Assembly: GCA_031761875.1 (NCBI GenBank)
Contig: CP134492.1
Location: forward strand, 558,001 to 622,000
Length of the DNA stretch: 64,000 nucleotides
Origin: Bacillaceae bacterium IKA-2
GTDB taxonomy: Bacteria; Bacillota; Bacilli; Bacillales; Anaerobacillaceae
Direction of reading: 5' to 3'
Shown here: positions 1-64,000 of the stretch, one piece after another
How the letters are laid out: each line of letters opens with the position of its first letter
How positions within the stretch are numbered: the stretch's first letter is position 1
Position numbers and translations under genes: made by a program
The notes under the pieces: model-generated
What the model was told of the DNA's origin: nothing
Seen by the model: the letters and a program-made list of their open reading frames with translations, nothing else
Databases searched by the model: none

Positions 1-2
1 AG

Positions 3-320
3 CTATCACTTTTATTTTTTTCTAAAGATAAAGAAGGGAAGGAACTAACAAAAATCCGTTCTGGTTCATGGCTCTATTTGGTGGGAAGTGCTGTTTCCGT
101 TTTCACCTTCAAGTACATTTTGTTTGTACTAACAATCGTTGTTTTAGTTAGTTTTGGATATTTTATCTTCTTTGTTTATAAAGTCAGTTCTTCATTGTCT
201 AATGTAGGGCTAATTGGGATCATCTTTTTTCATATGTTTTTCTGGTCTGCTTTTGTACTTTCTATTTCTTATGCAATTATCAAGCTTTACAATGGCTTCA
301 TTGCAGGCTTACCAATTTGA
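3..320 (+). CDS. C-terminal part of a membrane protein, 5' end outside the window
   Basis: The frame ending at the TGA at 318-320 is open back to the first base of the window, so this is the tail of a longer gene, not a small gene starting at the GTG at 78. The visible 105 residues begin with a charged, probably cytoplasmic stretch (about residues 1-22), followed by two hydrophobic segments (about residues 30-58 and 68-95) separated by a short polar loop. No catalytic or binding motif is visible. I do not recognise the family. The true start and total length cannot be seen. Confidence 0.6.
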   Translation, partial: LSLLFFSKDKEGKELTKIRSGSWLYLVGSAVSVFTFKYILFVLTIVVLVSFGYFIFFVYKVSSSLSNVGLIGIIFFHMFFWSAFVLSISYAIIKLYNGFIAGLPI

Positions 321-408
321 TGAATTTACCAGGGGCAACTAATCATTTTTCTGAATTGTGCCCCAAAAATTAACGTGTATCAGGTGATTATATGATTTAG
401 CCCAAAAA

Positions 409-430
409 ACCCGTGACTTTAGTCATGATA
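409..430. repeat. Short palindrome resembling an IS200/IS605 end hairpin
   Basis: The bases around 411-428 read CCGTGACTTTAGTCATGA, an imperfect hairpin (TGACT/AGTCA core). It closely resembles the hairpins beside the TnpB gene at 24855 (GTGACTTCAGTC upstream; CCCGTCACTTTAGTGATGGG at 26091-26110). No transposase gene accompanies it. It could be a solo element end or a chance weak terminator for the flanking convergent genes. Confidence 0.3.
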
Positions 431-443
431 AATTCTGAAATCA

Positions 444-2309
444 CTACTTCATTATATCTCGCCAAATCAATAAGTGTGGGCTTCGTGAATTAATACCAGC
501 TAAACTTTGAGGCTGATCTTGACCGACCCAAACACCTGTCGTGTAATTATCATTAAGACCGATAAACCAAAGGTCATGAAACTCATTGGTCGTACCTGTT
601 TTCCCACCAATGTAGGGGGTACTATAAAAAGCTTTTCGTCCCGTGCCCTCAGTGACAACTTTATTTAGAAGAATCCGCATTTTTTCGTTCGTTTGTTTAT
701 CCCAAACTTGAATAGCCCCAGTCTCCCACTCATATAGGGTGTTTCCTTGAAGATCTACAACCTTTTCAATTCCCTTCGCATTTGTAAACTTTCCATTATT
801 GGAAAAAATTGTATAAGAGCTAGTGATTTCTAATGGGCTAACTCCAAATGTAAGTCCACCTAAGGCAGCCGGAACTCGGTAATCTTCATGAACAATCTTT
901 GAAAAAGCAAATTTATCAAAATAAGAGAAAGCACGTTCAACACTAATTTGATCAAACATTCTTGCCGAGGCTGTATTATATGAGTTCTTAAAAGCAGTTT
1001 CAAGGCGAACACTGCCGTAAATACTCCCGCCGAAATTTTGTGGACAATAGTCGTTTTTACAAAATGGGGCAGCGCTAATAGTAGTTGAAATAGGAATCTT
1101 TCGCTCTGCTAAATAAGGAGCAAAAACGAGCAAAGACTTGATTGCTGAGCCAGGTTGTCGAAATGCTTGAAAGCCTCGGTGAAAATTAAATTTTTGGTAA
1201 TCTTTACCTCCACTTATCGCTACAATAGATTGACTATGATGATCAATTATTACTGCTGTCGCCTGAATTTCCGGCTCAGGAAGATGCTGCTTAATTACTT
1301 GGTTTATTTTTTTTTGTTTTTCCGGCTGAAATGCGGTATAAATGTGGATCCCACTAGCTAAAAGTTCTACTGTTTTTTGTTCGCGTAATTTCAAGTAAAG
1401 GGACTTTTCTTCAACAGTTTTAGATTTATTGATTAGGTCATTAAAACCTTCTTTTTCCCCAATTAACTGTTCTAATTCGTGATGAATGTAGGTTACATAA
1501 TCTGGGAAAAAATCAATTTTCTTTGATAATAGTAACTTAATTTTTTCAGAAACAGCTTGACTATATTGAGTCTGATCAATAAAATTCATTTCCTGCATTT
1601 TCGTTAAAATCCAATTTTGACGCACTTGAGTGTTTTCAATCTGGAGCAGTGGATTAAAAAGTGTCGGGTTATTAGGAACTGCGCTTAAAAATGCTATTTC
1701 TGCAAGCGACAATTCATCTACTGGAAGGGAGAAATAAAATTGACTAGCTGCCGCAACCCCGTACACGCCATTTTGGAAGTAAATTGTATTAAGGTATAAT
1801 TCTATAATTTCTTCTTTAGAGAACATTTTTTCTAGCTGATATGCATACAAAAGTTCTGTTAATTTCCGGTTATATGTACGCTCGCTACTTAGATAGATAT
1901 TTTTAACTAACTGCTGTGTAACGGTGCTTCCACCTTGTTTAATCTCTTGATTTTCTGCATTTACGAACAAAGCTCGGGCAATTCCACTCATATCAAACCC
2001 TTTGTGCGAAAAAAAATGCTGATCCTCAGTAGCGATGATAGCTTCAATAAAGTAAGTTGGTATTTCTTGATACGGAATGTAGATTCGATTTTTGCTACTA
2101 TAAATTTCGGATATGACGTTTTCATTTGCATCATACATGTAACTATTCGAACTTAAGAAAAAGTCATCAAGTTTGATACTTTCTTCTAAGACACTCTCAA
2201 AGCGTTGAACTTGTTGAAACTCATATGTAAAACCAATAAAGGAAGCAGAAAATACGAAAATAAAAGTTAAAATAAGAAAAAATCCTGTACTTATTCGCAA
2301 CAAAATCAC
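444..2309 (-). CDS. Class A penicillin-binding protein (glycosyltransferase/transpeptidase)
   Basis: A bifunctional peptidoglycan synthase that polymerises lipid II and cross-links the stem peptides, anchored in the membrane by one N-terminal helix (about residues 5-27). The GT51 domain shows its motifs in order: EDQHFFSHKG, GGSTVTQQLVKN, RKLTELLYAYQLE and IIELYLN. The transpeptidase domain shows the S-x-x-K box as SAIK, the S-x-N box as SYN and the K-T-G box as KTGTT. At 621 aa it is close in size to B. subtilis PbpD and shorter than PonA, with no C-terminal extension. The start is a GTG with a weak ribosome site; TTG codons at residues 3 and 4 are alternatives. It is monocistronic and divergent from prkA. 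The family is certain, the paralogue is not. Confidence 0.93.
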   Translation of the reverse strand: MILLRISTGFFLILTFIFVFSASFIGFTYEFQQVQRFESVLEESIKLDDFFLSSNSYMYDANENVISEIYSSKNRIYIPYQEIPTYFIEAIIATEDQHFFSHKGFDMSGIARALFVNAENQEIKQGGSTVTQQLVKNIYLSSERTYNRKLTELLYAYQLEKMFSKEEIIELYLNTIYFQNGVYGVAAASQFYFSLPVDELSLAEIAFLSAVPNNPTLFNPLLQIENTQVRQNWILTKMQEMNFIDQTQYSQAVSEKIKLLLSKKIDFFPDYVTYIHHELEQLIGEKEGFNDLINKSKTVEEKSLYLKLREQKTVELLASGIHIYTAFQPEKQKKINQVIKQHLPEPEIQATAVIIDHHSQSIVAISGGKDYQKFNFHRGFQAFRQPGSAIKSLLVFAPYLAERKIPISTTISAAPFCKNDYCPQNFGGSIYGSVRLETAFKNSYNTASARMFDQISVERAFSYFDKFAFSKIVHEDYRVPAALGGLTFGVSPLEITSSYTIFSNNGKFTNAKGIEKVVDLQGNTLYEWETGAIQVWDKQTNEKMRILLNKVVTEGTGRKAFYSTPYIGGKTGTTNEFHDLWFIGLNDNYTTGVWVGQDQPQSLAGINSRSPHLLIWRDIMK

Positions 2310-2496
2310 TCTTTCTTCATATACTATCTCACAATCTAGGTAGCCTATAGATTAGCAACTATCTTTTATTGTAGCACCTTCAAACGGAAAAAAGTCATTT
2401 TTTTGAATGGCTAAGAACTGTTGGACGAATGAAGAATTAATTTCCGCATAATATGAATTAAGTGATATTTTAGCAACTAGTTTAAAGGAGGATTTC

Positions 2497-4392
2497 ATGA
2501 ATATTTTAGATAAAATTAAAAAATTTCGTGAAGAAGAAAAGAAGTTATTGTGGGAAGGGACATTCAGTGATTATTTAGAAATCCTTAAAGTGAACGCCGA
2601 AGTAGCTCAGACTGCCCATTCGCGTGTTTATAATATGATTAAAGATGCTGGAGTCAATGAAGTTGACGGGAAAAAGCAGTATAAATTTTTTAGTGACGAA
2701 ATTTATGGGTTGGAAGAATCTGTTGAGAGGTTAGTAGAAGAATATTTTCATTCAGCAGCAAAAAGATTAGATGTCAGAAAAAGAATTCTTTTATTAATGG
2801 GTCCTGTTAGTGGTGGTAAATCAACAATTGTTTCAATTTTAAAGCGAGGATTAGAAAAGTATTCACGATCTGATGCTGGAGCTGTTTATGCAATCCAAGG
2901 TTGCCCAATGCATGAAGATCCACTTCACTTAATTCCGCATCATTTACGAGAAGATTTTCATCAGGAATATGGGATTAAAATTGAAGGGAATCTTTCGCCG
3001 TTAAGTGTGATGCGTCTGGAGCAGGAGTATGATGGGTGCATTGAGGACGTAAAAGTTGAGCGGATTTTACTTTCTGAAGATAAGCGAGTAGGAATTGGGA
3101 CGTTTAGCCCTTCAGATCCAAAATCGCAAGATATCGCTGATTTGACAGGTAGTATTGATTTTTCGACGATCGCTGAGTACGGCTCAGAATCTGACCCTCG
3201 AGCTTACCGTTTTGATGGGGAATTAAATAAGGCTAATCGAGGGTTAATGGAATTTCAGGAAATGTTAAAGTGTGATGAGAAATTTCTCTGGCATTTATTA
3301 TCACTGACTCAAGAAGGGAACTTTAAAGCTGGGCGATTTGCATTAATTTCAGCAGATGAATTGATTGTTGCACACACGAATGAAGCTGAATATAAGTCGT
3401 TTATCTCTAATAAGAAAAACGAAGCGCTTCACTCAAGAATCATTGTTATGCCAATACCTTACAATTTAAGAATATCAGCAGAAGAGAAAATTTATCGAAA
3501 AATGATTAGAGATAGTGACATTGCAAATGTTCACATTGCGCCACACGCTTTGAAAGTGGCAGCAATTTTCACGATCCTTACGAGACTAAAAGAATCAAAA
3601 AAACAAGGTATCGATATTCTTAAAAAATTGAAGTTGTATGATGGCGAAGTGGTTGAGGGTTTTAATAATCAAGACATTGAGGAAATGAAAAAAGAGTATC
3701 AAGACGAAGGTATGACAGGAATCGATCCACGTTATGTCATAAATCGTATTTCCTCGGCAATAATTCGCAAAGAACTGACATCAATAAATGCATTAGATGT
3801 ATTGCGCTCGATTAAAGAGGGCCTTGATCAACATGCTTCTATTTCTAAGGAGGACCGTGAGCGTTATATTAATTTCATTTCTGTAGCCCGCAAAGAATAT
3901 GATGAAATTGCCAAAAAAGAAGTCCAGAAAGCCTTTGTTTATTCTTATGAAGAGTCAGCAAAAACACTTATGGATAACTATTTAGATAATGTAGAAGCGT
4001 TTTGCAATAAAAATAGACTTCGTGACCCGTTAACGGGAGATGAGATGAATCCAGACGAAAAGTTAATGCGTTCGATTGAAGAACAGATTGGCATTTCAGA
4101 AAATGCAAAAAAAGCATTTCGTGAAGAGATTTTAATTCGAATTTCTGCATATGCACGTAAAGGGAAGAGGTTTGACTACAAATCCCATGAACGTTTAAGA
4201 GAAGCGATCCAAAAGAAGCTATTTGCTGATCTTAAAGATGTCGTTAAAATAACGACTTCGACAAAAACACCAGATGAAAATCAACTTAAGAAAGTTAACG
4301 AAGTTATTGCCAGGCTTATTGATGAGCATGGATACAATTCAGTTTCAGCGAATGATTTACTCCGCTATGTGGGAAGTTTGTTAAATAGATAG
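2497..4392 (+). CDS. prkA: PrkA family AAA+ serine protein kinase/protease
   Basis: PrkA is a conserved AAA+ protein made in the sporulating mother cell, described as a serine protein kinase and more recently as an ATP-dependent protease that influences sigma-K-dependent events. The Walker A motif GPVSGGKST lies at about residues 102-110; the AAA+ part covers roughly the first 360 residues and the PrkA C-terminal domain the remainder. The length, 631 aa, equals that of the B. subtilis protein. The start is set by AAAGGAGG at about 2484-2491. A hairpin terminator follows at 4401. In most Bacilli yhbH lies directly downstream; here it is about 4.4 kb away, with four unrelated genes between. Confidence 0.96.
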   Translation: MNILDKIKKFREEEKKLLWEGTFSDYLEILKVNAEVAQTAHSRVYNMIKDAGVNEVDGKKQYKFFSDEIYGLEESVERLVEEYFHSAAKRLDVRKRILLLMGPVSGGKSTIVSILKRGLEKYSRSDAGAVYAIQGCPMHEDPLHLIPHHLREDFHQEYGIKIEGNLSPLSVMRLEQEYDGCIEDVKVERILLSEDKRVGIGTFSPSDPKSQDIADLTGSIDFSTIAEYGSESDPRAYRFDGELNKANRGLMEFQEMLKCDEKFLWHLLSLTQEGNFKAGRFALISADELIVAHTNEAEYKSFISNKKNEALHSRIIVMPIPYNLRISAEEKIYRKMIRDSDIANVHIAPHALKVAAIFTILTRLKESKKQGIDILKKLKLYDGEVVEGFNNQDIEEMKKEYQDEGMTGIDPRYVINRISSAIIRKELTSINALDVLRSIKEGLDQHASISKEDRERYINFISVARKEYDEIAKKEVQKAFVYSYEESAKTLMDNYLDNVEAFCNKNRLRDPLTGDEMNPDEKLMRSIEEQIGISENAKKAFREEILIRISAYARKGKRFDYKSHERLREAIQKKLFADLKDVVKITTSTKTPDENQLKKVNEVIARLIDEHGYNSVSANDLLRYVGSLLNR

Positions 4393-4400
4393 TTTATATC

Positions 4401-4444
4401 GGGTAGCTATTCACTTTATGTGTGAGGCTACCCTCATTTTTTTT
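4401..4444 (+). terminator. Rho-independent terminator of prkA
   Basis: GGGTAGC at 4401-4407 pairs with GCTACCC at 4427-4433, with a secondary inner pairing of TCAC and GTGA; a run of T follows from 4437. Confidence 0.85.
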
Positions 4445-4526
4445 GTGGTAGTTTAATTAGACGGGGGTAAAATAATTATGAAAAATCAATCCTCGTTGCT
4501 GAGTGTCCTTTTTTAAAATAAGCACT

Positions 4527-4543
4527 TGAATGAAATTCATTCA
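4527..4543. promoter_or_regulatory. 17-bp palindrome upstream of modA (solo repeat-end core or operator)
   Basis: TGAATGAAATTCATTCA is a perfect 7+3+7 palindrome 93 bp before the modA start. A nearly identical palindrome lies at 45462-45478 before an ABC exporter operon, with matching flanks (ACTT before, CTT after). The sequence also contains the 11-bp core ATGAAATTCAT that forms the terminal repeats of the dispersed element described at 6741, so it may be an empty site or fused-end relic and not an operator. Confidence 0.45.
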
Positions 4544-4635
4544 CTTATATATTGTCTCGTTTTCTGACAAATTATGATAAAATAAGATATGGATAACTTA
4601 TTGATGTAATCGTGGCATCGACGGGGAGAATAAAT

Positions 4636-5421
4636 ATGAAATCAATCAATCTTAAACGTATCTTAGTTAGTTTTTTATTTTTCAGCTTAATAGTTGTAGG
4701 TTGCAGTAACTCGAAATCAGAAACAGTCGAAAAAATCGAGTTAACGATCGCAGCTGCTTCAGATCTGACACATGCTTTTTCGGAAATTGGAAAATTGTTT
4801 GAGAACGAAACAAGTACAAAAGTGACTTTTTCATTTGGCTCAACAGGACAATTAGCAGACCAAATTGAAAATGGTGCGCCTTTTGATGTATTTGCGTCAG
4901 CTAATAAATCTTTTATTGAGCAATTAGATAAAAAGAACTTATTACTAAGCGATACAAATACGTTATATGCATTAGGCCGTATAGGTATTGCAACTAAGGC
5001 GGATAGCGCACTAACAATTGAAACAATCGATGATTTATTAAAACCAGAGGTCGTTAAGATTGCAATTGCTAGTCCAGACCATGCTCCTTATGGTTTAGCT
5101 TCTAAGCAAGCGTTGGAAACAGCAGGTGTCTGGGGAGAAATAGAAAGCAAGCTTGTATTTGGAAGAAATATTTCAGATACCTTGACTTATATTGAAACCG
5201 GTAATGCAGAAGTCGCAATTATTGCTCTTTCATTGGTTAAAGAAGACGAAGTAAGCTTTACTCTGATTGATGAAAAAATGCATGCCCCATTAGAACAAAT
5301 GATTGCAGTAGTCGAGCGGACAAACCATCAACAACAATCAAAAGAATTTATTGAATTTATTCGCGGTCCAATTGGAAAACCAGTTATGGAGAGTTATGGA
5401 TTCGTTGTTCCGACTGAGTAA
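4636..5421 (+). CDS. modA: Molybdate-binding lipoprotein ModA
   Basis: Extracellular solute-binding protein of a molybdate ABC importer. The N-terminus is a signal peptide ending in a lipobox (VVGC), followed by the ModA opening block TIAAASDLTHAF, the STGQLADQIENGAPFDVFASA segment typical of the family's oxyanion site, and the ASPDHAPYG motif. The mature protein fills the rest of the 261 residues. The ATG at 4636 is chosen over the in-frame GTG at 4612 because GGGGAG lies at 4623-4628. No modB or modC follows in this window, so the permease and ATPase must be elsewhere or absent. Molybdenum supply would serve molybdoenzymes such as nitrate reductase, which fits the nrf genes at 52.7 kb. Confidence 0.9.
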   Translation: MKSINLKRILVSFLFFSLIVVGCSNSKSETVEKIELTIAAASDLTHAFSEIGKLFENETSTKVTFSFGSTGQLADQIENGAPFDVFASANKSFIEQLDKKNLLLSDTNTLYALGRIGIATKADSALTIETIDDLLKPEVVKIAIASPDHAPYGLASKQALETAGVWGEIESKLVFGRNISDTLTYIETGNAEVAIIALSLVKEDEVSFTLIDEKMHAPLEQMIAVVERTNHQQQSKEFIEFIRGPIGKPVMESYGFVVPTE

Positions 5422-5536
5422 TAATCGAGAAAAAGCTAAGGATTGTTAGAAAATTAAGAACAATTTTGGAAACCTAATACAAAAATATCTGTTTTTAAAC
5501 TATACTTAATAGAAGAAGTGGAATGGAGGGAAAATT

Positions 5537-5956
5537 ATGTTTAAAAAAGTTTTATTAGCAGCAGATGGGTCACAACATTCGATTAGGGCGGCAGAGAAGG
5601 CAATAGCCGTCGTAAAAGCTAATTCAAATAGCATGATTGATGTTTTTTATGTTATCGATGGTGCTACTTCAAAGACAGATGTATTGAGCCATGCAGACAA
5701 ATATACGATCGCTGTTGAAAGAAAGGCTAAGCTTCAACCAATTGAAGAAATGTTAGAAAAAGAAGGGGTTACACATAAATTCCATTTTATTCACGGTGAA
5801 CCAGGACCGGCTATAATAAAATACGCTAACGAACACAAATTTGATTTAGTTGTTATCGGAAGCCGAGGGCTTAACACTCTCCAAGAAATGGTTTTAGGTA
5901 GCGTAAGTCATAAAGTTGCCAAACGAGTCAATTGTGCGGTAATGATTGTTAAATAG
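5537..5956 (+). CDS. Universal stress protein, UspA family
   Basis: A single Usp domain of 139 aa, the usual length. The N-terminal strand carries VLLAADGS and the C-terminus shows the ATP-binding signature G-x2-G-x9-G-S (from GSRGLNTLQ through GSVS), so it belongs to the nucleotide-binding subclass. Cytoplasmic; the family responds to starvation and stress but the specific role is unknown. The ribosome site GGAGGG at 5525-5530 fixes the start. Monocistronic, ended by the hairpin at 5967. Confidence 0.92.
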   Translation: MFKKVLLAADGSQHSIRAAEKAIAVVKANSNSMIDVFYVIDGATSKTDVLSHADKYTIAVERKAKLQPIEEMLEKEGVTHKFHFIHGEPGPAIIKYANEHKFDLVVIGSRGLNTLQEMVLGSVSHKVAKRVNCAVMIVK

Positions 5957-5966
5957 TTGGTTAAGG

Positions 5967-5994
5967 CACTTATCTTCGGATAGGTGTTTTTTTT
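5967..5994 (+). terminator. Rho-independent terminator after the usp gene
   Basis: CACTTATC and GATAGGTG form an 8-bp stem (one G-U pair) closed by a TTCG tetraloop and followed by eight T. Confidence 0.9.
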
Positions 5995-6104
5995 ACATAT
6001 ATAACAAGTGAAATGTTTAGGAATAAGAAAAATAGGTGAAACTAAACATATAATTTGTTTGAATATTCCAATAGTGATAAATTTAAATGGGGAGAGGTGA
6101 GAAT

Positions 6105-6692
6105 ATGGAAGTAGAACAACAGATGATAAGACAAGAAAAAAGAAGAAAAATTAAAAAAGAAATGTTAAGTTGGGGTAAAACGCTTGCTATCGTTCTTGTC
6201 ATAGTAGTCTTTGTAAGAGCATTTTTATTTACAAACTATATTGTTTATGGCAATTCAATGATGCCAACAATTAAAGATCGAGATAGAGTTATAATAAATA
6301 AAATTGGCTATGATATTGGAACTCCGCAAAGGTTTGATATGATTGTCTTTCACGCAACGGAAGAAACCGATTATATCAAGAGGGTAATTGGACTACCTGG
6401 AGATCAAATCACTTATAGTAATGATCTTCTGTATATCAATGGAGAAGCTGTCGAAGAAGTGTATTTAAACGGAGTAAAGGAAAAATATAAATCAGACTCT
6501 TATACCGAGGACTTTAAGCTAGAAGAAATAACAGATGTAATGTATGTACCTGAAAATCATATATTTGTTTTAGGTGATAATCGGCGCAATAGCATGGATA
6601 GCAGGCACATTGGTTTTGTTTCATTTGAAGAAATAGTTGGAAAAGCAGATATAACATATTGGCCGTTAACACATTTCCGGAAATTAAAATAA
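6105..6692 (+). CDS. lepB: Type I signal peptidase
   Basis: Membrane-anchored serine endopeptidase that removes signal peptides from exported pre-proteins. The 195-aa protein has a basic N-terminus, one transmembrane helix (about residues 27-42), the nucleophile Ser51 in GNSMMPT, the general base Lys92 in YIKRVIGLPGD, and the late S26 box GDNRRNSMDSRHIG. This single-helix Ser/Lys architecture is that of the Gram-positive Sip proteins. The ATG at 6105 is chosen because GGGGAGAGGTG lies at 6089-6099; the ATG at 6087 would sit on top of that site. A hairpin follows directly. Confidence 0.94.
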   Translation: MEVEQQMIRQEKRRKIKKEMLSWGKTLAIVLVIVVFVRAFLFTNYIVYGNSMMPTIKDRDRVIINKIGYDIGTPQRFDMIVFHATEETDYIKRVIGLPGDQITYSNDLLYINGEAVEEVYLNGVKEKYKSDSYTEDFKLEEITDVMYVPENHIFVLGDNRRNSMDSRHIGFVSFEEIVGKADITYWPLTHFRKLK

Positions 6693-6732
6693 AGAGCACA
6701 CTAAATAGTTGTGTGATCTTTATTTTTTTTAT
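6691..6732 (+). terminator. Rho-independent terminator of lepB
   Basis: AAAGAGCACAC pairs, with one mismatch, with GTGTGATCTTT, followed by a T-rich run from 6719. The stem starts at the stop codon. Confidence 0.75.
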
Positions 6733-6740
6733 TTAAAAGA

Positions 6741-6854
6741 ATGAATTTCATAATACCAATAAACTAGCCATATAAAATTACATCTAGTTGAAAATGTTTT
6801 GATTCAACTAGGTGTAGTATCCTAGTGGCGTCGAATCTGCATTATGAAATTCAT
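6741..6854 (-). repeat. Dispersed palindromic intergenic repeat, copy A (114 bp)
   Basis: Bounded by inverted ATGAATTTCAT ends. Read on the minus strand it runs: end, CCACTAGGATAC, a CTAGTT hairpin, TGGCTAGTTTATTGG, end. The same order of blocks recurs at 22827, 37871 and 58761 on the plus strand. An internal stem is formed by CATCTAGTTGAA with TTCAACTAGGTG. It has no coding capacity and looks like a MITE- or bcr-like mobile palindrome. Confidence 0.85.
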
Positions 6855-6988
6855 TTAAAAATAAAAAAAATTGAAAAAGATGCAATTTGGACATTATTTT
6901 ATTTGTTTTGGGCTTACGATAGTTTAAAGAATACTTTAAACTATATAGTGAAGGCGTGTGTAAAACTGTTGAAAAGAGGAAAAGTGAA

Positions 6989-8329
6989 ATGAATGAAAAA
7001 TACGTCAATCTGATTAAACAGTCAACTAGCGAAAAAATCCTTGGAAAGCGGATCGACGCTTTAGAAAAACGTGAAAAAGAACTTTTGAATAAGCTGAATA
7101 TATATGAAGAAATATTTAATTCTATACCTATTAATATATTTTTAGAAGATCGTGAAGGGAAAACTTTGTTTGCTAATCAGCAAGCATGTAAATGTAATAA
7201 TAAGACTAAAGAGGAGTTAGACGGTAAAACAGTTTTTGATTTTTTCCCTCAAGAAATCGCGGAGAATTTCAGAAATGAGGATCTTGAAATATGGGCATCG
7301 AAAAAGTTAAGTTTAAAAGAGACAGTTGCAAAATTTCAAGGTAAAAAAATGCACATGTTAATTGGAAAAACTATTATAAAGGTGGAGAAAGATGCCTATT
7401 TACTTGGTTTTGGATTAGATATCACGAACCGAGTAACTACTGAAAAGTTATTAAAAGAAAACGAGAAAAAATTTCGGAAATTAGTAGAACAGGCAGCAGA
7501 CAATTTTATCCTTTATGATAGTAAAGGCAAAATACTTGATGTAAATACAGCCACTTGTCATTACTTGGGTTACACAAGAGAAGAATTATTGCGTCTTACA
7601 TATGAGGATATTATGTCTCTTACTGATGAAGAGATAAAAAATATTTATAAGCGAATCCAACTAAATAAACCATTTAACCTAGAACATGATTTGATTCACC
7701 GAGATCGGGTATTATTACCTGTCGATACAAATTTCGGATTAATTAACTTAGGTGATAAAGAATTATATTTAGCTTGGAGTAGGGATATTAGTGAAAGAAA
7801 AAAGGCAGAAAAGCAGATCAAACATATGGCTTATCATGATGAATTAACTGGCTTGCCGAATCGTTGGTATATTCATTCCTATATAGAAAAATACATACAC
7901 GAGAATAGAAATAAAGAAAAATCCCTTGGCGTATTCTTGCTAGATCTTGATAACTTTAAACTTGTTAATGATAGTTTAGGTCATCTGGCTGGAGACCAAT
8001 TACTTCAACAAGTAGCAAGTAGACTGAAAAATCTTTTCCCAATAGGAAATACACTTGCCCGCTTAGGTGGCGATGAATTTCTTTTGCTTGTGCCCGACTT
8101 GAATAATGAAGATGCTGCCATTTCTGTTGGCACTGAAATAAAAAAGATTATGCGAATTCCTTTTCATATTAAAGGTCAACAACTGAAAATTACTTCAAGC
8201 GTTGGAATTAGTCTGTTTCCGCACGACGGTGAGGATATTAGTACATTATTGAAAAATGCTGATATCGCGCTGTATCAAACAAAAGAACAAGGAAAAAATG
8301 GATACCGCTTATTTGAGACGACAAAATAA
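6989..8329 (+). CDS. PAS-PAS-GGDEF diguanylate cyclase
   Basis: Predicted soluble diguanylate cyclase of 446 aa. A short helical N-terminus leads into two PAS sensor domains (about residues 35-145 and 155-270) and a GGDEF domain (about 280-446). The active-site motif is an intact GGDEF beginning at residue 360, so synthesis of c-di-GMP is likely. The inhibitory I-site (R-x-x-D, five residues before the motif) is replaced by P-x-x-N, so feedback inhibition is probably lost. No transmembrane helix or EAL domain is present. The ATG at 6989 is chosen over the GTG at 6956 because AAAAGAGG lies at 6972-6979. The ligand of the PAS domains is unknown. Confidence 0.9.
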   Translation: MNEKYVNLIKQSTSEKILGKRIDALEKREKELLNKLNIYEEIFNSIPINIFLEDREGKTLFANQQACKCNNKTKEELDGKTVFDFFPQEIAENFRNEDLEIWASKKLSLKETVAKFQGKKMHMLIGKTIIKVEKDAYLLGFGLDITNRVTTEKLLKENEKKFRKLVEQAADNFILYDSKGKILDVNTATCHYLGYTREELLRLTYEDIMSLTDEEIKNIYKRIQLNKPFNLEHDLIHRDRVLLPVDTNFGLINLGDKELYLAWSRDISERKKAEKQIKHMAYHDELTGLPNRWYIHSYIEKYIHENRNKEKSLGVFLLDLDNFKLVNDSLGHLAGDQLLQQVASRLKNLFPIGNTLARLGGDEFLLLVPDLNNEDAAISVGTEIKKIMRIPFHIKGQQLKITSSVGISLFPHDGEDISTLLKNADIALYQTKEQGKNGYRLFETTK

Positions 8330-8360
8330 TGAATATTCAATATAATGTTGCATCAAGTCA

Positions 8361-8427
8361 AAAACAACTTTATGATCACCGCGTTTTAAATGTGAAATAC
8401 AGCGTGGTCACAAAGTTGTTTTTTTGT
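8361..8427 (+). terminator. Strong terminator after the GGDEF gene
   Basis: AACAACTTT plus CACCGCG on the left pairs with GCGTGGTCA plus AAAGTTGTT on the right with small bulges, followed by a T run. The 320 bp from here to yhbH hold no open gene, only AT-rich promoter-like DNA. Confidence 0.85.
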
Positions 8428-8750
8428 TGTTTAACATTATAAGAATTTTTTGCTTTGAAAAAAATTAATACTGTCCTATAGTTTTAATTTTTAGATATCT
8501 TATATTTCCTTAAACTAAAAAACATGTCCAACAAGTGAATTGATAATTTATTAGAATTTCTGTCAACTCTAATTTGAGTTTGCATAGGATAAAGTAAATA
8601 CACAGTTTTTCCTTAGTCTGCTAAAAACTATCCAATCGTATCCTATCGAATTATTTATATGCGGAATAAACAAGAAAAGTGAATGACCGTTTCAATTTTT
8701 TGACGTATCTATAATTGAAAAAAAACAACAACAAGAGGAGGGGATTATGG

Positions 8751-9914
8751 ATGAAAATTAATGATGGGAAGAGTTATATTGTCTCCCAAGAAAATTGGTC
8801 CCTTCACAGAAAAGGCTATCAGGATCAACAGAGACATCAAGAAAAAGTTCAAGACGCAATTCAAAAGAATTTACCAGACCTTGTCAGTGAAGAAAATATT
8901 ATTATGTCCAATGGCCGTGACGTCATAAAAATACCGATTAGATCTCTAGATGAGTATAAAATCCGCTATAATTACGACAAAAATAAACATGTTGGCCAAG
9001 GTGATGGTGACAGTCAAGTTGGAGATATAGTTGCTAGAGATGGAAGCGCTCAGGACGGTTCTGGGAGTGGGCAGGGTGCAGGAGATAAAGCTGGTGAAGA
9101 TTATTATGAAGCGGAAGTTTCAATAATGGAACTAGAAAAAATGTTATTTAAAGAATTAGAATTACCTAATCTCAAACAAAAAGAAAAAGACAACCTCGTA
9201 ATCGAAGACATAGAATTTAACGATATTAGAAAAAAAGGCCTAATGGGCAATGTTGACAAAAAACGGACCATTCTAACAGCATTGAAACGTAACGCGATGG
9301 AAGGTAATCCAGGAATATCTCCAATTAATAATGATGATTTACGATTTAAAACTTGGAATGAAATCGTCAAGCCGGATTCAAAAGCAGTTGTAATAGCAAT
9401 GATGGATACGTCAGGAAGTATGGGGAAATGGGAAAAATATATGGCTCGCTCGTTCTTTTTCTGGATGACTCGTTTCCTTCGAACAAAATATGAAAAAGTA
9501 GAGATCGAGTTTATTGCTCACCACACCGAGGCAATTGTCGTATCAGAAGAAGACTTTTTTTCGAAAGGTGAAAGTGGCGGTACAATTTGCTCCAGTGTTT
9601 ACCGAAAGGCTTTAGAGCTTATTGACGAAAAGTACGAACCTTCTAGATATAACATCTATCCATTCCACTTCTCTGACGGAGACAATCTAACCTCCGATAA
9701 CGGGCGCTGCTTGAAGCTGGTTAATGATCTTATGGAAGTGTCAAGTATGTTTGGGTATGGTGAGGTGAACCAGTATAACCGTCATAGCACACTCATGAAT
9801 GCCTATAAAAACATCGATGACATACGCTTCCGCCATTATATTTTGAAAGAAAAAGGCGATGTCTATCGAGCATTAAAGAGTTTCTTTAAGAAGGAACAAG
9901 AGTCATTGGTTTAA
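8751..9914 (+). CDS. yhbH: Sporulation protein YhbH (UPF0229/DUF444 family)
   Basis: Cytoplasmic protein of 387 aa, near the B. subtilis length of 392, needed for efficient sporulation in that species and usually encoded directly after prkA. The N-terminal [19 protein letters not shown] block and [11 protein letters not shown] are family hallmarks. A glycine-rich linker (about residues 85-110) precedes a VWA-like domain with a MIDAS-type DTSGSMG. The ATG at 8751 follows AGAGGAGGGG at 8734-8743; the TTG at 8715 would precede that site. It is monocistronic here, split from prkA by modA, usp, lepB and the GGDEF gene. Confidence 0.94.
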
Positions 9915-9921
9915 TAAAAGG

Positions 9922-9963
9922 AAATCCTTACTGCCAGTGAAATTCTGGGGTAAGGATTTTTGA
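9922..9963 (+). terminator. Terminator-like hairpin, family T copy 1 (after yhbH)
   Basis: AAATCCTTACTGCCAG pairs with CTGGGGTAAGGATTT, then T-rich. The same AAATCCTTAC/GTAAGGATTT hairpin recurs at 17044, 22251, 27938 and 33475. Confidence 0.8.
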
Positions 9964-10040
9964 TTTGTAATAAATAAATTTAGATCTTCCACAATTGGGT
10001 CATTAGTTCGGCAGAAGTATTATCGAATTACTAGCATGCG

Positions 10041-10606
10041 CTGTCCGAAGGCATGCTGTGTTCGGACAGGGCGAGGAGTGTAAAGCGCGATCTTGTCCGA
10101 AGGTGTGCTGTGTTCGGACAGGGCGAGGAGTGTAAAGCGCGAGGTTGTCCGAAGGTGCGCCTTGTTCGGACAGGGCGAAGAGTGGAAAGTGCGATCTTGT
10201 CCGAAGGTGTGCTGTGTTCGGACAGGGCGAAGAGTGGAGAGCGCGAGCTTGTCCGAAGGTGTGCTGTGTTCGGACAGGGCGAAGAGTGTAAAGCGCGAGG
10301 TTGTCCGAAGGTGTGCTGTGTTCGGACAGGGCGAAGAGTGTAAAGCGCGAGGTTGTCCGAAGGTGTGCTGTGTTCGGACAGGGCGAAGAGTGGAGAGCGC
10401 GATCTTGTCCGAAGGTGTGCTGTGTTCGGACAGGGCGAAGAGTGGAGAGCGCGAGCTTGTCCGAAGGTGTGCTGTGTTCGGACAGGGCGAAGAGTGGAAA
10501 GCGCGAGCTTGTCCGAAGGTGTGCTGTGTTCGGACAGGACGAGGAGTGTAAAGCGCGAGCTTGTCCGAAGGTGTGCTGTGTTCGGACAGGACGAAGAGTG
10601 GACGAG
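10041..10606. repeat. 52-bp tandem repeat array, 11 copies
   Basis: Units begin at 10041, 10093, 10145, 10197, 10249, 10301, 10353, 10405, 10457, 10509 and 10561; the last is truncated. Each unit contains GTCCGAA and TTCGGAC 11 nt apart, a hairpin in every copy, followed by a variable GAGTG..A.AGCGCGA segment. GC content is about 58 percent, well above the surroundings. Only a handful of positions vary, in mosaic combinations suggestive of unequal crossing over or gene conversion. The period is not a multiple of 3; reading frames through it on both strands are artefacts of the missing stop codons. Confidence 0.97.
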
Positions 10607-10652
10607 ATCTTGAGCAGCTTAAAAAAAATTCCGATCCCGCAAGATCAGCATG
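10606..10652 (+). pseudogene. Remnant of an internal segment of the MerR/coiled-coil gene (copy 0)
   Basis: The stretch containing CAGCTTAAA and CAAGATCAGCATG matches codons around position 145 of the intact gene at 11759 (CAACTTAAA ... CAAGATCATCATG). It abuts the last 52-bp repeat, so an earlier gene copy seems to have been lost or overwritten up to this point. Confidence 0.55.
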
Positions 10653-10734
10653 TTTAAAGTGTTTCGTATCGCTAGGCGATATAACTTTCGAATTCATCAA
10701 AAAACCTTCATATTTAATAGAAAGGGAGTCCGAT

Positions 10735-11174
10735 ATGCTAAGTGATATACAACCAAATGAACGAGCTTTCGCTTCCAAAGAAGTGGCAGAAGAAGTGGGG
10801 ATTGCAACACCGACTGTTAGAAGTATCGTCAAATTTTAGAGAGAAATGGATATGAGTATTAAAAGATGTTGATCAGTATATCTTTGTTCAACCATCCATC
10901 GAAGCGCTTATAGCGTTAGGCGATACGGACAAGTCTCTAGGCGATACAGCTAAAAATCTTGTATATCAATAAAAAGAAAGATAAGAAGGGTCGAATAAAA
11001 CAGAGATTGCGATACCCGATACACATGACAATTCACCTCACGATCTCAATCAATTAAAAGAGACCTTAATTTTTTGCTAATGAATGCGCAGGCAAACATT
11101 AAATGAATTTCCAACTGAGAGTCGTTGCTTCGCAGCTTAAACAAAGGTTTCCGTGATCCAGCAAGATCGTCATG
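10735..11174 (+). pseudogene. Decayed copy 1 of the MerR-HTH/coiled-coil gene
   Basis: The first 29 codons match the gene at 11759 (NERAFASKEVAEEVGIATPTVR), then one base is missing in the AGAAAGTAT stretch. The frame shifts and stops at 10837-10839. Recognisable but frameshifted sequence continues to about 11174, where the homology jumps from the mid-gene CAAGATCGTCATG to the upstream region of copy 2. The ribosome site and leader (AGAAAGGGAG..CGATATG) are kept. Confidence 0.85.
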
Positions 11175-11254
11175 GTAAAAGTGTTTCGTATCGCTAGGCG
11201 ATATACTTGCGAAATCATCAAGAAACCTTCATATTTAATAGAAAGGGAGGCGAT

Positions 11255-11675
11255 ATGCGAAATGATATACAACCAAATGAACGAGCTTTCGCTTCCAAGG
11301 AAGTAGGAGAAGGAGTAGGGATTACAACACCGACTGTTAGAAAGTATTGTTAAACTTTAGCAAGATATGAGTACGAGTTTTTAAAAGATAGTGATCGGCA
11401 TATCTTTGCCCAACCATCCATCGAAGCGCTTATAGCGTTAGGCGATACAGACAAGTCCCAAGGCGATACAGCTAAAAATCTTGTATATCAATAAAAAGAA
11501 AGCTTAGAAGGATCGAATAAAACAGAGATTGCAATACCCGATACATAAGACAATTTACCTGACGATCCCAATCAATTAAAAGAGATCTTAATGTTTTTAG
11601 AAAATGAATGTCCAACTGAGAGTCGTTGTTTTGCAGCTTAAACAAAGGTTTCCGTGATCCAGCAAGATCATCATG
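11255..11675 (+). pseudogene. Decayed copy 2 of the MerR-HTH/coiled-coil gene
   Basis: The start and first 30 codons align to the gene at 11759, but a substitution cluster turns KYGQ into KYC-stop, and further downstream stops and indels follow (for example TATCAATAA). The end, at CAAGATCATCATG, is again the internal junction. Copies 1, 2 and 3 start 520 and 504 bp apart, so the region is a decaying tandem duplication. Confidence 0.85.
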
Positions 11676-11758
11676 TTAAAAGTGTTTCGTATCGCTAGGC
11701 GATATAACTTGCGAATTCATCAAAAAACCTTCATATTTAATAGGAAGGGAGGTCCGAT

Positions 11759-12466
11759 ATGCGAAATGATATACAAACAAATGAACGAGCTTTCGCTTCC
11801 AAGGAAGTGGCAGAAGAAGTGGGGATTGCAACACCTACTGTTAGAAAGTATGGTCAAATTTTAGAGAGAAATGGATATGAATTTTTAAAAGATGGCGAAC
11901 GGCGTATCTTTGTTCAATCCGACATCGAAGCGCTTATAGCGTTACGCGATACGGACAAGCCCCTAGACGATACAGCTAAAAACCTTGTATTTAAACAAAA
12001 AGAAAGCTTAGAAGGATCGAATAAAACAGAGATTGCAATACCCGATACATATGACAATTTGCCTCACGATCCTAATCAATTAAAAGAGACCTTAATGTTT
12101 TTAGCAAATGAATTCGCAGCCACACGTGAAATGAATATCCAACTAACAGAAGGTATTTCACAACTTAAAACAACGGTTTCCCGGCTCCAACAAGATCATC
12201 ATGCGATAAGTTCTAATATTGGAAATTCAGCACAAAAAACTCAAGCTAAAATAGAAACATTAACTAAGCAACAAAAGACCCATTACGAAAATTTACTTCA
12301 ACAAGAAAAACAAAAAAGTGAATCCTTACAAAATGAAATACAAACTATGCGAAACGAGCAGAAAAAAGAATGGCGTACACAAAATGATTTTAACAAACGT
12401 TTAGAAGAAGCGATGAAAAAACCAAAAGGAAAATGGGAGAGGCTTCTCTCCATATTTCGTAATTAA
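11759..12466 (+). CDS. MerR-type HTH protein with long coiled coil (DUF3967-like)
   Basis: The only intact member of a three-copy tandem set. Residues about 8-65 form a MerR-like winged HTH (FASKEVAEEVGIATPTVRKY..ILERNGYEF), followed by a linker and a long predicted coiled coil (about 118-225) rich in K, E and Q, ending in a basic tail (KPKGKWERLLSIFRN). This layout is common in Bacillus plasmid and chromosome-island proteins and recalls RacA-like DNA-anchoring proteins; a partition or segregation role is inference. GGAGG at 11748-11752 fixes the start. Neighbours are its own pseudogene copies and the 52-bp array, which supports an acquired or plastic region. Confidence 0.8.
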   Translation: MRNDIQTNERAFASKEVAEEVGIATPTVRKYGQILERNGYEFLKDGERRIFVQSDIEALIALRDTDKPLDDTAKNLVFKQKESLEGSNKTEIAIPDTYDNLPHDPNQLKETLMFLANEFAATREMNIQLTEGISQLKTTVSRLQQDHHAISSNIGNSAQKTQAKIETLTKQQKTHYENLLQQEKQKSESLQNEIQTMRNEQKKEWRTQNDFNKRLEEAMKKPKGKWERLLSIFRN

Positions 12467-12493
12467 GATGCCTATTTAAGGCTCTTTTTTTTG
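12466..12493 (+). terminator. Short terminator after the MerR-HTH gene
   Basis: GCCT and AGGC with flanking AGA/TCT pairing around a 5-nt loop, followed by eight T. The remaining 250 bp up to 12744 hold no gene; they contain the palindrome AAGTACGTACTT near 12540 and three TGATAC-type hexamers near 12575. Confidence 0.6.
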
Positions 12494-12744
12494 TTTTACT
12501 CTTTAAAAAATGTTTGCCGAAAATAATGTTAACTTTGTTAAGTACGTACTTTGAAGTGGTATAGTTATTAAAATGATACTGATACTGATATTGTTTCGCT
12601 AAAGTGGGGATACAATCATGACGCTTCTAAATGATGTGTTTAGTTAAATGGTGAACCTCCCTCGTAAGTATAAAATGTTCAAACGCTTAGCGTAAGTTTG
12701 CCACTTTTCTGTGTAAATATCTGTTAGGGTTAATATTTTACCTT

Positions 12745-13722
12745 TCATTCTTTGATGAATTCCTTTGTACTTCTTACTGTTTCAATTGGACGAACTAATT
12801 TTTCTATTTCTGCACGTTTAGGCTCTAAGAATGGAGGTAAAGATAATTTTTCCCCAAGCGTTTCATAAGGTTCATCTCCCATAAATCCAGGACCATCTGT
12901 AGCAAACTCAAATAAAATTTGTGGTACAACTCTTGCGTATAATGACTCAAAAAAGTGTCGATTTACATAACCGGATGAAGGTAATCCCATCCTACTCATC
13001 CGCTCAATCCATTCATCTAATACTGAGCGATTCTCTACTCGAAATGCCACATGGTGTACCGTACCAAAACCTTGTCGGGATTCAGGAAGGGTTGCATTAT
13101 ATTCTACAATGACTGAGGCACCATTTCCACCTTCCCCTACTTCAAATAAATGGAATGAACCTTCTTCATCTGTCTCTTGAAATAATAGGACTTTTTCCAC
13201 CATTTCTTTAAAGTAATCAAAGTTCGCAATACGGATAAAAATCGGCCCTAAACCAGTAATTGCATATTCCAGTGGAATTGGACCTTTTTGCCATGGCGTT
13301 CCAGATTCCACCCCTTTATTGAATTCATCTGATATCAATTGATATTGTTGATCATCAAAATCAACGAATGAAAGAGTTTTCTTAGAAAATTGTTTTTTAA
13401 TTCCAGTGTGCTTGACTTCTAAACGATCAAACCGTTTTTCCCAATAGTCTAATGCAGCATCACTTGGTACACGGAACGATGTCTTTGAAATTTCGTTTGT
13501 ACCATGTACGCCTTTCGGAATGCCGGGGAAGTCAAAGAAAGTCATGTCTGTGCCTGCGCTGCCTTTATCATCTGCAAAAAATAAATGATAAGTTTGAATA
13601 TCATCTTGATTGACCGTTTTTTTTACTAAACGCATACCTAAAACATAAGTGAAAAATTCATAGTTCTTTTCTGCACTACTTGTAATAGCTGTTACGTGGT
13701 GTATTCCTTTTAGTTGGTTCAT
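12745..13722 (-). CDS. Ring-cleaving dioxygenase, VOC family (MhqO-like)
   Basis: Two-module vicinal-oxygen-chelate protein of 325 aa. The expected metal ligands are visible: His in GIHHVTAI, His in VHHVAFRV and Glu in ILFEFATDGPGF. Its relatives in B. subtilis (MhqO, MhqE) are induced by hydroquinones and catechols and are thought to open their rings. It is the last gene of a MarR-dioxygenase-dioxygenase run on the minus strand, 73 bp after its paralogue. The ribosome site CTAGGAGG precedes the ATG. The two paralogues are clearly homologous but diverged, so they probably differ in substrate. The actual substrate is unknown. Confidence 0.9.
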   Translation of the reverse strand: MNQLKGIHHVTAITSSAEKNYEFFTYVLGMRLVKKTVNQDDIQTYHLFFADDKGSAGTDMTFFDFPGIPKGVHGTNEISKTSFRVPSDAALDYWEKRFDRLEVKHTGIKKQFSKKTLSFVDFDDQQYQLISDEFNKGVESGTPWQKGPIPLEYAITGLGPIFIRIANFDYFKEMVEKVLLFQETDEEGSFHLFEVGEGGNGASVIVEYNATLPESRQGFGTVHHVAFRVENRSVLDEWIERMSRMGLPSSGYVNRHFFESLYARVVPQILFEFATDGPGFMGDEPYETLGEKLSLPPFLEPKRAEIEKLVRPIETVRSTKEFIKE

Positions 13723-13795
13723 TTTATTTTCCTCCTAGGAAATTCAAATTTAATAGTTAATTTGGTTTGATTGATGTAAACTGTTCGTTTGTTAA

Positions 13796-14740
13796 TTAAT
13801 ACTCCTCAATCGGTTTTAGATTTTTTTCAATTTCAACTCTACGGTCTTCTAAAAATGGTGGTAAATCTAATTTTTTACCCAGTGTTTCGATATCTCCATC
13901 GATTGTGAAACCTGGTCCATCGGTTGCAATTTCAAATAGAATCCCGTTTGATTCACGGAAATATAGGCTCTTAAAGTAGAAGCGATCGACTATGCCAGAT
14001 GATTGGAAGCCACGTGCTCTTACTTGTTCTTCCCAAAAAGAGAGTTCTTCTTCATTTTTTACACGAATTGCTAAATGATGAATACTACCACGACCTGGTT
14101 TTTCAGAAGGACCGTCAAAATATTTCACTACGATTTCTCCAAACACCTCTCCATTAACGGATTGAAAAATCTCTTCGTCATCTGTACGGCTTATCTTTGT
14201 ATATCCAAACATTTCTATAAGTGTGCTTGCTAGTTTATCAAGTCTTCGTACCGTCATTTCCACAGAGCCCATTCCTTGAATTTGATGCTCGGCAGGGACT
14301 TCAGATTTTTCCCAAGTTTGCCAGTCCACTACTTTCGCACCGTTTGAGACAAGAAGTACCATACGTAAACCTTCAGAATCTTCAAAGTGTAAAGCTGGGT
14401 GATTGGCATACGTTGTAATATCACTATGCTCAACACCGCGTTCCTCAAAACGTACTTTCCAATAGGATAAACTTGCTTCTGATGGTACAAGTAAACCAAT
14501 TTTTGTAATGGCATTTGTACCACGATAAGTTTTTCCTACTGATGGAATTTCAAAAAATGATAGTTCAGTACCTGGGCTACCTGTCTTATCTCCGTAAAAT
14601 AAGTGATACATCGACGGATCATCTTGGTTGACTGTCACTTTAACACGACGTAAACCAAGGACGTGACAGTAAAAGTAATTATTTTGACTTGCGTTTTTTG
14701 TAATCATTGAAATGTGATGATGTCCTGGAATTTTATACAT
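13796..14740 (-). CDS. Ring-cleaving dioxygenase, VOC family (MhqO/MhqE-like paralogue)
   Basis: A 314-aa paralogue of the downstream gene with the same two VOC modules. Ligands: His in GHHHISMI, His in IHHLAIRV and Glu in ILFEIATDGPGF. AAAGGAG on the minus strand sets the start. It lies 89 bp after the MarR gene and 73 bp before the second dioxygenase, so one quinone- or phenol-inducible operon is likely. Catalysis on an aromatic diol with Fe(II) or Mn(II) is inferred from family. Confidence 0.9.
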   Translation of the reverse strand: MYKIPGHHHISMITKNASQNNYFYCHVLGLRRVKVTVNQDDPSMYHLFYGDKTGSPGTELSFFEIPSVGKTYRGTNAITKIGLLVPSEASLSYWKVRFEERGVEHSDITTYANHPALHFEDSEGLRMVLLVSNGAKVVDWQTWEKSEVPAEHQIQGMGSVEMTVRRLDKLASTLIEMFGYTKISRTDDEEIFQSVNGEVFGEIVVKYFDGPSEKPGRGSIHHLAIRVKNEEELSFWEEQVRARGFQSSGIVDRFYFKSLYFRESNGILFEIATDGPGFTIDGDIETLGKKLDLPPFLEDRRVEIEKNLKPIEEY

Positions 14741-14829
14741 AGATAATTGCTCCTTTATTTCGGTTTACTAGTCAAGTGATGAATTAAAAAAAATTAGTAC
14801 ATAGCATCTTGCCACTTATAATGAGGTTC

Positions 14830-15276
14830 CTAATTTTCTATTTTATTTTCAGTATGTTTTTGTAACTTAGTCATAAGGTTATAAAGTGTTTTTTGTTCTT
14901 CCTCTGATAAGCACTCACTGAGAATCGAGGTCTGGAAGGTAAGTTGATGATCAAAGACCTCCTCCATTTTTTCTTCCCCTTTGGAAGTAAGGGTAATCCA
15001 TTTGGTTTTCCAATCCTGCTTACGCTGTATATATCTCTCTCGCTCAAGTCGAGTGAGCATACGTGAAATTCCACCCTCCGACACCGTTACTTTTACAGCT
15101 AGCTGACTTTGCGTGATCGGCTGATAAGTCGAAACCTGATTTAATACATCAAACTGTGCAGCGGTAATACCAAACTGTTTTAAGAATTCATTCGATAGTA
15201 AATTACTTTGATGTGTAAAACGGGCAATCCGCAACCAAATTAGTGAACCAAGTGTATTTTTTCTCAATTGACTCAT
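14830..15276 (-). CDS. MarR family transcriptional regulator
   Basis: Dimeric winged-helix repressor of about 148 aa; the wHTH spans roughly residues 40-110 ([30 protein letters not shown]). It heads a minus-strand cluster with two MhqO-like dioxygenases, the same partnership as MhqR with mhq genes in B. subtilis, so it probably senses quinone-like electrophiles. The start is uncertain: the open frame extends to 15321, but TCACTT..AAGTGA at 15291-15310 looks like an operator and should lie outside the coding part. The ATG at 15276 or the TTG at 15267 (AAAGGA at better spacing) are the best candidates. No cysteine is evident in the N-terminal part. Confidence 0.85.
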
Positions 15277-15290
15277 TCCTTTCACTACCA

Positions 15291-15310
15291 TCACTTTACA
15301 CATCAAGTGA
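15291..15310. promoter_or_regulatory. Candidate MarR operator
   Basis: TCACTT and AAGTGA form an inverted repeat with an 8-nt spacer just before the likely marR start. A half-site-like CAAGTGATGAA lies at about 14776, between marR and the first dioxygenase gene, which would fit autoregulation plus control of the operon. Confidence 0.4.
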
Positions 15311-15436
15311 ATAAAATGCAAGAAAAATACCTTGAATCCAAAGTATTTTTTTTGAATCTTTAATTTTCAGGCTGAACTTTTCTTTTAAAACGAGAGAAAC
15401 CTAGATGAAGAGAAATTAGTTTATGGACGATCATGG

Positions 15437-15871
15437 TTACTTATCTTTGGTAGGATTCGGATCCTGCTCTTTAGCGAATTCAAAAGCGAAACTTTGATTG
15501 AAACTGCTTTGTTTTTCTGGGACAATGGGATTTATATTTTTTAGAATATAAGAATGGACAAACACTTCTGAACCTGCAAAAAGTGTTGCCGAGATAATGC
15601 TTCCCCAACCAATCATTAAATAGCTGTGAAATAAAACTCCGCCAAAGACCCAGACGAGTATATATATTAAGAAGAAATCTGCGACAACTGTGTTCTTTTT
15701 TCCGATTCGAGGAAGAATTATTTGATCACCAATAAAATAAGAAATTATCGTTACAAGTAGGCTAAATGAAATGATTACCGCAAAGCTTGCATTAAATAAC
15801 AAACCTAAGCTGATCCAAAAAATAAAAATGCTGGCAACAAACTTAATCAATAAGACATTTAAATGCTTCAT
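15437..15871 (-). CDS. yndM: YndM family membrane protein (DUF2512)
   Basis: A 144-aa protein with four hydrophobic segments (about residues 5-28, 30-48, 60-82 and 85-110) and a polar C-terminus, matching the DUF2512/YndM pattern of Bacilli (KHLNVLLIKF at the start, GDQIILPRIG after helix 2, NTVVADF). The function is not known. AAAGGAG on the minus strand precedes the ATG. Monocistronic; nothing in the neighbourhood suggests a role. Confidence 0.85.
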   Translation of the reverse strand: MKHLNVLLIKFVASIFIFWISLGLLFNASFAVIISFSLLVTIISYFIGDQIILPRIGKKNTVVADFFLIYILVWVFGGVLFHSYLMIGWGSIISATLFAGSEVFVHSYILKNINPIVPEKQSSFNQSFAFEFAKEQDPNPTKDK

Positions 15872-16009
15872 TAATGTGATTACTCCTTTTTTGATTAGTT
15901 TTGTCCAAAATTATGACCATCCATACCTTTGGTGTAATAAAGAAGGGAAATTATTTGTTACCCGGTTTGTAAGAAGATAATCCAAGTGAACGGTTTTTAA
16001 TATATTAAC

Positions 16010-16044
16010 GCTCAATTCCTTTAAAAAAGGAATTGAGCATTTTT
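16010..16044. terminator. Perfect hairpin terminator without an obvious plus-strand gene
   Basis: GCTCAATTCCTT pairs perfectly with AAGGAATTGAGC and is followed by ATTTTTG on the plus strand. On the minus strand it would lie 35-65 bp after the small gene at 16077-16310, though with a poorer T run. It either serves that gene or ends a short plus-strand transcript starting near 15890. Confidence 0.7.
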
Positions 16045-16076
16045 GTGGAGTTGTGTTCTGAGCAGATCCAATGCGT

Positions 16077-16310
16077 TTAACTGAAGCTTTCTGGCATACT
16101 TCCTAATTCATTTAATAATTGTGTAAACTGTAACGGATCTTCAAACTCATTTACATTCCAGTTTTGTGCAATCCACTCTTTTAGATCATTAACATTTTGA
16201 AAAACTTCGCCTGAAGTATCACTCTTTCTAATCATGTATCTTCCATTATCAGGGTCGGCGGTTACTTCACAAGGGAAGAAGCCATCTTTTGCTTTAATAT
16301 CAAATTCCAT
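16077..16310 (-). CDS. Small conserved-looking protein of unknown function
   Basis: A 77-aa acidic protein (MEFDIKAKDGFFPCEVTADPDNGRY) without signal peptide or membrane segment. One cysteine and an alternating strand pattern suggest a small alpha-beta fold with a helical C-terminal half (LKEWIAQNW, LQFTQLLNEL). The start at 16310 is chosen because AAGGAAG lies 9 nt upstream; the open frame reaches 16382 but lacks a ribosome site. I do not recognise a characterised family. It is divergent from the cupredoxin gene. Confidence 0.7.
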   Translation of the reverse strand: MEFDIKAKDGFFPCEVTADPDNGRYMIRKSDTSGEVFQNVNDLKEWIAQNWNVNEFEDPLQFTQLLNELGSMPESFS

Positions 16311-16462
16311 TTTAGTCACTTCCTTTTGAGATAATGGTTTATCTTTTACTGAAATAGATAAATTATCAATACTATATCTCATTTTTTAAAATATCGATGA
16401 TTTATGGAAGGGAATTGCATAAAAAATGGAAGTTTACGCATACTGTCAATGAGGTGAAGAAT

Positions 16463-16885
16463 ATGAAATGTTTTCTAAAAGATAAAAAGTGGATGTTAAT
16501 TGCTCTTTCATGTTTAATGATAACTTTTAACTTAATGTTACCGGGGTTAACGAGTGCACAAGAAGATGAGTTTGTAATTCATATGGTAACAGGAGAGTTT
16601 AAAGCGAAAACAAAAGATGGAAAAGAAATTGAAGCATACCGTTGGGATCCAGGCACGATCTTTGTACCAAAAGGTAAAGAAGTCACGTTAAGTATTTATG
16701 GTGTCAATGGAGAATTGCATCCGTTTTATATTGAGGGAACGAGTATTAAAGGAAATGTAAAAAAAGGTGAAGAAACAAGAGTAAAAGTTAAGTTTGATAA
16801 AGAAGGCATATATCGAATTGTTTGTACTGCGCATGAAACAATTGAACAAAATGGTCCAATGATTGGTTATATCGTTGTAGACTAA
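16463..16885 (+). CDS. Secreted or membrane-anchored cupredoxin
   Basis: A 140-aa protein with an N-terminal hydrophobic segment (about residues 10-32, cleavage possible after SAQ) and one cupredoxin domain. A full type-1 copper ligand set is visible: His in GELHPFYIEG, Cys and His in VCTAHE, and Met in GPMIGY. Such proteins carry electrons or bind copper outside the membrane. GAGGTG at 16451-16456 fixes the start; the longer frame from 16397 lacks a site. No oxidase or copper gene lies next to it, so its redox partner is unknown; the anaerobic respiration genes elsewhere in the window are possible clients. Confidence 0.85.
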   Translation: MKCFLKDKKWMLIALSCLMITFNLMLPGLTSAQEDEFVIHMVTGEFKAKTKDGKEIEAYRWDPGTIFVPKGKEVTLSIYGVNGELHPFYIEGTSIKGNVKKGEETRVKVKFDKEGIYRIVCTAHETIEQNGPMIGYIVVD

Positions 16886-17043
16886 CATAAAAAATCTGTT
16901 ATAAAATATTAATTTGGAATGAAATTTTCATTCACGAATTAGGCCATTTGATTAATTATGAAAAATGTCGAGTCAGGATATTTATTTAAGGTTAAGCTTC
17001 AAATGATTACAAAAAGAAGCTAGAAATGCTAGTTTTATAAAAG

Positions 17044-17090
17044 AAAAACCCTTACCGCAGATTAAGATAAATAGCGGTAAGGATTTTTTG
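17044..17090 (+). terminator. Terminator-like hairpin, family T copy 2
   Basis: CCCTTACCGC pairs with GCGGTAAGGAT, followed by six T. It lies 160 bp after the cupredoxin stop. The rest of the 416-bp gap to 17302 is AT-rich promoter DNA with TTGACA at 17180-17185. Confidence 0.75.
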
Positions 17091-17301
17091 ATTGAAGTAA
17101 TCCTTCTGAAAATTTTGCAGAAAGTAGCGCTCGGTTGAAGGGATCGAGCAAAAAATAAATAAATTATAAGGAAAATAGATTGACAATTATGAACAAATTA
17201 TGATAAAAACGTTATAAGATATTTTAGCGCATAAAAGTATAAAAGCGTTTGAGCTTTTAAATTATTACTAAAAAATATAATTACAGAAGGAGATTATTAC
17301 T

Positions 17302-18261
17302 ATGGGGGATAATAGTAAAATTTTAGACTGCACCATTCGTGATGGCGGTTTGATTAACAATTGGGATTTCAGTGTTGAATTTGTTCAAGACCTTTATAAC
17401 GGTCTAAGTGCTGCGGGTGTTGAATATATGGAGATTGGCTATAAGAATTCTGCAAAGCTTCTTAATATGACTGAGCCCAATCCGTGGAGATGTCTTGACG
17501 ATAAATTCCTGAATGAAATTATTCCTGAGAAAAAATTCACAAAGCTATCAGCATTAGTAGATATTGGCCGAGTAGATCCAAATGACATACTGCCACGTGA
17601 GCAAAGTGTTTTAGATATGATTCGGGTGGCGTGCTATATTCGTGAAGTGGATAAAGGCTTGGAGCTGGTTAAAATGTTTCATGATATGGGCTATGAAACT
17701 TCACTTAACATTATGGCGCTATCAAATGTACCTGAACCCCAACTTATTGAAGCTTTTAAAATGGTGAATGAAAGTCCTGTCGATGTTGTCTATATCGTTG
17801 ACTCTTTCGGAAGCTTAGATCCTGTCGATGTTGAACATCAAGTGAAGAAGTTCAAAGCGATGATCCCTAATAAAGAGCTAGGAATTCATACACATAACAA
17901 CATGCAGTTAGCATTCGCCAACACATTAGTTGCGAAAAGAAACGGAGTTACTTTCCTTGATTCTTCTGTTTATGGCATGGGGCGTGCAGCTGGTAACTGC
18001 AATACAGAGCTTCTCGTTAGTCATATCCAAAAGCCAAGCTATGAGCTTAAACCTGTTCTTGGCGTTATTGAAAAGCACATGCTAGAAATGCGCCAAAAAT
18101 GGGAATGGGGCTATATCATTCCTTTCATGGTCTCTGGTATGCTTAATGAACATCCTCGTGTCGCCATGGCTTACCGAGCAAGCGACGACCGTGATAAATT
18201 TATAGATTTCTATGATAAGGTAACATCACCTGAAGCTTCTTTAGCTCCTGCATCAAAATAA
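17302..18261 (+). CDS. DRE-TIM aldolase (HMG-CoA lyase / 4-hydroxy-2-oxovalerate aldolase type)
   Basis: A single TIM-barrel enzyme of 319 aa from the DRE-TIM metallolyase family. The active-site motif DCTIRDGG stands at residues 9-16 and the metal-binding pair H-x-H in GIHTHNNMQLA at about residue 200, with a late GRAAGNCNTE block near the barrel exit. There is no LeuA regulatory domain and no partner acetaldehyde dehydrogenase, so neither leucine synthesis nor meta-cleavage is supported. Related proteins are often found alone in Firmicutes as aldolase catalytic domain proteins of unknown substrate. AGAAGGAG precedes the ATG; a terminator follows, so it is probably not co-transcribed with the thiamine genes. 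Confidence 0.85.
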   Translation: MGDNSKILDCTIRDGGLINNWDFSVEFVQDLYNGLSAAGVEYMEIGYKNSAKLLNMTEPNPWRCLDDKFLNEIIPEKKFTKLSALVDIGRVDPNDILPREQSVLDMIRVACYIREVDKGLELVKMFHDMGYETSLNIMALSNVPEPQLIEAFKMVNESPVDVVYIVDSFGSLDPVDVEHQVKKFKAMIPNKELGIHTHNNMQLAFANTLVAKRNGVTFLDSSVYGMGRAAGNCNTELLVSHIQKPSYELKPVLGVIEKHMLEMRQKWEWGYIIPFMVSGMLNEHPRVAMAYRASDDRDKFIDFYDKVTSPEASLAPASK

Positions 18262-18272
18262 GTTAGAGTGTT

Positions 18273-18307
18273 AAAGGTACCTCGATTGATGGGGGTACCT
18301 TTTTTAT
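18273..18307 (+). terminator. Terminator of the aldolase gene
   Basis: AAAGGTACC and GGTACCTTT form a 9-bp perfect stem with an 11-nt loop and seven T. Confidence 0.9.
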
Positions 18308-18489
18308 ATTCATTGAATCGTTAATAAACTTCATCAGGCGGATATAATGAACTACTTATAACTGGGCTAGGTCTCCCTCGTGATTAAAGTGGGTATCTTA
18401 GCTAACTCAACGAATAGTGGTATCGAGGAAAATAAGTTGTTAGAAATATCGAAGTATGTTAAGCTAAAACAGAAAATTATGAAAATTAT

Positions 18490-18583
18490 ACGGGGGAGCT
18501 ATAACGTTTGCTGAGAGGATATCTGGATGAAGATATCGACCCTTTCACCTGATCTGGATAATGCCAGCGGAGGGATATTAGAT
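18490..18583 (+). ncRNA. TPP riboswitch (THI element)
   Basis: The conserved pieces stand in the right order: GGGGGAGC, the invariant GCTGAGAGGAT, a variable P3 hairpin (ATATC..GATAT), GACCCTTTCACCTGATCTGGATAATGCCAGCG in pieces, and closing GGAGGGA. Thiamine pyrophosphate binding should switch the downstream terminator at 18603. It controls thiXYZ-tenA. Confidence 0.96.
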
Positions 18584-18602
18584 GAACTACATTTTAGAAT
18601 GT

Positions 18603-18638
18603 AAGTCTACCTGCCCTCTTGGCGTGTAGACTTTTTTG
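18603..18638 (+). terminator. Expression-platform terminator of the TPP riboswitch
   Basis: AAGTCTAC pairs with GTAGACTT, then six T, ending 19 bp before thiX. This implies control by transcription attenuation and not by masking the ribosome site. Confidence 0.88.
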
Positions 18639-18656
18639 TTATGAAAAGGGGGTATC

Positions 18657-19427
18657 ATGAAAAAATTACGTATGTATGGATTTTCAGCTGCACCCACTGT
18701 AATTGCTATTTTGATCTTTCTTATCGTCTGGGAAGTGGCTGTTTGGAAATGGAGTGTTGAAAAATGGATATTACCAGCTCCGAGTTTAATCGTTCAAACA
18801 TTTAGTAATACGTTGCATTTGTTACCCGAACATATCTGGATGACTTCCATGGTGGCAGTAATCGGCTTTGGATTAGGAATTACTGTTGCGTTGGTGATGG
18901 CTTTTATTTTAGATATCTCACCACTGCTGCGTAAAAGTTTTTATCCGATTCTTTTATTTTCACAAACGATTCCAATTATTGCAATTGCGCCTTTGTTAAT
19001 TATTTGGTTTGGGTATGGAATTCTACCTAAAGTATTAGTTGTAGCACTAGTAACTTTTTTTCCAATTGTAGTAAGTATGGTCGAGGGATTACAGTCTAGT
19101 GATCGTGATATGATTCGACTTGTGCGTTCAATGGGAGGATCATATTGGCAGGTATTTCATTCTGTTAGGTTTCCACATGCACTTCCCTACCTATTTACGG
19201 GGCTAAGGATCGGAGCTACATACAGTGTATTAGCGGCAGTCATATCAGAATGTGTTGGTGCTAGTAAAGGTCTAGGTATTTATTTAATAAAAGCACAAAG
19301 CTCCTTTGCAACTGACAAAGTATTTGTGGTAATTGTCTTGATATCTATCTTAAGCTGTCTATTATTTTTAGTTGTTATATTAATTAGTAGGCTTATGATG
19401 CCATGGAAATACAAAATCAAAAAATAG
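18657..19427 (+). CDS. thiX: Thiamine-pyrimidine ABC transporter permease
   Basis: A 256-aa integral membrane permease with six predicted helices and the EAA-type loop (MIRLVRSMGGSYWQVFHSVRFPHALPYLFTGLRIG) that docks onto the ATPase. It sits directly under the TPP riboswitch and is followed by the binding protein, the ATPase and tenA, the same gene set studied in Bacillus halodurans for uptake of formylaminopyrimidine or HMP precursors. The ribosome site AAAAGGGGG precedes the ATG. It ends 17 bp before thiY. Confidence 0.92.
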   Translation: MKKLRMYGFSAAPTVIAILIFLIVWEVAVWKWSVEKWILPAPSLIVQTFSNTLHLLPEHIWMTSMVAVIGFGLGITVALVMAFILDISPLLRKSFYPILLFSQTIPIIAIAPLLIIWFGYGILPKVLVVALVTFFPIVVSMVEGLQSSDRDMIRLVRSMGGSYWQVFHSVRFPHALPYLFTGLRIGATYSVLAAVISECVGASKGLGIYLIKAQSSFATDKVFVVIVLISILSCLLFLVVILISRLMMPWKYKIKK

Positions 19428-19444
19428 AAATTTGAGGAGATGAA

Positions 19445-20494
19445 ATGATGTTAAAGAAATTAAGTATATTTTTATTAATGATAATGTTTTTACTGTTAGT
19501 TGGTTGTAATCAAGTTGATGAGCAAAACCAAGGTGAAGGAACGAAGACGAGTAATGAATCAGAAGTTGATACAGAAGCGCCGGGAGAATATTCGGATGAT
19601 CTAATTGAAGCTACCCTTATTTTAGATTGGGTACCAAATACGAATCATACGGGTCTATATGTTGCTCAGGAAAAGGGCTTTTTTGAAGAAGAAGGTCTTG
19701 ATTTAACGATTATTGAACCTGCGATGGACGGTGCCCTTCAAGTTGTTGCAGCAGGAAAAGCTGATTTTGGGATTGCTTCACAAACAAGTATCACAATTGC
19801 TCGATCTATAGATATTCCAGTTGTTTCAATTGCAGCAGTTATTCAAGAGCATACATCAGGTTTTGCTGCTCCAGTTGAAAAAAATATTACATCACCAAAA
19901 GATTTTGAAGGAAAAACATATGGTGGTTGGGGCGGTGCAGAAGAAGAAGCCATTCTTAAAACTGTATTGAATTCGCACAATGTCGATCCATCAACAGTAG
20001 ATAATGTAATCGTTGGTTCAGCTGACTTTTTTACTAATACGAAGAGAGATATAGATTTTCAATGGATTTTTTACGGGTGGACAGGAATTGAAGCAGAAGT
20101 TCGCGGCGTAGAAATTAATATGATGTTTCTAAAGGACATTGATCCAGTGTTTAACTACTACTCTCCAGTTATTTTTAGTAATAATTCGGTTATTGAAGAG
20201 AAGCCTGAGCTTGCTGAAAAGTTTTTAAAAGCTGTGTCGAAAGGCTATCAATTTGCAATTGAAAATCCGGAGGAAGCTGCTGAAATCTTAATTAACGCTA
20301 CTCCAGAATCAGATGAGGAATTGATACGTGCATCACAACTCTGGTTGAGCCCACGATACCAAGGAGATGCAGAAAAGTGGGGACTACAAAAAGAAGAAAT
20401 TTGGGATAACTTTTCAGCATGGATGCTTGAGGCTGGTTTAATTGAAACAGATGTAAAGACGAATGAAGCGATGACAAATATATTTTTACCATAA
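19445..20494 (+). CDS. thiY: Thiamine-pyrimidine-binding lipoprotein (NMT1/THI5-like)
   Basis: Solute-binding protein of the ThiXYZ importer, 349 aa. A signal peptide with lipobox LLLVGCNQ is followed by an acidic linker and the NMT1-like domain, which opens with ATLILDWVPNTNHTGLYVAQEKGFF and contains the GTWG-like GGWGGAEEE segment. It captures thiamine-derived pyrimidines at the outer membrane face for transport. TGAGGAG lies just before the double ATG. A 163-bp gap with a palindromic element separates it from the ATPase gene. Confidence 0.92.
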   Translation: MMLKKLSIFLLMIMFLLLVGCNQVDEQNQGEGTKTSNESEVDTEAPGEYSDDLIEATLILDWVPNTNHTGLYVAQEKGFFEEEGLDLTIIEPAMDGALQVVAAGKADFGIASQTSITIARSIDIPVVSIAAVIQEHTSGFAAPVEKNITSPKDFEGKTYGGWGGAEEEAILKTVLNSHNVDPSTVDNVIVGSADFFTNTKRDIDFQWIFYGWTGIEAEVRGVEINMMFLKDIDPVFNYYSPVIFSNNSVIEEKPELAEKFLKAVSKGYQFAIENPEEAAEILINATPESDEELIRASQLWLSPRYQGDAEKWGLQKEEIWDNFSAWMLEAGLIETDVKTNEAMTNIFLP

Positions 20495-20535
20495 TTTCTG
20501 TAGTAACGAACAAGTTCACAAGGTCAAGCCATTTT

Positions 20536-20620
20536 AAGGCTTCGTAAGGAAAATAACTGATTAGTATGATGATGCAAAATAAACCATTATACTAAGCAAT
20601 TATTTTTTGGAAATGCCTTA
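20536..20620. repeat. Imperfect palindromic element between thiY and thiZ (family F)
   Basis: Begins AAGGCTTCGTAAGG and ends ATGCCTTA; inner AAAATAA pairs with TTATTTT, and TTAGTAT with ATACTAA. It resembles the palindrome at 21414-21474 on the other side of thiZ and a fragment at 57123. Confidence 0.5.
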
Positions 20621-20657
20621 CTATATGTTTAAATCTTAGTTTAATTAGGAGTTTAAT

Positions 20658-21398
20658 ATGGAATTAGATATTCGAAATATACATCATTCTTTTAGTGGGG
20701 AACTAGTAATTAAAGGTGTTAACCTTTCTCTTGAAAAAGGTGAATTTGTTTCAATAATTGGACCAAGCGGTTGTGGTAAAAGTACGTTATTTAATTTAAT
20801 CGCTGGGCTGGAAGTTCCAGATATAGGGAATGTTTACATCGAAGGAAAAGATATGACAGGGATACGTGGGCATAGCAGTTACATGATGCAAAAGGATTTA
20901 CTATTCCCATGGAAGACGGTTCTTGAAAATGTCCTTTTAGGCCCGACTATTACGAAACAAAACACAGAAAAAATAAAGGAAGAGGCTCTTTTTCTTTTCC
21001 CACTGTTTGGTTTAAAGGGGTATGAGAATTTTTATCCAAGAGTATTGTCCGGGGGCATGAAGCAACGTGCTGCATTACTAAGAACCTTTATGCACAAAAA
21101 ACAACTATTGCTATTAGATGAACCGTTGGGCGCACTAGATGCTTTAACCCGAGAGACGATGCATGAATGGCTGTTACAGGTATGGAGTCAAATGCAAAGA
21201 ACGATATTATTTATTACGCATAGTATTGATGAAGCAATTTTCTTATCGGACCGTATTTATGTGTTAGCACCTCGCCCCACGGAGGTCATTTTAGAAGTGA
21301 AAGTAACATTGCCTCGGCCAAGAAAAAAAGAAATAACGGTAACTGCCGAATATTTAAAAATAAAGGCACAGTTAATGAATGCGTTGTATGAAAAGTAA
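20658..21398 (+). CDS. thiZ: Thiamine-pyrimidine ABC transporter ATPase
   Basis: A 246-aa ATPase with Walker A GPSGCGKST, a signature motif read as VLSGGMKQR, Walker B LLLLDEPLGALD and the switch His in ITHSIDEA. The Q-loop is MMQKDLLFPW, typical of the nitrate/sulfonate/taurine-type importer ATPases to which ThiZ belongs. AGGAG at 20648-20652 sets the start. It powers import by ThiX with ThiY. It lies in the riboswitch-controlled cluster but is flanked on both sides by palindromes, which may lower read-through. Confidence 0.92.
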   Translation: MELDIRNIHHSFSGELVIKGVNLSLEKGEFVSIIGPSGCGKSTLFNLIAGLEVPDIGNVYIEGKDMTGIRGHSSYMMQKDLLFPWKTVLENVLLGPTITKQNTEKIKEEALFLFPLFGLKGYENFYPRVLSGGMKQRAALLRTFMHKKQLLLLDEPLGALDALTRETMHEWLLQVWSQMQRTILFITHSIDEAIFLSDRIYVLAPRPTEVILEVKVTLPRPRKKEITVTAEYLKIKAQLMNALYEK

Positions 21399-21413
21399 TG
21401 AAAGAGTGTTTTT

Positions 21414-21474
21414 AAGGCATTGTAAAAGAAATAATAGACCGCCATACTGATCCATTATTTCTTTTACAATGCCT
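21414..21474. repeat. 21-bp perfect inverted repeat between thiZ and tenA (family F)
   Basis: AAGGCATTGTAAAAGAAATA and its exact complement on the right arm (ATTATTTCTTTTACAATGCC) enclose an 18-nt loop. No T run follows, so it is more a repeat element or RNA processing/stability hairpin than a terminator. A degenerate half copy lies at 57123-57152. Confidence 0.8.
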
Positions 21475-21566
21475 AAGCTTAAACAAGCAAGAAGATTGCT
21501 ACTTCAAAGAATGTGTCCGTTCTTTCGAAAGTGGTGGGAAATTCAAATAAGAGAGGATGAATAATT

Positions 21567-22235
21567 ATGAAATTTTCAGAACAGTTAAGAAAAAAGGTAG
21601 ATTCAATTTGGAATGCTAGCTTTGAACATCCATTTGTCAAAGGGGTAGCGGATGGTTCACTGCCATTAGAATGTTTTACTTATTACGTTCAGCAAGATTC
21701 GTTTTATCTTTCTCGATTTGCCCAAGTACAATCAATTGGAGCAGCAAAAGCACTAGATTTCGAAACAACATCGCAAATGGCATTTCATGCTAAGTCAACC
21801 TATGATGCAGAGCATCTGTTGCATGAAGGCTTTTCAAAAGAGTTGGGACTAACTAAAAATAAAGAAGGTCATATGGCTGATGTGCCTGCACCTACAGCTG
21901 TTGCCTATACGAATCACTTATTTTCCGTTGCTTATAAAGGATCATTAGGCGATGTTATTGCGGCAATTCTTCCTTGTTACTGGCTATATTGGGAAATTGG
22001 AGAGATGTATAAAGGGTCTACTCCAGGTCAACCGATTTATCAAAAGTGGATTGATACTTATGGGGACGAGTGGTTTGAAAAGCTAGTAAAGGAACAAATC
22101 AACCGTTTAGATGAATGGGCGGATAAAGCATCAGAAGAAGAAAAACAACGAATGGAGTCTACTTTTATTACAAGCAGCCGCTACGAATATATGTTTTGGG
22201 AAATGGCATATACATTAGAGAAGTGGCCAGTGTAA
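21567..22235 (+). CDS. tenA: TenA, aminopyrimidine aminohydrolase / thiaminase II
   Basis: Cytoplasmic helical-bundle enzyme of 222 aa that converts aminomethyl-aminopyrimidine, released from damaged thiamine, to HMP. The Cys nucleophile stands in ILPCYWLYWEIGE, and the acidic and Tyr residues of the active site are in YYVQQDSFYLS and SSRYEYMFWEMAYTLE. With ThiXYZ it forms the base-degraded-thiamine salvage route known from B. halodurans. AGAGAGGATG precedes the ATG. It is the last gene of the TPP-controlled cluster, ended by the hairpin at 22251. Confidence 0.95.
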   Translation: MKFSEQLRKKVDSIWNASFEHPFVKGVADGSLPLECFTYYVQQDSFYLSRFAQVQSIGAAKALDFETTSQMAFHAKSTYDAEHLLHEGFSKELGLTKNKEGHMADVPAPTAVAYTNHLFSVAYKGSLGDVIAAILPCYWLYWEIGEMYKGSTPGQPIYQKWIDTYGDEWFEKLVKEQINRLDEWADKASEEEKQRMESTFITSSRYEYMFWEMAYTLEKWPV

Positions 22236-22250
22236 GAGTTTAATAAGATA

Positions 22251-22293
22251 AAAATCCTTACCGACAGTAGAGATACTGAAAGTAAGGATTTTT
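22251..22293 (+). terminator. Terminator-like hairpin, family T copy 3 (after tenA)
   Basis: AAAATCCTTAC..ACAGTA pairs with TACTGAAAGTAAGGATTTTT. It lies between convergent genes. Confidence 0.8.
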
Positions 22294-22301
22294 ATTTGAA
22301 A

Positions 22302-22754
22302 TTAGTTTTTCTTTTCAGCTACTTTTTCTAGCGTTACAATATTTTGATTTTCGTTTTCATAAAAAGTAAATAAGAGATCATCTTTTATGATTTCATATCT
22401 AGTTTTCCCAAGAAAATAACCGTCGTCTTCATATTTGGTTCCTTCTTTTTTTAGCCAATCCCAGTTACTATCGTCTAGTTTCTTTGCGATCAAAACCAAT
22501 ATGCCGTCATCGTTGAAGATATAAGCGTAATGCATATCAACCAATGCCCAACCCTCAAGATAGGTTAGTTCAAGATCAGGAATCTGTTGTAAAACCTCAT
22601 CCATTGTATCTCCAATAAAGATTAGACCATCAAAACTGGCTTCTTCGGGCGTAACATTATTTTGGGTAGCCCCACCGTTATTGACGCCTATTGTAAAAAT
22701 AAGAAATGTAATTGTAGAAAATATAATTGCAATTGTAAAAAATATCTTCTTCAT
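22302..22754 (-). CDS. Secreted or membrane-anchored protein of unknown function
   Basis: A 150-aa protein with a hydrophobic N-terminal segment (about residues 3-22) and no lipobox cysteine, so a signal peptide or anchor. The rest is acidic with alternating strand pattern (GLIFIGDTMDEVLQQIPDLE; YAYIFNDDGILVLI). I do not recognise the family. The start at 22754 is preferred over 22856 because the longer frame would run into the dispersed repeat at 22827. A weak GAAAGG lies 11 nt upstream. Confidence 0.65.
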   Translation of the reverse strand: MKKIFFTIAIIFSTITFLIFTIGVNNGGATQNNVTPEEASFDGLIFIGDTMDEVLQQIPDLELTYLEGWALVDMHYAYIFNDDGILVLIAKKLDDSNWDWLKKEGTKYEDDGYFLGKTRYEIIKDDLLFTFYENENQNIVTLEKVAEKKN

Positions 22755-22826
22755 GCTTTCACAACCTTTCTTGTATTTTGAAAATAATAAAGGATATAGT
22801 GGAAATTTGTGAATTTTTATATTTGA

Positions 22827-22902
22827 ATCAATTTCATAATGCAGATTTTGAACCACTAGATGCAGCTTGATGTGGTTAGTTTATTGGTATTATGAAATTC
22901 AC
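22827..22902 (+). repeat. Dispersed palindromic repeat, copy B (76 bp, internally deleted)
   Basis: Ends ATCAATTTCAT and ATGAAATTCAC with the family's TGGTTAGTTTATTGG block. It lacks the central hairpin: CCACTAG passes directly into ATGCAGCTTGATG. In copy D these are the sequences after the first and second ACTAG, so the copy fits a deletion between two ACTAG direct repeats. Confidence 0.8.
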
Positions 22903-22929
22903 TCTTTTAAAAAGGTATTACTTCTTTAT

Positions 22930-23250
22930 TACCCCTATTAACGAGATGTTAATCATTTCATTGATGAAGATGATATTCAGACCTACAAATTGGCGAATCA
23001 TATAAAACACATCTTCAGCGGAAAATGAAACTGAAGAGGGTTGTACCGCTCGAAAAAAATCCCGCATTATTGCCGATATCAACGGCCAGGAAATATCTGC
23101 GAAAAGCGGAAATGGAGTGGTATTTTTCTCAGTCATCTAGTTCTTAATTCGGTGGATCCTTACCATAAACTTGGTGATAATCAGAAGAAAGCGTTGCTAA
23201 AAAAATATGTTTCAAGTTTTACAGGCCAACGGTGATCGATACCGTTGGTT
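22930..23250 (+). other. Gene-like remnant, strand and frame uncertain
   Basis: Plus-strand reading gives protein-like pieces in different frames (HFIDEDDIQTYKLANHIKHIF; then VDPYHKLGDNQKKALLKKYV) ending at 23235, on top of a hairpin (CCAACGGT/ACCGTTGG, 23225-23248). A minus-strand frame of 72 codons (22918-23136) is open too but has no ribosome site. A decayed plus-strand gene seems likelier. No family recognised. Confidence 0.3.
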
Positions 23251-23428
23251 ATTTATGTTAAAGTATAAATATAAAGAAAATAATGTGAAAATTTGTAATT
23301 AAACTAACGAATCAAGTTAATTGTGCAAGATATTTGACATTTGTGTTAATTAGCAGAATAGACCGATAGTTTAATGGGAAATAAGATAATAATCGGTTTT
23401 TAAAAAAAAACTATAGAAGGTAGGAGAA

Positions 23429-24637
23429 TTGTTGGAGGTTTATGTAGCTCGTCAACCCATATTTGATAGGAAGATGAACGTTTCTGGTTATGAACTTTTA
23501 TATCGAAAAAGTATGAACAATTTTTATGAAGGACTTGATGATAATCAATCGACAGCAGCGTTAATTAATAATGCTTTTTTTGCTATGAAGTTCGATGAAC
23601 TCACAAGTGGAACTAGAGCATTCATAAACTTTTCTGAAGAGATGCTTTTAAAGGAAATACCTTTATCATTGCCTAAAGAAGCAATTGTTGTAGAAGTTTT
23701 AGAAAGGGTGGAAATTAACGAAAAGGTAATTAATGCATGTAAAAATCTGAGAGAAAAAGGTTACATAATAGCTCTTGATGATTTTGTATTTCAAGAATCC
23801 TATTTACCCCTCATAGAAATAGCCCATATTGTTAAAGTAGAATTTTCTACTGTCAGCTTTGAAAAACAAAAGCAACTAATAAAACTGTATAAAAATAAAA
23901 TAAAATTTTTAGCAGAAAAAGTGGAAACAAGGGAAGAATATCAATTGGCTTTAAGTATGGGGTATGATTATTTTCAAGGATATTTTTTTAGTAAGCCTGT
24001 TATCATAAAGGGGAAAGAGATAGATAGTTTAAATGTAAATCTTATAAAAGTCATTAACGAATTAAATAACGAGGAACCAGAATTTCAAAAAATCACTGAA
24101 ATTATTGAAACAGATCTAGGTATTTCTTATAAACTGTTAAGAGTAGCTAATTCTAGTTATTTCGGATCAAGATATGAAATACATTCTATAAAGCAAGCGT
24201 TAGTTCGATTAGGTATAGCAGAAATTAAAAAATGGCTTTATTTAATGATGTTAAATGATATCCAAATTATAGAAAATAAAGAACTAATAAAAACTTGTTT
24301 AATAAGAGCCAAATTAATGGAGTTATTGGCGTGCGAAATAGACATGGAAAATAAACATTTAGAACATTTTATGACTGGAATGTTTTCAGCTATCGATGTT
24401 CTATTAAATCGCAGCATGGGAGAAATTGTGAAAGAATTACCCTTATCTACAGATGTAAGAGAAGCTTTGCTTGGGAAGGACAATCAAATCAGAAAAACCT
24501 TAGATTTAGTACTTAATTATGAAAAATCAAATTGGAATGAAACAGAGACTGAAAGATATTTTTCTAGCCTAACCCAGGAAAGATTTATGAGTATGTACAT
24601 GGAAGCACTAAAATGGGTAATAAAGTTAGACTATTAG
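23429..24637 (+). CDS. yuxH: EAL-HDOD protein (YuxH-like)
   Basis: A 402-aa signalling protein with an N-terminal EAL-type domain (about residues 1-200) and a C-terminal HDOD domain (about 205-390). It opens with VYVARQPIFDRK, the standard start of this family. The EAL motif is EVLE and the residues needed for c-di-GMP hydrolysis are largely missing, so catalytic activity is doubtful; binding or a protein-interaction role is more likely. The start is a TTG at 23429 (or 23432) after AAGGTAGGAG. It and the GGDEF protein at 6989 are the only c-di-GMP-related proteins in the window. Confidence 0.88.
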   Translation: MLEVYVARQPIFDRKMNVSGYELLYRKSMNNFYEGLDDNQSTAALINNAFFAMKFDELTSGTRAFINFSEEMLLKEIPLSLPKEAIVVEVLERVEINEKVINACKNLREKGYIIALDDFVFQESYLPLIEIAHIVKVEFSTVSFEKQKQLIKLYKNKIKFLAEKVETREEYQLALSMGYDYFQGYFFSKPVIIKGKEIDSLNVNLIKVINELNNEEPEFQKITEIIETDLGISYKLLRVANSSYFGSRYEIHSIKQALVRLGIAEIKKWLYLMMLNDIQIIENKELIKTCLIRAKLMELLACEIDMENKHLEHFMTGMFSAIDVLLNRSMGEIVKELPLSTDVREALLGKDNQIRKTLDLVLNYEKSNWNETETERYFSSLTQERFMSMYMEALKWVIKLDY

Positions 24638-24854
24638 GGGATAGATAGGCTAACTTCCACCCAAAACTAGCGGAAGCGGCTAACTACCCCATAAAAACCA
24701 ACTTAACCCGAGGTTTCATAATGGGAGCGAAGGACACTCGTGACTTCAGTCGTGAGAGGAATTCGGCCGGTCTTTTTTTTGAGACAGCACCTCACTAATG
24801 TTATAATATAAATATATCTAGTGAATAATTTAAAAAGAAGGAGGTGATCATCAA

Positions 24855-25979
24855 ATGGGCTCTCTTACCATTACAGCAAAATTTAAAATCTTACCCACAG
24901 ATGGCCAAATCCACCCGCTGCTAGCTACAACAAAAGCGATTCAACAAGCTTGTAATTATGCTTCAGACGTGATCTTCGATCAACAGTGTTTGGTTCAATC
25001 AACCCTACACAAAGTGACATATCGCCCCTTACGAGAACTGTTTTGCTTACGCTCTCAAATGGCACAAAGTGTCTTAAAAACCGTCATTGCTAAGTATAAA
25101 TCTGCTAAAAGTAACGGACACCCCCGTACTCGCATTCGTTTTAAAAAAACGGAATACGATTTAGTAAGGAACCGTGATTATTCGTTAACAAAAGACGGGT
25201 TGTTTTCACTAAACACCTTACAAGGGCGTGTGAAAGTACCGTTTCAAATCGAACACATGGAACATTTTTTTGATGGTGCATGGAAGTTCGGAACCGCTAA
25301 ACTAGTCTATAAAAAGGGCAAGTTTTATCTCCATATTCCGATGACCAATGAAATCGCTGACGTTGATCTTACCACCATCAAAAATGTCATTGGTGTTGAT
25401 TTTGGGATTAACTTTACAGCCGTATCATTTGACTCAAAGGACAACACCACCTTTTTTCACGGCCGACACATTAAAAATAAACGTGCCAATTATAAACAAT
25501 GCCGACGTTCTTTACAAAAGCGACAAACTGCATCCTCGCGTCGCCGTTTAAAGAAAATAGGTCAACGAGAAAACCGTTGGATGACCAATGTGAATCATTG
25601 TGTCAGTAAGGCACTCGTTGAGCAAGCAGGAACAAACAGTTTATTTGTCTTAGAAGCTTTAACAGGTATTCGCACCGCTACTGAAAAAGTGTTAAAGAGA
25701 AATCGGTATGAAACGGTTTCATGGACTTTTTATCAACTACGCCACATGATCGAGTACAAAGCAAAAATGAATGAGAGTGACGTATTGGTCGTTGATCCAA
25801 AGTACACGTCTCAACAATGCCCAAAATGTGGTCATATTGAAAAATCCAACCGTAACAAGAAAACGCATACGTTCCAATGCAAAACATGTAGCTATACCAC
25901 AAATGACGACCGCATTGGTGCCATGAACCTTCGTGCAAAGGGAATTCAGTACCTAAACGAAGTGGCAACACAGGCATGA
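24855..25979 (+). CDS. tnpB: TnpB RNA-guided endonuclease (element 1)
   Basis: Transposon-encoded ancestor of Cas12, 374 aa. The split RuvC triad is complete: Asp in GVDFGINF, Glu in FVLEALTG and Asp in TNDDRIGAMNLRA. A zinc ribbon lies between the last two (CPKCGH and CKTCSY). It should cut DNA guided by an omega RNA overlapping its 3' end, next to a short TAM. GAAGGAGGTGATC precedes the ATG. Its amino-acid sequence differs strongly from that of the second TnpB at 47637, so they belong to different element families. It appears intact. Confidence 0.93.
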   Translation: MGSLTITAKFKILPTDGQIHPLLATTKAIQQACNYASDVIFDQQCLVQSTLHKVTYRPLRELFCLRSQMAQSVLKTVIAKYKSAKSNGHPRTRIRFKKTEYDLVRNRDYSLTKDGLFSLNTLQGRVKVPFQIEHMEHFFDGAWKFGTAKLVYKKGKFYLHIPMTNEIADVDLTTIKNVIGVDFGINFTAVSFDSKDNTTFFHGRHIKNKRANYKQCRRSLQKRQTASSRRRLKKIGQRENRWMTNVNHCVSKALVEQAGTNSLFVLEALTGIRTATEKVLKRNRYETVSWTFYQLRHMIEYKAKMNESDVLVVDPKYTSQQCPKCGHIEKSNRNKKTHTFQCKTCSYTTNDDRIGAMNLRAKGIQYLNEVATQA

Positions 25980-26117
25980 CCTCTGTTGTCGGGTGGCTGT
26001 CAACCCGCCTATTGTAACGCTACCTCGTTGTTATTCAACGTAAAGGAAGGAGGTTCGCAAGAACCGCTTTCACTTCCGAGCAGTTACAAGCCCGTCACTT
26101 TAGTGATGGGTCGTTGA
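25940..26117 (+). ncRNA. Probable omega RNA scaffold and right end of TnpB element 1
   Basis: By family rule the guide RNA of TnpB spans the end of tnpB and the right element end. This stretch contains several short hairpins (CTTCC..GGAAG type around 26040-26080, and the perfect-arm hairpin at 26091-26110). No direct evidence of transcription. Confidence 0.45.
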
Positions 26118-26146
26118 CAAAGGGATAGTTAGAAGGGGCGAGGTAA

Positions 26147-26521
26147 ATGCAGTTAAAAATTGGAGATATTATTAAATTTAAACGGACTTTTGAGATAGAG
26201 GATGTTGAATTGTTTACGAAAGTTTCAGGTGATGAAGGCTCTCATCATGTTACTCCCGATGAACAGGGAAGATTAATCATTCAGGGCTTACTTACTGCTA
26301 CATTGCCAACAAAGGTAGGGGGAGACTACAATATACTCGCCCGTAAGATCGCTTTTGAGTTTTTAAGACCAGTATTTACTAATGATACAATTCTTTGCGA
26401 AGTGAAAATCGAAAAATTTGAAGTACAAAAAGAGAGATCACTTATTAGTACCTCGTTTATATGTTCAAATCAAAATGGAAAAGAAGTATTAAAAGGGGAT
26501 TTTTCTGGAGTGATACTATAA
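26147..26521 (+). CDS. MaoC-like hot-dog dehydratase
   Basis: A single hot-dog domain of 124 aa, cytoplasmic. The R-hydratase motif is recognisable as FTKVSGDEGSHHV, keeping the catalytic Asp-His pair, followed by GLLTATLPTKVGG. Family members hydrate enoyl-CoA or related thioesters. The substrate is unknown; nothing in the neighbourhood makes fatty acids. GGGGCGAGG precedes the ATG. It ends 48 bp before the operator of the downstream TetR gene and is probably transcribed on its own or from the element upstream. Confidence 0.8.
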   Translation: MQLKIGDIIKFKRTFEIEDVELFTKVSGDEGSHHVTPDEQGRLIIQGLLTATLPTKVGGDYNILARKIAFEFLRPVFTNDTILCEVKIEKFEVQKERSLISTSFICSNQNGKEVLKGDFSGVIL

Positions 26522-26568
26522 ACAGAAGATCTTAGGTTTGGAACTACATTGACATCATTTACTTTTGG

Positions 26569-26609
26569 AACTATAATAAATGAATGATAGTCAGTCATTT
26601 ATTATAGTT
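26569..26609. promoter_or_regulatory. TetR operator upstream of the tetR gene (15-bp arms)
   Basis: AACTATAATAAATGA and TCATTTATTATAGTT are perfect inverted repeats 11 nt apart, with inner TGA/TCA half-sites. It lies 13 bp before the tetR start and overlaps a likely -10 (TATAAT). Confidence 0.85.
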
Positions 26610-26621
26610 GAGGTGTTTATT

Positions 26622-27191
26622 ATGGATAAAAGAGAAAAAATTATTCTAGCGGCTATTGAGGTTTTTAAAGAAAAAGGGATTGAAAAGACAAAGGTTTCAG
26701 ACATTGTCAAAAAAGCAGAGATTGCTCAAGGGACGTTTTATTTGTATTTTCCGTCTAAATTATCTGTCATGCCTTCTATTGCCGAGAAGATTGTTTTACA
26801 ATTTATAAAAGAAATAAAAGCAAACGTCGATATTGATGTTTCATTAAATGAACAGATGTCGCAATTGTTGGGATCGATTTTTAAAGTAACAAGTGAATTT
26901 CGTGATGTTTCAGCGCTTGTCTATGCAGGTCTTTCATCAACTGAGCATATGAATGAGTGGGAAAAAATATATTCACCTCTTTATGATTTAGTAGCAGCGA
27001 TGTTAGAGAACAATAAAAAACGTCAATTAGTTCGTGACACAGTAGATGCTAATTGTTCTTCAAAATTAGTTGTTGGGTTGATTGAATCTGCTGCTGAACA
27101 AGTTTATTTGTATGATGCCTATGATTCTCAGAAGGAGAAAAATCAAAAAGCTGAATTACTGACATTTTTAGTGCAGGCATTACGCTCTTGA
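26622..27191 (+). CDS. TetR family repressor of the SMR efflux pair
   Basis: A 189-aa dimeric repressor. The N-terminal HTH (about residues 5-50) reads REKIILAAIEVFKEKG..KVSDIVKKAEIAQGTFYLYFPSK; the C-terminal ligand domain is unspecific. The start at 26622 has GAGGTG at 26610-26615; the longer frame starts inside the operator and is rejected. Operator-like palindromes lie both before this gene (26569) and between it and the SMR genes (27212), so it should repress itself and the pumps. The order tetR-smr-smr equals yvdT-yvdS-yvdR of B. subtilis. The inducer is unknown. Confidence 0.92.
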   Translation: MDKREKIILAAIEVFKEKGIEKTKVSDIVKKAEIAQGTFYLYFPSKLSVMPSIAEKIVLQFIKEIKANVDIDVSLNEQMSQLLGSIFKVTSEFRDVSALVYAGLSSTEHMNEWEKIYSPLYDLVAAMLENNKKRQLVRDTVDANCSSKLVVGLIESAAEQVYLYDAYDSQKEKNQKAELLTFLVQALRS

Positions 27192-27211
27192 GCTGTGTAT
27201 TGTTTTCGGTG

Positions 27212-27236
27212 AAAATGACTGACATTCAGTCATTTT
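27212..27236. promoter_or_regulatory. Second TetR operator, before the SMR genes
   Basis: AAAATGACTGA and TCAGTCATTTT are perfect 11-bp arms around CAT. The core TGACTGA/TCAGTCA matches that of the first operator (TGAATGA/TCAGTCA), so the same regulator should bind both. Confidence 0.85.
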
Positions 27237-27251
27237 ATGGAGAGTGTTTAG

Positions 27252-27590
27252 ATGAATAAATATTGGGTTTATGTAGCTTTAACTTGCTTATTTGAAATAC
27301 TTTGGGTTTTTGGATTCAGCACAGCTGAATCGTTGTGGCACTGGCTACTTGTTATTTCTTTGATTTTGATTGATTTTTATGTTCTTTCAAAAGCCTGTGA
27401 AGGATTGCCAATAGGAACGGTATATGCGGTTTTTGCTGCTGTTGGATCAATTGGAGCGGTTTTAATGGATTACTTTTTATTTGATGGAAGTATTAATTTT
27501 CTTAAATTACTTTTTATCGGTGTACTCGTTACCGGAGTAGTTGGGTTAAAGCTTGCCGATAATCAAGTGGAAGAAGGAGTGAAGAAATAA
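27252..27590 (+). CDS. Small multidrug resistance transporter subunit (paired SMR)
   Basis: A 112-aa protein with four transmembrane helices and the conserved membrane Glu near the N-terminus (CLFEILWVFGFS). The GTVYAVFAAVGSIGAV block is the SMR signature. Paired SMR proteins form heterodimeric antiporters exporting cationic compounds or guanidinium-like metabolites with proton exchange. It overlaps the next gene by one base (ATAATG), which supports 1:1 co-translation. GGAGAG precedes the ATG. No guanidine riboswitch is present; control seems to lie with the TetR repressor. Confidence 0.93.
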   Translation: MNKYWVYVALTCLFEILWVFGFSTAESLWHWLLVISLILIDFYVLSKACEGLPIGTVYAVFAAVGSIGAVLMDYFLFDGSINFLKLLFIGVLVTGVVGLKLADNQVEEGVKK

Positions 27591-27904
27591 TGGGATGGTT
27601 ATTTGTTGCATTAGCTGCTATTAGTGAAATTGTTGGCGTTGTTGGGTTGAAACTATATAGTCAGGTAAAGAATTTACGGCATGTAGGAATATTTATTGGT
27701 GGATTTACGTTATCATTAGCCTTATTATATCAATCGTTTAATTATTTGCAGTTGAGTATCGCTTATGCTGTCTGGATTGGTTTGGGAACAGCAGGGGCTG
27801 TAATAATCAATATGATCTTTTTCGGAGAATCGAAAAGCTTAGCTAGAATCTACAGTTTAGTGTTAATTATTATCGGTGTCACAGGATTAAAGGTGGTTTC
27901 GTAA
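27590..27904 (+). CDS. Small multidrug resistance transporter subunit (paired SMR, partner)
   Basis: A 104-aa four-helix partner of the preceding gene, with the conserved Glu in AAISEIVGVVGLK and the SMR block SIAYAVWIGLGTAGAVIINM. The start overlaps the upstream stop. Two dissimilar subunits in one operon usually mean an asymmetric heterodimer with fixed opposite topologies. A terminator-like hairpin of family T follows at 27938. Confidence 0.93.
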   Translation: MGWLFVALAAISEIVGVVGLKLYSQVKNLRHVGIFIGGFTLSLALLYQSFNYLQLSIAYAVWIGLGTAGAVIINMIFFGESKSLARIYSLVLIIIGVTGLKVVS

Positions 27905-27937
27905 GGAAGGGAAGAATAAGGGTTGGATAAATAAAGA

Positions 27938-27978
27938 GAAAATCCTTACTACCAGTTGCGATGGGTAGTAAGGATTGA
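27938..27978. terminator. Terminator-like hairpin, family T copy 4
   Basis: AAATCCTTACTACC pairs with GGTAGTAAGGATT; unlike other copies only a short T/A mixture follows. It lies between convergent genes. Confidence 0.7.
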
Positions 27979-28007
27979 AATATATCACTAGCCAACTATC
28001 TTAAAAA

Positions 28008-28550
28008 CTAAGACACCAAGCGCTTCTCACCAGTAATTTCTTGGATCGATTGAATATTTTGTGTGAATTCGACTGTTCCTTTATACGTACCATCTTTGTC
28101 TCGTAAAGCAAAGTAGCGAATTAACACGAATTTATCGTGAAACTTAATCCAGAAATCTTCAAGCTCTTTTTTGCCAGATTTAAAGTCGTCCAATAATGCA
28201 TTGACAATATGAGAGCTTTGGGGTGGATGACAGTTTTGGACCGTTCGTCCAATGATTGACTTTGTGCGGTGGAAAATCCGCTCCTTACCGTGTGAAAAAT
28301 AGCGTACGACATCATTTTCATCAATAAAGGTAATATCGACAGGCAGATGGTTCATCATCAACTCCAATTGGTTCATGGAGAGGATACCAGTCTCCAGCTG
28401 AATAACTCCTTCTTTCATAAATGCATTATCTAATAAATCCTTGCGCTCGGGTTTCCATTTTTTGGGCGGGTCGATGAACGTATACCCGATCACATCACCC
28501 TCGCGTTCAATCTTTAGCCACTCATCCTCTGTGAGCTTTTCAATAGCCAT
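28008..28550 (-). CDS. PAS-domain sensor-like protein (DUF438/PAS_10 type)
   Basis: A 180-aa soluble protein with one PAS-like domain (about residues 60-170): LPVDITFIDENDVVRYFSHGKERIF, then GRTVQNCHPPQSSHIV and KFVLIRYFALRD. The CHPP-containing motif is typical of the PAS domain at the end of DUF438 proteins, where a heme or other redox ligand has been proposed. There is no output domain, so it probably passes its signal by protein contact. No Shine-Dalgarno sequence is visible before the ATG at 28550, which is unusual here. A GGTGAT/ATCACC palindrome lies 145 bp upstream. Confidence 0.8.
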   Translation of the reverse strand: MAIEKLTEDEWLKIEREGDVIGYTFIDPPKKWKPERKDLLDNAFMKEGVIQLETGILSMNQLELMMNHLPVDITFIDENDVVRYFSHGKERIFHRTKSIIGRTVQNCHPPQSSHIVNALLDDFKSGKKELEDFWIKFHDKFVLIRYFALRDKDGTYKGTVEFTQNIQSIQEITGEKRLVS

Positions 28551-28694
28551 AGGTAAAAGAAGAAATCAATATTCAGTTTAAATTTCATATTTGTTTTAAC
28601 AGAAATTTTACTTGATGTTCTCTCCGGTTGTAAGCTTAACTGAGAATGATATTTACTTTCAACTAAATCTTAGCATGAAGGAGAGTTAGGGCGC

Positions 28695-28710
28695 GGTGAT
28701 ATAAATCACC
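28695..28710. promoter_or_regulatory. CRP/FNR-like palindrome
   Basis: GGTGATATAAATCACC fits G-TGA-N6-TCA-C, four of five positions per half of the FNR/CRP consensus TGTGA-N6-TCACA. It lies in the 351-bp gap between the divergent PAS gene and the DUF3231 gene; no other gene is seen in that gap. Confidence 0.45.
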
Positions 28711-28901
28711 AAGAAAAGTACATTAACTTTCGTGTGGTAGACGTTGGAATAAAGATTCATTGTAGTTTCGTCGTTATTTATCCGGGATGTATGAAATGTT
28801 AATAATTACTAAAATAAAGTAAGCTAAATGAGGCAAAATAACTTTTGTGGATTATTATCATTAATCCGTTTACAAACACATTTAAGAAGGAGGAATATTA
28901 T

Positions 28902-29423
28902 ATGGGAATTTTAGATGGTAATCAAAAGCAAGAGCCAATGCATTATGGTGAAATTTCAGGGTTATGGTTTTTTTTACAAGGAGAAAATGGTGCGCAAGCG
29001 GGTTATTCTACATTTTTAAATCATGTCGGCGATGTGGATTTAAAGAAGTATATTGAAGATAAATTGAAAAATGAAATGAAACCGCAAATGCAGCAAATTG
29101 AAAATTTACTTCGTGAAAATGGGATAGCGGTTCCACCAGCACCTGCTGAGAAACCTATTGCTAATTTAGAAAGCATCCCTGTGGGTGCAAAATTCTCTGA
29201 TCTAGAAATTGCAGCAACGATTGCGAAAAATATCGGTACAGGTTTAACTTCGTTAAGCCTGATCATGAGCATTTGTACACGAGAAGATATTGCGACAATG
29301 TGCGGTCAGTTCCATATGGAAAAAGCTCAAGCTGGTCTGCGCTTATTAAAACTACAAAAGGAAAAAGGATGGTTAGTCCCTCCTCCGCTAAATGTAAAAA
29401 CGCCTGAGCCTGTACACGCATAA
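28902..29423 (+). CDS. DUF3231 family protein
   Basis: A 173-aa helical protein (MHYGEISGLWFFLQGENGAQAGYSTFLNHVGD) of the DUF3231 family, four-helix-bundle proteins related to spore-coat CotF-like or ferritin-like folds and common in spore formers. It lacks an obvious di-iron ligand set. The start at 28902 has AAGAAGGAGG upstream. Monocistronic with its own terminator. The function is unknown. Confidence 0.82.
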   Translation: MGILDGNQKQEPMHYGEISGLWFFLQGENGAQAGYSTFLNHVGDVDLKKYIEDKLKNEMKPQMQQIENLLRENGIAVPPAPAEKPIANLESIPVGAKFSDLEIAATIAKNIGTGLTSLSLIMSICTREDIATMCGQFHMEKAQAGLRLLKLQKEKGWLVPPPLNVKTPEPVHA

Positions 29424-29431
29424 TTATTTTC

Positions 29432-29464
29432 GTCCCCATATTTTGGGGACATTATTTATTTTTA
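29432..29464 (+). terminator. Terminator of the DUF3231 gene
   Basis: GTCCCC and GGGGAC around a 7-nt loop, followed by an AT-rich T run. Confidence 0.85.
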
Positions 29465-29597
29465 TCCTATAATATAAAAAGCTATGAGCATACATAAACA
29501 CCTCATCCTCTCTAAAGACTTCTGATCATATTTCTATGATATATTAGTAGAATCATGTTAAAATATATTAGTATATTATGAAAATGGAGGCTTTTGA

Positions 29598-30512
29598 ATG
29601 GGGAAACGATTTTTACTTTTTATCTTAACAAATATTCTTGTTATGACGACGATAGTTATTGCTTGGTCGTTAATTACAACTTTTACTGGCATCGACGGTT
29701 CATTTGAGAATAATGCTGGCGGATTAGGGATTAATTATGGATCGCTAATGGTATTCAGCTTACTGGTTGGTTTCGCAGGATCTTTCATCTCACTTGCGAT
29801 GTCACGTTGGATCGCCAAGAAAATGATGAAGGTCAAAGTGTTGGATCCAGATGGGCCATTAACAGGACATGAACGTGCCGTTGTTGAGAAGGTTCACCGT
29901 TTTTCTCGCGCCGCTGGGTTAATGCATATGCCAGAGGTTGGGATTTATCAGTCTTCTGAGGTGAATGCTTTTGCGACAGGTCCTTCAAAAAAACGCTCAC
30001 TCGTTGCCGTCTCATCAGGGTTATTGAACGCGATGGATGATGCTGCAGTTGAAGGCGTCATTGCACATGAGGTAGCGCACGTCGCAAACGGCGACATGGT
30101 AACAATGACGTTGTTGCAAGGTGTCGTCAATACGTTTGTAGTCTTTTTCTCAAGAATTGCCGCGATCCTTGTGTCGCGCTTAGTACGTTCTGAAATGCAG
30201 ATGATCGTCCGTTTTGCGGCAATTATTATTTTCCAAATTTTATTCTCGATTCTTGGAAGTATTGTCGTCAGCGCGTACTCACGTCATCGGGAATTTCATG
30301 CTGACCGTGGCGGTGCTGATCTTGCAGGGAGCGATAAAATGGCCCATGCGCTACGTTCACTGAAATCATACGTCGATCGAGCCAAAGTCAATGACCGTAC
30401 TGACGATTCAGCGATCCAGACGATGAAGATTAGTGGAAAAGGCGGGATGATGAAGCTCTTTTCATCTCACCCTGATTTAGATGAAAGAATTAGACGTTTA
30501 GAACAACTGTAA
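29598..30512 (+). CDS. htpX: Membrane zinc metalloprotease HtpX
   Basis: M48 family protease that degrades misfolded membrane proteins. 304 aa with two N-terminal helices (about residues 5-25 and 48-70), the HEVAH zinc motif in [13 protein letters not shown], two further hydrophobic segments and the third-ligand region [12 protein letters not shown]. Monocistronic, GGAGG upstream, strong terminator at 30552. In B. subtilis htpX is induced by heat and membrane stress; no operator is obvious here. Confidence 0.95.
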
Positions 30513-30551
30513 ATGACATAATAAGGCAGTAGTCTCGAATATAGACAAGGT

Positions 30552-30586
30552 AAAAGCCCGTCAATTAATTAATTGACGGGCTTTTT
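30552..30586. terminator. Terminator of htpX
   Basis: AAAAGCCCGTCAATTA pairs with TAATTGACGGGCTTTT, a perfect 16-bp stem followed by T. Confidence 0.93.
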
Positions 30587-30696
30587 GTTACACATTAAGA
30601 AAACATAAATTTATAGGGAAGATCAGTTGCAAGTATAAAACTTTTCATATTTAAAGTCCTCTAAGATGGTGTTAGTTTTAATATATGCTAATTTTG

Positions 30697-31170
30697 TTAA
30701 GTAAAGATAATTTGACCACCAGCTGATATATCATAGAAGTCACCAACTGTGAGAATATCATCTAATTGATCGCAAAAGTCTTCTTTTTTTAGTTTAAACA
30801 TATCAACAGTAGCTAAACAAGCATAAACTTTCCCGCCAGCATCACTTATCATTTCAATAAATTCATCTATAGGAGGGATATCAAGGGTTTCCATTTGTTT
30901 TTTCATTTGACTAGTAGCGAAAGCTGACATTCCGGGAAGGGCTCCAATTAAAGTTGGAATTCCCATTGCTGGGTTACCAACAGTTGCTACTTTTATATTC
31001 TTCATTTTCTTCTTTACAATTGCATCCATTCCAAAGAAGGTAAAGAATACATTCACTTCAATTCCTTGCATTCTAGCACCATTTGCCATGATAAGACCAG
31101 GATAAATAGCTTCTAAAGATCCTTTTGAAATAACAATTGATATTTTCTTGATTTTTTCTTGTTCTGCCAT
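30697..31170 (-). CDS. DsrE/DrsH-like sulfur carrier protein
   Basis: A 157-aa DsrE2-type protein. The Rossmann-like DsrE fold starts with ISIVISKGSLEAIYPGLIMANGA, and the putative persulfide-carrying Cys stands in KVYACLATVDMF; a second Cys is in EDFCDQL. DsrE proteins pass sulfane sulfur between partners. It is the last gene of sqr-tusE-dsrE, 17 bp after the TusE-like gene, with AAAAAAGGAGG before the ATG. This context makes sulfur trafficking much more likely than a generic role. Direction of transfer and final acceptor are unknown. Confidence 0.88.
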   Translation of the reverse strand: MAEQEKIKKISIVISKGSLEAIYPGLIMANGARMQGIEVNVFFTFFGMDAIVKKKMKNIKVATVGNPAMGIPTLIGALPGMSAFATSQMKKQMETLDIPPIDEFIEMISDAGGKVYACLATVDMFKLKKEDFCDQLDDILTVGDFYDISAGGQIIFT

Positions 31171-31187
31171 GATTATAGCCTCCTTTT

Positions 31188-31502
31188 TTATACGCAGCTT
31201 GCTGGCTTGCTAAGCCCAGCAATTTTAGTCGCCTTTACAACGGGTCCTTCTGGAAATAAGCTATACAATACCTTTGTATCAATTCCACCAACTTTTTTCA
31301 TTCTTCTAATAGTAGGAACTTTCCCAGTTTCTTTAAAATCTTTTTGTAAGTAATCAATGATCGCCCAATGTTCGTCTGATAATTCCTGTTCTAATTCTTT
31401 TGCAATTTCAAGCCCAATTTCTTTCGTCCATTGAGACGGATCTGTTAAATAACCTTCTTCTGTTACACTTACATTAATTCCTGCAATTAGTTTTTCTGCC
31501 AT
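31188..31502 (-). CDS. TusE/DsrC-family sulfur relay protein
   Basis: A 104-aa protein with the complete TusE/DsrC fold pattern: DEEGYL-like EEGYLTDPSQW, LSDEHWAIIDYLQ, TIRRMKKVGG and the C-terminal arm FPEGPVVKATKIAGLSKPASCV in part. The penultimate Cys103 (CysA) is present, while the CysB position eleven residues before it is Thr, as in E. coli TusE. It should therefore carry a persulfide but not form the intramolecular disulfide of true DsrC. AAAGGAG upstream. Located between an SQR-like gene and dsrE in one operon. TusE/DsrC proteins are uncommon in Bacillaceae, which hints at horizontal acquisition. Confidence 0.92.
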   Translation of the reverse strand: MAEKLIAGINVSVTEEGYLTDPSQWTKEIGLEIAKELEQELSDEHWAIIDYLQKDFKETGKVPTIRRMKKVGGIDTKVLYSLFPEGPVVKATKIAGLSKPASCV

Positions 31503-31576
31503 TTTAAAAAACTCCTTTATAATTGATTTATATACAAAATCTAAAAAACTTAATAATAAAATTAACCGAGATTATA

Positions 31577-32812
31577 TTATGATAAATTTTTGCCACTTGT
31601 TTTCATGTGAGGGGGAACCGTTGGAATTGGAATGCCCTTCAGCAACATGTACCAATATATGTGTTTAAAAGCCATTTTTCCTAAATGATTAATCTTTGTT
31701 TCTTTCAATAAAGAGAATGGTCCGATTCCTGGAAGTGGAAAAGTTCCTTTAACAGGTTCTTGGTCGTAGTTAAAATCAATTAACAATGCTTTGTTGTAGC
31801 CTGATTCAATATAACAATTGGCATGGCCATCAAAATGAGCAGTTAGTGGTTTATTATTCATAAAGCTGATAATATTTTCTGTTAATATTTCTCCTGAAAA
31901 ATGTGCTACTGAACCTGCTTTTGAAGCTGGAATATCAGAGGCATCACCGATCACAAAAATATCTTCATGTGCTTTTGATTGTAAAGTGTGCTTATTTGTT
32001 GGAATAAAGTTTAACTCATCGCCTAATCCTGATCGTTCTATAAGTTCATCACCCATATTTGTCGGTATCGTAACTAGTAAATCATAATTGACTTCTTTTC
32101 CATCTAAAGAGACTAGCTTTCTTTGATCCGCTTCAACATGACTTACGTTAAAATTTGGAACGATCTCAATATTTTTTTCTGGAAAGAGATGACTAAGGAC
32201 ATCAGCACATTTTTGTTTTGTAAAAGCACTATTGAGAGGAGTAACAAACGTCAGCTCAACCTGATCTCGAATATTTTTCTTTTCTTTGAAAAACCAATCG
32301 GCAAGAAAGATAAATTCAAGAGGAGCAACGGGACATTTAATTGGCATTTCTGTTATATGGACAACTAATTTTCCACCTTGCCATGTTCTTAACTTATCTC
32401 TAAGTGCAACAGAGCCCTCAAAAGTATAGAAGTCAAAAATATCCTTTCTCCAACCATCACTAAGGCCTTCCGTTTCATCAGGAGCAATATCGCATCCAGT
32501 CGCAACAATTAAAATGTCATAGCTAATGGAAGTGGAGTCAGCGAGAACAACTCGCTTTGCGTCAGGATCGATTAAATCAATTGATGTTTGAATGTATTCA
32601 ACTTCTTTTGGAAGAAAATTTATTTTTGGTTTGACAACATCTTTTTCAGAATAAATGTCGAAAGGAATAAATAAGAAACCAGGTTGATAATAATGCTTTT
32701 CATGCTTATCGATAATGGTTATTTCCCATTCCTTTTTGTCAATCTTCTTAATAAGGTGATTTGCCATCATTGTTCCTGCTGTCCCAGCGCCAAGAATTAA
32801 AATCCTTTTCAT
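31577..32812 (-). CDS. Sulfide:quinone-oxidoreductase-like flavoprotein
   Basis: A 411-aa FAD-dependent oxidoreductase. The N-terminal dinucleotide motif is GAGTAGTMMA (residues 8-17), the second FAD motif ends in VFVIGDASDIPASKAG-like sequence at about residue 286-300, and redox Cys candidates are Cys160 (MPIKCPVAPLE, the SQR type) and Cys333 (HANCYIESG). A C-terminal amphipathic region could bind the membrane. It would oxidise sulfide to polysulfide and reduce quinone. The ATG at 32812 is chosen over the longer frame because GAGGCGG stands just upstream. First gene of the sulfur operon. Confidence 0.88.
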   Translation of the reverse strand: MKRILILGAGTAGTMMANHLIKKIDKKEWEITIIDKHEKHYYQPGFLFIPFDIYSEKDVVKPKINFLPKEVEYIQTSIDLIDPDAKRVVLADSTSISYDILIVATGCDIAPDETEGLSDGWRKDIFDFYTFEGSVALRDKLRTWQGGKLVVHITEMPIKCPVAPLEFIFLADWFFKEKKNIRDQVELTFVTPLNSAFTKQKCADVLSHLFPEKNIEIVPNFNVSHVEADQRKLVSLDGKEVNYDLLVTIPTNMGDELIERSGLGDELNFIPTNKHTLQSKAHEDIFVIGDASDIPASKAGSVAHFSGEILTENIISFMNNKPLTAHFDGHANCYIESGYNKALLIDFNYDQEPVKGTFPLPGIGPFSLLKETKINHLGKMAFKHIYWYMLLKGIPIPTVPPHMKTSGKNLS

Positions 32813-33039
32813 GTTTACCGCCTCTTTTCTTTTCATGCATGAGTTTCTCTTCAAAACTCAAACTTATTGTTATTAATTTACTTTACACTGTATAGGAAAG
32901 TGAATAAGTAGTACTTGAATAATAAATTAGATAGAAGGATATTTTTTGAACAACCTCTTTAATAACGATGTAAGGTGTCAGTCCAAGTAATTTCCTTACT
33001 TTTATAATACCACTACCCGTATGAGCATGGCGGGATATG

Positions 33040-33067
33040 TGTGACCAAAATGTGAAATTATTGTGAA
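33040..33067 (-). promoter_or_regulatory. Three phased TTCACA repeats upstream of the sulfur operon
   Basis: On the plus strand TGTGAC, TGTGAA and TGTGAA start at 33040, 33051 and 33062, exactly 11 bp apart; on the minus strand they read (T/G)TCACA. Such helically phased hexamers resemble binding sites of OmpR-type regulators such as PhoP. They lie about 230 bp before the sqr start. Confidence 0.55.
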
Positions 33068-33251
33068 GGGAATATGAACGTTAGTAAACTTTCAAAAAAA
33101 GTAATTGAGGGACTAAAATTAAATTAGTTTGCCAATTGAGTAAGGATTGTATAATTTATAATTAATTGATTAATTGAAATTTCAAAAGTATGAAGTGTGG
33201 TTACGCTGAAGGGGTTGTATCAAGTGTAATGAGGAGTGTGCGGGAATTTAA

Positions 33252-33414
33252 ACTTCTTTTTCTGTTAGAAAAATCATAATCAATGTAATTTTTGAATGGT
33301 GCGAAAAGCTAGCGAGTAAGAAAACGATTAACAGGATTTTAGCTAGACACTTCAAACGAATTGGTCAAGGGAAGTACTCACATTATGTTGAGGTTGAGAA
33401 TTTTGGTGATTTAT
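33252..33414 (+). pseudogene. Possible gene remnant (about 54 codons, no start)
   Basis: An open stretch ending in TGA reads protein-like (EWCEKLASKKTINRILARHF, then YSHYVEVENFGDL) but has a stop immediately upstream and no start codon or ribosome site. I do not recognise it. It could be the end of a lost gene in the gene-poor segment before tRNA-Arg. Confidence 0.3.
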
Positions 33415-33474
33415 GAGGCAAGTAAACAGAGCGATCGGGGAAAAAGTGTCCACTGTTTCCTAGCAAGATAATCT

Positions 33475-33519
33475 AAAAACCCTCACTATCAGTAAAAAAA
33501 ACTAATAGTAAGGATTTTA
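33475..33519 (+). terminator. Terminator-like hairpin, family T copy 5
   Basis: CCCTCACTATCAGTA pairs imperfectly with ACTAATAGTAAGGATT, then TTTAG. No intact gene precedes it, which supports a relic region. Confidence 0.65.
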
Positions 33520-33532
33520 GCTTTTTCAAGAG

Positions 33533-33598
33533 ATAGAAAAGTATAAAACTTTCGAGTCGGTCTAGCTTCTGCGCCGAAGTGCGCGCTCACTTCGGCGT
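33533..33598 (+). repeat. GC-rich hairpin repeat, family E copy 1
   Basis: Starts AGAAAAGTATAAAACTTTC, contains GTCTAGCTTC and ends with the hairpin CGCCGAAGTG/CACTTCGGCG (33572-33597). The block order matches the repeat at 56104 (AGAAAGCATAAAGTTTGCG, GTTTAGCTTC). Confidence 0.6.
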
Positions 33599-33646
33599 GT
33601 TAACTGTACCCAAAGTTGAGAATGCAATTAACAGTGCTCCAGTGAT

Positions 33647-33681
33647 GTCCCAGGTAGGAAGGCACTTGGGATTTTTTTATG
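33647..33681 (+). terminator. Rho-independent terminator in the relic region
   Basis: TCCCAGGT pairs with ACTTGGGA (one G-U), followed by seven T. It is not preceded by a convincing gene; upstream RNA would begin inside the family E repeat. Confidence 0.7.
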
Positions 33682-33836
33682 TTTGTTTGACCTCGCTAAG
33701 TGAAATCCCTAACGCATCAGCAACACCGTTACATGACGTAGCAGTAGCATTAGTAGACGGGTGCTAATATAATTAATTCCGGGAGAACATCATCCCCGTT
33801 TGAAACACTTTTAGAAGACGGTACTGAAGAGTAATA

Positions 33837-33886
33837 AAACATATAAAAGGAGCCTAATCTATTGATTGGGCTCCTTTTATATGTTG
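33837..33886. terminator. Bidirectional terminator next to tRNA-Arg
   Basis: ACATATAAAAGGAGCC pairs perfectly with GGCTCCTTTTATATGT. It ends about 10 bp from the tRNA 3' end and can terminate the minus-strand tRNA transcript. Confidence 0.88.
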
Positions 33887-33895
33887 ATTAAATAT

Positions 33896-33968
33896 GTCCC
33901 AGGCGAGATTCGAACTCACGGCCTACAGCTTAGGAGGCTGTCGCTCTATCCTACTGAGCTACTGAGAC
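33896..33968 (-). tRNA. tRNA-Arg (anticodon CCT)
   Basis: On the minus strand GTCTCAG and CTGGGAC form the acceptor stem (one G-U), GTTCGAATC the T loop, and ACAGC-CTCCTAA-GCTGT the anticodon arm with anticodon CCT. The 3' CCA is not encoded. It reads AGG codons. tRNA-Arg genes are frequent integration sites, and the gene-poor remnant region lies at its 3' side. Confidence 0.95.
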
Positions 33969-34013
33969 TTTAGATTTCAATTATAAATTCATTAGCGGTA
34001 AAGGTCAAGAAAA

Positions 34014-34955
34014 TCAATTGAGATTTTCCTTCGCTTCATAGTAAAATGCGCGCATGAATTTTTTGATATTTATGCGTTGTTGTGTTGAAGCTTCTTTTTC
34101 ATGGTTCATTTCTTGCATTTTTTGATGCACTTGTGAGAGATCAAAAAATTTGGTAGCGTAATCTTCGAATTTGGGATTAGTATGGTCAAGAGTCCCTAAA
34201 GATGCAACATAAATTAGCGCATGCTGGATGGTTCTCCGGACTCTTTGCTCAGTTGCTTTCATTTCTTTTTGTTCGAAATCCTTTTTTGTCTTTAAGGAGT
34301 GTTTTAAATGAGTTTTGGCAACATGTTGCCAAATTTCCTTAAGTGGCGGAAAAGAGTAGTAAAGGTCAATCTCAGTTGTTTTTTTATTAAGGTATTGAAG
34401 AATAATTAATAAATCGTCACTACCACATTCACCACGGATTCCAAGCTCTGATAAAATGATTTCACCTGCCCTTAACATCCTTTCACTTGGACTAGTTTTA
34501 AAATGGGCATTTGATTTAGTATCCAACTTTTCTTGTAAACCTAGTATTTTTAAAGATTTTTGAATTTCTTGAATGGAGCTTTCCAATCTAATATGATTTG
34601 CTACTTTCGTTAATACACTAATGACTTCAAATAAATTTATCGGTTTTGTTATATACTGTTCTACTTTGCTTAAGTATGCTTCAGCAATCATATCTTTTGT
34701 TTCAACTTGAGAAATCATCACGGCTTTACCGTTAAATGATGGGTATAACGCCTTCATAGTTTCGATTCCATCTCTTTCTGGCATTAATAAATCGATCAAA
34801 AGAATATCAATTTGATCGCGGTTTAATCGCTCTGGAGTAAGATAAATGCCATCTGCTTCTTCTCCTACTACTTCACCAAGGTTTTCGTCTTCAATAATTG
34901 CTCTAAGCATAGCTCGTACCCCTGGGTCATCATCTACTATTAAAAATCTCATCAA
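34014..34955 (-). CDS. Response regulator with YcbB/GlnL-type output domain
   Basis: A 313-aa regulator. Residues 1-120 are a receiver domain with the phospho-acceptor Asp in ILLIDLLMPERDG and the conserved Lys in YITKPINL. The rest matches the YcbB domain of B. subtilis GlnL (SERMLRAGEIILSELGIRGECGSDDLLIILQYL), a helical DNA-binding output specific to this small family. It overlaps the upstream kinase gene by four bases (ATGA). Next to dcuB-aspA it more likely governs C4-dicarboxylate or aspartate use than glutamine uptake; that is inference from position. Confidence 0.9.
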   Translation of the reverse strand: MMRFLIVDDDPGVRAMLRAIIEDENLGEVVGEEADGIYLTPERLNRDQIDILLIDLLMPERDGIETMKALYPSFNGKAVMISQVETKDMIAEAYLSKVEQYITKPINLFEVISVLTKVANHIRLESSIQEIQKSLKILGLQEKLDTKSNAHFKTSPSERMLRAGEIILSELGIRGECGSDDLLIILQYLNKKTTEIDLYYSFPPLKEIWQHVAKTHLKHSLKTKKDFEQKEMKATEQRVRRTIQHALIYVASLGTLDHTNPKFEDYATKFFDLSQVHQKMQEMNHEKEASTQQRINIKKFMRAFYYEAKENLN

Positions 34956-36265
34956 TTCTCATCTCCTTTATTTACACAAGCTTGTATTGGAACTTCTATT
35001 TTGAAGATTGTTGCTTCATCTGGAATCGACTCAATCAGTTGAATTGTTCCCCCACCGTCTTCAATTGCTCCTTTTACATACGATAATCCAATCCCGTTAG
35101 AAGGTATTCCATCTAAGTTATATTTCGATGTGTAACCAGGAGTGAAAATAATTTCATTTTTCTTGGTTTGGATACCGGGACCATTATCAATGACAAAGAA
35201 GGTTATCTTATCCGTTTCAGGACTAACTATTGATCTTAGGAAAATAATTCCTTCGATTTTGATTGCCTCTACTGAATTTGCAACGAGATTATTTAGTATT
35301 GATAACACAAAATACGCTTGGTAACGAGTATGTTTTCCTTTGATATCAATCTTGAACTCAATTTTCTTACCTAGGTGGCTAGCGTATTTTTCATTGGTAT
35401 TGACGATCATCGTCATTATTTCGTCTATTTCTAAATCATCTGTTGGATTTTGGTTCTGCATTAGCCTAGACAATCCTGCATAAATTCTCTGGTTATCTTT
35501 TTTGCATTCATGAATGTCACCAGAAATTTTCAAGGCACGTTTTCCTTGTTCATCAAGGTTTAGTTCTTTAAGTTCACGATAAAGATGATAGCAGTCTCTT
35601 GTCACTGTTTCTGCTGTAGTAATTGTTTTCTTAAGCTGAATTGTTTCGACATAAAGGTTTGAGACGATAAGTAAGATTTGTTCATTTTTTTCACGTTGTT
35701 CTTTTTCTTGAATTTTCAAATCATGATACATAATGATCGTAAAAAATCCCATTACGAAAAAGCTGCGAATAACCGCAATAACCAGTATCGTGAAAAATCC
35801 AAGCAAGGAAATAGCTATATCGGTAAAGATGTACCGGAAAGTAATCTCGATCATACTAGAAATTACTTCTAGACCACATGCGGATAAGCCGATTAATAGA
35901 GGAGCTTGATAATATTTGCGGATATTTAGTATCGTGAAAATCCAACCATAGCTAAAGTAGTAGAAAAATACGGCAGCGTGTGCAGCGAGAGCTAGCTGTA
36001 TATCGATACCGGCGATAAGATCTAAGATAACTCTAAACGAGACGACAACAAGTCCTACCAATATTCCAGAAAATCTTGGAGGGAGCTGCCGGAAGTATAA
36101 TAGGAAGAATAAAAAAACAGGTGTGCCAAAGCTGATCCGAAATGAACCTGTAAAAGGATAAAATTGAATTTCACCTGCAATAGGAACAATCGTAAGCATG
36201 GCAATGATTATTAGCCATTTATTGTTTTTTATGTGTGCGATATAAATCAGCTCCCACCCAATCAT
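34952..36265 (-). CDS. Membrane sensor histidine kinase, GlnK-like
   Basis: A 437-aa kinase with about six transmembrane helices in residues 15-200 and no large extracellular domain, so the signal is probably sensed in or through the membrane. The phospho-acceptor His is in GDIHECKKD, as in B. subtilis GlnK; the ATPase part has NNLVANSVEAI (N box), VIDNGPGI (G1) and GIGLSYVKGAI (G2). It is co-transcribed with the GlnL-like regulator. The divergent neighbour is dcuB, and the shared 261-bp intergenic region would hold the regulator's targets. Confidence 0.9.
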   Translation of the reverse strand: MIGWELIYIAHIKNNKWLIIIAMLTIVPIAGEIQFYPFTGSFRISFGTPVFLFFLLYFRQLPPRFSGILVGLVVVSFRVILDLIAGIDIQLALAAHAAVFFYYFSYGWIFTILNIRKYYQAPLLIGLSACGLEVISSMIEITFRYIFTDIAISLLGFFTILVIAVIRSFFVMGFFTIIMYHDLKIQEKEQREKNEQILLIVSNLYVETIQLKKTITTAETVTRDCYHLYRELKELNLDEQGKRALKISGDIHECKKDNQRIYAGLSRLMQNQNPTDDLEIDEIMTMIVNTNEKYASHLGKKIEFKIDIKGKHTRYQAYFVLSILNNLVANSVEAIKIEGIIFLRSIVSPETDKITFFVIDNGPGIQTKKNEIIFTPGYTSKYNLDGIPSNGIGLSYVKGAIEDGGGTIQLIESIPDEATIFKIEVPIQACVNKGDEN

Positions 36266-36381
36266 AATGGTTACTAGTTTGTTTGTAAATTAGACAAGAG
36301 TTACTTTGCATTAGATTCTGTTAGTTTTAGTAGCTTATCAATAAAATGAAGTTAAGAGAAAGAGGGAGAATAAAAACAAAG

Positions 36382-36410
36382 TTTACGTTTTTAAATAGCT
36401 ATTATATATT
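36382..36410 (+). promoter_or_regulatory. Candidate sigma-A promoter for dcuB
   Basis: TTTACG, a 17-bp spacer and TATATT, followed by TATAAT. It lies about 115 bp before the dcuB ATG, giving a long leader without a recognised RNA motif. Confidence 0.5.
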
Positions 36411-36526
36411 ATAATCCATCTTGCTCAGTTTTTCACTAAGAAGTTCTACTATCTAGGCAAAGTTATTTGAACAGGTAATTAACAAGTTTCATCATTTATT
36501 CTAACAAATTTTGAGGAGGGATTTAC

Positions 36527-37846
36527 ATGTTACAATTTTGGATCCAGTTTGCAATTCTTTTATCATGTATTTTTGTAGGAGCCCGAATGGGTGGTATCGG
36601 TCTTGGTGTAATGGGAGGCGTCGGGCTAGCAGTTTTAATTTTCATGTTTGGTTTGCAGCCAACTGCTCCGCCAGTCGATGTTATCTTCATGATCTTAGCA
36701 GTAATAACTGCTGCTGGAACGTTGCAAGCATCAGGAGGAATGAACCATCTTGTGTTTTGGGCTGAGAAAGCACTTCGGAAAAATCCGAAGAACATTACTT
36801 TTATGGCACCAATAGTTACCTATATATTTACTTTTTTTGCAGGAACAGGCCATGTTGCTTATTCGGTTTTGCCAGTAATTGCCGAAGTAGCTAAGGAAGC
36901 GAAAGTTCGTCCTGAACGGCCAATGGGAATTGCAGTTATTGCTTCACAGCAAGCGATTACAGCAAGCCCGATTTCAGCCGCAACAGTTACGTTACTTGCT
37001 CTATTATCGCCGTTCGATATTACCTTAATGCAAATTTTATTAATTACGATACCAGCAACATTTTTAGGATGTATGATAGCGGCCTTTGTTTCTAGCAAGA
37101 GGGGCGTAGAATTAGAGAATGATCCAATTTATTTAGATCGTTTAGAAAAAGGTCTTGTCACAATTAGAGAAGATAAAAAAGATTATGTACCGACGCTAGG
37201 TGGGAGATTATCAGTTTATCTATTCTTATTTGCTGCTTTCTTAGTTGTCCTGATGGGTTCATTTAAAGGGCTTCGTCCTTCATGGATGATTGATGGCGAG
37301 CTAGTTATTATGTCAATGCCATATACAATCCAAATTGTTATGTTAACTATTACAGCTCTAATGATCGTGTTATGTAAGCCAGTAGTAGAAGAAATTGTTA
37401 GCGGAAGTGTCTTTAAAGCAGGTGCAACTGCTGTTGTAGCAATTTTTGGAATTGCCTGGATGGGAAGCACTTTCTTTCAAGGAAACATGGAATTTATTCA
37501 AGGCTCAATTAGTGATTTAGTGATGATGGCACCATGGTTGTTCGCTCTTGCCTTGTTTGCTCTATCAATCTTACTTTATAGTCAAGCAGCCACAGTTGTC
37601 TCACTGGTTCCGCTTGGAATTACCTTAGGTATTTCACCTGCACTATTAATTGCAATGTTTCCAGCTGTAAATGGATATTTCTTTTTCCCGAACTACGGAA
37701 CAGTTGTTGCTGCAATTAACTTTGATACAACAGGTACAACACGTATTGGTAAATTTGTCATTAACCATAGTTTTATGATACCAGGTCTTATTTCCACAAT
37801 AAGCGCTGTCATTATTGGAGTGCTTTTGTCAACAATTGTTTTGTAA
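36527..37846 (+). CDS. dcuB: Anaerobic C4-dicarboxylate transporter, DcuA/DcuB family
   Basis: A 439-aa membrane protein with 10-12 helices. The Dcu opening FVGARMGGIGLGVMGGVGLAVL, the GTGHVAYSVLPVIAEVAKE block and the late NGYFFFPNYGTVVAAINFDTTGTTRIGKFVINHSF block are family hallmarks. It exchanges fumarate, malate or aspartate against succinate during fumarate respiration. Aspartase follows 186 bp downstream, so imported aspartate would yield fumarate and ammonium. GAGGAGGGA precedes the ATG. The assignment to DcuB over DcuA rests on function by context only. Confidence 0.9.
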   Translation: MLQFWIQFAILLSCIFVGARMGGIGLGVMGGVGLAVLIFMFGLQPTAPPVDVIFMILAVITAAGTLQASGGMNHLVFWAEKALRKNPKNITFMAPIVTYIFTFFAGTGHVAYSVLPVIAEVAKEAKVRPERPMGIAVIASQQAITASPISAATVTLLALLSPFDITLMQILLITIPATFLGCMIAAFVSSKRGVELENDPIYLDRLEKGLVTIREDKKDYVPTLGGRLSVYLFLFAAFLVVLMGSFKGLRPSWMIDGELVIMSMPYTIQIVMLTITALMIVLCKPVVEEIVSGSVFKAGATAVVAIFGIAWMGSTFFQGNMEFIQGSISDLVMMAPWLFALALFALSILLYSQAATVVSLVPLGITLGISPALLIAMFPAVNGYFFFPNYGTVVAAINFDTTGTTRIGKFVINHSFMIPGLISTISAVIIGVLLSTIVL

Positions 37847-37870
37847 TTAGTTAATAATTGTAAATACCTG

Positions 37871-38007
37871 ACTGAATTTCATAATCCAGATTCTGTGCCA
37901 CTAAGATAAACATCTAGTTGAATTAAAAAGTTTTCAACAAAGTTGAAATGAACCGTTTTCAACTTTGTAGCTTGATGTGGCTAGTTTATTGGTGTTATGA
38001 AATTCAT
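37871..38007 (+). repeat. Dispersed palindromic repeat, copy C (137 bp)
   Basis: Ends ACTGAATTTCAT and ATGAAATTCAT, with CCACTAAGATA, CATCTAGTTGAA and TGGCTAGTTTATTGG in family order. The central part is longer than in A and D and carries an extra AAAGTTGAAA..TTTCAACTTT hairpin. It sits between dcuB and aspA. Confidence 0.85.
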
Positions 38008-38032
38008 TCACCTTAGAAAGAAGGAGTAAAAC

Positions 38033-39463
38033 ATGGAAAAAAATGAAGAGTACCGTATTGAAAAAGATTTTATTGGTGAAAAAATGGTTCCGAAAAATGC
38101 CTATTATGGCATTCAAACGTTACGTGCAGTGGAGAATTTTCCGATTAGTGGTTATTCACTAGATTCTGAATTAATTCGTGCATTGGGTATGGTGAAAAAA
38201 GCAGCAGCACTTGCTAATCAATCAACAGGCCAACTATCACCAAGACTCGCAAATGTGATTATCAATGCGTCAGAAGAAATTATCGATCGTAAGCTTCATG
38301 ATCAATTCATCGTTGACCCAATTCAAGGTGGAGCTGGAACGTCGATTAATATGAACGCAAATGAAGTTATTACGAACCGGGCTTTGGAAATGTTAGGAGA
38401 AGAAAAAGGCAACTTTTTAGTTCTTAGTGCTAACTCGCATGTAAACATGTCCCAATCAACAAATGATGCTTTTCCAACTGCTTTTCGGATTAGTCTTTTA
38501 AATCGTATCCAGGGGCTCTTGGCAGTAATGGAGGAATTGCACGCTGAATTTGAAAACAAAGCAGCTGAGTTTGATTCTATTTTAAAAATGGGGCGAACTC
38601 ATTTGCAGGATGCTGTGCCAATTCGTCTTGGTCAGGAGTTTTCAGCTTATGCAGATGTCCTGCTTCGTGATATAGGACGTCTACGTCAAACAAGAACGTA
38701 CCTCTATGATATTAATATGGGAGCGACTGCAGTTGGTACAGGCCTGAACGCCGATCCTGAATATATTAAACAAGTAGCGATAGAACTCTCGGAAATTAGT
38801 GGCTATCCACTGATAACAGCAAAGAATTTAATAGATGCTACACAAAATACAGATGCATATACAGGAGTTTCTTCCGCATTAAAAATTTGTATGATAAACA
38901 TGTCGAAGATTGCTAATGATCTCAGGCTAATGGCATCTGGTCCTCGAACAGGATTGAATGAAATTCGGTTACCAACTCGTCAGCCAGGTTCCTCAATCAT
39001 GCCTGGAAAAGTTAACCCTGTCATGGCAGAAGTAGTTAATCAAGTTGCCTTTGAAGTGATTGGTAATGACCATACGATTACGATGGCTTCAGAAGCAGGG
39101 CAGTTTGAACTCAATGTAATGGAACCTGTCCTTGTCTTTAAATTGCTAGAGTCATTAAAAATGATGACTAATGTCTTGACTGTTTTTCGAAAGCACTGTG
39201 TAGCGGGAATTGAAGCAAATCAAGAGCAGATGCAGGACTACGTGGACCGAAGTATTGGGATAATTACAGCTATCAATCCTCACGTTGGTTATGAAGCGGC
39301 AGCATCGATTGCCAAAGAAGCTCTTGCAACAGGAGAACCTGTCCGTAAGCTTTGTGAACAAAGAGGGATTTTAACTGCAGCAGAATTAGATGAAATATTA
39401 GATCCAAATGAAATGACGGAACCAGGGATTTCAGGGAAGTCTTTGTTGGCAGCAAGAATTTGA
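38033..39463 (+). CDS. aspA: Aspartate ammonia-lyase (aspartase)
   Basis: Homotetrameric lyase converting L-aspartate to fumarate and ammonium, 476 aa. The fumarase/aspartase signature GSSIMPGKVNP with the catalytic Ser loop is present, together with GRTHLQDAVPIRLGQEF and the STNDAFPTAFR block typical of aspartase and not fumarase. AGAAAGAAGGAG precedes the ATG. The dcuB-aspA arrangement, with a GlnKL-type regulator opposite, supports anaerobic use of aspartate as source of the electron acceptor fumarate. Confidence 0.95.
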   Translation: MEKNEEYRIEKDFIGEKMVPKNAYYGIQTLRAVENFPISGYSLDSELIRALGMVKKAAALANQSTGQLSPRLANVIINASEEIIDRKLHDQFIVDPIQGGAGTSINMNANEVITNRALEMLGEEKGNFLVLSANSHVNMSQSTNDAFPTAFRISLLNRIQGLLAVMEELHAEFENKAAEFDSILKMGRTHLQDAVPIRLGQEFSAYADVLLRDIGRLRQTRTYLYDINMGATAVGTGLNADPEYIKQVAIELSEISGYPLITAKNLIDATQNTDAYTGVSSALKICMINMSKIANDLRLMASGPRTGLNEIRLPTRQPGSSIMPGKVNPVMAEVVNQVAFEVIGNDHTITMASEAGQFELNVMEPVLVFKLLESLKMMTNVLTVFRKHCVAGIEANQEQMQDYVDRSIGIITAINPHVGYEAAASIAKEALATGEPVRKLCEQRGILTAAELDEILDPNEMTEPGISGKSLLAARI

Positions 39464-39544
39464 TAAGTTAGTAAATGTTAAAATAAAGCGCGATAATTAT
39501 TTAACGGGTTTCACTTTGGGAATAAAGAATACGAATAACAACAC

Positions 39545-39583
39545 AATGGGAGTATGAATTAGTAACTAATTCATACTCCCATT
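39545..39583. terminator. Bidirectional hairpin between aspA and the OmpR-type regulator
   Basis: AATGGGAGTATGAATTAG and CTAATTCATACTCCCATT form an 18-bp perfect stem with a 3-nt loop between convergent genes; the downstream T run is weak on both sides. Confidence 0.8.
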
Positions 39584-39664
39584 ACATTAGGGTAAGATCG
39601 TGCCCGAAACTGAACCTGTTCCTAATTTAGCGCTCCCTTTTTTATGTCTAAATTATTTTTATGT

Positions 39665-40354
39665 CTAAATTTTAAAACGGTAACCTGCACCCCAGATTGT
39701 CTCAATATGCTGTGGATTGGAAGAAACGAGCTCGATTTTCTCTCTTAATTTACGGATATGGACGGTAACTGTTGATGTATCACCGTAAGCATCGAATCCC
39801 CAAATCTTTTCAAAGAGTTGCTCTTTACTCAGTACACGATTAGGATTAGAAGCAAAAAATAACAGTAAATCATATTCTTTGGCTGTTGTGATCACCTCTT
39901 TACCACGAACATAAATGCGATGATCTTCTTTATCGATTGAGATGTGCCCTATAGTTAGGATCTTCTTCTCGGTTTCTTTTCTTTCGACTAAGCGATTGTA
40001 ACGTGAGAGATGGGCTTTAACACGAGCGACAAGCTCACTAGGGCTGAACGGCTTTACCATATAATCGTCAGCACCTAATCCAAGTCCGAGAATTTTATCG
40101 CCATCTTCTTTTTTTGCAGAGACGATCATAATTGGTGTATCTTTTACCTTTCGGATCTCGCGACAGATATCAAAACCAGATTGATTTGGAAGCATTAAAT
40201 CTAAAATAATTAAACTAAAATCTTCTTGCAGAGCACGCTCTAAACCGGTATCTCCGTTTTCTTCTATTTCAACGTTAAACCCTTCAATCTCTAAATAATC
40301 GCGCTCGAGCTCAGCGATACTTAGATCATCTTCAACAATTAATATTTTCCTCAT
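39665..40354 (-). CDS. OmpR-family response regulator
   Basis: A 229-aa regulator with an N-terminal receiver (acidic pocket EDD at residues 8-10, phospho-acceptor Asp in LIILDLMLPNQSG, Lys in DYMVKPFSP) and a C-terminal winged helix (about residues 130-227; TVTVHIRKLREKIE). It is translated with the kinase gene (four-base overlap) and probably binds the 11-bp direct repeats at 42945-42966 upstream of the operon's first gene. The signal is unknown. Confidence 0.93.
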   Translation of the reverse strand: MRKILIVEDDLSIAELERDYLEIEGFNVEIEENGDTGLERALQEDFSLIILDLMLPNQSGFDICREIRKVKDTPIMIVSAKKEDGDKILGLGLGADDYMVKPFSPSELVARVKAHLSRYNRLVERKETEKKILTIGHISIDKEDHRIYVRGKEVITTAKEYDLLLFFASNPNRVLSKEQLFEKIWGFDAYGDTSTVTVHIRKLREKIELVSSNPQHIETIWGAGYRFKI

Positions 40355-41817
40355 TTTTGATCCTCATTTTTGTCTGCCATTTGTAACGAAAAATTAATAA
40401 CAGTTCCTGTTTCTTCAGCGCCACTTTCGGCCCAAATCATTCCGCCATGAGCTTCAATAATTTGTTTTGAAATAGCGAGACCAAGACCCGTTCCACCCGT
40501 TTTACTATTTCTTGATTTATCAGCCCGGTAAAAGCTTTTAAAGATGTGAGGTAGATCCTCACTACTTATACCAGAGCCATTATCTTCTATTTTTACGAAT
40601 AAAAACTCTTCTGTTTCCCGCACCGAAATCAGAATTTGACCTTTTTCCTTTTCTAAATACTTCACACTATTTTGAATGATATTGTTAAAAACACGCATTA
40701 ATTTCTCCCGATCAGCTTTCACATAAACATTAGAACCTAGCTCATTATAAAATTGAATTTGAAAGCCATTTTTTTCAAGGTCATAAGATAAGTCATCGAT
40801 AGACTCTTTAATAAAGTTGACAATGTTCATTTTTTCAAAATAAAACGGGACATGTCTTAAATCTAGTGTTGAAAATAAAAACAATTCATCAATTAAGGAG
40901 TCCATTTCTACTGCCTTTTTATAAATCGTATTGACGTATTTTTGCTGTTTTTCTTCTGTATTTGCGACTCCATCTCTAATTCCTTCGACATAGCCTTTAA
41001 TTGAAGTAATTGGTGTTTTTAAGTCGTGAGAAATGTTAGAGATTAACAGTTTTCGATTTTCTTCGTATTGATGTTGAACTTCTACTGCTTCTTTTAATTT
41101 GAGACGCATGCTTTCAAAATCTTTTGTAAGGTTGCCAATTTCGTCTTTTCGTTCAACTTCTATTTTAAAATCAAGATTTCCAGATTTAATATTTTCCGTA
41201 GCATGTTGGAGTGCTTTTAATGGCTTCAAGATACTTCTTGAAACGAGGTAAGATAGTGTTCCGTTCGTACTTACTAAGATGACAATTAATAGAATTAATA
41301 AGAACGGAAGAAAACGACTTGCAAATTGCTCAAAGAAACTCGCCTCCTTTACTAAAAAGATACTTCCTTTACTTTGATCAGGAAAATAAAAATCATGCTG
41401 CTCAAATTTATAGGATTCCTCTCCAATTTTAATTGAATCATGAACATGGCTAACAAACTCGCCGAAAGGTGTTAAAGATAATTTGATCGGTTGGTCGTTA
41501 AACAACTTTGAGTTATAGGTAATTTCATCATTTATCCGTATGAATAAGGCAATGTTAAGTTCCTCAAGCTCGAGAGCTCTTTTGTTTAAAAAATTTTCAT
41601 CATAAAATGACGCTGGTTTAGCTGTCGTCATTAATTTCATATCTGTAAAAATCAAATTTTTCTTTTCAATGTTTTCTAACTGAACCGTAGAATTCATTCT
41701 GCCTTCTTGCCCTGAAAACGTAAAAAAAAGTAACAAGACAGCGAAGCTGAAAAGAATACACGGTATGATGATCATCGCCATGAATGATAAATTAAGTCTT
41801 TTTTGAAGCGACATCAA
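40351..41817 (-). CDS. Membrane sensor histidine kinase
   Basis: A 488-aa kinase with two transmembrane helices (about residues 12-32 and 168-190) around an extracellular sensor domain of about 135 residues, a HAMP domain (about 190-245), an HisKA domain with the phospho-His in ISNISHDLKTPITSIKGY, and an HATPase_c domain (NIIQNSVKYL, KIEDNGSGI, GGTGLGLAISKQI). It lies 91 bp after the secreted-protein gene, with a hairpin in between, and overlaps the regulator gene. Confidence 0.93.
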   Translation of the reverse strand: MMSLQKRLNLSFMAMIIIPCILFSFAVLLLFFTFSGQEGRMNSTVQLENIEKKNLIFTDMKLMTTAKPASFYDENFLNKRALELEELNIALFIRINDEITYNSKLFNDQPIKLSLTPFGEFVSHVHDSIKIGEESYKFEQHDFYFPDQSKGSIFLVKEASFFEQFASRFLPFLLILLIVILVSTNGTLSYLVSRSILKPLKALQHATENIKSGNLDFKIEVERKDEIGNLTKDFESMRLKLKEAVEVQHQYEENRKLLISNISHDLKTPITSIKGYVEGIRDGVANTEEKQQKYVNTIYKKAVEMDSLIDELFLFSTLDLRHVPFYFEKMNIVNFIKESIDDLSYDLEKNGFQIQFYNELGSNVYVKADREKLMRVFNNIIQNSVKYLEKEKGQILISVRETEEFLFVKIEDNGSGISSEDLPHIFKSFYRADKSRNSKTGGTGLGLAISKQIIEAHGGMIWAESGAEETGTVINFSLQMADKNEDQK

Positions 41818-41858
41818 ACGCCACCTCCTATGTTCGTTTGGACATAACTAGAATTTAA

Positions 41859-41888
41859 ACAAATAGGGCCACTTACTGCCCTATTTGT
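41859..41888 (-). terminator. Attenuator-like hairpin inside the operon
   Basis: ACAAATAGGGC and GCCCTATTTGT form an 11-bp perfect stem with an 8-nt loop, 20 bp after the secreted-protein gene on the minus strand and before the kinase gene. Partial termination would give more secreted protein than kinase. Confidence 0.65.
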
Positions 41889-41908
41889 AATCTTAACTGA
41901 TTTTAATA

Positions 41909-42799
41909 TTAATGGAAATGATGACCCTTTTTTAATTCGATCGTTTCTAATTTTTTCCCGTCAAGATTTAAAGGTGGAAGTGTCGTTTCATTTATATTTT
42001 CAAAGCTAAAATCTAATTGAATATCTAACGTATGCGATTTTCCTTCTTGATCTTTTCCTGAAATCCGGAAGATGGCTTGTTGGTTTTTCATTAACCCAGC
42101 TTCAGTTAATTGTGCATCGACTTTTATTTGTTCAAATGTAATCTCATCAGTTAAATTAGGGAATTCTTGCTGATATGATCTTGTTAGAAATGGATAGTCA
42201 TCCATTGTCATTTCCATATTTGCATGATGACCAGATGCTTTCTTTACCATATAAGATCCAATAGCATGGATGGCAGTCGGTATCTCATCGTTTGTAACAT
42301 CTACTGATATCGTATTTTCTGGGCCGATCACAAAGCTATCATGTAAAGGACGAGTTAACGTATCTACAACGAGCTCAGCAACTTTCATTAGTTCTTTATT
42401 ATGGACACGTTCATGACGTTCCCTCATTTTATCAGAATCTCGTTTACTTTCAAGGATATAGGTTGTATCTAATTGATCATTGTCGATATAAATATGTTTT
42501 TCATCTGAATTGATTTCAAGTTGAATGGTTTGATCTGAAGTCTTTAAATTAATGTTTGTTGATCCACGTTGTTCTTCAAGATTATAAATTGATTGAACAG
42601 TTAAATCTTGAAGTAGTTTATCGTTATTTGAAATGTTTAGTTCAATATTAGCAACAGCGCTCTTCATTTTATGAGTTTCTTTCAAAGCCTCTTTATAAAT
42701 TTCGTAGCCCGACGAGTTAGTAGCAAGTACCGTATAAACTCCAACACCAAATAATAATACAGTTGATGCAACCGCTATTGTTAGCAGTTTCTTTTTCAT
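41909..42799 (-). CDS. Exported protein of unknown function, co-encoded with a two-component system
   Basis: A 296-aa protein with an N-terminal hydrophobic segment (about residues 5-26; no lipobox) and a long extracytoplasmic domain of alternating strands (ITVQSIYNLEEQRGSTNINL-like repeats of T, N, Q). The C-terminus ends KKGHHFH, and a further KASGHHANMEM occurs at about residue 195, so metal binding is possible. I do not recognise the family. As first gene of an operon with a kinase and regulator it may be the sensor's partner or its main target. GGAGG on the minus strand precedes the ATG. Confidence 0.75.
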   Translation of the reverse strand: MKKKLLTIAVASTVLLFGVGVYTVLATNSSGYEIYKEALKETHKMKSAVANIELNISNNDKLLQDLTVQSIYNLEEQRGSTNINLKTSDQTIQLEINSDEKHIYIDNDQLDTTYILESKRDSDKMRERHERVHNKELMKVAELVVDTLTRPLHDSFVIGPENTISVDVTNDEIPTAIHAIGSYMVKKASGHHANMEMTMDDYPFLTRSYQQEFPNLTDEITFEQIKVDAQLTEAGLMKNQQAIFRISGKDQEGKSHTLDIQLDFSFENINETTLPPLNLDGKKLETIELKKGHHFH

Positions 42800-42944
42800 A
42801 ATAAATTACCTCCTATTTTTTTAAACATTGATACCTTTATTAAATGTGTCAATCGATAGCATAGTTCAGTTTTGATAAACTGTGCTCCCTCGTGAAATTA
42901 ACTTACTTATAATATACCTAGTAAATATAAACTGTCGCTAAAGG

Positions 42945-42966
42945 AATTCTTAAATAATTCTTAAAT
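42945..42966 (-). promoter_or_regulatory. Tandem 11-bp direct repeat, probable response-regulator site
   Basis: AATTCTTAAAT occurs twice head to tail at 42945 and 42956; on the minus strand ATTTAAGAATT. About 30 bp further along the minus strand TATATTATAA offers a -10. Direct repeats with 11-bp phase just upstream of the core promoter are the usual pattern for OmpR-type activators. Confidence 0.6.
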
Positions 42967-43164
42967 TTGGTAACTGAATTTTTTGAAAATCCTCCTTTAA
43001 AAGCATTTTGCAGCGATGCATTAAGGTTTCATAAAGTAATAGGTAAATAATCAAAATATAGAATAGTAATAATTATAGTTATCTAGGATTATTTACTTGT
43101 ATATATTCATATAATCAGATATACATATATGTAGTTGCAAAATATAAAACAAAGAAGGGTTAAA

Positions 43165-44913
43165 ATGTTTAAAAGGCTAAAATTTTCTTCAGACAGATTT
43201 GATGGTTATTCATTAAGGAAGCTACAAAAGGATATTTTAGCAGGTTTAGTAGTCGGGATCATCGCGATTCCTTTAGGGATGGCATTTGCGATTGCGTCAG
43301 GCGTGAAACCAGAATATGGTATTTATACAACGATTATTGCAGGGATTATTATTTCAATATCTGGGGGTTCAAGATATCAAATTGGTGGACCAACTGGTGC
43401 ATTCATTCCAATTTTATTTGGGATTGTGATTACCTATGGATTTGGAAATTTATTAATTGCTGGATTTTTAGCTGGTATAATTCTATTTTTTATGGGAGTT
43501 TTAAGATTAGGTTCCTTAATTAAGTTTATCCCCAAACCAGTTACAATCGGATTTACATCTGGAATAGCGGTCATTATTTTCACAGGACAAATTTCTAATT
43601 TTTTAGGTTTAAGCGGTGTCGAAAATCACGAGAAATTTCTTGATAACATCGGAGAAATTGTTCTTCATATAAATTCTTATAATGTTTATAGTTTATTAAC
43701 AGCAGCGATTTGTCTAGTTACATTAGTATTAACTCCAAAAATTCTTCCTAAAGTACCTGGTCCATTAATCGGATTATTTGCATCGACATTAGTAGCCGCT
43801 TTCATATATCCAAGTGAAGTTGCGACTATTGGATCGACTTTCGGTGAAATCCCAAGTAAATTGCCCGAATTCGAAATGTTGGACATTACTTATGATCGGG
43901 TCATAATGCTTTTAAGACCGGCTTTTGTTATTGCTATTCTGGGGGCTATTGAGTCACTTCTTTCGGCAGTTGTAGCTGATGGGATGACAAATAGTAAACA
44001 TAATAGTAATCGAGAATTAATGGGGCAAGGCCTAGCGAATATGATTACACCATTATTTGGAGGTATTCCTGCAACAGGTGCAATTGCTCGTACGGCAACT
44101 AACATTAAAAATGGTGCAGTTTCACCTATTTCTGGTGTGGTTCACAGTTTAGTAGTTTTGATTGTTTTACTACTTTTCGCACCTTATGCTTCAAGTATTC
44201 CGTTAGCAAGTATGGCTCCAGTTCTGATGGTTGTCGCTTGGAATATGAGTGAAAGAAAGGAATTTTTACACATAATAAAAACAAAAACTGGAGATTCACT
44301 TGTGCTTTTAGTGACTTTTTTATTAACAGTTTTTGTCGATTTAGTTGCCGCTGTCGAGGTTGGTTTAATACTGGCAGTCATCTTATTTACGAAACGAATG
44401 AGTGATATTATGGTAACGGAAAAAGTGCTTCCGAACCCAATGAGCAAGTCGGAAAAAGTAGAAACACAAATGGTAACAGAAAATCATGATTGTCCGCAAA
44501 TAAGTATTTATAATGTCGAAGGTCCTTTGTTTTTTGGAGCTGCTCAGACCTTTGAACAAAAAATTATGAAAACAATCAATTACAAACCAAAGATTTTATT
44601 ATTAAGAATGGGAAATGTCCCGTTTGTGGATATCACTGGAGAATCTTATCTAGCAAGTATTGTTAGAAATTTTTCCGAAAACGGTTTAGTATTGATTTCT
44701 GGAATAAAGCCGCAATCTAAAAGTGTGTTAATCAAAACAGGCTTATATGATATCATTGGAAAAGATCATTTCTTTGAACATACAGGTGATGCAATAAATT
44801 GTGCATTGAAAGAGTTAGATAAAAATAAATGTGTTGGCTGTAAACATTTTGCATTTAGAGAATGCGTTGGCCTCTCTAAAACGGGTGCAGAAGTTAAAGA
44901 AGTGAAAAAATAA
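43165..44913 (+). CDS. SulP family anion transporter with STAS domain and Cys-rich tail
   Basis: A 582-aa membrane transporter with about 12 helices (residues 20-430), the SulP block PEYGIYTTIIAGIIISISGGSRYQIGGPTG in pieces, and a C-terminal STAS domain (about 445-555). The extreme C-terminus adds a short CVGCKHFAFREC motif, a possible metal or redox site not part of the usual STAS domain. The substrate could be sulfate, bicarbonate or another anion. The ATG at 43165 follows GAAGGG; the track-like longer start (TTG, 43135) has no site. An ArsR-type regulator follows 51 bp downstream and is probably co-transcribed. Confidence 0.9.
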   Translation: MFKRLKFSSDRFDGYSLRKLQKDILAGLVVGIIAIPLGMAFAIASGVKPEYGIYTTIIAGIIISISGGSRYQIGGPTGAFIPILFGIVITYGFGNLLIAGFLAGIILFFMGVLRLGSLIKFIPKPVTIGFTSGIAVIIFTGQISNFLGLSGVENHEKFLDNIGEIVLHINSYNVYSLLTAAICLVTLVLTPKILPKVPGPLIGLFASTLVAAFIYPSEVATIGSTFGEIPSKLPEFEMLDITYDRVIMLLRPAFVIAILGAIESLLSAVVADGMTNSKHNSNRELMGQGLANMITPLFGGIPATGAIARTATNIKNGAVSPISGVVHSLVVLIVLLLFAPYASSIPLASMAPVLMVVAWNMSERKEFLHIIKTKTGDSLVLLVTFLLTVFVDLVAAVEVGLILAVILFTKRMSDIMVTEKVLPNPMSKSEKVETQMVTENHDCPQISIYNVEGPLFFGAAQTFEQKIMKTINYKPKILLLRMGNVPFVDITGESYLASIVRNFSENGLVLISGIKPQSKSVLIKTGLYDIIGKDHFFEHTGDAINCALKELDKNKCVGCKHFAFRECVGLSKTGAEVKEVKK

Positions 44914-44964
44914 GGGCTTCTTCTTGATAAAATGAGAAGAATTTCAAAAAAGAGGGTTTTGCAA

Positions 44965-45297
44965 TTGGAACTTGAAATCCAACAATTTAAGGCTGAATTT
45001 TTTAAAGCGCTTGCTCACCCATTGAGAATTCGGATTTTAGAATTATTATCTGAGGGAGATAAAAATGTCAATGAAATTCAAAGTATAATTGGTAGTGAGG
45101 GATCAGCAGTTTCTCAACAATTGACGATATTACGTGCGAAAAATATTGTTTTAGGTATTAAAGATGGTAATCGAGTTGTTTATTCCTTGAGAGATCCGAT
45201 GATTGTAGAATTATTAGTTGTCGCTCGTCAAATCTTTAATAATCACTTAGTTGATACAATCTCAAGGTTAGATAAACTGAAAGAAAATGATGGATGA
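44965..45297 (+). CDS. ArsR-family winged-helix regulator
   Basis: A 110-aa regulator with the ArsR HTH core (FKALAHPLRIRILELLSEG..NVNEIQSIIGSEGSAVSQQLTILRAKNIV). There is no cysteine at all, so the classical thiol-metal site is absent. The best start is the TTG at 44965, with AAGAGG at 44950-44955; the ATG at 44932 has no ribosome site. Being encoded after SulP suggests it regulates that transporter; the ligand is unknown. Confidence 0.85.
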   Translation: MELEIQQFKAEFFKALAHPLRIRILELLSEGDKNVNEIQSIIGSEGSAVSQQLTILRAKNIVLGIKDGNRVVYSLRDPMIVELLVVARQIFNNHLVDTISRLDKLKENDG

Positions 45298-45360
45298 AGG
45301 TAATAAGCAAAGTTTGGAAGCAGTAATAATTGATGAATCGGAAATAAAATATTAATTAGA

Positions 45361-45399
45361 AGGTACTCATTGTTCTTGTATATGAGTACCTTTTTTTAT
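45361..45399 (+). terminator. Terminator of the sulP-arsR unit
   Basis: AGGTACTCAT pairs with ATGAGTACCT around an 11-nt loop, followed by seven T. Confidence 0.9.
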
Positions 45400-45461
45400 A
45401 AAAAAATTGCTCTAAAAAAACGCAAGGCGGATGAAGCTAGACAGAAAATTCAATATTGACT

Positions 45462-45478
45462 TGAATGAATTTCATTCA
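45462..45478. promoter_or_regulatory. 17-bp palindrome, twin of that at 4527
   Basis: TGAATGAATTTCATTCA, arms TGAATGA/TCATTCA. Flanks ACT and CTT agree with the copy at 4527. It contains the ATGAATTTCAT end core of the dispersed repeat family, so it may be a solo site and not an operator. Confidence 0.45.
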
Positions 45479-45502
45479 CTTGTAAAAAATTAAATTTTTA
45501 AG

Positions 45503-45538
45503 TACAATAAAAAGTGAGTAATCACTCATTTTATTGTA
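45503..45538. promoter_or_regulatory. Probable TetR operator before the ABC exporter operon
   Basis: TACAATAAAA and TTTTATTGTA flank GTGAGTAATCACTC, together an imperfect 36-bp palindrome 14 bp before the ATPase start. The likely ligand protein is the TetR regulator at 48997, which now stands behind an inserted TnpB element. Confidence 0.65.
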
Positions 45539-45551
45539 AAGGAGAAATGAA

Positions 45552-46286
45552 ATGGATCGTTCAGTTAAGATTAATGTTACTAACATATCTAAGAAATTTG
45601 GTAACAAAACAATTTTAAATAATATTAATTTAAGTGTCAGTCAAGGTGGGGTTTTTGGATTATTAGGTCCTTCGGGTGCAGGGAAAACGACGCTTGTAAA
45701 GTTGATTGCTGGAATTAACTCAGCTAATAACGGTACGATCACAGTTTTGGATGTGACAATGCCTAACCTTGATTTATTAACTAAAATAGGTTACATGGCT
45801 CAATCAGATGCATTATATGGTGAATTAACAGCTTTGGAAAATTTACAGTTCTTTGCAGCTATCTATGGATTAAAAGGACCAGTAAGAAAAGAAAGAATCC
45901 GAGAAGTAATGAATTTAGTCAACTTGACCGATGATTTAAAGAAGCCTGTGAACCAATATTCAGGTGGTATGAAAAGGAGATTATCGTTAGCAATCTCTTT
46001 ATTACATGAACCAGAAATTTTAATTCTTGATGAACCAACAGTAGGAATTGATCCAGTCCTTAGACAGTCAATTTGGCAGGAATTAAGAAGGTTAAATGAT
46101 AATGGTACGACTATTTTAATGACAACTCATGTGATGGATGAGGCAGAAAAGTGTGATCGACTAGCTATGCTTCGAGACGGACGTTTAATTGCAACCGGTT
46201 CAGTAGCTGAAATTAAAAATCAGGCAGGAACAGGAACACTTGAAGAAGCATTTTTAAAGCTTGGAGGTGAAAATAGTGAGGATTAA
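45552..46286 (+). CDS. ABC exporter ATPase
   Basis: A 244-aa ATPase of the drug/sodium-exporter type (CcmA/DrrA class): Walker A GPSGAGKTT, signature YSGGMKRRLS, Walker B LILDEPTVGIDP, switch His in TTHVMDEAEKCD. AAAGGAG precedes the ATG. It overlaps the permease gene by 11 bp. The exporter class handles toxic compounds or lipids; the substrate is unknown. Confidence 0.93.
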   Translation: MDRSVKINVTNISKKFGNKTILNNINLSVSQGGVFGLLGPSGAGKTTLVKLIAGINSANNGTITVLDVTMPNLDLLTKIGYMAQSDALYGELTALENLQFFAAIYGLKGPVRKERIREVMNLVNLTDDLKKPVNQYSGGMKRRLSLAISLLHEPEILILDEPTVGIDPVLRQSIWQELRRLNDNGTTILMTTHVMDEAEKCDRLAMLRDGRLIATGSVAEIKNQAGTGTLEEAFLKLGGENSED

Positions 46287-47295
46287 GGCACTTGTAATCC
46301 GAATTAGTCGTCAATTTTTCCGTGATAAACGTACATTAGCAATGATTATCGTGGCACCAATTTTTATTCTTTGGCTAGTTTCACTCGTTTTTTCGGGCGA
46401 TTCATTTGAGCCAAAGATAGGCATTGTAAATGGAAATGAATTTATCTTTGGAAAGTTTGATGATGCTATTCTTTTTGACGAAGAAGCGGAAGCACTCAGT
46501 GCACTTTTGACTAATGAAATACATGGAATGATAAACATGGAAGGAAACTTACCGAAAATAGTGATTGAAGGAAGCGATCCAGGTGTCAATAATATCGTAA
46601 TTCACACTGTTCAAAAATCTTTGCAAGATCTTCAAGATCAAGGTGGAGAAGGATTTAAACCTGAAGTTGTTTACTATTATGGGTCAGCGGAAATGAATTT
46701 ATTTGATAACATTGGACCTTTTTTAATAGGCCTTTTCGTATTCTTCTTCGTATTTATTATCGCGGGTGTATCGTTTCTTAGAGAGCGAACAAGTGGAACA
46801 CTAGAAAAATTATTATCAACACCGCTTAGAAGGTGGGAAATCGTCGTTGGCTATGTGGTCGGTTTTGGCATTTTTACGACAATCCAAAGTGCAATTATTG
46901 TTTGGTTTTCTATTAAAGTATTAGGAATGATGATGACGGGCTCGATATGGCTAGTCATGCTTGTTACGCTAATGTTATCAATGACAGCTCTTACTCTGGG
47001 TACGTTGCTTTCGGCATATGCCAGGACTGAGTTGCAGATGATCCAGTTTATTCCGATTGTGATCATCCCACAAATTTTCTTTTCAGGATTATTTAATATC
47101 GAGACAATGGCTCCATGGCTAAGATCGTTAAGTGTTATCATGCCTTTATCTTACGGTGGGGAAGCATTGCGTGATATTATGATTCGAGGAAAAGGATTGA
47201 CAGATATCACTACTAGCATTTTAGTATTACTAGTTTTTTCAGTTGTATTTATGCTCTTAAATAATTTTGCTCTAAAAAAACATCGTAAAATATAA
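46276..47295 (+). CDS. ABC-2 type exporter permease
   Basis: A 339-aa permease with one N-terminal helix (about residues 18-38), a large extracytoplasmic loop (about 40-150) and five C-terminal helices, ending in a basic tail. RERTSGTLEKLLSTPLRRWEI is the ABC-2 coupling signature. The GTG at 46276 follows GGAGGTG at 46263-46269 with good spacing; TTG 46261 and GTG 46267 lie on the ribosome site. It forms the exporter with the preceding ATPase. Confidence 0.9.
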   Translation: MRIKALVIRISRQFFRDKRTLAMIIVAPIFILWLVSLVFSGDSFEPKIGIVNGNEFIFGKFDDAILFDEEAEALSALLTNEIHGMINMEGNLPKIVIEGSDPGVNNIVIHTVQKSLQDLQDQGGEGFKPEVVYYYGSAEMNLFDNIGPFLIGLFVFFFVFIIAGVSFLRERTSGTLEKLLSTPLRRWEIVVGYVVGFGIFTTIQSAIIVWFSIKVLGMMMTGSIWLVMLVTLMLSMTALTLGTLLSAYARTELQMIQFIPIVIIPQIFFSGLFNIETMAPWLRSLSVIMPLSYGGEALRDIMIRGKGLTDITTSILVLLVFSVVFMLLNNFALKKHRKI

Positions 47296-47338
47296 GTAGT
47301 TGTAAATAATTGTCTGTTCATGAATGAAAGTTTAGAAT

Positions 47339-47385
47339 AGAGGATATTCAAAAAGGTAGATTTTTACCATTTTGAACATCCTCTA
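47339..47385. terminator. Long hairpin after the exporter operon
   Basis: AGAGGAT..TTCAAAA..GGTA pairs with TACC..TTTGAA..ATCCTCT with small bulges. No T run follows, so it may be a processing hairpin or act in both directions. Confidence 0.6.
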
Positions 47386-47636
47386 ATAGTACTCTAGGTA
47401 GTAAAAGGAGCTTAATAACAGTAACTAAAAATATAGACAATCATAGACAATCGTAGATAAATATCACTAACTCTCACTCGCTTTAAAACAATCAGTAGCG
47501 TAGCGAATTGCTATAAGAAAAGTCGCTTTAGGATTTTCCTATAAGTTTTCTTTTTAAGGGAACTTTTGTTCGTATAACTTTCCATTTTGTAGTATAATAG
47601 TGATGAAATAGTTGCTACAGAAATGGTGGTGAACGA

Positions 47637-48827
47637 ATGAAACGGGCTTTCAAGACGGAGATCAAATTAGCCGAAGCAGGGCGCATCAAACTTCATCAAA
47701 CCCTGGGTGTGTGCCGTTTTTTGTATAATAAATTCCTTTCCTACAATCAACAGCGCTACAAAGAGTACCTTGAAGGAAAACAGCCCTACGGATTTGTCAG
47801 TGGTATGGACTTTGATCAGTACGTCAACAACGAACTCTCCAAGCAAGAAGGTTATGAGTGGATCAAAGATGTTGGTTCAAAAGCTCGAAAAAAAGCAATT
47901 ATGAATGCGGATACCGCGTTCAAACGGTTTTTTAAAGGAGAATCAGACTTCCCTCGTTTCAAGAAGAAGAAAAACCAAGATGTGAAAGCCTATTTTCCAA
48001 AGAACAACAAAGGTGATTGGACAGTCGAGAGGCACCGCATCAAAATCCCGACATTTGGTTGGGTACGACTAAAAGAATTTGGTTACATTCCTACAACGAT
48101 GAAAGTGACAAGTGGAACAGTCAGCCAAAAAGCAGGACGATACTTTGTATCTGTTTTATGTGAGTTAGAAAACGTACCACAACAACCGAAGTTAATGTCT
48201 GAAAAAGGTAAAGGCATAGACCTTGGCATCAAAACCTTTGCGGTATGTAGCGATAATCAAGAATTTAAAAACGTAAACAAAACACCAAGAGTAAAAAAAC
48301 TAACAAAAAAATTAAAGCGAGAACAACGTTCCCTCTCCCGTAAGTACGAAGCGGTAAAAAAATCCAAAACGAAGGGTGGTGAATCTGCTACTAAAACGAG
48401 AGCAAACATCGACAAAAATAGTTATAGAGTGCAAAAACTCCACCAAAGACTTGCCGATATCCGTTTGGAGTACGTCAAATCCGTGGTGACTAGCGTGGTA
48501 AAAACCAAACCGAGTTACATTACGATTGAAGATTTGAACGTCAAAGGCATGATGAAGAATCGTCACTTATCAAAAGCGATAGCGGAACAGTGTTTCTACA
48601 CGTTCAAGAAGTGGTTGATCAACAAATGCGTCCAACAAGGTATTGAATTAAGGGAAGTTAGCCTGTGGTATCCATCAAGCAAGTTGTGTTCGTGTTGCGG
48701 TCAACTCAAGAATGACTTAACACTGAAAGATCGCCAATATGAATGCGGTTGTGGGAACAAGATGGATCGAGATTTAAATGCGGCTGTCAACTTAATGCAA
48801 GCAAAAGAATATACACTCCTCACTTAA
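47637..48827 (+). CDS. tnpB: TnpB RNA-guided endonuclease (element 2)
   Basis: A 396-aa TnpB of the OrfB_IS605 type: N-terminal HTH_OrfB (KLHQTLGVCRFLYNKFLSYN), RuvC triad Asp in GIDLGIKTFAV, Glu in ITIEDLNVKGM and Asp in MDRDLNAAVNL, zinc ribbon with CSCCG and ECGCG. It looks catalytically complete. It shares little sequence with element 1. GGTGG lies before the ATG. Its insertion separates the ABC exporter from a TetR gene. Confidence 0.93.
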   Translation: MKRAFKTEIKLAEAGRIKLHQTLGVCRFLYNKFLSYNQQRYKEYLEGKQPYGFVSGMDFDQYVNNELSKQEGYEWIKDVGSKARKKAIMNADTAFKRFFKGESDFPRFKKKKNQDVKAYFPKNNKGDWTVERHRIKIPTFGWVRLKEFGYIPTTMKVTSGTVSQKAGRYFVSVLCELENVPQQPKLMSEKGKGIDLGIKTFAVCSDNQEFKNVNKTPRVKKLTKKLKREQRSLSRKYEAVKKSKTKGGESATKTRANIDKNSYRVQKLHQRLADIRLEYVKSVVTSVVKTKPSYITIEDLNVKGMMKNRHLSKAIAEQCFYTFKKWLINKCVQQGIELREVSLWYPSSKLCSCCGQLKNDLTLKDRQYECGCGNKMDRDLNAAVNLMQAKEYTLLT

Positions 48828-48990
48828 AGAGGACGTATATGTGTACGGCGGGCTATCGTCGGAATTTACGCCTGTGGAGTGTTACATCAAACGAGAGTAG
48901 TGACTTACCAACAGTAAGCGCAAAATCGGACACGTTGAAGCAGGAACACTCTAAAATGTGGACGTTTGTCTATGTTTTTAGTAGCAGCAC
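48780..48990 (+). ncRNA. Probable omega RNA / right end of TnpB element 2
   Basis: By family rule the guide scaffold overlaps the 3' end of tnpB and runs to the right end. The region is GC-richer than its surroundings and has short inverted repeats (ACTTACCAACAGTAAG near 48902). The exact guide boundary is not visible. Confidence 0.4.
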
Positions 48991-48996
48991 CCAATA

Positions 48997-49656
48997 ATGA
49001 CACCCAATGATTCATTAAAAGAGCTATTGAGCAACGAGTCAAATAATGATGTGAAGTTTAGTGAAAAACAATTAAAAATAGTAGAAGCGGCGATCGACTC
49101 TTTTTCTGAAAAAGGCTTTGCCGCGACATCTACTAGTGAGATTGCAAAAAAAGCTGGTGTTGCTGAAGGAACAATCTTCCGGCACTACAAAACTAAAAAA
49201 GATTTATTATTTGCTATTGTAAAACCACTAATGACAAAATTTTTTGGACCAATTGTTGCAAAGGATTTTGCGAAGGATATTTTTGAAGTTAAGTATGATA
49301 ATTTTGAGGAGTTTATCCGAAATTTAGCAGGAAATCGATATCAGTTTGTAAAAAGATATAGAGTTGTTGTAAAAATATTTATCCAAGAAATTTCGTTTCA
49401 TGATGAACTAAAGGAGCCATTTATAGCAGTTTTTAAAGAACATATTTATGAGGAATTTAGAAATACCATCATCAAATTTCAAGAAAAAGGTGAAATTGTT
49501 GATTTACCTCCTGATACGATTATTAGACTAATCATCACTACTATTGCAGGTACACTATTGTCGATGTTTTTAATTTTACCTAAAAAAAATTGGGAGTATG
49601 AAGCAGAAATGGAATACACGATTCAAGTGCTTATCAATGGATTAAAAGTGAGGTAG
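48997..49656 (+). CDS. TetR family regulator separated from its exporter by an insertion
   Basis: A 219-aa TetR protein; HTH at about residues 20-70 (QLKIVEAAIDSFSEKGFAATSTSEIAKKAGVAEGTIFRHYKTKK). The ligand domain reads typical for regulators of ABC-2 exporters. No Shine-Dalgarno sequence or promoter is evident before the ATG, and an in-frame stop lies 15 bp upstream, so its natural start region may have been lost or it is read from the element. A direct repeat (CACCCAAT) straddles the start. It most likely represses the operon at 45552. Confidence 0.85.
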   Translation: MTPNDSLKELLSNESNNDVKFSEKQLKIVEAAIDSFSEKGFAATSTSEIAKKAGVAEGTIFRHYKTKKDLLFAIVKPLMTKFFGPIVAKDFAKDIFEVKYDNFEEFIRNLAGNRYQFVKRYRVVVKIFIQEISFHDELKEPFIAVFKEHIYEEFRNTIIKFQEKGEIVDLPPDTIIRLIITTIAGTLLSMFLILPKKNWEYEAEMEYTIQVLINGLKVR

Positions 49657-49689
49657 TAATAATAAAGTAATGAAGTAAGAATGGGGTTA

Positions 49690-49742
49690 AAAAAAAGATC
49701 ATCACTACTAGTAGAATTTCTGGTAGGGGCGATCTTTTTTTG
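49690..49742 (+). terminator. Terminator of the tetR gene
   Basis: AAAAAAGATC pairs with GATCTTTTTT, with a partly paired ACTACTAG..CTGGTAG inner stem. Confidence 0.8.
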
Positions 49743-49851
49743 AGAGATTTATTGATAACTTGTTCAAGTAGATGTGAAATTTATGAATAAACCGCCACAA
49801 ATAACAGAAAATAACAGCGTCCTAGAAAAGAAAAATAAAGGAGCTGGATTT

Positions 49852-50712
49852 ATGAAGGAAAAAATGGCAAAAATGTTGGTTGCAGTGATGATTTTTGTTG
49901 CTGCTATCAGCGTTACTGTTGCTGGAGTTCAGGCTAATGAAGAGCCTATTAGTATGACCGATCAACAACTATGGTGGAAGAAAAAAGATAAGGATGAGTT
50001 ACCACGTCTAGGTGGCGGGTCTGAAAATCCAGAGCGCATTCAAGAGCAACCAGTATCAAATATTATTTTGCAACAAAGATACCCTGAGACAATTGTTTTG
50101 CAAGGATCAACGACAGAAAAGAAAATTGCCTTAACTTTCGACGATGGACCTGATCCGCGCTTTTCAGAGACCGTGTTAGATTTGTTGAAAGAGTATAATG
50201 TCCCGGCGACATTTTTTGTAATGGGTTCAAGGGCAGTTGCCTATCCGGAAATTATTGAACGAGTGATTGCTGAAGGTCATGTTATCGGGAACCATACTTA
50301 TTTCCACCCAAATTTAGTTAAAGAAGGAGATCTAGCAACCCTCGAAAGGGAAGTGACTAGAACTGAAAATATTCTGAATGAGATTATTGGCTACCGAACA
50401 AAATTATTTCGAGCACCGTATGGTTTTTTATATAATGAGCTAGTAGAAAAGTTAAGAGATATGGATTATTCTGTTGTTGTTTGGTCTATTGATTCTCTTG
50501 ACTGGCAAGAAGATCCGCCAGAGGTTATTGCTGATAATGTTTTAAACAACATCCATCCTGGGGCAATTGTTTTAATGCATGATGGTGGCGACTGGGATGC
50601 AGATCGCACCAATACAATAGCAGCGCTGCGTCAAATTATTCCAGCATTGCAGAAACAAGGGTATCAATTTGTGACTGTACCTGAATTACTGAACATTCCT
50701 TATCAAAAATAA
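49852..50712 (+). CDS. Polysaccharide deacetylase (NodB domain), exported
   Basis: A 286-aa exported deacetylase with a signal peptide (about residues 1-27, VQANEEP) and a NodB domain: motif 1 TFDDGPD, motif 2 HTYFHPN, motif 3 RAPYG, motif 4 WSIDSLDW and the late LMHDGG with the catalytic His. It would remove acetyl groups from peptidoglycan or another beta-1,4 GlcNAc polymer. The ATG at 49852 follows AAAGGAG; the earlier ATG at 49774 lacks a site. Monocistronic. Confidence 0.93.
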   Translation: MKEKMAKMLVAVMIFVAAISVTVAGVQANEEPISMTDQQLWWKKKDKDELPRLGGGSENPERIQEQPVSNIILQQRYPETIVLQGSTTEKKIALTFDDGPDPRFSETVLDLLKEYNVPATFFVMGSRAVAYPEIIERVIAEGHVIGNHTYFHPNLVKEGDLATLEREVTRTENILNEIIGYRTKLFRAPYGFLYNELVEKLRDMDYSVVVWSIDSLDWQEDPPEVIADNVLNNIHPGAIVLMHDGGDWDADRTNTIAALRQIIPALQKQGYQFVTVPELLNIPYQK

Positions 50713-50734
50713 AGTTGATAAATAGTTAAATAAG

Positions 50735-50780
50735 AAGAAAACTCCTAACAGCACGTGTTCTTAGGAGTTTTCTTTTTTTG
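50735..50780 (+). terminator. Terminator of the deacetylase gene
   Basis: GAAAACTCCTAA pairs with TTAGGAGTTTTC, followed by seven T. Confidence 0.93.
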
Positions 50781-50828
50781 TGGAAAAGGATTTAATAGCA
50801 ATTGTTATAAAAAGGAATTTAACAGTGC

Positions 50829-50912
50829 TATATTCTTCTGATTGACGAATATATTCTTCAAATGATTAAATATATTCTTCAAATCAACCAATATATTCTT
50901 CCTGTAGGAATA
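50829..50912. repeat. Four TATATTCTTC boxes at exactly 21-bp spacing
   Basis: TATATTCTTC starts at 50829, 50850, 50871 and 50892. The 11-bp spacers differ. On the minus strand the unit is GAAGAATATA and codes EEYI in one frame, but stops interrupt it. It lies between the convergent deacetylase and rocB genes, directly beside the rocB stop. Confidence 0.9.
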
Positions 50913-50915
50913 ATA

Positions 50916-52571
50916 TTACATTTTTAACAAATTCTTAATAACTTCATTTGTTAAAGTTGGAACAACTTCAAAAGAATATGTCAACTCAACTCGCTCATAT
51001 TGTCTATGGGCGTCTAAACCATAAGAACCGATATTAATTACTGGAACATTAATATCACGAATGTCCTGGTAATTCACATAATGCTTAGTTCCCCAACCAG
51101 GGTTATTATTAGAAACAGCTTTTATTCCTTCATCATCATCACTTAAGGCAACAAAACTCATATCAGAAATATAAGGGAAGAAATTTCTCGTTACAATCGG
51201 GTAAGCATATTTGGGCTGAACTTTACTTACGGCTTCATCTAAGGCAGTAATTAAATTTGTTTCCAAAGCATTTTTGCCAGTGACTTCAATTCGTGGTGAA
51301 TATAAGGATGAATAAAAGACGATGATAGCCGGACTTTTGTCGGTCATCCATTTCCAGGCCTCTTCAACAACTTTCACCGAAAACATCCTTGTATCTAAAC
51401 TTTCATTAAGCAATAGTTTGTCTTTAAACTCATTCATTTCGGTTACAAAACGGTCTCCCCACTCAGCAATTAAACATTCTTCCATTTCTTCATAACTCAT
51501 TACTCGCGATGCCCATTCAACTTCGACATAAGGTTGATTACTTATTTGGCTATATAATTGGTAGCGCTGTTTAAATAAATCTAATGCATGATCAAAAGCA
51601 ATTTCTGCCTGAACTTTCAACTTGTCTAATACTTCTTTAGGAGACCAAGAATGAATGAAAAAGTTAAAATATACATAAGCAGATAAAGCGGTTTGGACAG
51701 TGTACGATGGTTTTAAATCCATTTGTTTTAAAGATACTGGTGGTAAAGTAGTTTCACCATAGGCTTCATTACAAAGTTCTGGATTATAGTTGATTTGTCT
51801 CGTTAATTCGGCAGCGATAAAATTAGGGTCAAGTCCTTCAAAGCATGCTCCCACATGAGTCTCGGCACCTGAGATAAAAAACGATGGAAGCAGCTTGCCC
51901 ACTGTTCCTTTATAAATATAACGGTTTATATCACCTTCGAAACGAGGTGCGACAAAATCAGAATTAATCGCCCCTACATATTCAAATTGGTGTTCTTGTC
52001 GTAAGCTTTTTAAAAGTGGTAAAGCTGATAAAATACCATGTGAACCGTCTTCTTCATCACACTCAATCACAACTACTAAGTTGCCTTCTAGTTCATCAGG
52101 GTGGTCAGAATAGTATTTTAATAAATAAAGATGACTAGCAACTCCGCTTTTCATATCCAGGACACCTCTACCAAACAAATAATCTCCAGAATTTAAATGT
52201 TCTTCGACAGTACTTGGAAGCTGTTCGTGTTTTAAAGCTTTCATAAGTTCTTCTGGCTGACAAGCTAGATCCTTAAGTTGGTTAAAATCATCTACCCCGA
52301 CGGTATCCATATGTCCCATTAAAATGACAGTTTTATTACTTTTTGATTTTGTGCCTTTCACGAAGGAGACAATATTGTAGCGTTCTTTATCATCATTTAA
52401 AGTTTGCTGCTTCACTACGTAATCAGGATTTTCTCGAAAATATCGGTAAGAGGAGATAATCGTGTATAAAGACTGACTGATTTCTCTTTCTCCATCTGTG
52501 TTAACGATGCTCTCAATATTTACAAGCTGATTTGTTAAAAATAAAATGTCATCACGGCAATTTAGCATCAT
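50916..52571 (-). CDS. rocB: M20 family peptidase, RocB-like
   Basis: A 551-aa cytoplasmic metallohydrolase of the RocB branch of M20, near the B. subtilis length of 566. Zinc ligands are visible in LMGHMDTVGV (His, with Asp), GRGVLDMKSG (bridging Asp) and ECDEEDGSHG (Glu pair), with a later dimerisation domain. RocB belongs to the arginine-utilisation regulon, but its reaction is not settled. The other roc genes are not in this window. GGAGT on the minus strand precedes a double ATG. Confidence 0.9.
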   Translation of the reverse strand: MMLNCRDDILFLTNQLVNIESIVNTDGEREISQSLYTIISSYRYFRENPDYVVKQQTLNDDKERYNIVSFVKGTKSKSNKTVILMGHMDTVGVDDFNQLKDLACQPEELMKALKHEQLPSTVEEHLNSGDYLFGRGVLDMKSGVASHLYLLKYYSDHPDELEGNLVVVIECDEEDGSHGILSALPLLKSLRQEHQFEYVGAINSDFVAPRFEGDINRYIYKGTVGKLLPSFFISGAETHVGACFEGLDPNFIAAELTRQINYNPELCNEAYGETTLPPVSLKQMDLKPSYTVQTALSAYVYFNFFIHSWSPKEVLDKLKVQAEIAFDHALDLFKQRYQLYSQISNQPYVEVEWASRVMSYEEMEECLIAEWGDRFVTEMNEFKDKLLLNESLDTRMFSVKVVEEAWKWMTDKSPAIIVFYSSLYSPRIEVTGKNALETNLITALDEAVSKVQPKYAYPIVTRNFFPYISDMSFVALSDDDEGIKAVSNNNPGWGTKHYVNYQDIRDINVPVINIGSYGLDAHRQYERVELTYSFEVVPTLTNEVIKNLLKM

Positions 52572-52757
52572 AAAAACTCCTTACAAAAAATCTAGGTTTA
52601 TTCACCTATTATAAACGAATTAAGAGCTAGACGATAATAATAACAGTTTTAAGTGAGTGGATTTAAGTTAAATTTTTTTAAAAAATAAGTAAAATGTGTA
52701 AAAATATGTAGATTGGATATACAAGAGATAAGGACTTAAATGAAAGGAGGACGTTTG

Positions 52758-53261
52758 ATGATAAAGTGGTTTAAAGAATCAAACAACAAACTATTATTAC
52801 TAGTATTAGTAGGAGCTTTTATTGGGATTGTTTTGTATACAAGTACAGTAACGGCCATAAAAGCAACAGATACTGGGGAATTTTGTTCTAGTTGTCACGT
52901 GATGGATACTGTCTATGAAGCTTTTACAAGGTCAGCTCACGCTAGGTTAGATTGCAATGATTGTCACGCACCAACAGATAGTCAAGTTAATAAATTGATG
53001 TTCAAGGCTAGAGCGGGTTTAGGACATATTTACATGAACACACTTGGTGCAAGTTCAATACCAGACGTACTTCATGCAACTGAAACTTCTGTTGAAGTGG
53101 TTAATAAAAATTGTATTTCTTGTCATCAGCATACAATTGAAAACGTCGCTCACGATTCTAAAGGAACGTGTATTGGCTGCCATCGTCAAGTCCCTCATGG
53201 ATTAGGAATTTTTAAATCAGCTGATTGGCACTTAAATCTAAATATTGACGCTGCCAAATAA
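52758..53261 (+). CDS. nrfH: Cytochrome c nitrite reductase small subunit NrfH
   Basis: A 167-aa membrane-anchored tetraheme quinol dehydrogenase of the NapC/NirT family. One N-terminal helix (about residues 11-30) is followed by four CxxCH sites: CSSCH (43-47, with the following Met as in NrfH heme 1), CNDCH, CISCH and CIGCH. It draws electrons from menaquinol and feeds NrfA, encoded 52 bp downstream. AAAGGAGG fixes the ATG at 52758. Confidence 0.96.
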   Translation: MIKWFKESNNKLLLLVLVGAFIGIVLYTSTVTAIKATDTGEFCSSCHVMDTVYEAFTRSAHARLDCNDCHAPTDSQVNKLMFKARAGLGHIYMNTLGASSIPDVLHATETSVEVVNKNCISCHQHTIENVAHDSKGTCIGCHRQVPHGLGIFKSADWHLNLNIDAAK

Positions 53262-53313
53262 ACTACAGCACTTTTAAAAAAATGATCGTAATAAAAAAAA
53301 AGAAAGGGTGATT

Positions 53314-54759
53314 ATGTTGAAAAAAGTGGCATATATTCATAAACTACTTATCTTATGTATATTTTTAGTGATGTTATCTGCATGCAAAACTCCTGAAGAA
53401 CTAGCAGTAGATGATCCGGAGCCATTAACAGATCTGTCTCCTGATGAATATTTAAATACAGCTTTTAAAGATGCATTTCCAGTTCACTATGAAAGCTATT
53501 TAAGGAATATGGGGAATGGGAGACCTCCTGTATCTAAATTTATCCCTGAGTATGAACCATACTTACCGATACTGTTTGCTGGATATCCTTTTGAACAGGA
53601 ATATAACACGACAAGGGGCCACCCCTATGCTGTTGAGGATGTGTCAAACATTGCTAGAATTAGTGATCGATCAATAGGTTCTTGTATGACTTGTAAAAGT
53701 ACTACAGTAACGCCACTTCTAAAAGAATTTGGTGATGATTATTGGTCTGCTAATTTCAGGGGTGAAATCTTTCCGAGAATGGAGGAATTGGCGGAAACCG
53801 GTGGTCACGAAGATCTAGGTGAATACGGTCATGTGTCAATTGGATGTTCAGATTGTCATGACCCAGTATCAATGGAGTTAAGAATAACCCGTCCTTCCTT
53901 AACTCATGCATTAGCCCGTCAAGGAATTGATGTGACAGAAGCAACAAGAAATGAAATGAGGACATATGTCTGTGCCCAGTGTCATGTCGAATACTATTTT
54001 GAGCCCGAGCTTAAGAAAGTTAGATTTCCATGGGATTATGGAACAAAACCTGAAGAAATATTTGAGTATTTTGAAACGACAGCAATTGATGAAGGGTTTG
54101 ATTATGATTTTATCCATGCCGTTTCTGGAGCACCAATTATAAAGGCGCAGCATCCAGAATATGAAATGTGGAGTTACGGTTCCCATGGTAGAGCCGAAGT
54201 TTCCTGTTCGGACTGTCATATGCCGTTTGAACGGAGAGATGACAAGAGGAAAATTTCTTCGCACTATTGGGCTTCACCTCTAGAAAATATAGAAACAGCT
54301 TGTAGAACGTGTCACTCGGACAAAACAGAGAGGTACATTATTGATCGAGTTGGAGAAATCCAAGAGCGACATTTAGAAGCTGTTCACGAAGCTCAAGACA
54401 TTACTGTGGAAGCGCACTATTTTGTCAATCGAATGATAACAGCGGGAGTTACTCAAGAAAAAATTAATGAAGCACAAGCGCATGTTCGTGAAGGTCAGTG
54501 GTATACCGATATTATTGCAGCTGAAAATTCAGATGGATTCCATAATCCACAAGGATCAATGGATACTCTGAGAATGGCTTCAAATGCATCAAATAGAGCT
54601 ATAAAATTAGCAATTGAGGAAATCCAGAAACTAAATATTGACTTAGATGAATTACGCAGTGAAATTGAGAAAGTCAAAACAATGGTTTACAATGAAGAAG
54701 ATCCGTTTGAGAAGCACATTCATGCAACAAATAATTTTTTTCCGAAGCAAAATAATTAA
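53314..54759 (+). CDS. nrfA: Ammonia-forming cytochrome c nitrite reductase NrfA
   Basis: Pentaheme nitrite reductase, six-electron reduction of nitrite to ammonium, 481 aa. A signal peptide with lipobox (MLSACKT) makes it a lipoprotein on the outer membrane face. The catalytic heme has the special CMTCK motif (residues 124-128); four CxxCH sites follow (CSDCH at 178, CAQCH, CSDCH, CRTCH). AAAGGG at 53303 suits the ATG at 53314 better than the GTG at 53308. With NrfH it allows nitrite respiration; no cytochrome-c assembly or nitrate reductase gene is in the window. A hairpin follows. Confidence 0.97.
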   Translation: MLKKVAYIHKLLILCIFLVMLSACKTPEELAVDDPEPLTDLSPDEYLNTAFKDAFPVHYESYLRNMGNGRPPVSKFIPEYEPYLPILFAGYPFEQEYNTTRGHPYAVEDVSNIARISDRSIGSCMTCKSTTVTPLLKEFGDDYWSANFRGEIFPRMEELAETGGHEDLGEYGHVSIGCSDCHDPVSMELRITRPSLTHALARQGIDVTEATRNEMRTYVCAQCHVEYYFEPELKKVRFPWDYGTKPEEIFEYFETTAIDEGFDYDFIHAVSGAPIIKAQHPEYEMWSYGSHGRAEVSCSDCHMPFERRDDKRKISSHYWASPLENIETACRTCHSDKTERYIIDRVGEIQERHLEAVHEAQDITVEAHYFVNRMITAGVTQEKINEAQAHVREGQWYTDIIAAENSDGFHNPQGSMDTLRMASNASNRAIKLAIEEIQKLNIDLDELRSEIEKVKTMVYNEEDPFEKHIHATNNFFPKQNN

Positions 54760-54848
54760 TGAGAGAAACATGATTAGAAAAAATTATTAAAATCTAACAT
54801 TTTAACTTTAAGTATAAGAAAAACGAACACTTATCCTTACAAGAGGGG

Positions 54849-54880
54849 AAGCATTTGTTTTTCTTATGCTTTTTTAATAA
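54849..54880 (+). terminator. Terminator after nrfA
   Basis: AAGCAT pairs with ATGCTT around an 11-nt loop and is followed by a T run. The stem is short, so it is only moderately convincing. Confidence 0.55.
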
Positions 54881-55010
54881 TTCTACAATTTTTCAAGTCG
54901 ATATTTGTTTTAAGAAAAGATTTAGCATGACAGTTTTTAAAATGATTGAATCGCATCGCGTTTAACAGTAAAATAACTAAGAGAACTAATAGTACCTGGG
55001 GGATGATTGC

Positions 55011-55385
55011 TTGGCTAAGATTTTAATCGTTGATGATTCGGCACTGATGAGACTGACGTTAAAAAATATAGTTATCGAAGCAGGTCATGAAGTTGTCGGT
55101 GAAGCTGGAAATGGTATAGAAGCAATAGCAAGTTTTCAGTCTACTCAACCAGAGCTTGTCACGATGGATATTACAATGCCAGAAATGGATGGTATTGAAG
55201 CACTAAAGGCAATTAAGAAAATTAATCCCAAAGCTATAGTAGTAATGTGCTCTGCAATGGTCCAGCAAATATTGGTTATTGAAGCAATTCAATCAGGGGC
55301 GGCAGATTTTATCGTAAAGCCTTTTAATGCAGAACGGATTAACGAATCTATTGACAAGGTATTATCGAGATCAACGGTTAGCTAA
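55011..55385 (+). CDS. CheY-like single-domain response regulator
   Basis: A 124-aa stand-alone receiver domain: acidic residues in ILIVDDSA, phospho-acceptor Asp in VTMDITMPEMDG, Thr/Ser and Lys in VMCSAMVQQ and FIVKPFNAE. The start is a TTG with CTGGGGGATGA upstream. Sequence style is that of chemotaxis CheY, but no che gene lies near it; orphan CheY-type proteins also serve other pathways. The next gene is 34 bp downstream and could be co-transcribed. Confidence 0.9.
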   Translation: MAKILIVDDSALMRLTLKNIVIEAGHEVVGEAGNGIEAIASFQSTQPELVTMDITMPEMDGIEALKAIKKINPKAIVVMCSAMVQQILVIEAIQSGAADFIVKPFNAERINESIDKVLSRSTVS

Positions 55386-55419
55386 GCATTACTTTAAATA
55401 AGGAAGCAGTGATAAAGTT

Positions 55420-55902
55420 ATGAAGTATCTTAAACCAGATTATCAATTTGAACATTTTACAGATGTTTCTCTGGAACTTTTAAAAGAAAATAATATTAGG
55501 GCGATTTTTTCCGATTTAGATAGCACGTTGACCGCTCATAATCAATTAGGAGACGAGCAGTTTGCGAAGTGGCATGAAAAACTAGAGAGTATTGGTGTGA
55601 AGCTTGTAGTTGTCTCAAATAATAGCCAAGGACGAGTAGATCGTTTTACAAAGCCATACGATATAGTTGGATTTGGTAGATGTAATAAGCCAACAACAAG
55701 TAGAATGTTGAAAATCATGGCTGAAATTGGTGTGACGAGTAGTGATAGTTTCTTTTTGGGAGATCAACTATTCACGGATATCATATGTGGTAAACTCTTA
55801 AAAATGAAAACGATACTCGTAAAACCATTAGGAGAAGAGCAGGAACCGTGGACGGTACGATGGAAAAGGGGTCTTGAAGGAAGTATAAAAAAACGTTGGT
55901 AA
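55420..55902 (+). CDS. YqeG-type HAD-IIIA phosphatase
   Basis: A 160-aa HAD hydrolase with the catalytic motif DLDSTLT (first Asp nucleophile), motif II in VVVSNNSQGR, and motif III in FLGDQLFTDI. Sequence and length agree with YqeG-family phosphatases, but the gene lies outside the aroE-yqeH cluster in which YqeG is usually found, so it may be a second copy. No good ribosome site; AAGGAAGCAG lies upstream. Substrate unknown. Confidence 0.88.
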   Translation: MKYLKPDYQFEHFTDVSLELLKENNIRAIFSDLDSTLTAHNQLGDEQFAKWHEKLESIGVKLVVVSNNSQGRVDRFTKPYDIVGFGRCNKPTTSRMLKIMAEIGVTSSDSFFLGDQLFTDIICGKLLKMKTILVKPLGEEQEPWTVRWKRGLEGSIKKRW

Positions 55903-56056
55903 TCAGATACTATTTAAGAATTGACATATCGGTTGACCACCATATTCTAATAAAACCTTAAATAGTAGGTGTTAAAATGATGATGAAGTTGATAATATAC
56001 CAATTAAGCTAGCTGAAGAACAGTTACATAAAATGCACAGGTTTAAAATGCAACAG

Positions 56057-56098
56057 AAAAGAGACTGCACTGATTTGAAGTGTAGTCTCTTTTTTTTT
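56057..56098 (+). terminator. Terminator downstream of the HAD phosphatase
   Basis: AGAGACTGCACT pairs with AGTGTAGTCTCT, followed by eight T. It lies 155 bp after the stop codon; the gap shows only a short open frame without a start. Confidence 0.92.
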
Positions 56099-56103
56099 GG
56101 AGG

Positions 56104-56230
56104 TAAGAAAGCATAAAGTTTGCGTGTCTGTTTAGCTTCAGGCCTTTTCGGAAGTCAAAAAGCGACTTCTGTCAAAGGGCTTCCACCGGTTTTCGGCGAT
56201 AAGCAGGCGCCTTGCGCTTTTTTTATTGTC
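56104..56230 (+). repeat. GC-rich hairpin repeat, family E copy 2
   Basis: Starts AGAAAGCATAAAGTTTGCG, then GTTTAGCTTCAGG, several GC-rich inverted repeats (AGAAGTCG-type around 56140-56180) and GGCGCCTTGCGC before a T run. Its opening matches the repeat at 33533. Confidence 0.6.
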
Positions 56231-56306
56231 GAAAAATTTTTAACAAGTTAGAGACCAAAGCGAGTACATATGTAGTAGTAACTATTTTTTGAGGGGGAAT
56301 TTTATA

Positions 56307-56495
56307 ATGGTAATTGTTGACCAAATGTTTTATGATCTTGAATTGCTAGATAGTGAAGATTTAGGAAGAGAATTATTAGAGATTGTTAAATCAGAACAAA
56401 AACAAAATAAGCACAATCAAATTACCGTTCATCAAGTAGTCAAGATAGATCGTTATAACTACACAATTATTCTAAATTTATTAGAATCGAGCTAA
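56307..56495 (+). CDS. Small acidic protein of unknown function
   Basis: A 62-aa protein (MVIVDQMFYDLELLDSEDLG..) without signal peptide or membrane segment and no recognisable motif. GAGGGGG at 56291-56297 strongly supports the ATG at 56307. It has no close neighbour on its strand: 325 bp without a gene follow, in which I see nothing but AT-rich DNA. Confidence 0.65.
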   Translation: MVIVDQMFYDLELLDSEDLGRELLEIVKSEQKQNKHNQITVHQVVKIDRYNYTIILNLLESS

Positions 56496-56820
56496 GGTTT
56501 CACCTATTAGTAGGTTCTAAGAGAACAAATCTGTGTTATCAATATTGTCAATTTCATTAAATTCAGTATACTCTATTTCGTGATTTAGCCTGCCAGTTGG
56601 CCAAGTAAAAACCTACTCTAACGCTAGACAAACTAGTAAATATTAACAAAGATATGTAGGTCTTGTGAAGTCTATTGTTCCCGTTGAAAAACAGTAGTAT
56701 AGTTGGTTTATAAAGAAAGTGATAAAAATTCACTTAATAAAAAAAGCTTTACGGGAGTTATCTTTTTTAATAGAACTGTAGAAGCGATTACAACTAATGA
56801 CTACTGAGGGGGAACTTCAA

Positions 56821-57078
56821 ATGGTGTTTAAAATTAGTCAAAGCGCAGCAAATTTTTATAAAAATGAATTTAGTTTACAAACTAATGAAGCAATTCGCTT
56901 ATTTGTTCGTGGTGCAGAAGGATTCTTTTTAGGTGTAGAAAAGGATGAAGTACCAAAAGAGGCGTTTATTATTGAACAAGACGGCGTGAAGTTTTTTATA
57001 ACTGAAAATGATCAATGGCTTTTCGAAAATAAGAAACTAGACTTTTGTCCAGAAACCGAGCATATGACCCTTTCTTAA
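56821..57078 (+). CDS. HesB-like (IscA-related) protein
   Basis: An 85-aa protein with a degenerate HesB/IscA-type fold (FKISQSAANFYKNEF..IRLFVRGA..FFLGVEKDE). The cysteines needed for Fe-S binding in true IscA proteins are missing except one near the C-terminus (FCPETE), so it is probably not a cluster carrier. Such short HesB-like proteins occur in Bacilli with unknown role. GAGGGGG lies at 56806-56812. Monocistronic. Confidence 0.75.
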   Translation: MVFKISQSAANFYKNEFSLQTNEAIRLFVRGAEGFFLGVEKDEVPKEAFIIEQDGVKFFITENDQWLFENKKLDFCPETEHMTLS

Positions 57079-57122
57079 ATATTAAAGGTCGATGTATAAC
57101 CTAAAACTACTGAAAAGTATTG

Positions 57123-57152
57123 CTTAGGCGTTGTAAAAAAAATAATAGATCA
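57123..57152 (+). repeat. Partial copy of the palindrome flanking thiZ (family F)
   Basis: CTTAGGCGTTGTAAAAAAAA followed by TAATAGATC matches the left arm of the palindrome at 21414 with few changes; the right arm is missing. Confidence 0.5.
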
Positions 57153-57215
57153 AAGATGCCGAGGATATTTTGTTCCAACGCAGTTACTGATAGAAAACTT
57201 CAAGTAATTTTCATT

Positions 57216-57251
57216 AAAAATCCAGGCGATACTTATGCCTGGATTTTTTTG
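57216..57251 (+). terminator. Terminator after the HesB-like gene
   Basis: AAATCCAGGC pairs with GCCTGGATTT around an 8-nt loop, followed by T. The 240 bp between this and the next palindrome are AT-rich and hold no gene. Confidence 0.9.
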
Positions 57252-57493
57252 TTCCTACATTAAATAGACCCGCACTTATAGAGGTAGTATAAATTTTTTA
57301 GCGTATCTCTCTTTCAAGGACGAGAGAATAATCAGAAACTTTTTTATTTGTCTTGAAAATTCAACTTTTAAAGTTTCCCAATACATGATATATTAATTTT
57401 GATTAGAGTAAACGCTTACGAAGCTTAGGGAATGACGACAAAAGTATTTTTTATTACACCAAGAGGTCAGACGTCATACTTTAACAATATTTT

Positions 57494-57520
57494 CATTTTG
57501 TTTAAAGTTTAAACAAAATG
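57494..57520. promoter_or_regulatory. 27-bp perfect palindrome upstream of nupN
   Basis: CATTTTGTTTAAA and TTTAAACAAAATG meet at a central G, 49 bp before the nupN start. It has no T run. Length and symmetry fit a strong operator or an RNA hairpin at the 5' end of the message. Confidence 0.75.
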
Positions 57521-57568
57521 GAAACTGTAAGCATGATACTTAAAATCATAAAAAAAGGGGGAAATAAG

Positions 57569-58672
57569 ATGAAAAAAAGAAAATTTCCAATTTTGATATC
57601 ACTTGCACTTGCGGCGGGGACGTTGCTTGCAGCTTGTGGTCAAGAGAATGAACCAGAGGATCCAGCAGAAACGCCAGGTGAAGAGCAACAAAATGATGCA
57701 GCAGTAGAAGAAGCAACTGATTTCTCTGTAAAGATGGTAACTGATACTGGCGGGGTTGACGATAAGTCATTTAATGAATCCGCATGGGAAGGTTTACAAA
57801 ATTTCGGAGCAGATTTCGGTGGTGAGGTTGATTACTTACAATCTGGAGACGCAGCGGATTACCAACCAAATTTAAACAGGCTTGTACGTGAAGGAAACGA
57901 TTTAGTTTTAGCAATTGGTTTCTTAATGGCTGACGATATTAAAGCAGTTGCTGAGCAACAACCAGAGGCTCAGTTGGCAATTGTTGATAGTGTTGTTGCT
58001 GATGATGCAGGTAACCCAATTGGAAACATAGCTCATATCACTTTTAAAGAGCATGAAGGTTCTTTCTTAGTAGGGGTAGCAGCAGCATTACAAACAAAAA
58101 CCGACAAAGTAGGCTTTATTGGTGGAGTTGAATTTGACTTAATTAAGAAGTTTGAAAATGGCTTTAAAGCAGGTGTACATTCAGTTAATCCTAATATTGA
58201 AGTTGTTGTTCAATATGCACAAAGTTTTAACGACGCTAATATCGGTCGTCAAATTGCAGATGCAATGTATGATGGCGGTGCTGATGTTATTTATCATGCA
58301 GCTGGTGGGACGGGTATTGGACTATTCACAGAAGCAAAAAATCGTAAAAGAGAAGGTCAAGATGTTTGGGCAATTGGTGTTGATAAAGACCAACATGAAG
58401 AAGGTTTACCAGAGAATGTGATTTTAACTTCAATGGTTAAACGTGTAGACCAGGCAGTGTATCAAGTTTCTGAACAAACAATGAATGGTGATTTCCCTGG
58501 CGGACAAATTATTGAGTTTGGCTTAGCTGATGAAGGAGTTGGTATCGCACCAACTACAGAAAACTTATCGGCTGAAATTTTACAAGAAGTTGAAAATTAT
58601 AAAGAAAAAATCTTAAATGGTGAAATTGACGTACCTAAAACAGATGAAGAGTTTGAAGTTTTCAAGAAATAA
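57569..58672 (+). CDS. nupN: Nucleoside-binding BMP family lipoprotein
   Basis: Solute-binding lipoprotein of a purine-nucleoside ABC importer, 367 aa. Signal peptide with lipobox (LLAACGQ), an acidic linker (about residues 25-48), and the BMP/Med domain: KMVTDTGGVDDKSFNESAW, later VGVDKDQ-like WAIGVDKDQHEEG and the C-terminal FGLADEGVGIAP. AAAGGGGGA precedes the ATG at 57569. The ATPase and two permeases follow after a hairpin, as in nupNOPQ (yufNOPQ) of B. subtilis, where guanosine uptake is CodY-regulated. Confidence 0.93.
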   Translation: MKKRKFPILISLALAAGTLLAACGQENEPEDPAETPGEEQQNDAAVEEATDFSVKMVTDTGGVDDKSFNESAWEGLQNFGADFGGEVDYLQSGDAADYQPNLNRLVREGNDLVLAIGFLMADDIKAVAEQQPEAQLAIVDSVVADDAGNPIGNIAHITFKEHEGSFLVGVAAALQTKTDKVGFIGGVEFDLIKKFENGFKAGVHSVNPNIEVVVQYAQSFNDANIGRQIADAMYDGGADVIYHAAGGTGIGLFTEAKNRKREGQDVWAIGVDKDQHEEGLPENVILTSMVKRVDQAVYQVSEQTMNGDFPGGQIIEFGLADEGVGIAPTTENLSAEILQEVENYKEKILNGEIDVPKTDEEFEVFKK

Positions 58673-58684
58673 AAAAAGAAATGT

Positions 58685-58713
58685 ACAAAGGCTAGTTTTT
58701 AACTAGCCTTTGT
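58685..58713 (+). terminator. Attenuator hairpin between nupN and nupO
   Basis: ACAAAGGCTAGTT pairs with AACTAGCCTTTGT, 12 bp after the nupN stop. Partial termination gives excess binding protein, a usual pattern for ABC importers. Confidence 0.85.
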
Positions 58714-58760
58714 TACACACTAGAAAAAATATATTTTTTTGAAAAGTTTTTACTATTTGA

Positions 58761-58874
58761 ATGAATTTCATAATGTAGATTCCGTGCCACTAGGATACTG
58801 CATCTAGTTAAACTAAAACAATGTCAACTAGATGGAGCTTGATGTGGCTAGTTTATTGGTATTATAAAATTCAT
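58761..58874 (+). repeat. Dispersed palindromic repeat, copy D (114 bp)
   Basis: Ends ATGAATTTCAT and ATAAAATTCAT; inside are CCACTAGGATACTG, the hairpin CATCTAGTT/CAACTAGATG and TGGCTAGTTTATTGG. Same length as copy A, opposite orientation. It lies within the nup operon between nupN and nupO. Confidence 0.87.
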
Positions 58875-58940
58875 TTATTGGTTGATAAATTTTAAATTTT
58901 TCATTTTATAGATATGTAGTTTACGTTAGGGGTGTTTCCT

Positions 58941-60476
58941 TTGAATAACGTGATTGAAATGAATAATATCCGAAAAGAGTTTCCAGGGATAGTTGCTAAT
59001 GATAATATAACAATTCAGTTAAGGCAAGGTGAAATTCATGCTTTGCTAGGAGAAAATGGAGCTGGAAAGTCAACGTTAATGAATATTTTGTTTGGCCTTT
59101 ATCAACCTGATAAAGGTGAAATAAAAGTACGCGGAGAAAAAGTAGCGATTACTGACCCAAATGTCGCGACCCGTTTAGGGATTGGAATGGTTCATCAGCA
59201 TTTTATGCTTGTTGAAAATTTTACTGTAGCTGAAAATATCATTCTAGGTAGCGAGCCTATGAAAGCTGGAAGAATAGATATTAAGAAAGCAGAAAAAGAT
59301 GTTCAAGAGCTTTCAGAACGATACGGTTTGAAAGTAGATCCAAAAGCAAAGATTGAAGATATTTCTGTTGGGATGCAACAACGGGTTGAAATTATTAAAA
59401 CGCTATATCGGGGCGCTGAAATTTTAATTTTTGATGAACCAACAGCAGCCCTTACACCACAAGAGATTAATGAACTTATTCAAATTATGAAAGCTTTAGT
59501 TAAAGAAGGAAAATCAATTATCTTGATTACACACAAATTAAAAGAAATTATGTCTGTATGTGACCGATGTACAGTAATTCGGCGTGGAAAAGGGATTGGA
59601 ACAGTTGAAGTGAAAGAAACAAACCCGGATGGACTAGCAGCGATGATGGTTGGTCGAGAGGTGAACTTTACAGTAGAGCGCAAAAAAGCGCAGCCAAAAG
59701 AAGTTGTTTTGAAAGTTAACAATTTAGTTGTCAAAGATGCCAGAAAAGTGCCAATCATAAATAGTCTTAATTTAGAAGTGAAGGCCGGAGAAATTTTAGG
59801 GATTGCCGGAGTAGATGGAAATGGTCAGTCAGAATTAATTGAAGCCATTACAGGCCTAAGAAAAATTGAAAGCGGTACAATAACCTTAAATGACAAAAAT
59901 TTAGCGATGCTAAAGACCAGAAAGGTTACCGAATCAGGGATCGCGCACATTCCCCAAGATCGTCACAAGCACGGTCTGATCCTCGACTTTTCTGTAGCAG
60001 AAAATATCGTTTTACAGACATATTATCAAAAGCCTTATTCAAAAAATAAAATAATGAATTTTCAATCCATTTTTAAAAAGTCAAGAAACCTTATTGAGGA
60101 ATTTGATGTACGAACTCCTAGTGAACACACAATTGCTCGTGCACTGTCTGGTGGAAACCAACAAAAGGTGATTATCGCAAGAGAGATAGATCGTTCACCT
60201 GATCTGCTTATTGCTGCTCAGCCAACACGAGGTTTAGACGTAGGTGCAATTGAATTTATTCATCGGAAACTTATTGAAGAGAGAGATAAAGGACGAGCTA
60301 TATTACTGATATCTCTAGAATTGGACGAGATCCTCAATATTAGTGATCGTATTGCTGTTATTTATGAAGGGAAAATAGTTGCGATTCTTGACCCAAGTGA
60401 AACAGAAGAAAAAGAAATTGGTCTTCTTATGGCTGGTGGTACGAGTAAGAGAGTAGGTGGAGCCAATGATTCATAA
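58941..60476 (+). CDS. nupO: Nucleoside ABC importer ATPase (two ATPase domains)
   Basis: A 511-aa ATPase with two fused nucleotide-binding domains as in RbsA/YufO. First half: Walker A GENGAGKST, Walker B LIFDEPTAAL. Second half: Walker A-like GVDGNGQSE, signature LSGGNQQKVIIAREI, Walker B LLIAAQPTRGLDVG. The second Walker A lacks the usual Lys, typical of this family. The TTG at 58941 (AGGGGTG upstream) is preferred over the GTG at 58932. It overlaps nupP. Confidence 0.94.
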   Translation: MNNVIEMNNIRKEFPGIVANDNITIQLRQGEIHALLGENGAGKSTLMNILFGLYQPDKGEIKVRGEKVAITDPNVATRLGIGMVHQHFMLVENFTVAENIILGSEPMKAGRIDIKKAEKDVQELSERYGLKVDPKAKIEDISVGMQQRVEIIKTLYRGAEILIFDEPTAALTPQEINELIQIMKALVKEGKSIILITHKLKEIMSVCDRCTVIRRGKGIGTVEVKETNPDGLAAMMVGREVNFTVERKKAQPKEVVLKVNNLVVKDARKVPIINSLNLEVKAGEILGIAGVDGNGQSELIEAITGLRKIESGTITLNDKNLAMLKTRKVTESGIAHIPQDRHKHGLILDFSVAENIVLQTYYQKPYSKNKIMNFQSIFKKSRNLIEEFDVRTPSEHTIARALSGGNQQKVIIAREIDRSPDLLIAAQPTRGLDVGAIEFIHRKLIEERDKGRAILLISLELDEILNISDRIAVIYEGKIVAILDPSETEEKEIGLLMAGGTSKRVGGANDS

Positions 60477-61527
60477 ATGGTTCAATAGAGGAAAGATAAC
60501 TAATATCCTCATCCCTGTAATTGCTGTATTTTTAGGTATTTTGGTTGGAGCAATAATTATGTTAGTTACTGGTCAAAATCCAATTGTAGGTTATGGAGCT
60601 CTTATCTCTGGAGTTTTTGGAGACATTTATTATGTGGGTGAAATGTTTCGCATGATGACACCTTTAATCTTAGCTGGTTTAGCTGTAGCTTTTGCGTTTC
60701 GCACTGGTTTATTTAATATTGGAGTAGAGGGACAGTTAATCGTTGGTTGGCTAGCTAGCGTTACAGTTGGGATTTTAATTGATGCGCCTATGTATATTCA
60801 TTTACCATTGGCAATTTTTGCAGGTGGACTTGCAGGTGCATTATGGGGCTTTATACCAGGAATACTTAAAGCTAAGTTTTTTGTACATGAAGTTATCGTA
60901 ACAATTATGTTAAATTATGTTGCTTTACACATAGCTAATTTTTTAATTCGTTCATATTTGCTTGCTCCTGGAGAACGAACGGAAAAAATTCAAGTAACAG
61001 CTTCCCTTGCTTCACCATTTTTACAATCAATGACCGATTACTCAAGGCTTCACTACGGTTTTTTAATTGCAATATTAGGTTGTTTTATTCTATGGTTTAT
61101 ATTATGGAAAACAACGTTAGGCTATGAACTGCGAGCTGTAGGCTATAATAAACATGCTTCGGATTATGCGGGGATTAATGTTAAGCGAAACATTGTTCTT
61201 GCAATGGTTATTTCAGGTAGTTTCGCTGGTGTAGCTGGTGCTATGGAAGGTTTAGGTACTTACGGATACATGTCCATATTAGCTGGGTTTACTGGTACTG
61301 GATTTGACGGAATTGCCGTAGCGCTTTTAGGTGCTAACACAGCTATTGGTGTCGTTCTAGCTGCTACATTATTTGGAGCATTAAAGGTAGGGGCACCAAA
61401 CATGCAATCCCAAGCAGGTGTTCCACCTGAACTTGTAGAAATTGTTATCGCCTTAATAATTTTCTTCGTAGCATCAAGTTACTTAATTCGATGGGTTATT
61501 AATCGTCTTCAAAAGGAGGACAAATAA
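60466..61527 (+). CDS. nupP: Nucleoside ABC importer permease
   Basis: A 353-aa membrane permease of the BPD_transp_2 class, about ten helices. GLFNIGVEGQLIVGW is the family's early motif; ELRAVGYNKHASDYAGINVKR is the cytoplasmic coupling loop. The ATG at 60466 follows GGTGGAG; the GTG at 60457 lies on that site. It overlaps nupO by 11 bp and ends immediately before nupQ. Confidence 0.94.
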   Translation: MIHKWFNRGKITNILIPVIAVFLGILVGAIIMLVTGQNPIVGYGALISGVFGDIYYVGEMFRMMTPLILAGLAVAFAFRTGLFNIGVEGQLIVGWLASVTVGILIDAPMYIHLPLAIFAGGLAGALWGFIPGILKAKFFVHEVIVTIMLNYVALHIANFLIRSYLLAPGERTEKIQVTASLASPFLQSMTDYSRLHYGFLIAILGCFILWFILWKTTLGYELRAVGYNKHASDYAGINVKRNIVLAMVISGSFAGVAGAMEGLGTYGYMSILAGFTGTGFDGIAVALLGANTAIGVVLAATLFGALKVGAPNMQSQAGVPPELVEIVIALIIFFVASSYLIRWVINRLQKEDK

Positions 61528-62490
61528 ATGGATGTTATGCAAATACTTGCCCTAGTTATACCAGCAGCCATTTTCTCGGCATCACCGTTAATTTTAACCG
61601 GACTCGGAGGTCTTTTCAGTGAAAGATCTGGTGTTGTAAATATCGGATTAGAAGGTTTAATGGTTATAGGCGCGTTTACAGGTATTGTTTCAACCCTTTA
61701 TTTTGAAGGTTTAGGTTTAGGCGGAATTTCTCCTTGGATTGGTTTAATAGTAGCAATTCTTTCTGGAGCAATCTTTTCGTTGTTTCATGCAGTTGCGTCT
61801 ATTACGCTAAAAGCTGATCAAATAGTAAGTGGTGTGGCGTTAAACTTTTTAGCTATTGGTTTATCTGTGTTTTTAGTTAAAATCATTTTCCAAAAAGGTC
61901 AAACTGATTATGTTCAAGTTCCATTTGTTCGTTTTAACGTACCTTTTTTAAGTGATATTCCTTTAATTGGACCAATGTTCTTTCAAAAAGCATATATGAC
62001 TTCATATTTAGCAATATTGTTAGCATTTATTGTTTGGTATATCATCTATTATTCACCGTTTGGACTTCGCCTTCGTTCTGTAGGTGAGCACCCAATGGCT
62101 GCAGATACGATGGGGATAAATGTAAATCGTATGAGATATATTGCTGTTATGCTTAGTGGAGCTTTTGCAGGAGCAGGCGGTGCAATCTTTGCAATTACTA
62201 CGTCACAAAATTTTGCAGGTAACACGATTGCTGGACAAGGTTTTATGGCTTTAGCCGCATTGATTTTTGGTAAATGGCATCCAATGGGAGTGCTCGCCGC
62301 GGCCTTGTTCTTTGGATTAGCGCAATCGTTAAGTATTACAGGACAACAAATACCTTTATTGCAAAACGTTCCACAAGTATACTTACTAATCGCTCCGTAC
62401 GTCTTAACAATACTTGCTTTAGCAGGCTTTGTTGGTAAAGCTGAGGCACCAAAAGCAATTGGAAAACCGTATGAAAAAGGAAATAGATAA
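61528..62490 (+). CDS. nupQ: Nucleoside ABC importer permease
   Basis: A 320-aa second permease with 8-9 helices, early motif GVVNIGLEGLMVIGAF and coupling loop LRLRSVGEHPMAADTMGINVNR. TAAATG links the nupP stop to this start, with AGGAGG upstream. It forms the heterodimeric channel with nupP. A GC-rich stretch and a terminator at 62588 follow. Confidence 0.94.
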   Translation: MDVMQILALVIPAAIFSASPLILTGLGGLFSERSGVVNIGLEGLMVIGAFTGIVSTLYFEGLGLGGISPWIGLIVAILSGAIFSLFHAVASITLKADQIVSGVALNFLAIGLSVFLVKIIFQKGQTDYVQVPFVRFNVPFLSDIPLIGPMFFQKAYMTSYLAILLAFIVWYIIYYSPFGLRLRSVGEHPMAADTMGINVNRMRYIAVMLSGAFAGAGGAIFAITTSQNFAGNTIAGQGFMALAALIFGKWHPMGVLAAALFFGLAQSLSITGQQIPLLQNVPQVYLLIAPYVLTILALAGFVGKAEAPKAIGKPYEKGNR

Positions 62491-62587
62491 GAAAAGTGCA
62501 AGCGTCTGTCGCTTCGTGAACAAGGTGCTTATACTTTTACCTATCGGGCGGCGCCTATAAAAAGTAGATAAATAAGTAAGTATAGTA

Positions 62588-62620
62588 AAAGCCATAGCAT
62601 TTATGGCTTTTTTTATTTTA
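62588..62620 (+). terminator. Terminator of the nup operon
   Basis: AAAAGCCATA pairs with TATGGCTTTT around an 5-nt loop, then T-rich. The 62495-62575 stretch before it starts like family E (AGAAAAGTGCAAGCGTCTGTC) but diverges, so it is only a possible third copy. Confidence 0.85.
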
Positions 62621-62710
62621 AAATTGAATTCATTAGATTATCCTTCATATTTGTGTTTAAATAAGAAATGATATAAATTATTTTAGATAATAAAAAGGGA
62701 GCTTTTCCAA

Positions 62711-64000
62711 ATGAAAGAACTTGATGTTTCGAAATATGAAAAAAAGATAGAATTAAGACTAATAACAAAAGAAGATTTTCAAGAAATACTGGAATTACAA
62801 AAAAGATGTTTTCGTAATATGGATCCGTGGAAGCTCGATCAACTTGAAAGTCACATCGAAATCTTCCCAGAAGGACAATTTTGTGTAGAATATGAAGGGG
62901 AAATTATCGGATCATGTTCTAGTTTAATTGTAAATTTTGATGAATATGATGATCAACATACGTGGGATGAAATCACCGATAAAGGCTACATTAGCAATCA
63001 TGACCCAGAAGGCTATAATTTATATGGGATGGAAGTGATGGTTCACCCAGACTTTCGTCGTATGAAAATTGGTAGGAGACTTTATGAAGCAAGACATGAA
63101 TTAGCTAGAAATTTAAATTTAAAAAGTATTATTATCGGAGGAAGGATCCCAAATTATCGTGAACATGCAGGCGAATATACACCTAGACAATATGGAGAAG
63201 CGGTTATGCTCCACAACATCTACGACCCTGTTTTAACATTCCAAGTAATGAACGGCTTTACACTAAAACGAATTAATAAAAATTATTTAGAGGACGATAG
63301 TGCTTCAATGAAATATGCAACGTTAATGGAATGGAATAACGTCGATTATCAACCAAGTACGAAACGACATTTTAAAACGTCATTTCCAGTTCGTATTTGT
63401 GTAATTCAATATAGTATGAAAAAAATTGACGCCTTTGAAGATTTTGCAAAGCAGTGTGAGTTTTACGTTGATGTAGCAGCCAGCTATGAATCTGATTTCG
63501 CTGTATTTCCGGAAATCTTTACTGCACAACTTTTATCATTTATTGAGGAAAAATCACCAAGTCAATCAATTCGTAAGCTTACAGAGTATACAGAAGAATA
63601 TATATCGTTATTTACTGAACTTGCTGTAAAGTACAATGTTAATGTTATTGGTGGATCGCATTTTGTTGAAGAGGAAGGAAAAATTTACAACATTGCCTAT
63701 TTATTTAGACGTGATGGTACTATTGAAAAGCAATACAAAATTCATATTACACCAAATGAACGAAAGTATTGGGGAATATCAGGTGGAGACAAGATCGAGG
63801 TCTTTGATACTGATTGTGGTAAAATTGCGATTCAAATATGCTATGATATTGAGTTTCCGGAGTTAGCTCGGATTGCAACTGACAAAGGCGCTAACATAAT
63901 TTTTACCCCATTTTGTACGGATGAGAGACAAGGATTTTTGCGGGTGAAATATTGTGCTCAAGCTAGAGCAATTGAAAATCAAATTTATACAGTAATTTCT
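62711..64000 (+). CDS. yhcX: GNAT acetyltransferase-nitrilase fusion (YhcX-like), runs off the window
   Basis: An open frame of 430 codons from the ATG at 62711 to the last base. Residues about 10-215 are a GNAT domain (GMEVMVHPDFRRMKIGRRLYEARHELA carries the acetyl-CoA loop). Residues from about 225 are a carbon-nitrogen hydrolase with the catalytic triad Glu in VFPEIFTAQ, Lys in YKIHITPNE and Cys in IQICYDIEFPE. The fusion equals B. subtilis YhcX (513 aa), so about 80 residues are missing at the end. AAAGGGAG precedes the start. Substrates are unknown. Confidence 0.93.
   Translation, partial: MKELDVSKYEKKIELRLITKEDFQEILELQKRCFRNMDPWKLDQLESHIEIFPEGQFCVEYEGEIIGSCSSLIVNFDEYDDQHTWDEITDKGYISNHDPEGYNLYGMEVMVHPDFRRMKIGRRLYEARHELARNLNLKSIIIGGRIPNYREHAGEYTPRQYGEAVMLHNIYDPVLTFQVMNGFTLKRINKNYLEDDSASMKYATLMEWNNVDYQPSTKRHFKTSFPVRICVIQYSMKKIDAFEDFAKQCEFYVDVAASYESDFAVFPEIFTAQLLSFIEEKSPSQSIRKLTEYTEEYISLFTELAVKYNVNVIGGSHFVEEEGKIYNIAYLFRRDGTIEKQYKIHITPNERKYWGISGGDKIEVFDTDCGKIAIQICYDIEFPELARIATDKGANIIFTPFCTDERQGFLRVKYCAQARAIENQIYTVIS

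Follow-up and report, generated by a model that had tools for sequence, protein, structure and literature searches.

What does a Bacillus-type bacterium do with a sulfide:quinone oxidoreductase (SQR) whose gene is followed at once by those of a TusE/DsrC-family and a DsrE-family protein? Here, we describe such a set of three genes (the trio) in a 64,000-nucleotide stretch of the genome of Bacillaceae bacterium IKA-2, referred to as the window. The trio is rare in Bacilli yet recurs as a unit in several bacterial phyla and, as far as its sequences can be read, we regard it as a fairly probable three-protein sulfide-oxidation module, in which sulfur from the SQR would be handed to dedicated DsrE/TusE carriers.

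Gene order and flanks

The three genes lie in order on the reverse strand: the SQR gene at 31577..32812 (ATG at 32812, stop at 31577; 411 aa), the TusE/DsrC-family carrier gene at 31188..31502 (104 aa) and the DsrE-family (PF13686) gene at 30697..31170 (157 aa). The tight spacing described in an earlier note on this DNA is borne out by gaps of 74 nt between SQR and TusE and 17 nt between TusE and DsrE, and purine-rich stretches resembling ribosome-binding sites (AGAGGCGG, AAGGAG and AAGGAGG) can be read 5' of all three starts. On one side the trio converges with htpX; a terminator-like hairpin read from the sequence between them (30551..30585, no strand assigned) is absent from the output of the hairpin/terminator scan. 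The other flank has a tRNA-Arg gene, a two-component pair and a transporter of the DcuA/B type. The neighbouring genes look unrelated to the trio.

Upstream of SQR, four TTCACA-like hexamers with 11-bp spacing (33040..33078, reverse strand) form a possible activator site that resembles those of PhoP or ResD. The quality of this array was matched by 0 of 2000 resampled sequences, a figure that applies to a motif picked post hoc, after being seen. As the array is missing from eight other Bacillota upstream regions, where L002 has one looser pair on the opposite strand, a regulatory site common to Bacillota trios was rejected. An insertion-site test through the htpX neighbours within the genus was likewise given up: the window is not syntenic with the flanks of the three relatives examined, and gain of the trio therefore cannot be told from loss. 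Plasmid spread was rejected, with all 112 matching PLSDB records below 60% identity, as was an anti-phage role, with no PADLOC hit. For some haloarchaeal plasmid SQR matches, the annotation at the matched position is DUF1641 or TusA.

The SQR protein

The window SQR scores 649.7 bits against NF049943 and so passes the curated cut-off of 525. This model covers the selenoprotein subtype of type III SQR, for which an HxxU motif is listed (PMC13188914, excerpt). The window protein is a Cys version, in contrast to the Sec of that subtype: its codon at C333 is TGT, and none of the 71 Bacteroidota-phylum and 6 class SQR matches over the cut-off has an in-frame stop. The HxxU motif fits H330-A-N-C333 of the window protein, and the selenium of the selenoprotein relatives would then occupy the sulfur-donating residue.

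Both C160 and C333 are invariant in an alignment of the best loci and the window (81/81 rows), and C107 is Cys in 11 of the 81. One of the SQR alignments made here has a surplus residue at the start of its window row. The earlier note had held, beforehand, that a lack of the essential Cys pair would count against a functional relay; the pair is present throughout. The closest solved SQR by sequence is human mitochondrial SQOR (6OI5, 8DHK and others; 203-206 bits). Its chain residues 161 and 339 are aligned with C160 and C333, respectively, and correspond to Cys201 and Cys379 by a hand-counted offset of 40. In SQOR, the sulfur acceptor attacks the Cys379 persulfide, and sulfur passes to GSH and other small acceptors (PMC11039317, excerpt), whereas the trio SQR adjoins two carrier genes. 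The window SQR probably strips electrons from hydrogen sulfide, with sulfide:quinone activity being predicted.

The two carrier proteins

The second protein belongs to the TusE/DsrC family (TIGR03342, 81.2 bits, cut-off 53.5; PF04358, 101.9 bits, cut-off 24.9) and is the only DsrC-family protein encoded in the window genome. CysA is its penultimate residue, C103, which is conserved in 78/78 readable rows of 79. The DsrC trisulfide requires a second cysteine, CysB, ten residues before CysA. The window protein has T there and is therefore not DsrC in the strict sense, and the 78 trio copies have Thr (45), Ser (19), Ala (12) or Cys (2) at this position, so that the description as a TusE-type protein with CysA only stands. 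Replacement of CysB by Ala, Ser or Thr is described where DsrAB is absent (PMC3397948, excerpt). Nor is the protein TusE in the strict sense, with 63.3 bits against the NF008562 equivalog (cut-off 191).

The third protein is a member of the DsrE superfamily (PF13686, 105.2 bits, cut-off 25), with C118 conserved in 77/77 rows and C133 being Cys in 15/77. It had been called DsrE2-type in the earlier note; the superfamily holds but canonical DsrE2 does not, since the protein reaches 107.8 bits against the NF047629 equivalog (cut-off 210). Two other PF13686 proteins of the window genome are likewise below this cut-off (102 and 100 bits). DsrE2 has two transmembrane helices (PMC12998232, excerpt), and by crude hydropathy no hydrophobic membrane segment is found in the window protein (top 19-residue mean 1.29).

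Distribution of the trio

Within the genus, 1/7 genomes has a DsrC-family gene, that of the window. The family is over the cut-off in 2/299 genomes of the order, 6/398 of the class (Bacilli) and 59/398 of the phylum. The same gene order of the trio is found in all six class genomes and in G037 of the order. An SQR over the cut-off of the model occurs in 6/299 class genomes, the same six that have DsrC.

To our knowledge, tRNA thiolation is general. The TusE-DsrE pair might supply biosynthetic sulfur, for tRNA 2-thiouridine or other thiolation, that is sulfide-derived instead of cysteine-derived, much as E. coli TusE is given its sulfur by TusBCD and has MnmA as an interaction partner (PMC3397948, excerpt); but carriers in 2/299 order and 6/398 class genomes are few for so general a process, the TusE equivalog score is 63 of 191 bits, and we consider this reading improbable.

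When named genomes were scanned with an alignment of seven SQR sequences, at least 546 relatives were confirmed, of which the best 80 loci were analysed, so that the near end of the family is sampled. Among these, 76/80 carry all three genes in order. L069, L085 and L110 stop at a contig end, and L092 is without carriers within 6 kb of SQR, its TusE-DsrE being located elsewhere in the genome, adjoining a FadL-type outer-membrane protein gene. By record title, the best 80 loci, mostly from metagenome-assembled genomes, span eight lineages: Bacillota, Bacteroidota, Marinimicrobia/Neomarinimicrobiota, Cloacimonadota, Verrucomicrobiota, Planctomycetota, Aminicenantes and KSB1. Bacteroidota account for most of the titles, and in the SQR tree the Bacillota rows and the window form one branch (support 100). 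The trio is thus not the Bacillus-type peculiarity that it had been taken for. The earlier note had also proposed a search of Firmicutes genomes and would have doubted a relay had no relative kept the trio, which is in fact conserved far beyond the window genome.

Over 77 sets, the three proteins have pairwise distances that correlate at 0.79-0.81, which common descent by itself might equally produce. The 124 DsrC-family rows of a tree include 85 trio copies, which form one side of a branch (SH-aLRT 86, from few columns). Clustering of the flanks of the best 80 loci gave no other family in more than 15/80, with only part of the clusters annotated. One cluster of 15/80 is a FadL/TodX-type outer-membrane protein gene near the trio (L071:8257-9549, L097:8117-9493 and other loci), which is also found in L156, outside the 80; the three members scanned are PF03349. 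This protein might admit hydrophobic sulfur. Repressor genes are found upstream of the trio, of the CsoR/CstR type in L042, which by general residue rules may encode a persulfide sensor, and of the ArsR family in L071 and L097 (58 and 63 bits, far under the BigR cut-off of 155).

Two kinds of DsrC and Dsr-type loci

Five Bacillota genomes (G690, G742, G807, G992 and G1030) have a canonical DsrC with CysB in addition to a trio copy without it. In the loci L012-L041, of about 3.3 kb each, the canonical copies have CysB in 30/30 cases and none of the loci holds a match to the DsrE protein. Nine weaker Bacillota copies were examined besides that of G037, further weak copies of G742 and G807 being left out; five are in trios and four are not (G714, G752, G932 and G776). 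Another DsrC-like group, ending AGLPNPxxCL and without CysB, occurs in three Bacillota genomes (L234, L235 and L236) without trio partners in 8 kb.

Among 287 genomes of the phylum Bacteroidota, 74 have a DsrC and 71 an SQR over the cut-off, with 69 having the two together. Copies of DsrC with 60-134.5 bits lie directly downstream of SQR on the same strand in 27/30 cases (36-836 bp between model edges; the count covers SQR and DsrC, not DsrE), as against 0/46 copies above 134.5 bits within 1.5 kb, both limits having been chosen after the data were seen. The count is of over-cut-off matches and leaves out two DsrC rows, the lower SQR rows of 60 genomes and seven DsrC fragments below 60 bits. 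The three remaining copies of the 30 are a second one in G1052, one in the fragmented genome G1067 and one in G1206, which is without an SQR over the cut-off. The gap exceeds 700 bp in 7/27, and such a gap holds a DUF1641 gene in four named loci. A DUF1641 gene stands between SQR and TusE in L082, L100, L102 and L114.

On a recount, an SQR on the same strand precedes five of the high-scoring DsrC copies, at distances of 1657, 1705, 1711, 1846 and 3488 bp. These five loci (L250-L254), which we take to resemble the Dsr loci of green sulfur bacteria, have a CobB-like gene between SQR and a two-cysteine DsrC, and in 4/5, among the listed frames, a DsrA-like gene after DsrC (sulfite reductase domains were found in L250, the one scanned). 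In L254 (genome G1223), the genes run in the order SQR, rhodanese, PF13686 DsrE, CobB-like, two-cysteine DsrC and DsrA-like. The loci are like the trio in having an NF049943-type SQR near DsrC, joined in L254 by DsrE and rhodanese, and differ from it in the two-cysteine DsrC, the DsrA-like gene and an SQR of about 500 bits on the trio profile; with 495-506 bits against 719-734 for six further Bacillota trios, the Dsr-locus SQRs are a separate branch. The association of SQR with DsrC, and once with DsrE, is therefore not unique to the trio, and proximity alone, here at 1.7-3.5 kb, is no proof of a trio-specific relay. In our view, these loci support a sulfur route through SQR, DsrE and DsrC, and the trio would be its Dsr-free form.

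Another reading, that TusE serves a sulfite reductase or an Hdr-like complex and the trio is the front end of dissimilatory sulfur metabolism, would accord with the DsrC-family membership of TusE, with the SQR, CobB-like, DsrC and DsrA-like genes of the presumed green sulfur bacteria and with the trio and canonical DsrC together in five Bacillota genomes. As CysB is absent from 76/78 trio copies and no second DsrC-family gene occurs in the window genome, we judge it improbable.

The proposed sulfur relay

In the favoured model, the SQR would oxidise HS- and reduce the quinone pool with two electrons, and the sulfane sulfur would stay as a persulfide on C333, the counterpart of SQOR Cys379. From there it would pass mainly to cytoplasmic carriers rather than to a small thiol, if the SQR faces the cytoplasm as we infer, with C118 of the DsrE-family protein as the first carrier and C103, in the C-terminal arm of TusE, as the second. 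Each transfer step, its direction and the final acceptor are putative. In Allochromatium vinosum (A. vinosum), persulfide is bound at DsrE Cys78 and DsrC Cys111, and DsrEFH and DsrC mobilised no sulfur from small persulfides (PMC3397948, excerpt). The presence of the corresponding cysteines in the trio, beside a producer of sulfane sulfur, favours the order SQR, DsrE, TusE.

The relay is further favoured by the ordered trio at 76/80 of the best 80 loci in eight lineages, by the 27/30 Bacteroidota copies just downstream of SQR and by the same six class genomes holding both SQR and DsrC. Invariant cysteines at the sulfur-handling positions, including both SQOR active-site cysteines, argue for it too, as do the retention of CysB in the canonical copy and its absence from the trio copy in five Bacillota genomes, the separation of trio TusE copies by a single branch (SH-aLRT 86, from few columns), the gene row of G1223, which looks like the same relay feeding Dsr, and the upstream repressors in L042, L071 and L097. 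Its main weakness is the orientation of the SQR: a periplasmic active site has been proposed for type III SQR (PMC13293266, excerpt), which would keep the enzyme from the leaderless carriers. It is also weakened by the separation of SQR from TusE-DsrE in L092 and by the TusE and DsrE2 scores below their equivalog cut-offs.

A broader proposal, which we make tentatively and hold to be somewhat doubtful, is that of a quinone-coupled sulfide oxidase with a dedicated protein-thiol pair as its physiological acceptor, a channelled and Dsr-free system that would replace glutathione-type acceptors in several phyla, with Bacillota that have a canonical DsrC keeping a separate CysB-less copy.

Relation to known systems

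A conserved SQR with two one-thiol carriers is a direct candidate for the system that accepts SQR sulfur in bacteria poor in glutathione. The trio might account for many of the DsrC-family genes that occur where a Dsr pathway is lacking, and it warns that dsrC or dsrE matches in heterotroph genomes are not evidence of Dsr. A. vinosum DsrEFH-DsrC and E. coli TusBCD-TusE (PMC3397948, excerpt) share with it DsrE- and DsrC-family partners with equivalent cysteines; the trio differs in having one PF13686 protein versus three subunits, no CysB, and carriers that adjoin SQR instead of IscS/TusA or DsrAB.

In Bacilli, SQR-based sulfide detoxification is known, as in B. licheniformis sqr-pdo, and the yrk/sqr-pdo cluster and cst operon likewise join SQR to sulfur carriers; the excerpted text names no TusE/DsrC, and PDO is adjacent there but not at the trio (PMC9918477, excerpt). 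The path is therefore less unusual for Bacilli than the earlier note had it, and the rarity lies in the combination of this SQR type with TusE and DsrE. The open-access literature matches listed, as far as their excerpts go, give no description of the trio; papers outside the open-access set may mention it, for instance the 2014 DsrC review to which PMC12345210 refers.

Possible sulfur sinks

A search for TusA and rhodanese genes elsewhere in the window genome, as had been suggested, gave 9 TusA and 29 rhodanese matches. About 1.4 Mb from the trio, a cluster of about 12 kb holds TusA-rhodanese fusions, three PF13686 ORFs (two identical) and two metallo-beta-lactamase-rhodanese fusions, which we take to be PDO-like; none of the window-genome fusions of the latter kind reaches the curated Blh model. 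These TusA and rhodanese proteins and persulfide-dioxygenase-like fusions would probably receive the sulfur next, and the relay suggested in the earlier note, which is the best reading of the trio, therefore need not end at TusE.

The same genes are compatible with a looser arrangement, in which the SQR frees soluble persulfide or polysulfide and DsrE and TusE later buffer sulfane sulfur and feed a dioxygenase, with no direct hand-off. SQR and PDO together oxidise sulfide to sulfite in B. licheniformis (PMC9918477, excerpt), and SQR and carriers can be unlinked, as in L092. Since A. vinosum DsrEFH and DsrC failed to mobilise small-persulfide sulfur (PMC3397948, excerpt), and no other flank family exceeds 15/80 of the best 80 loci in clusters that are annotated in part, so that a PDO gene may still lie elsewhere, we think this arrangement unlikely, and a direct transfer from SQR to the carriers remains the preferred reading.

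In the window genome, a block with genes for a PF13686 DsrE, a TusA-rhodanese, a TusA-like protein and a metallo-beta-lactamase-rhodanese fusion is found as a tandem near-duplicate (L150:9452-15227; about 2.014-2.020 Mb of its contig C1). This block lies within a larger yrk-like cluster, in which SulP-like and carbonic-anhydrase-like genes were named by eye.
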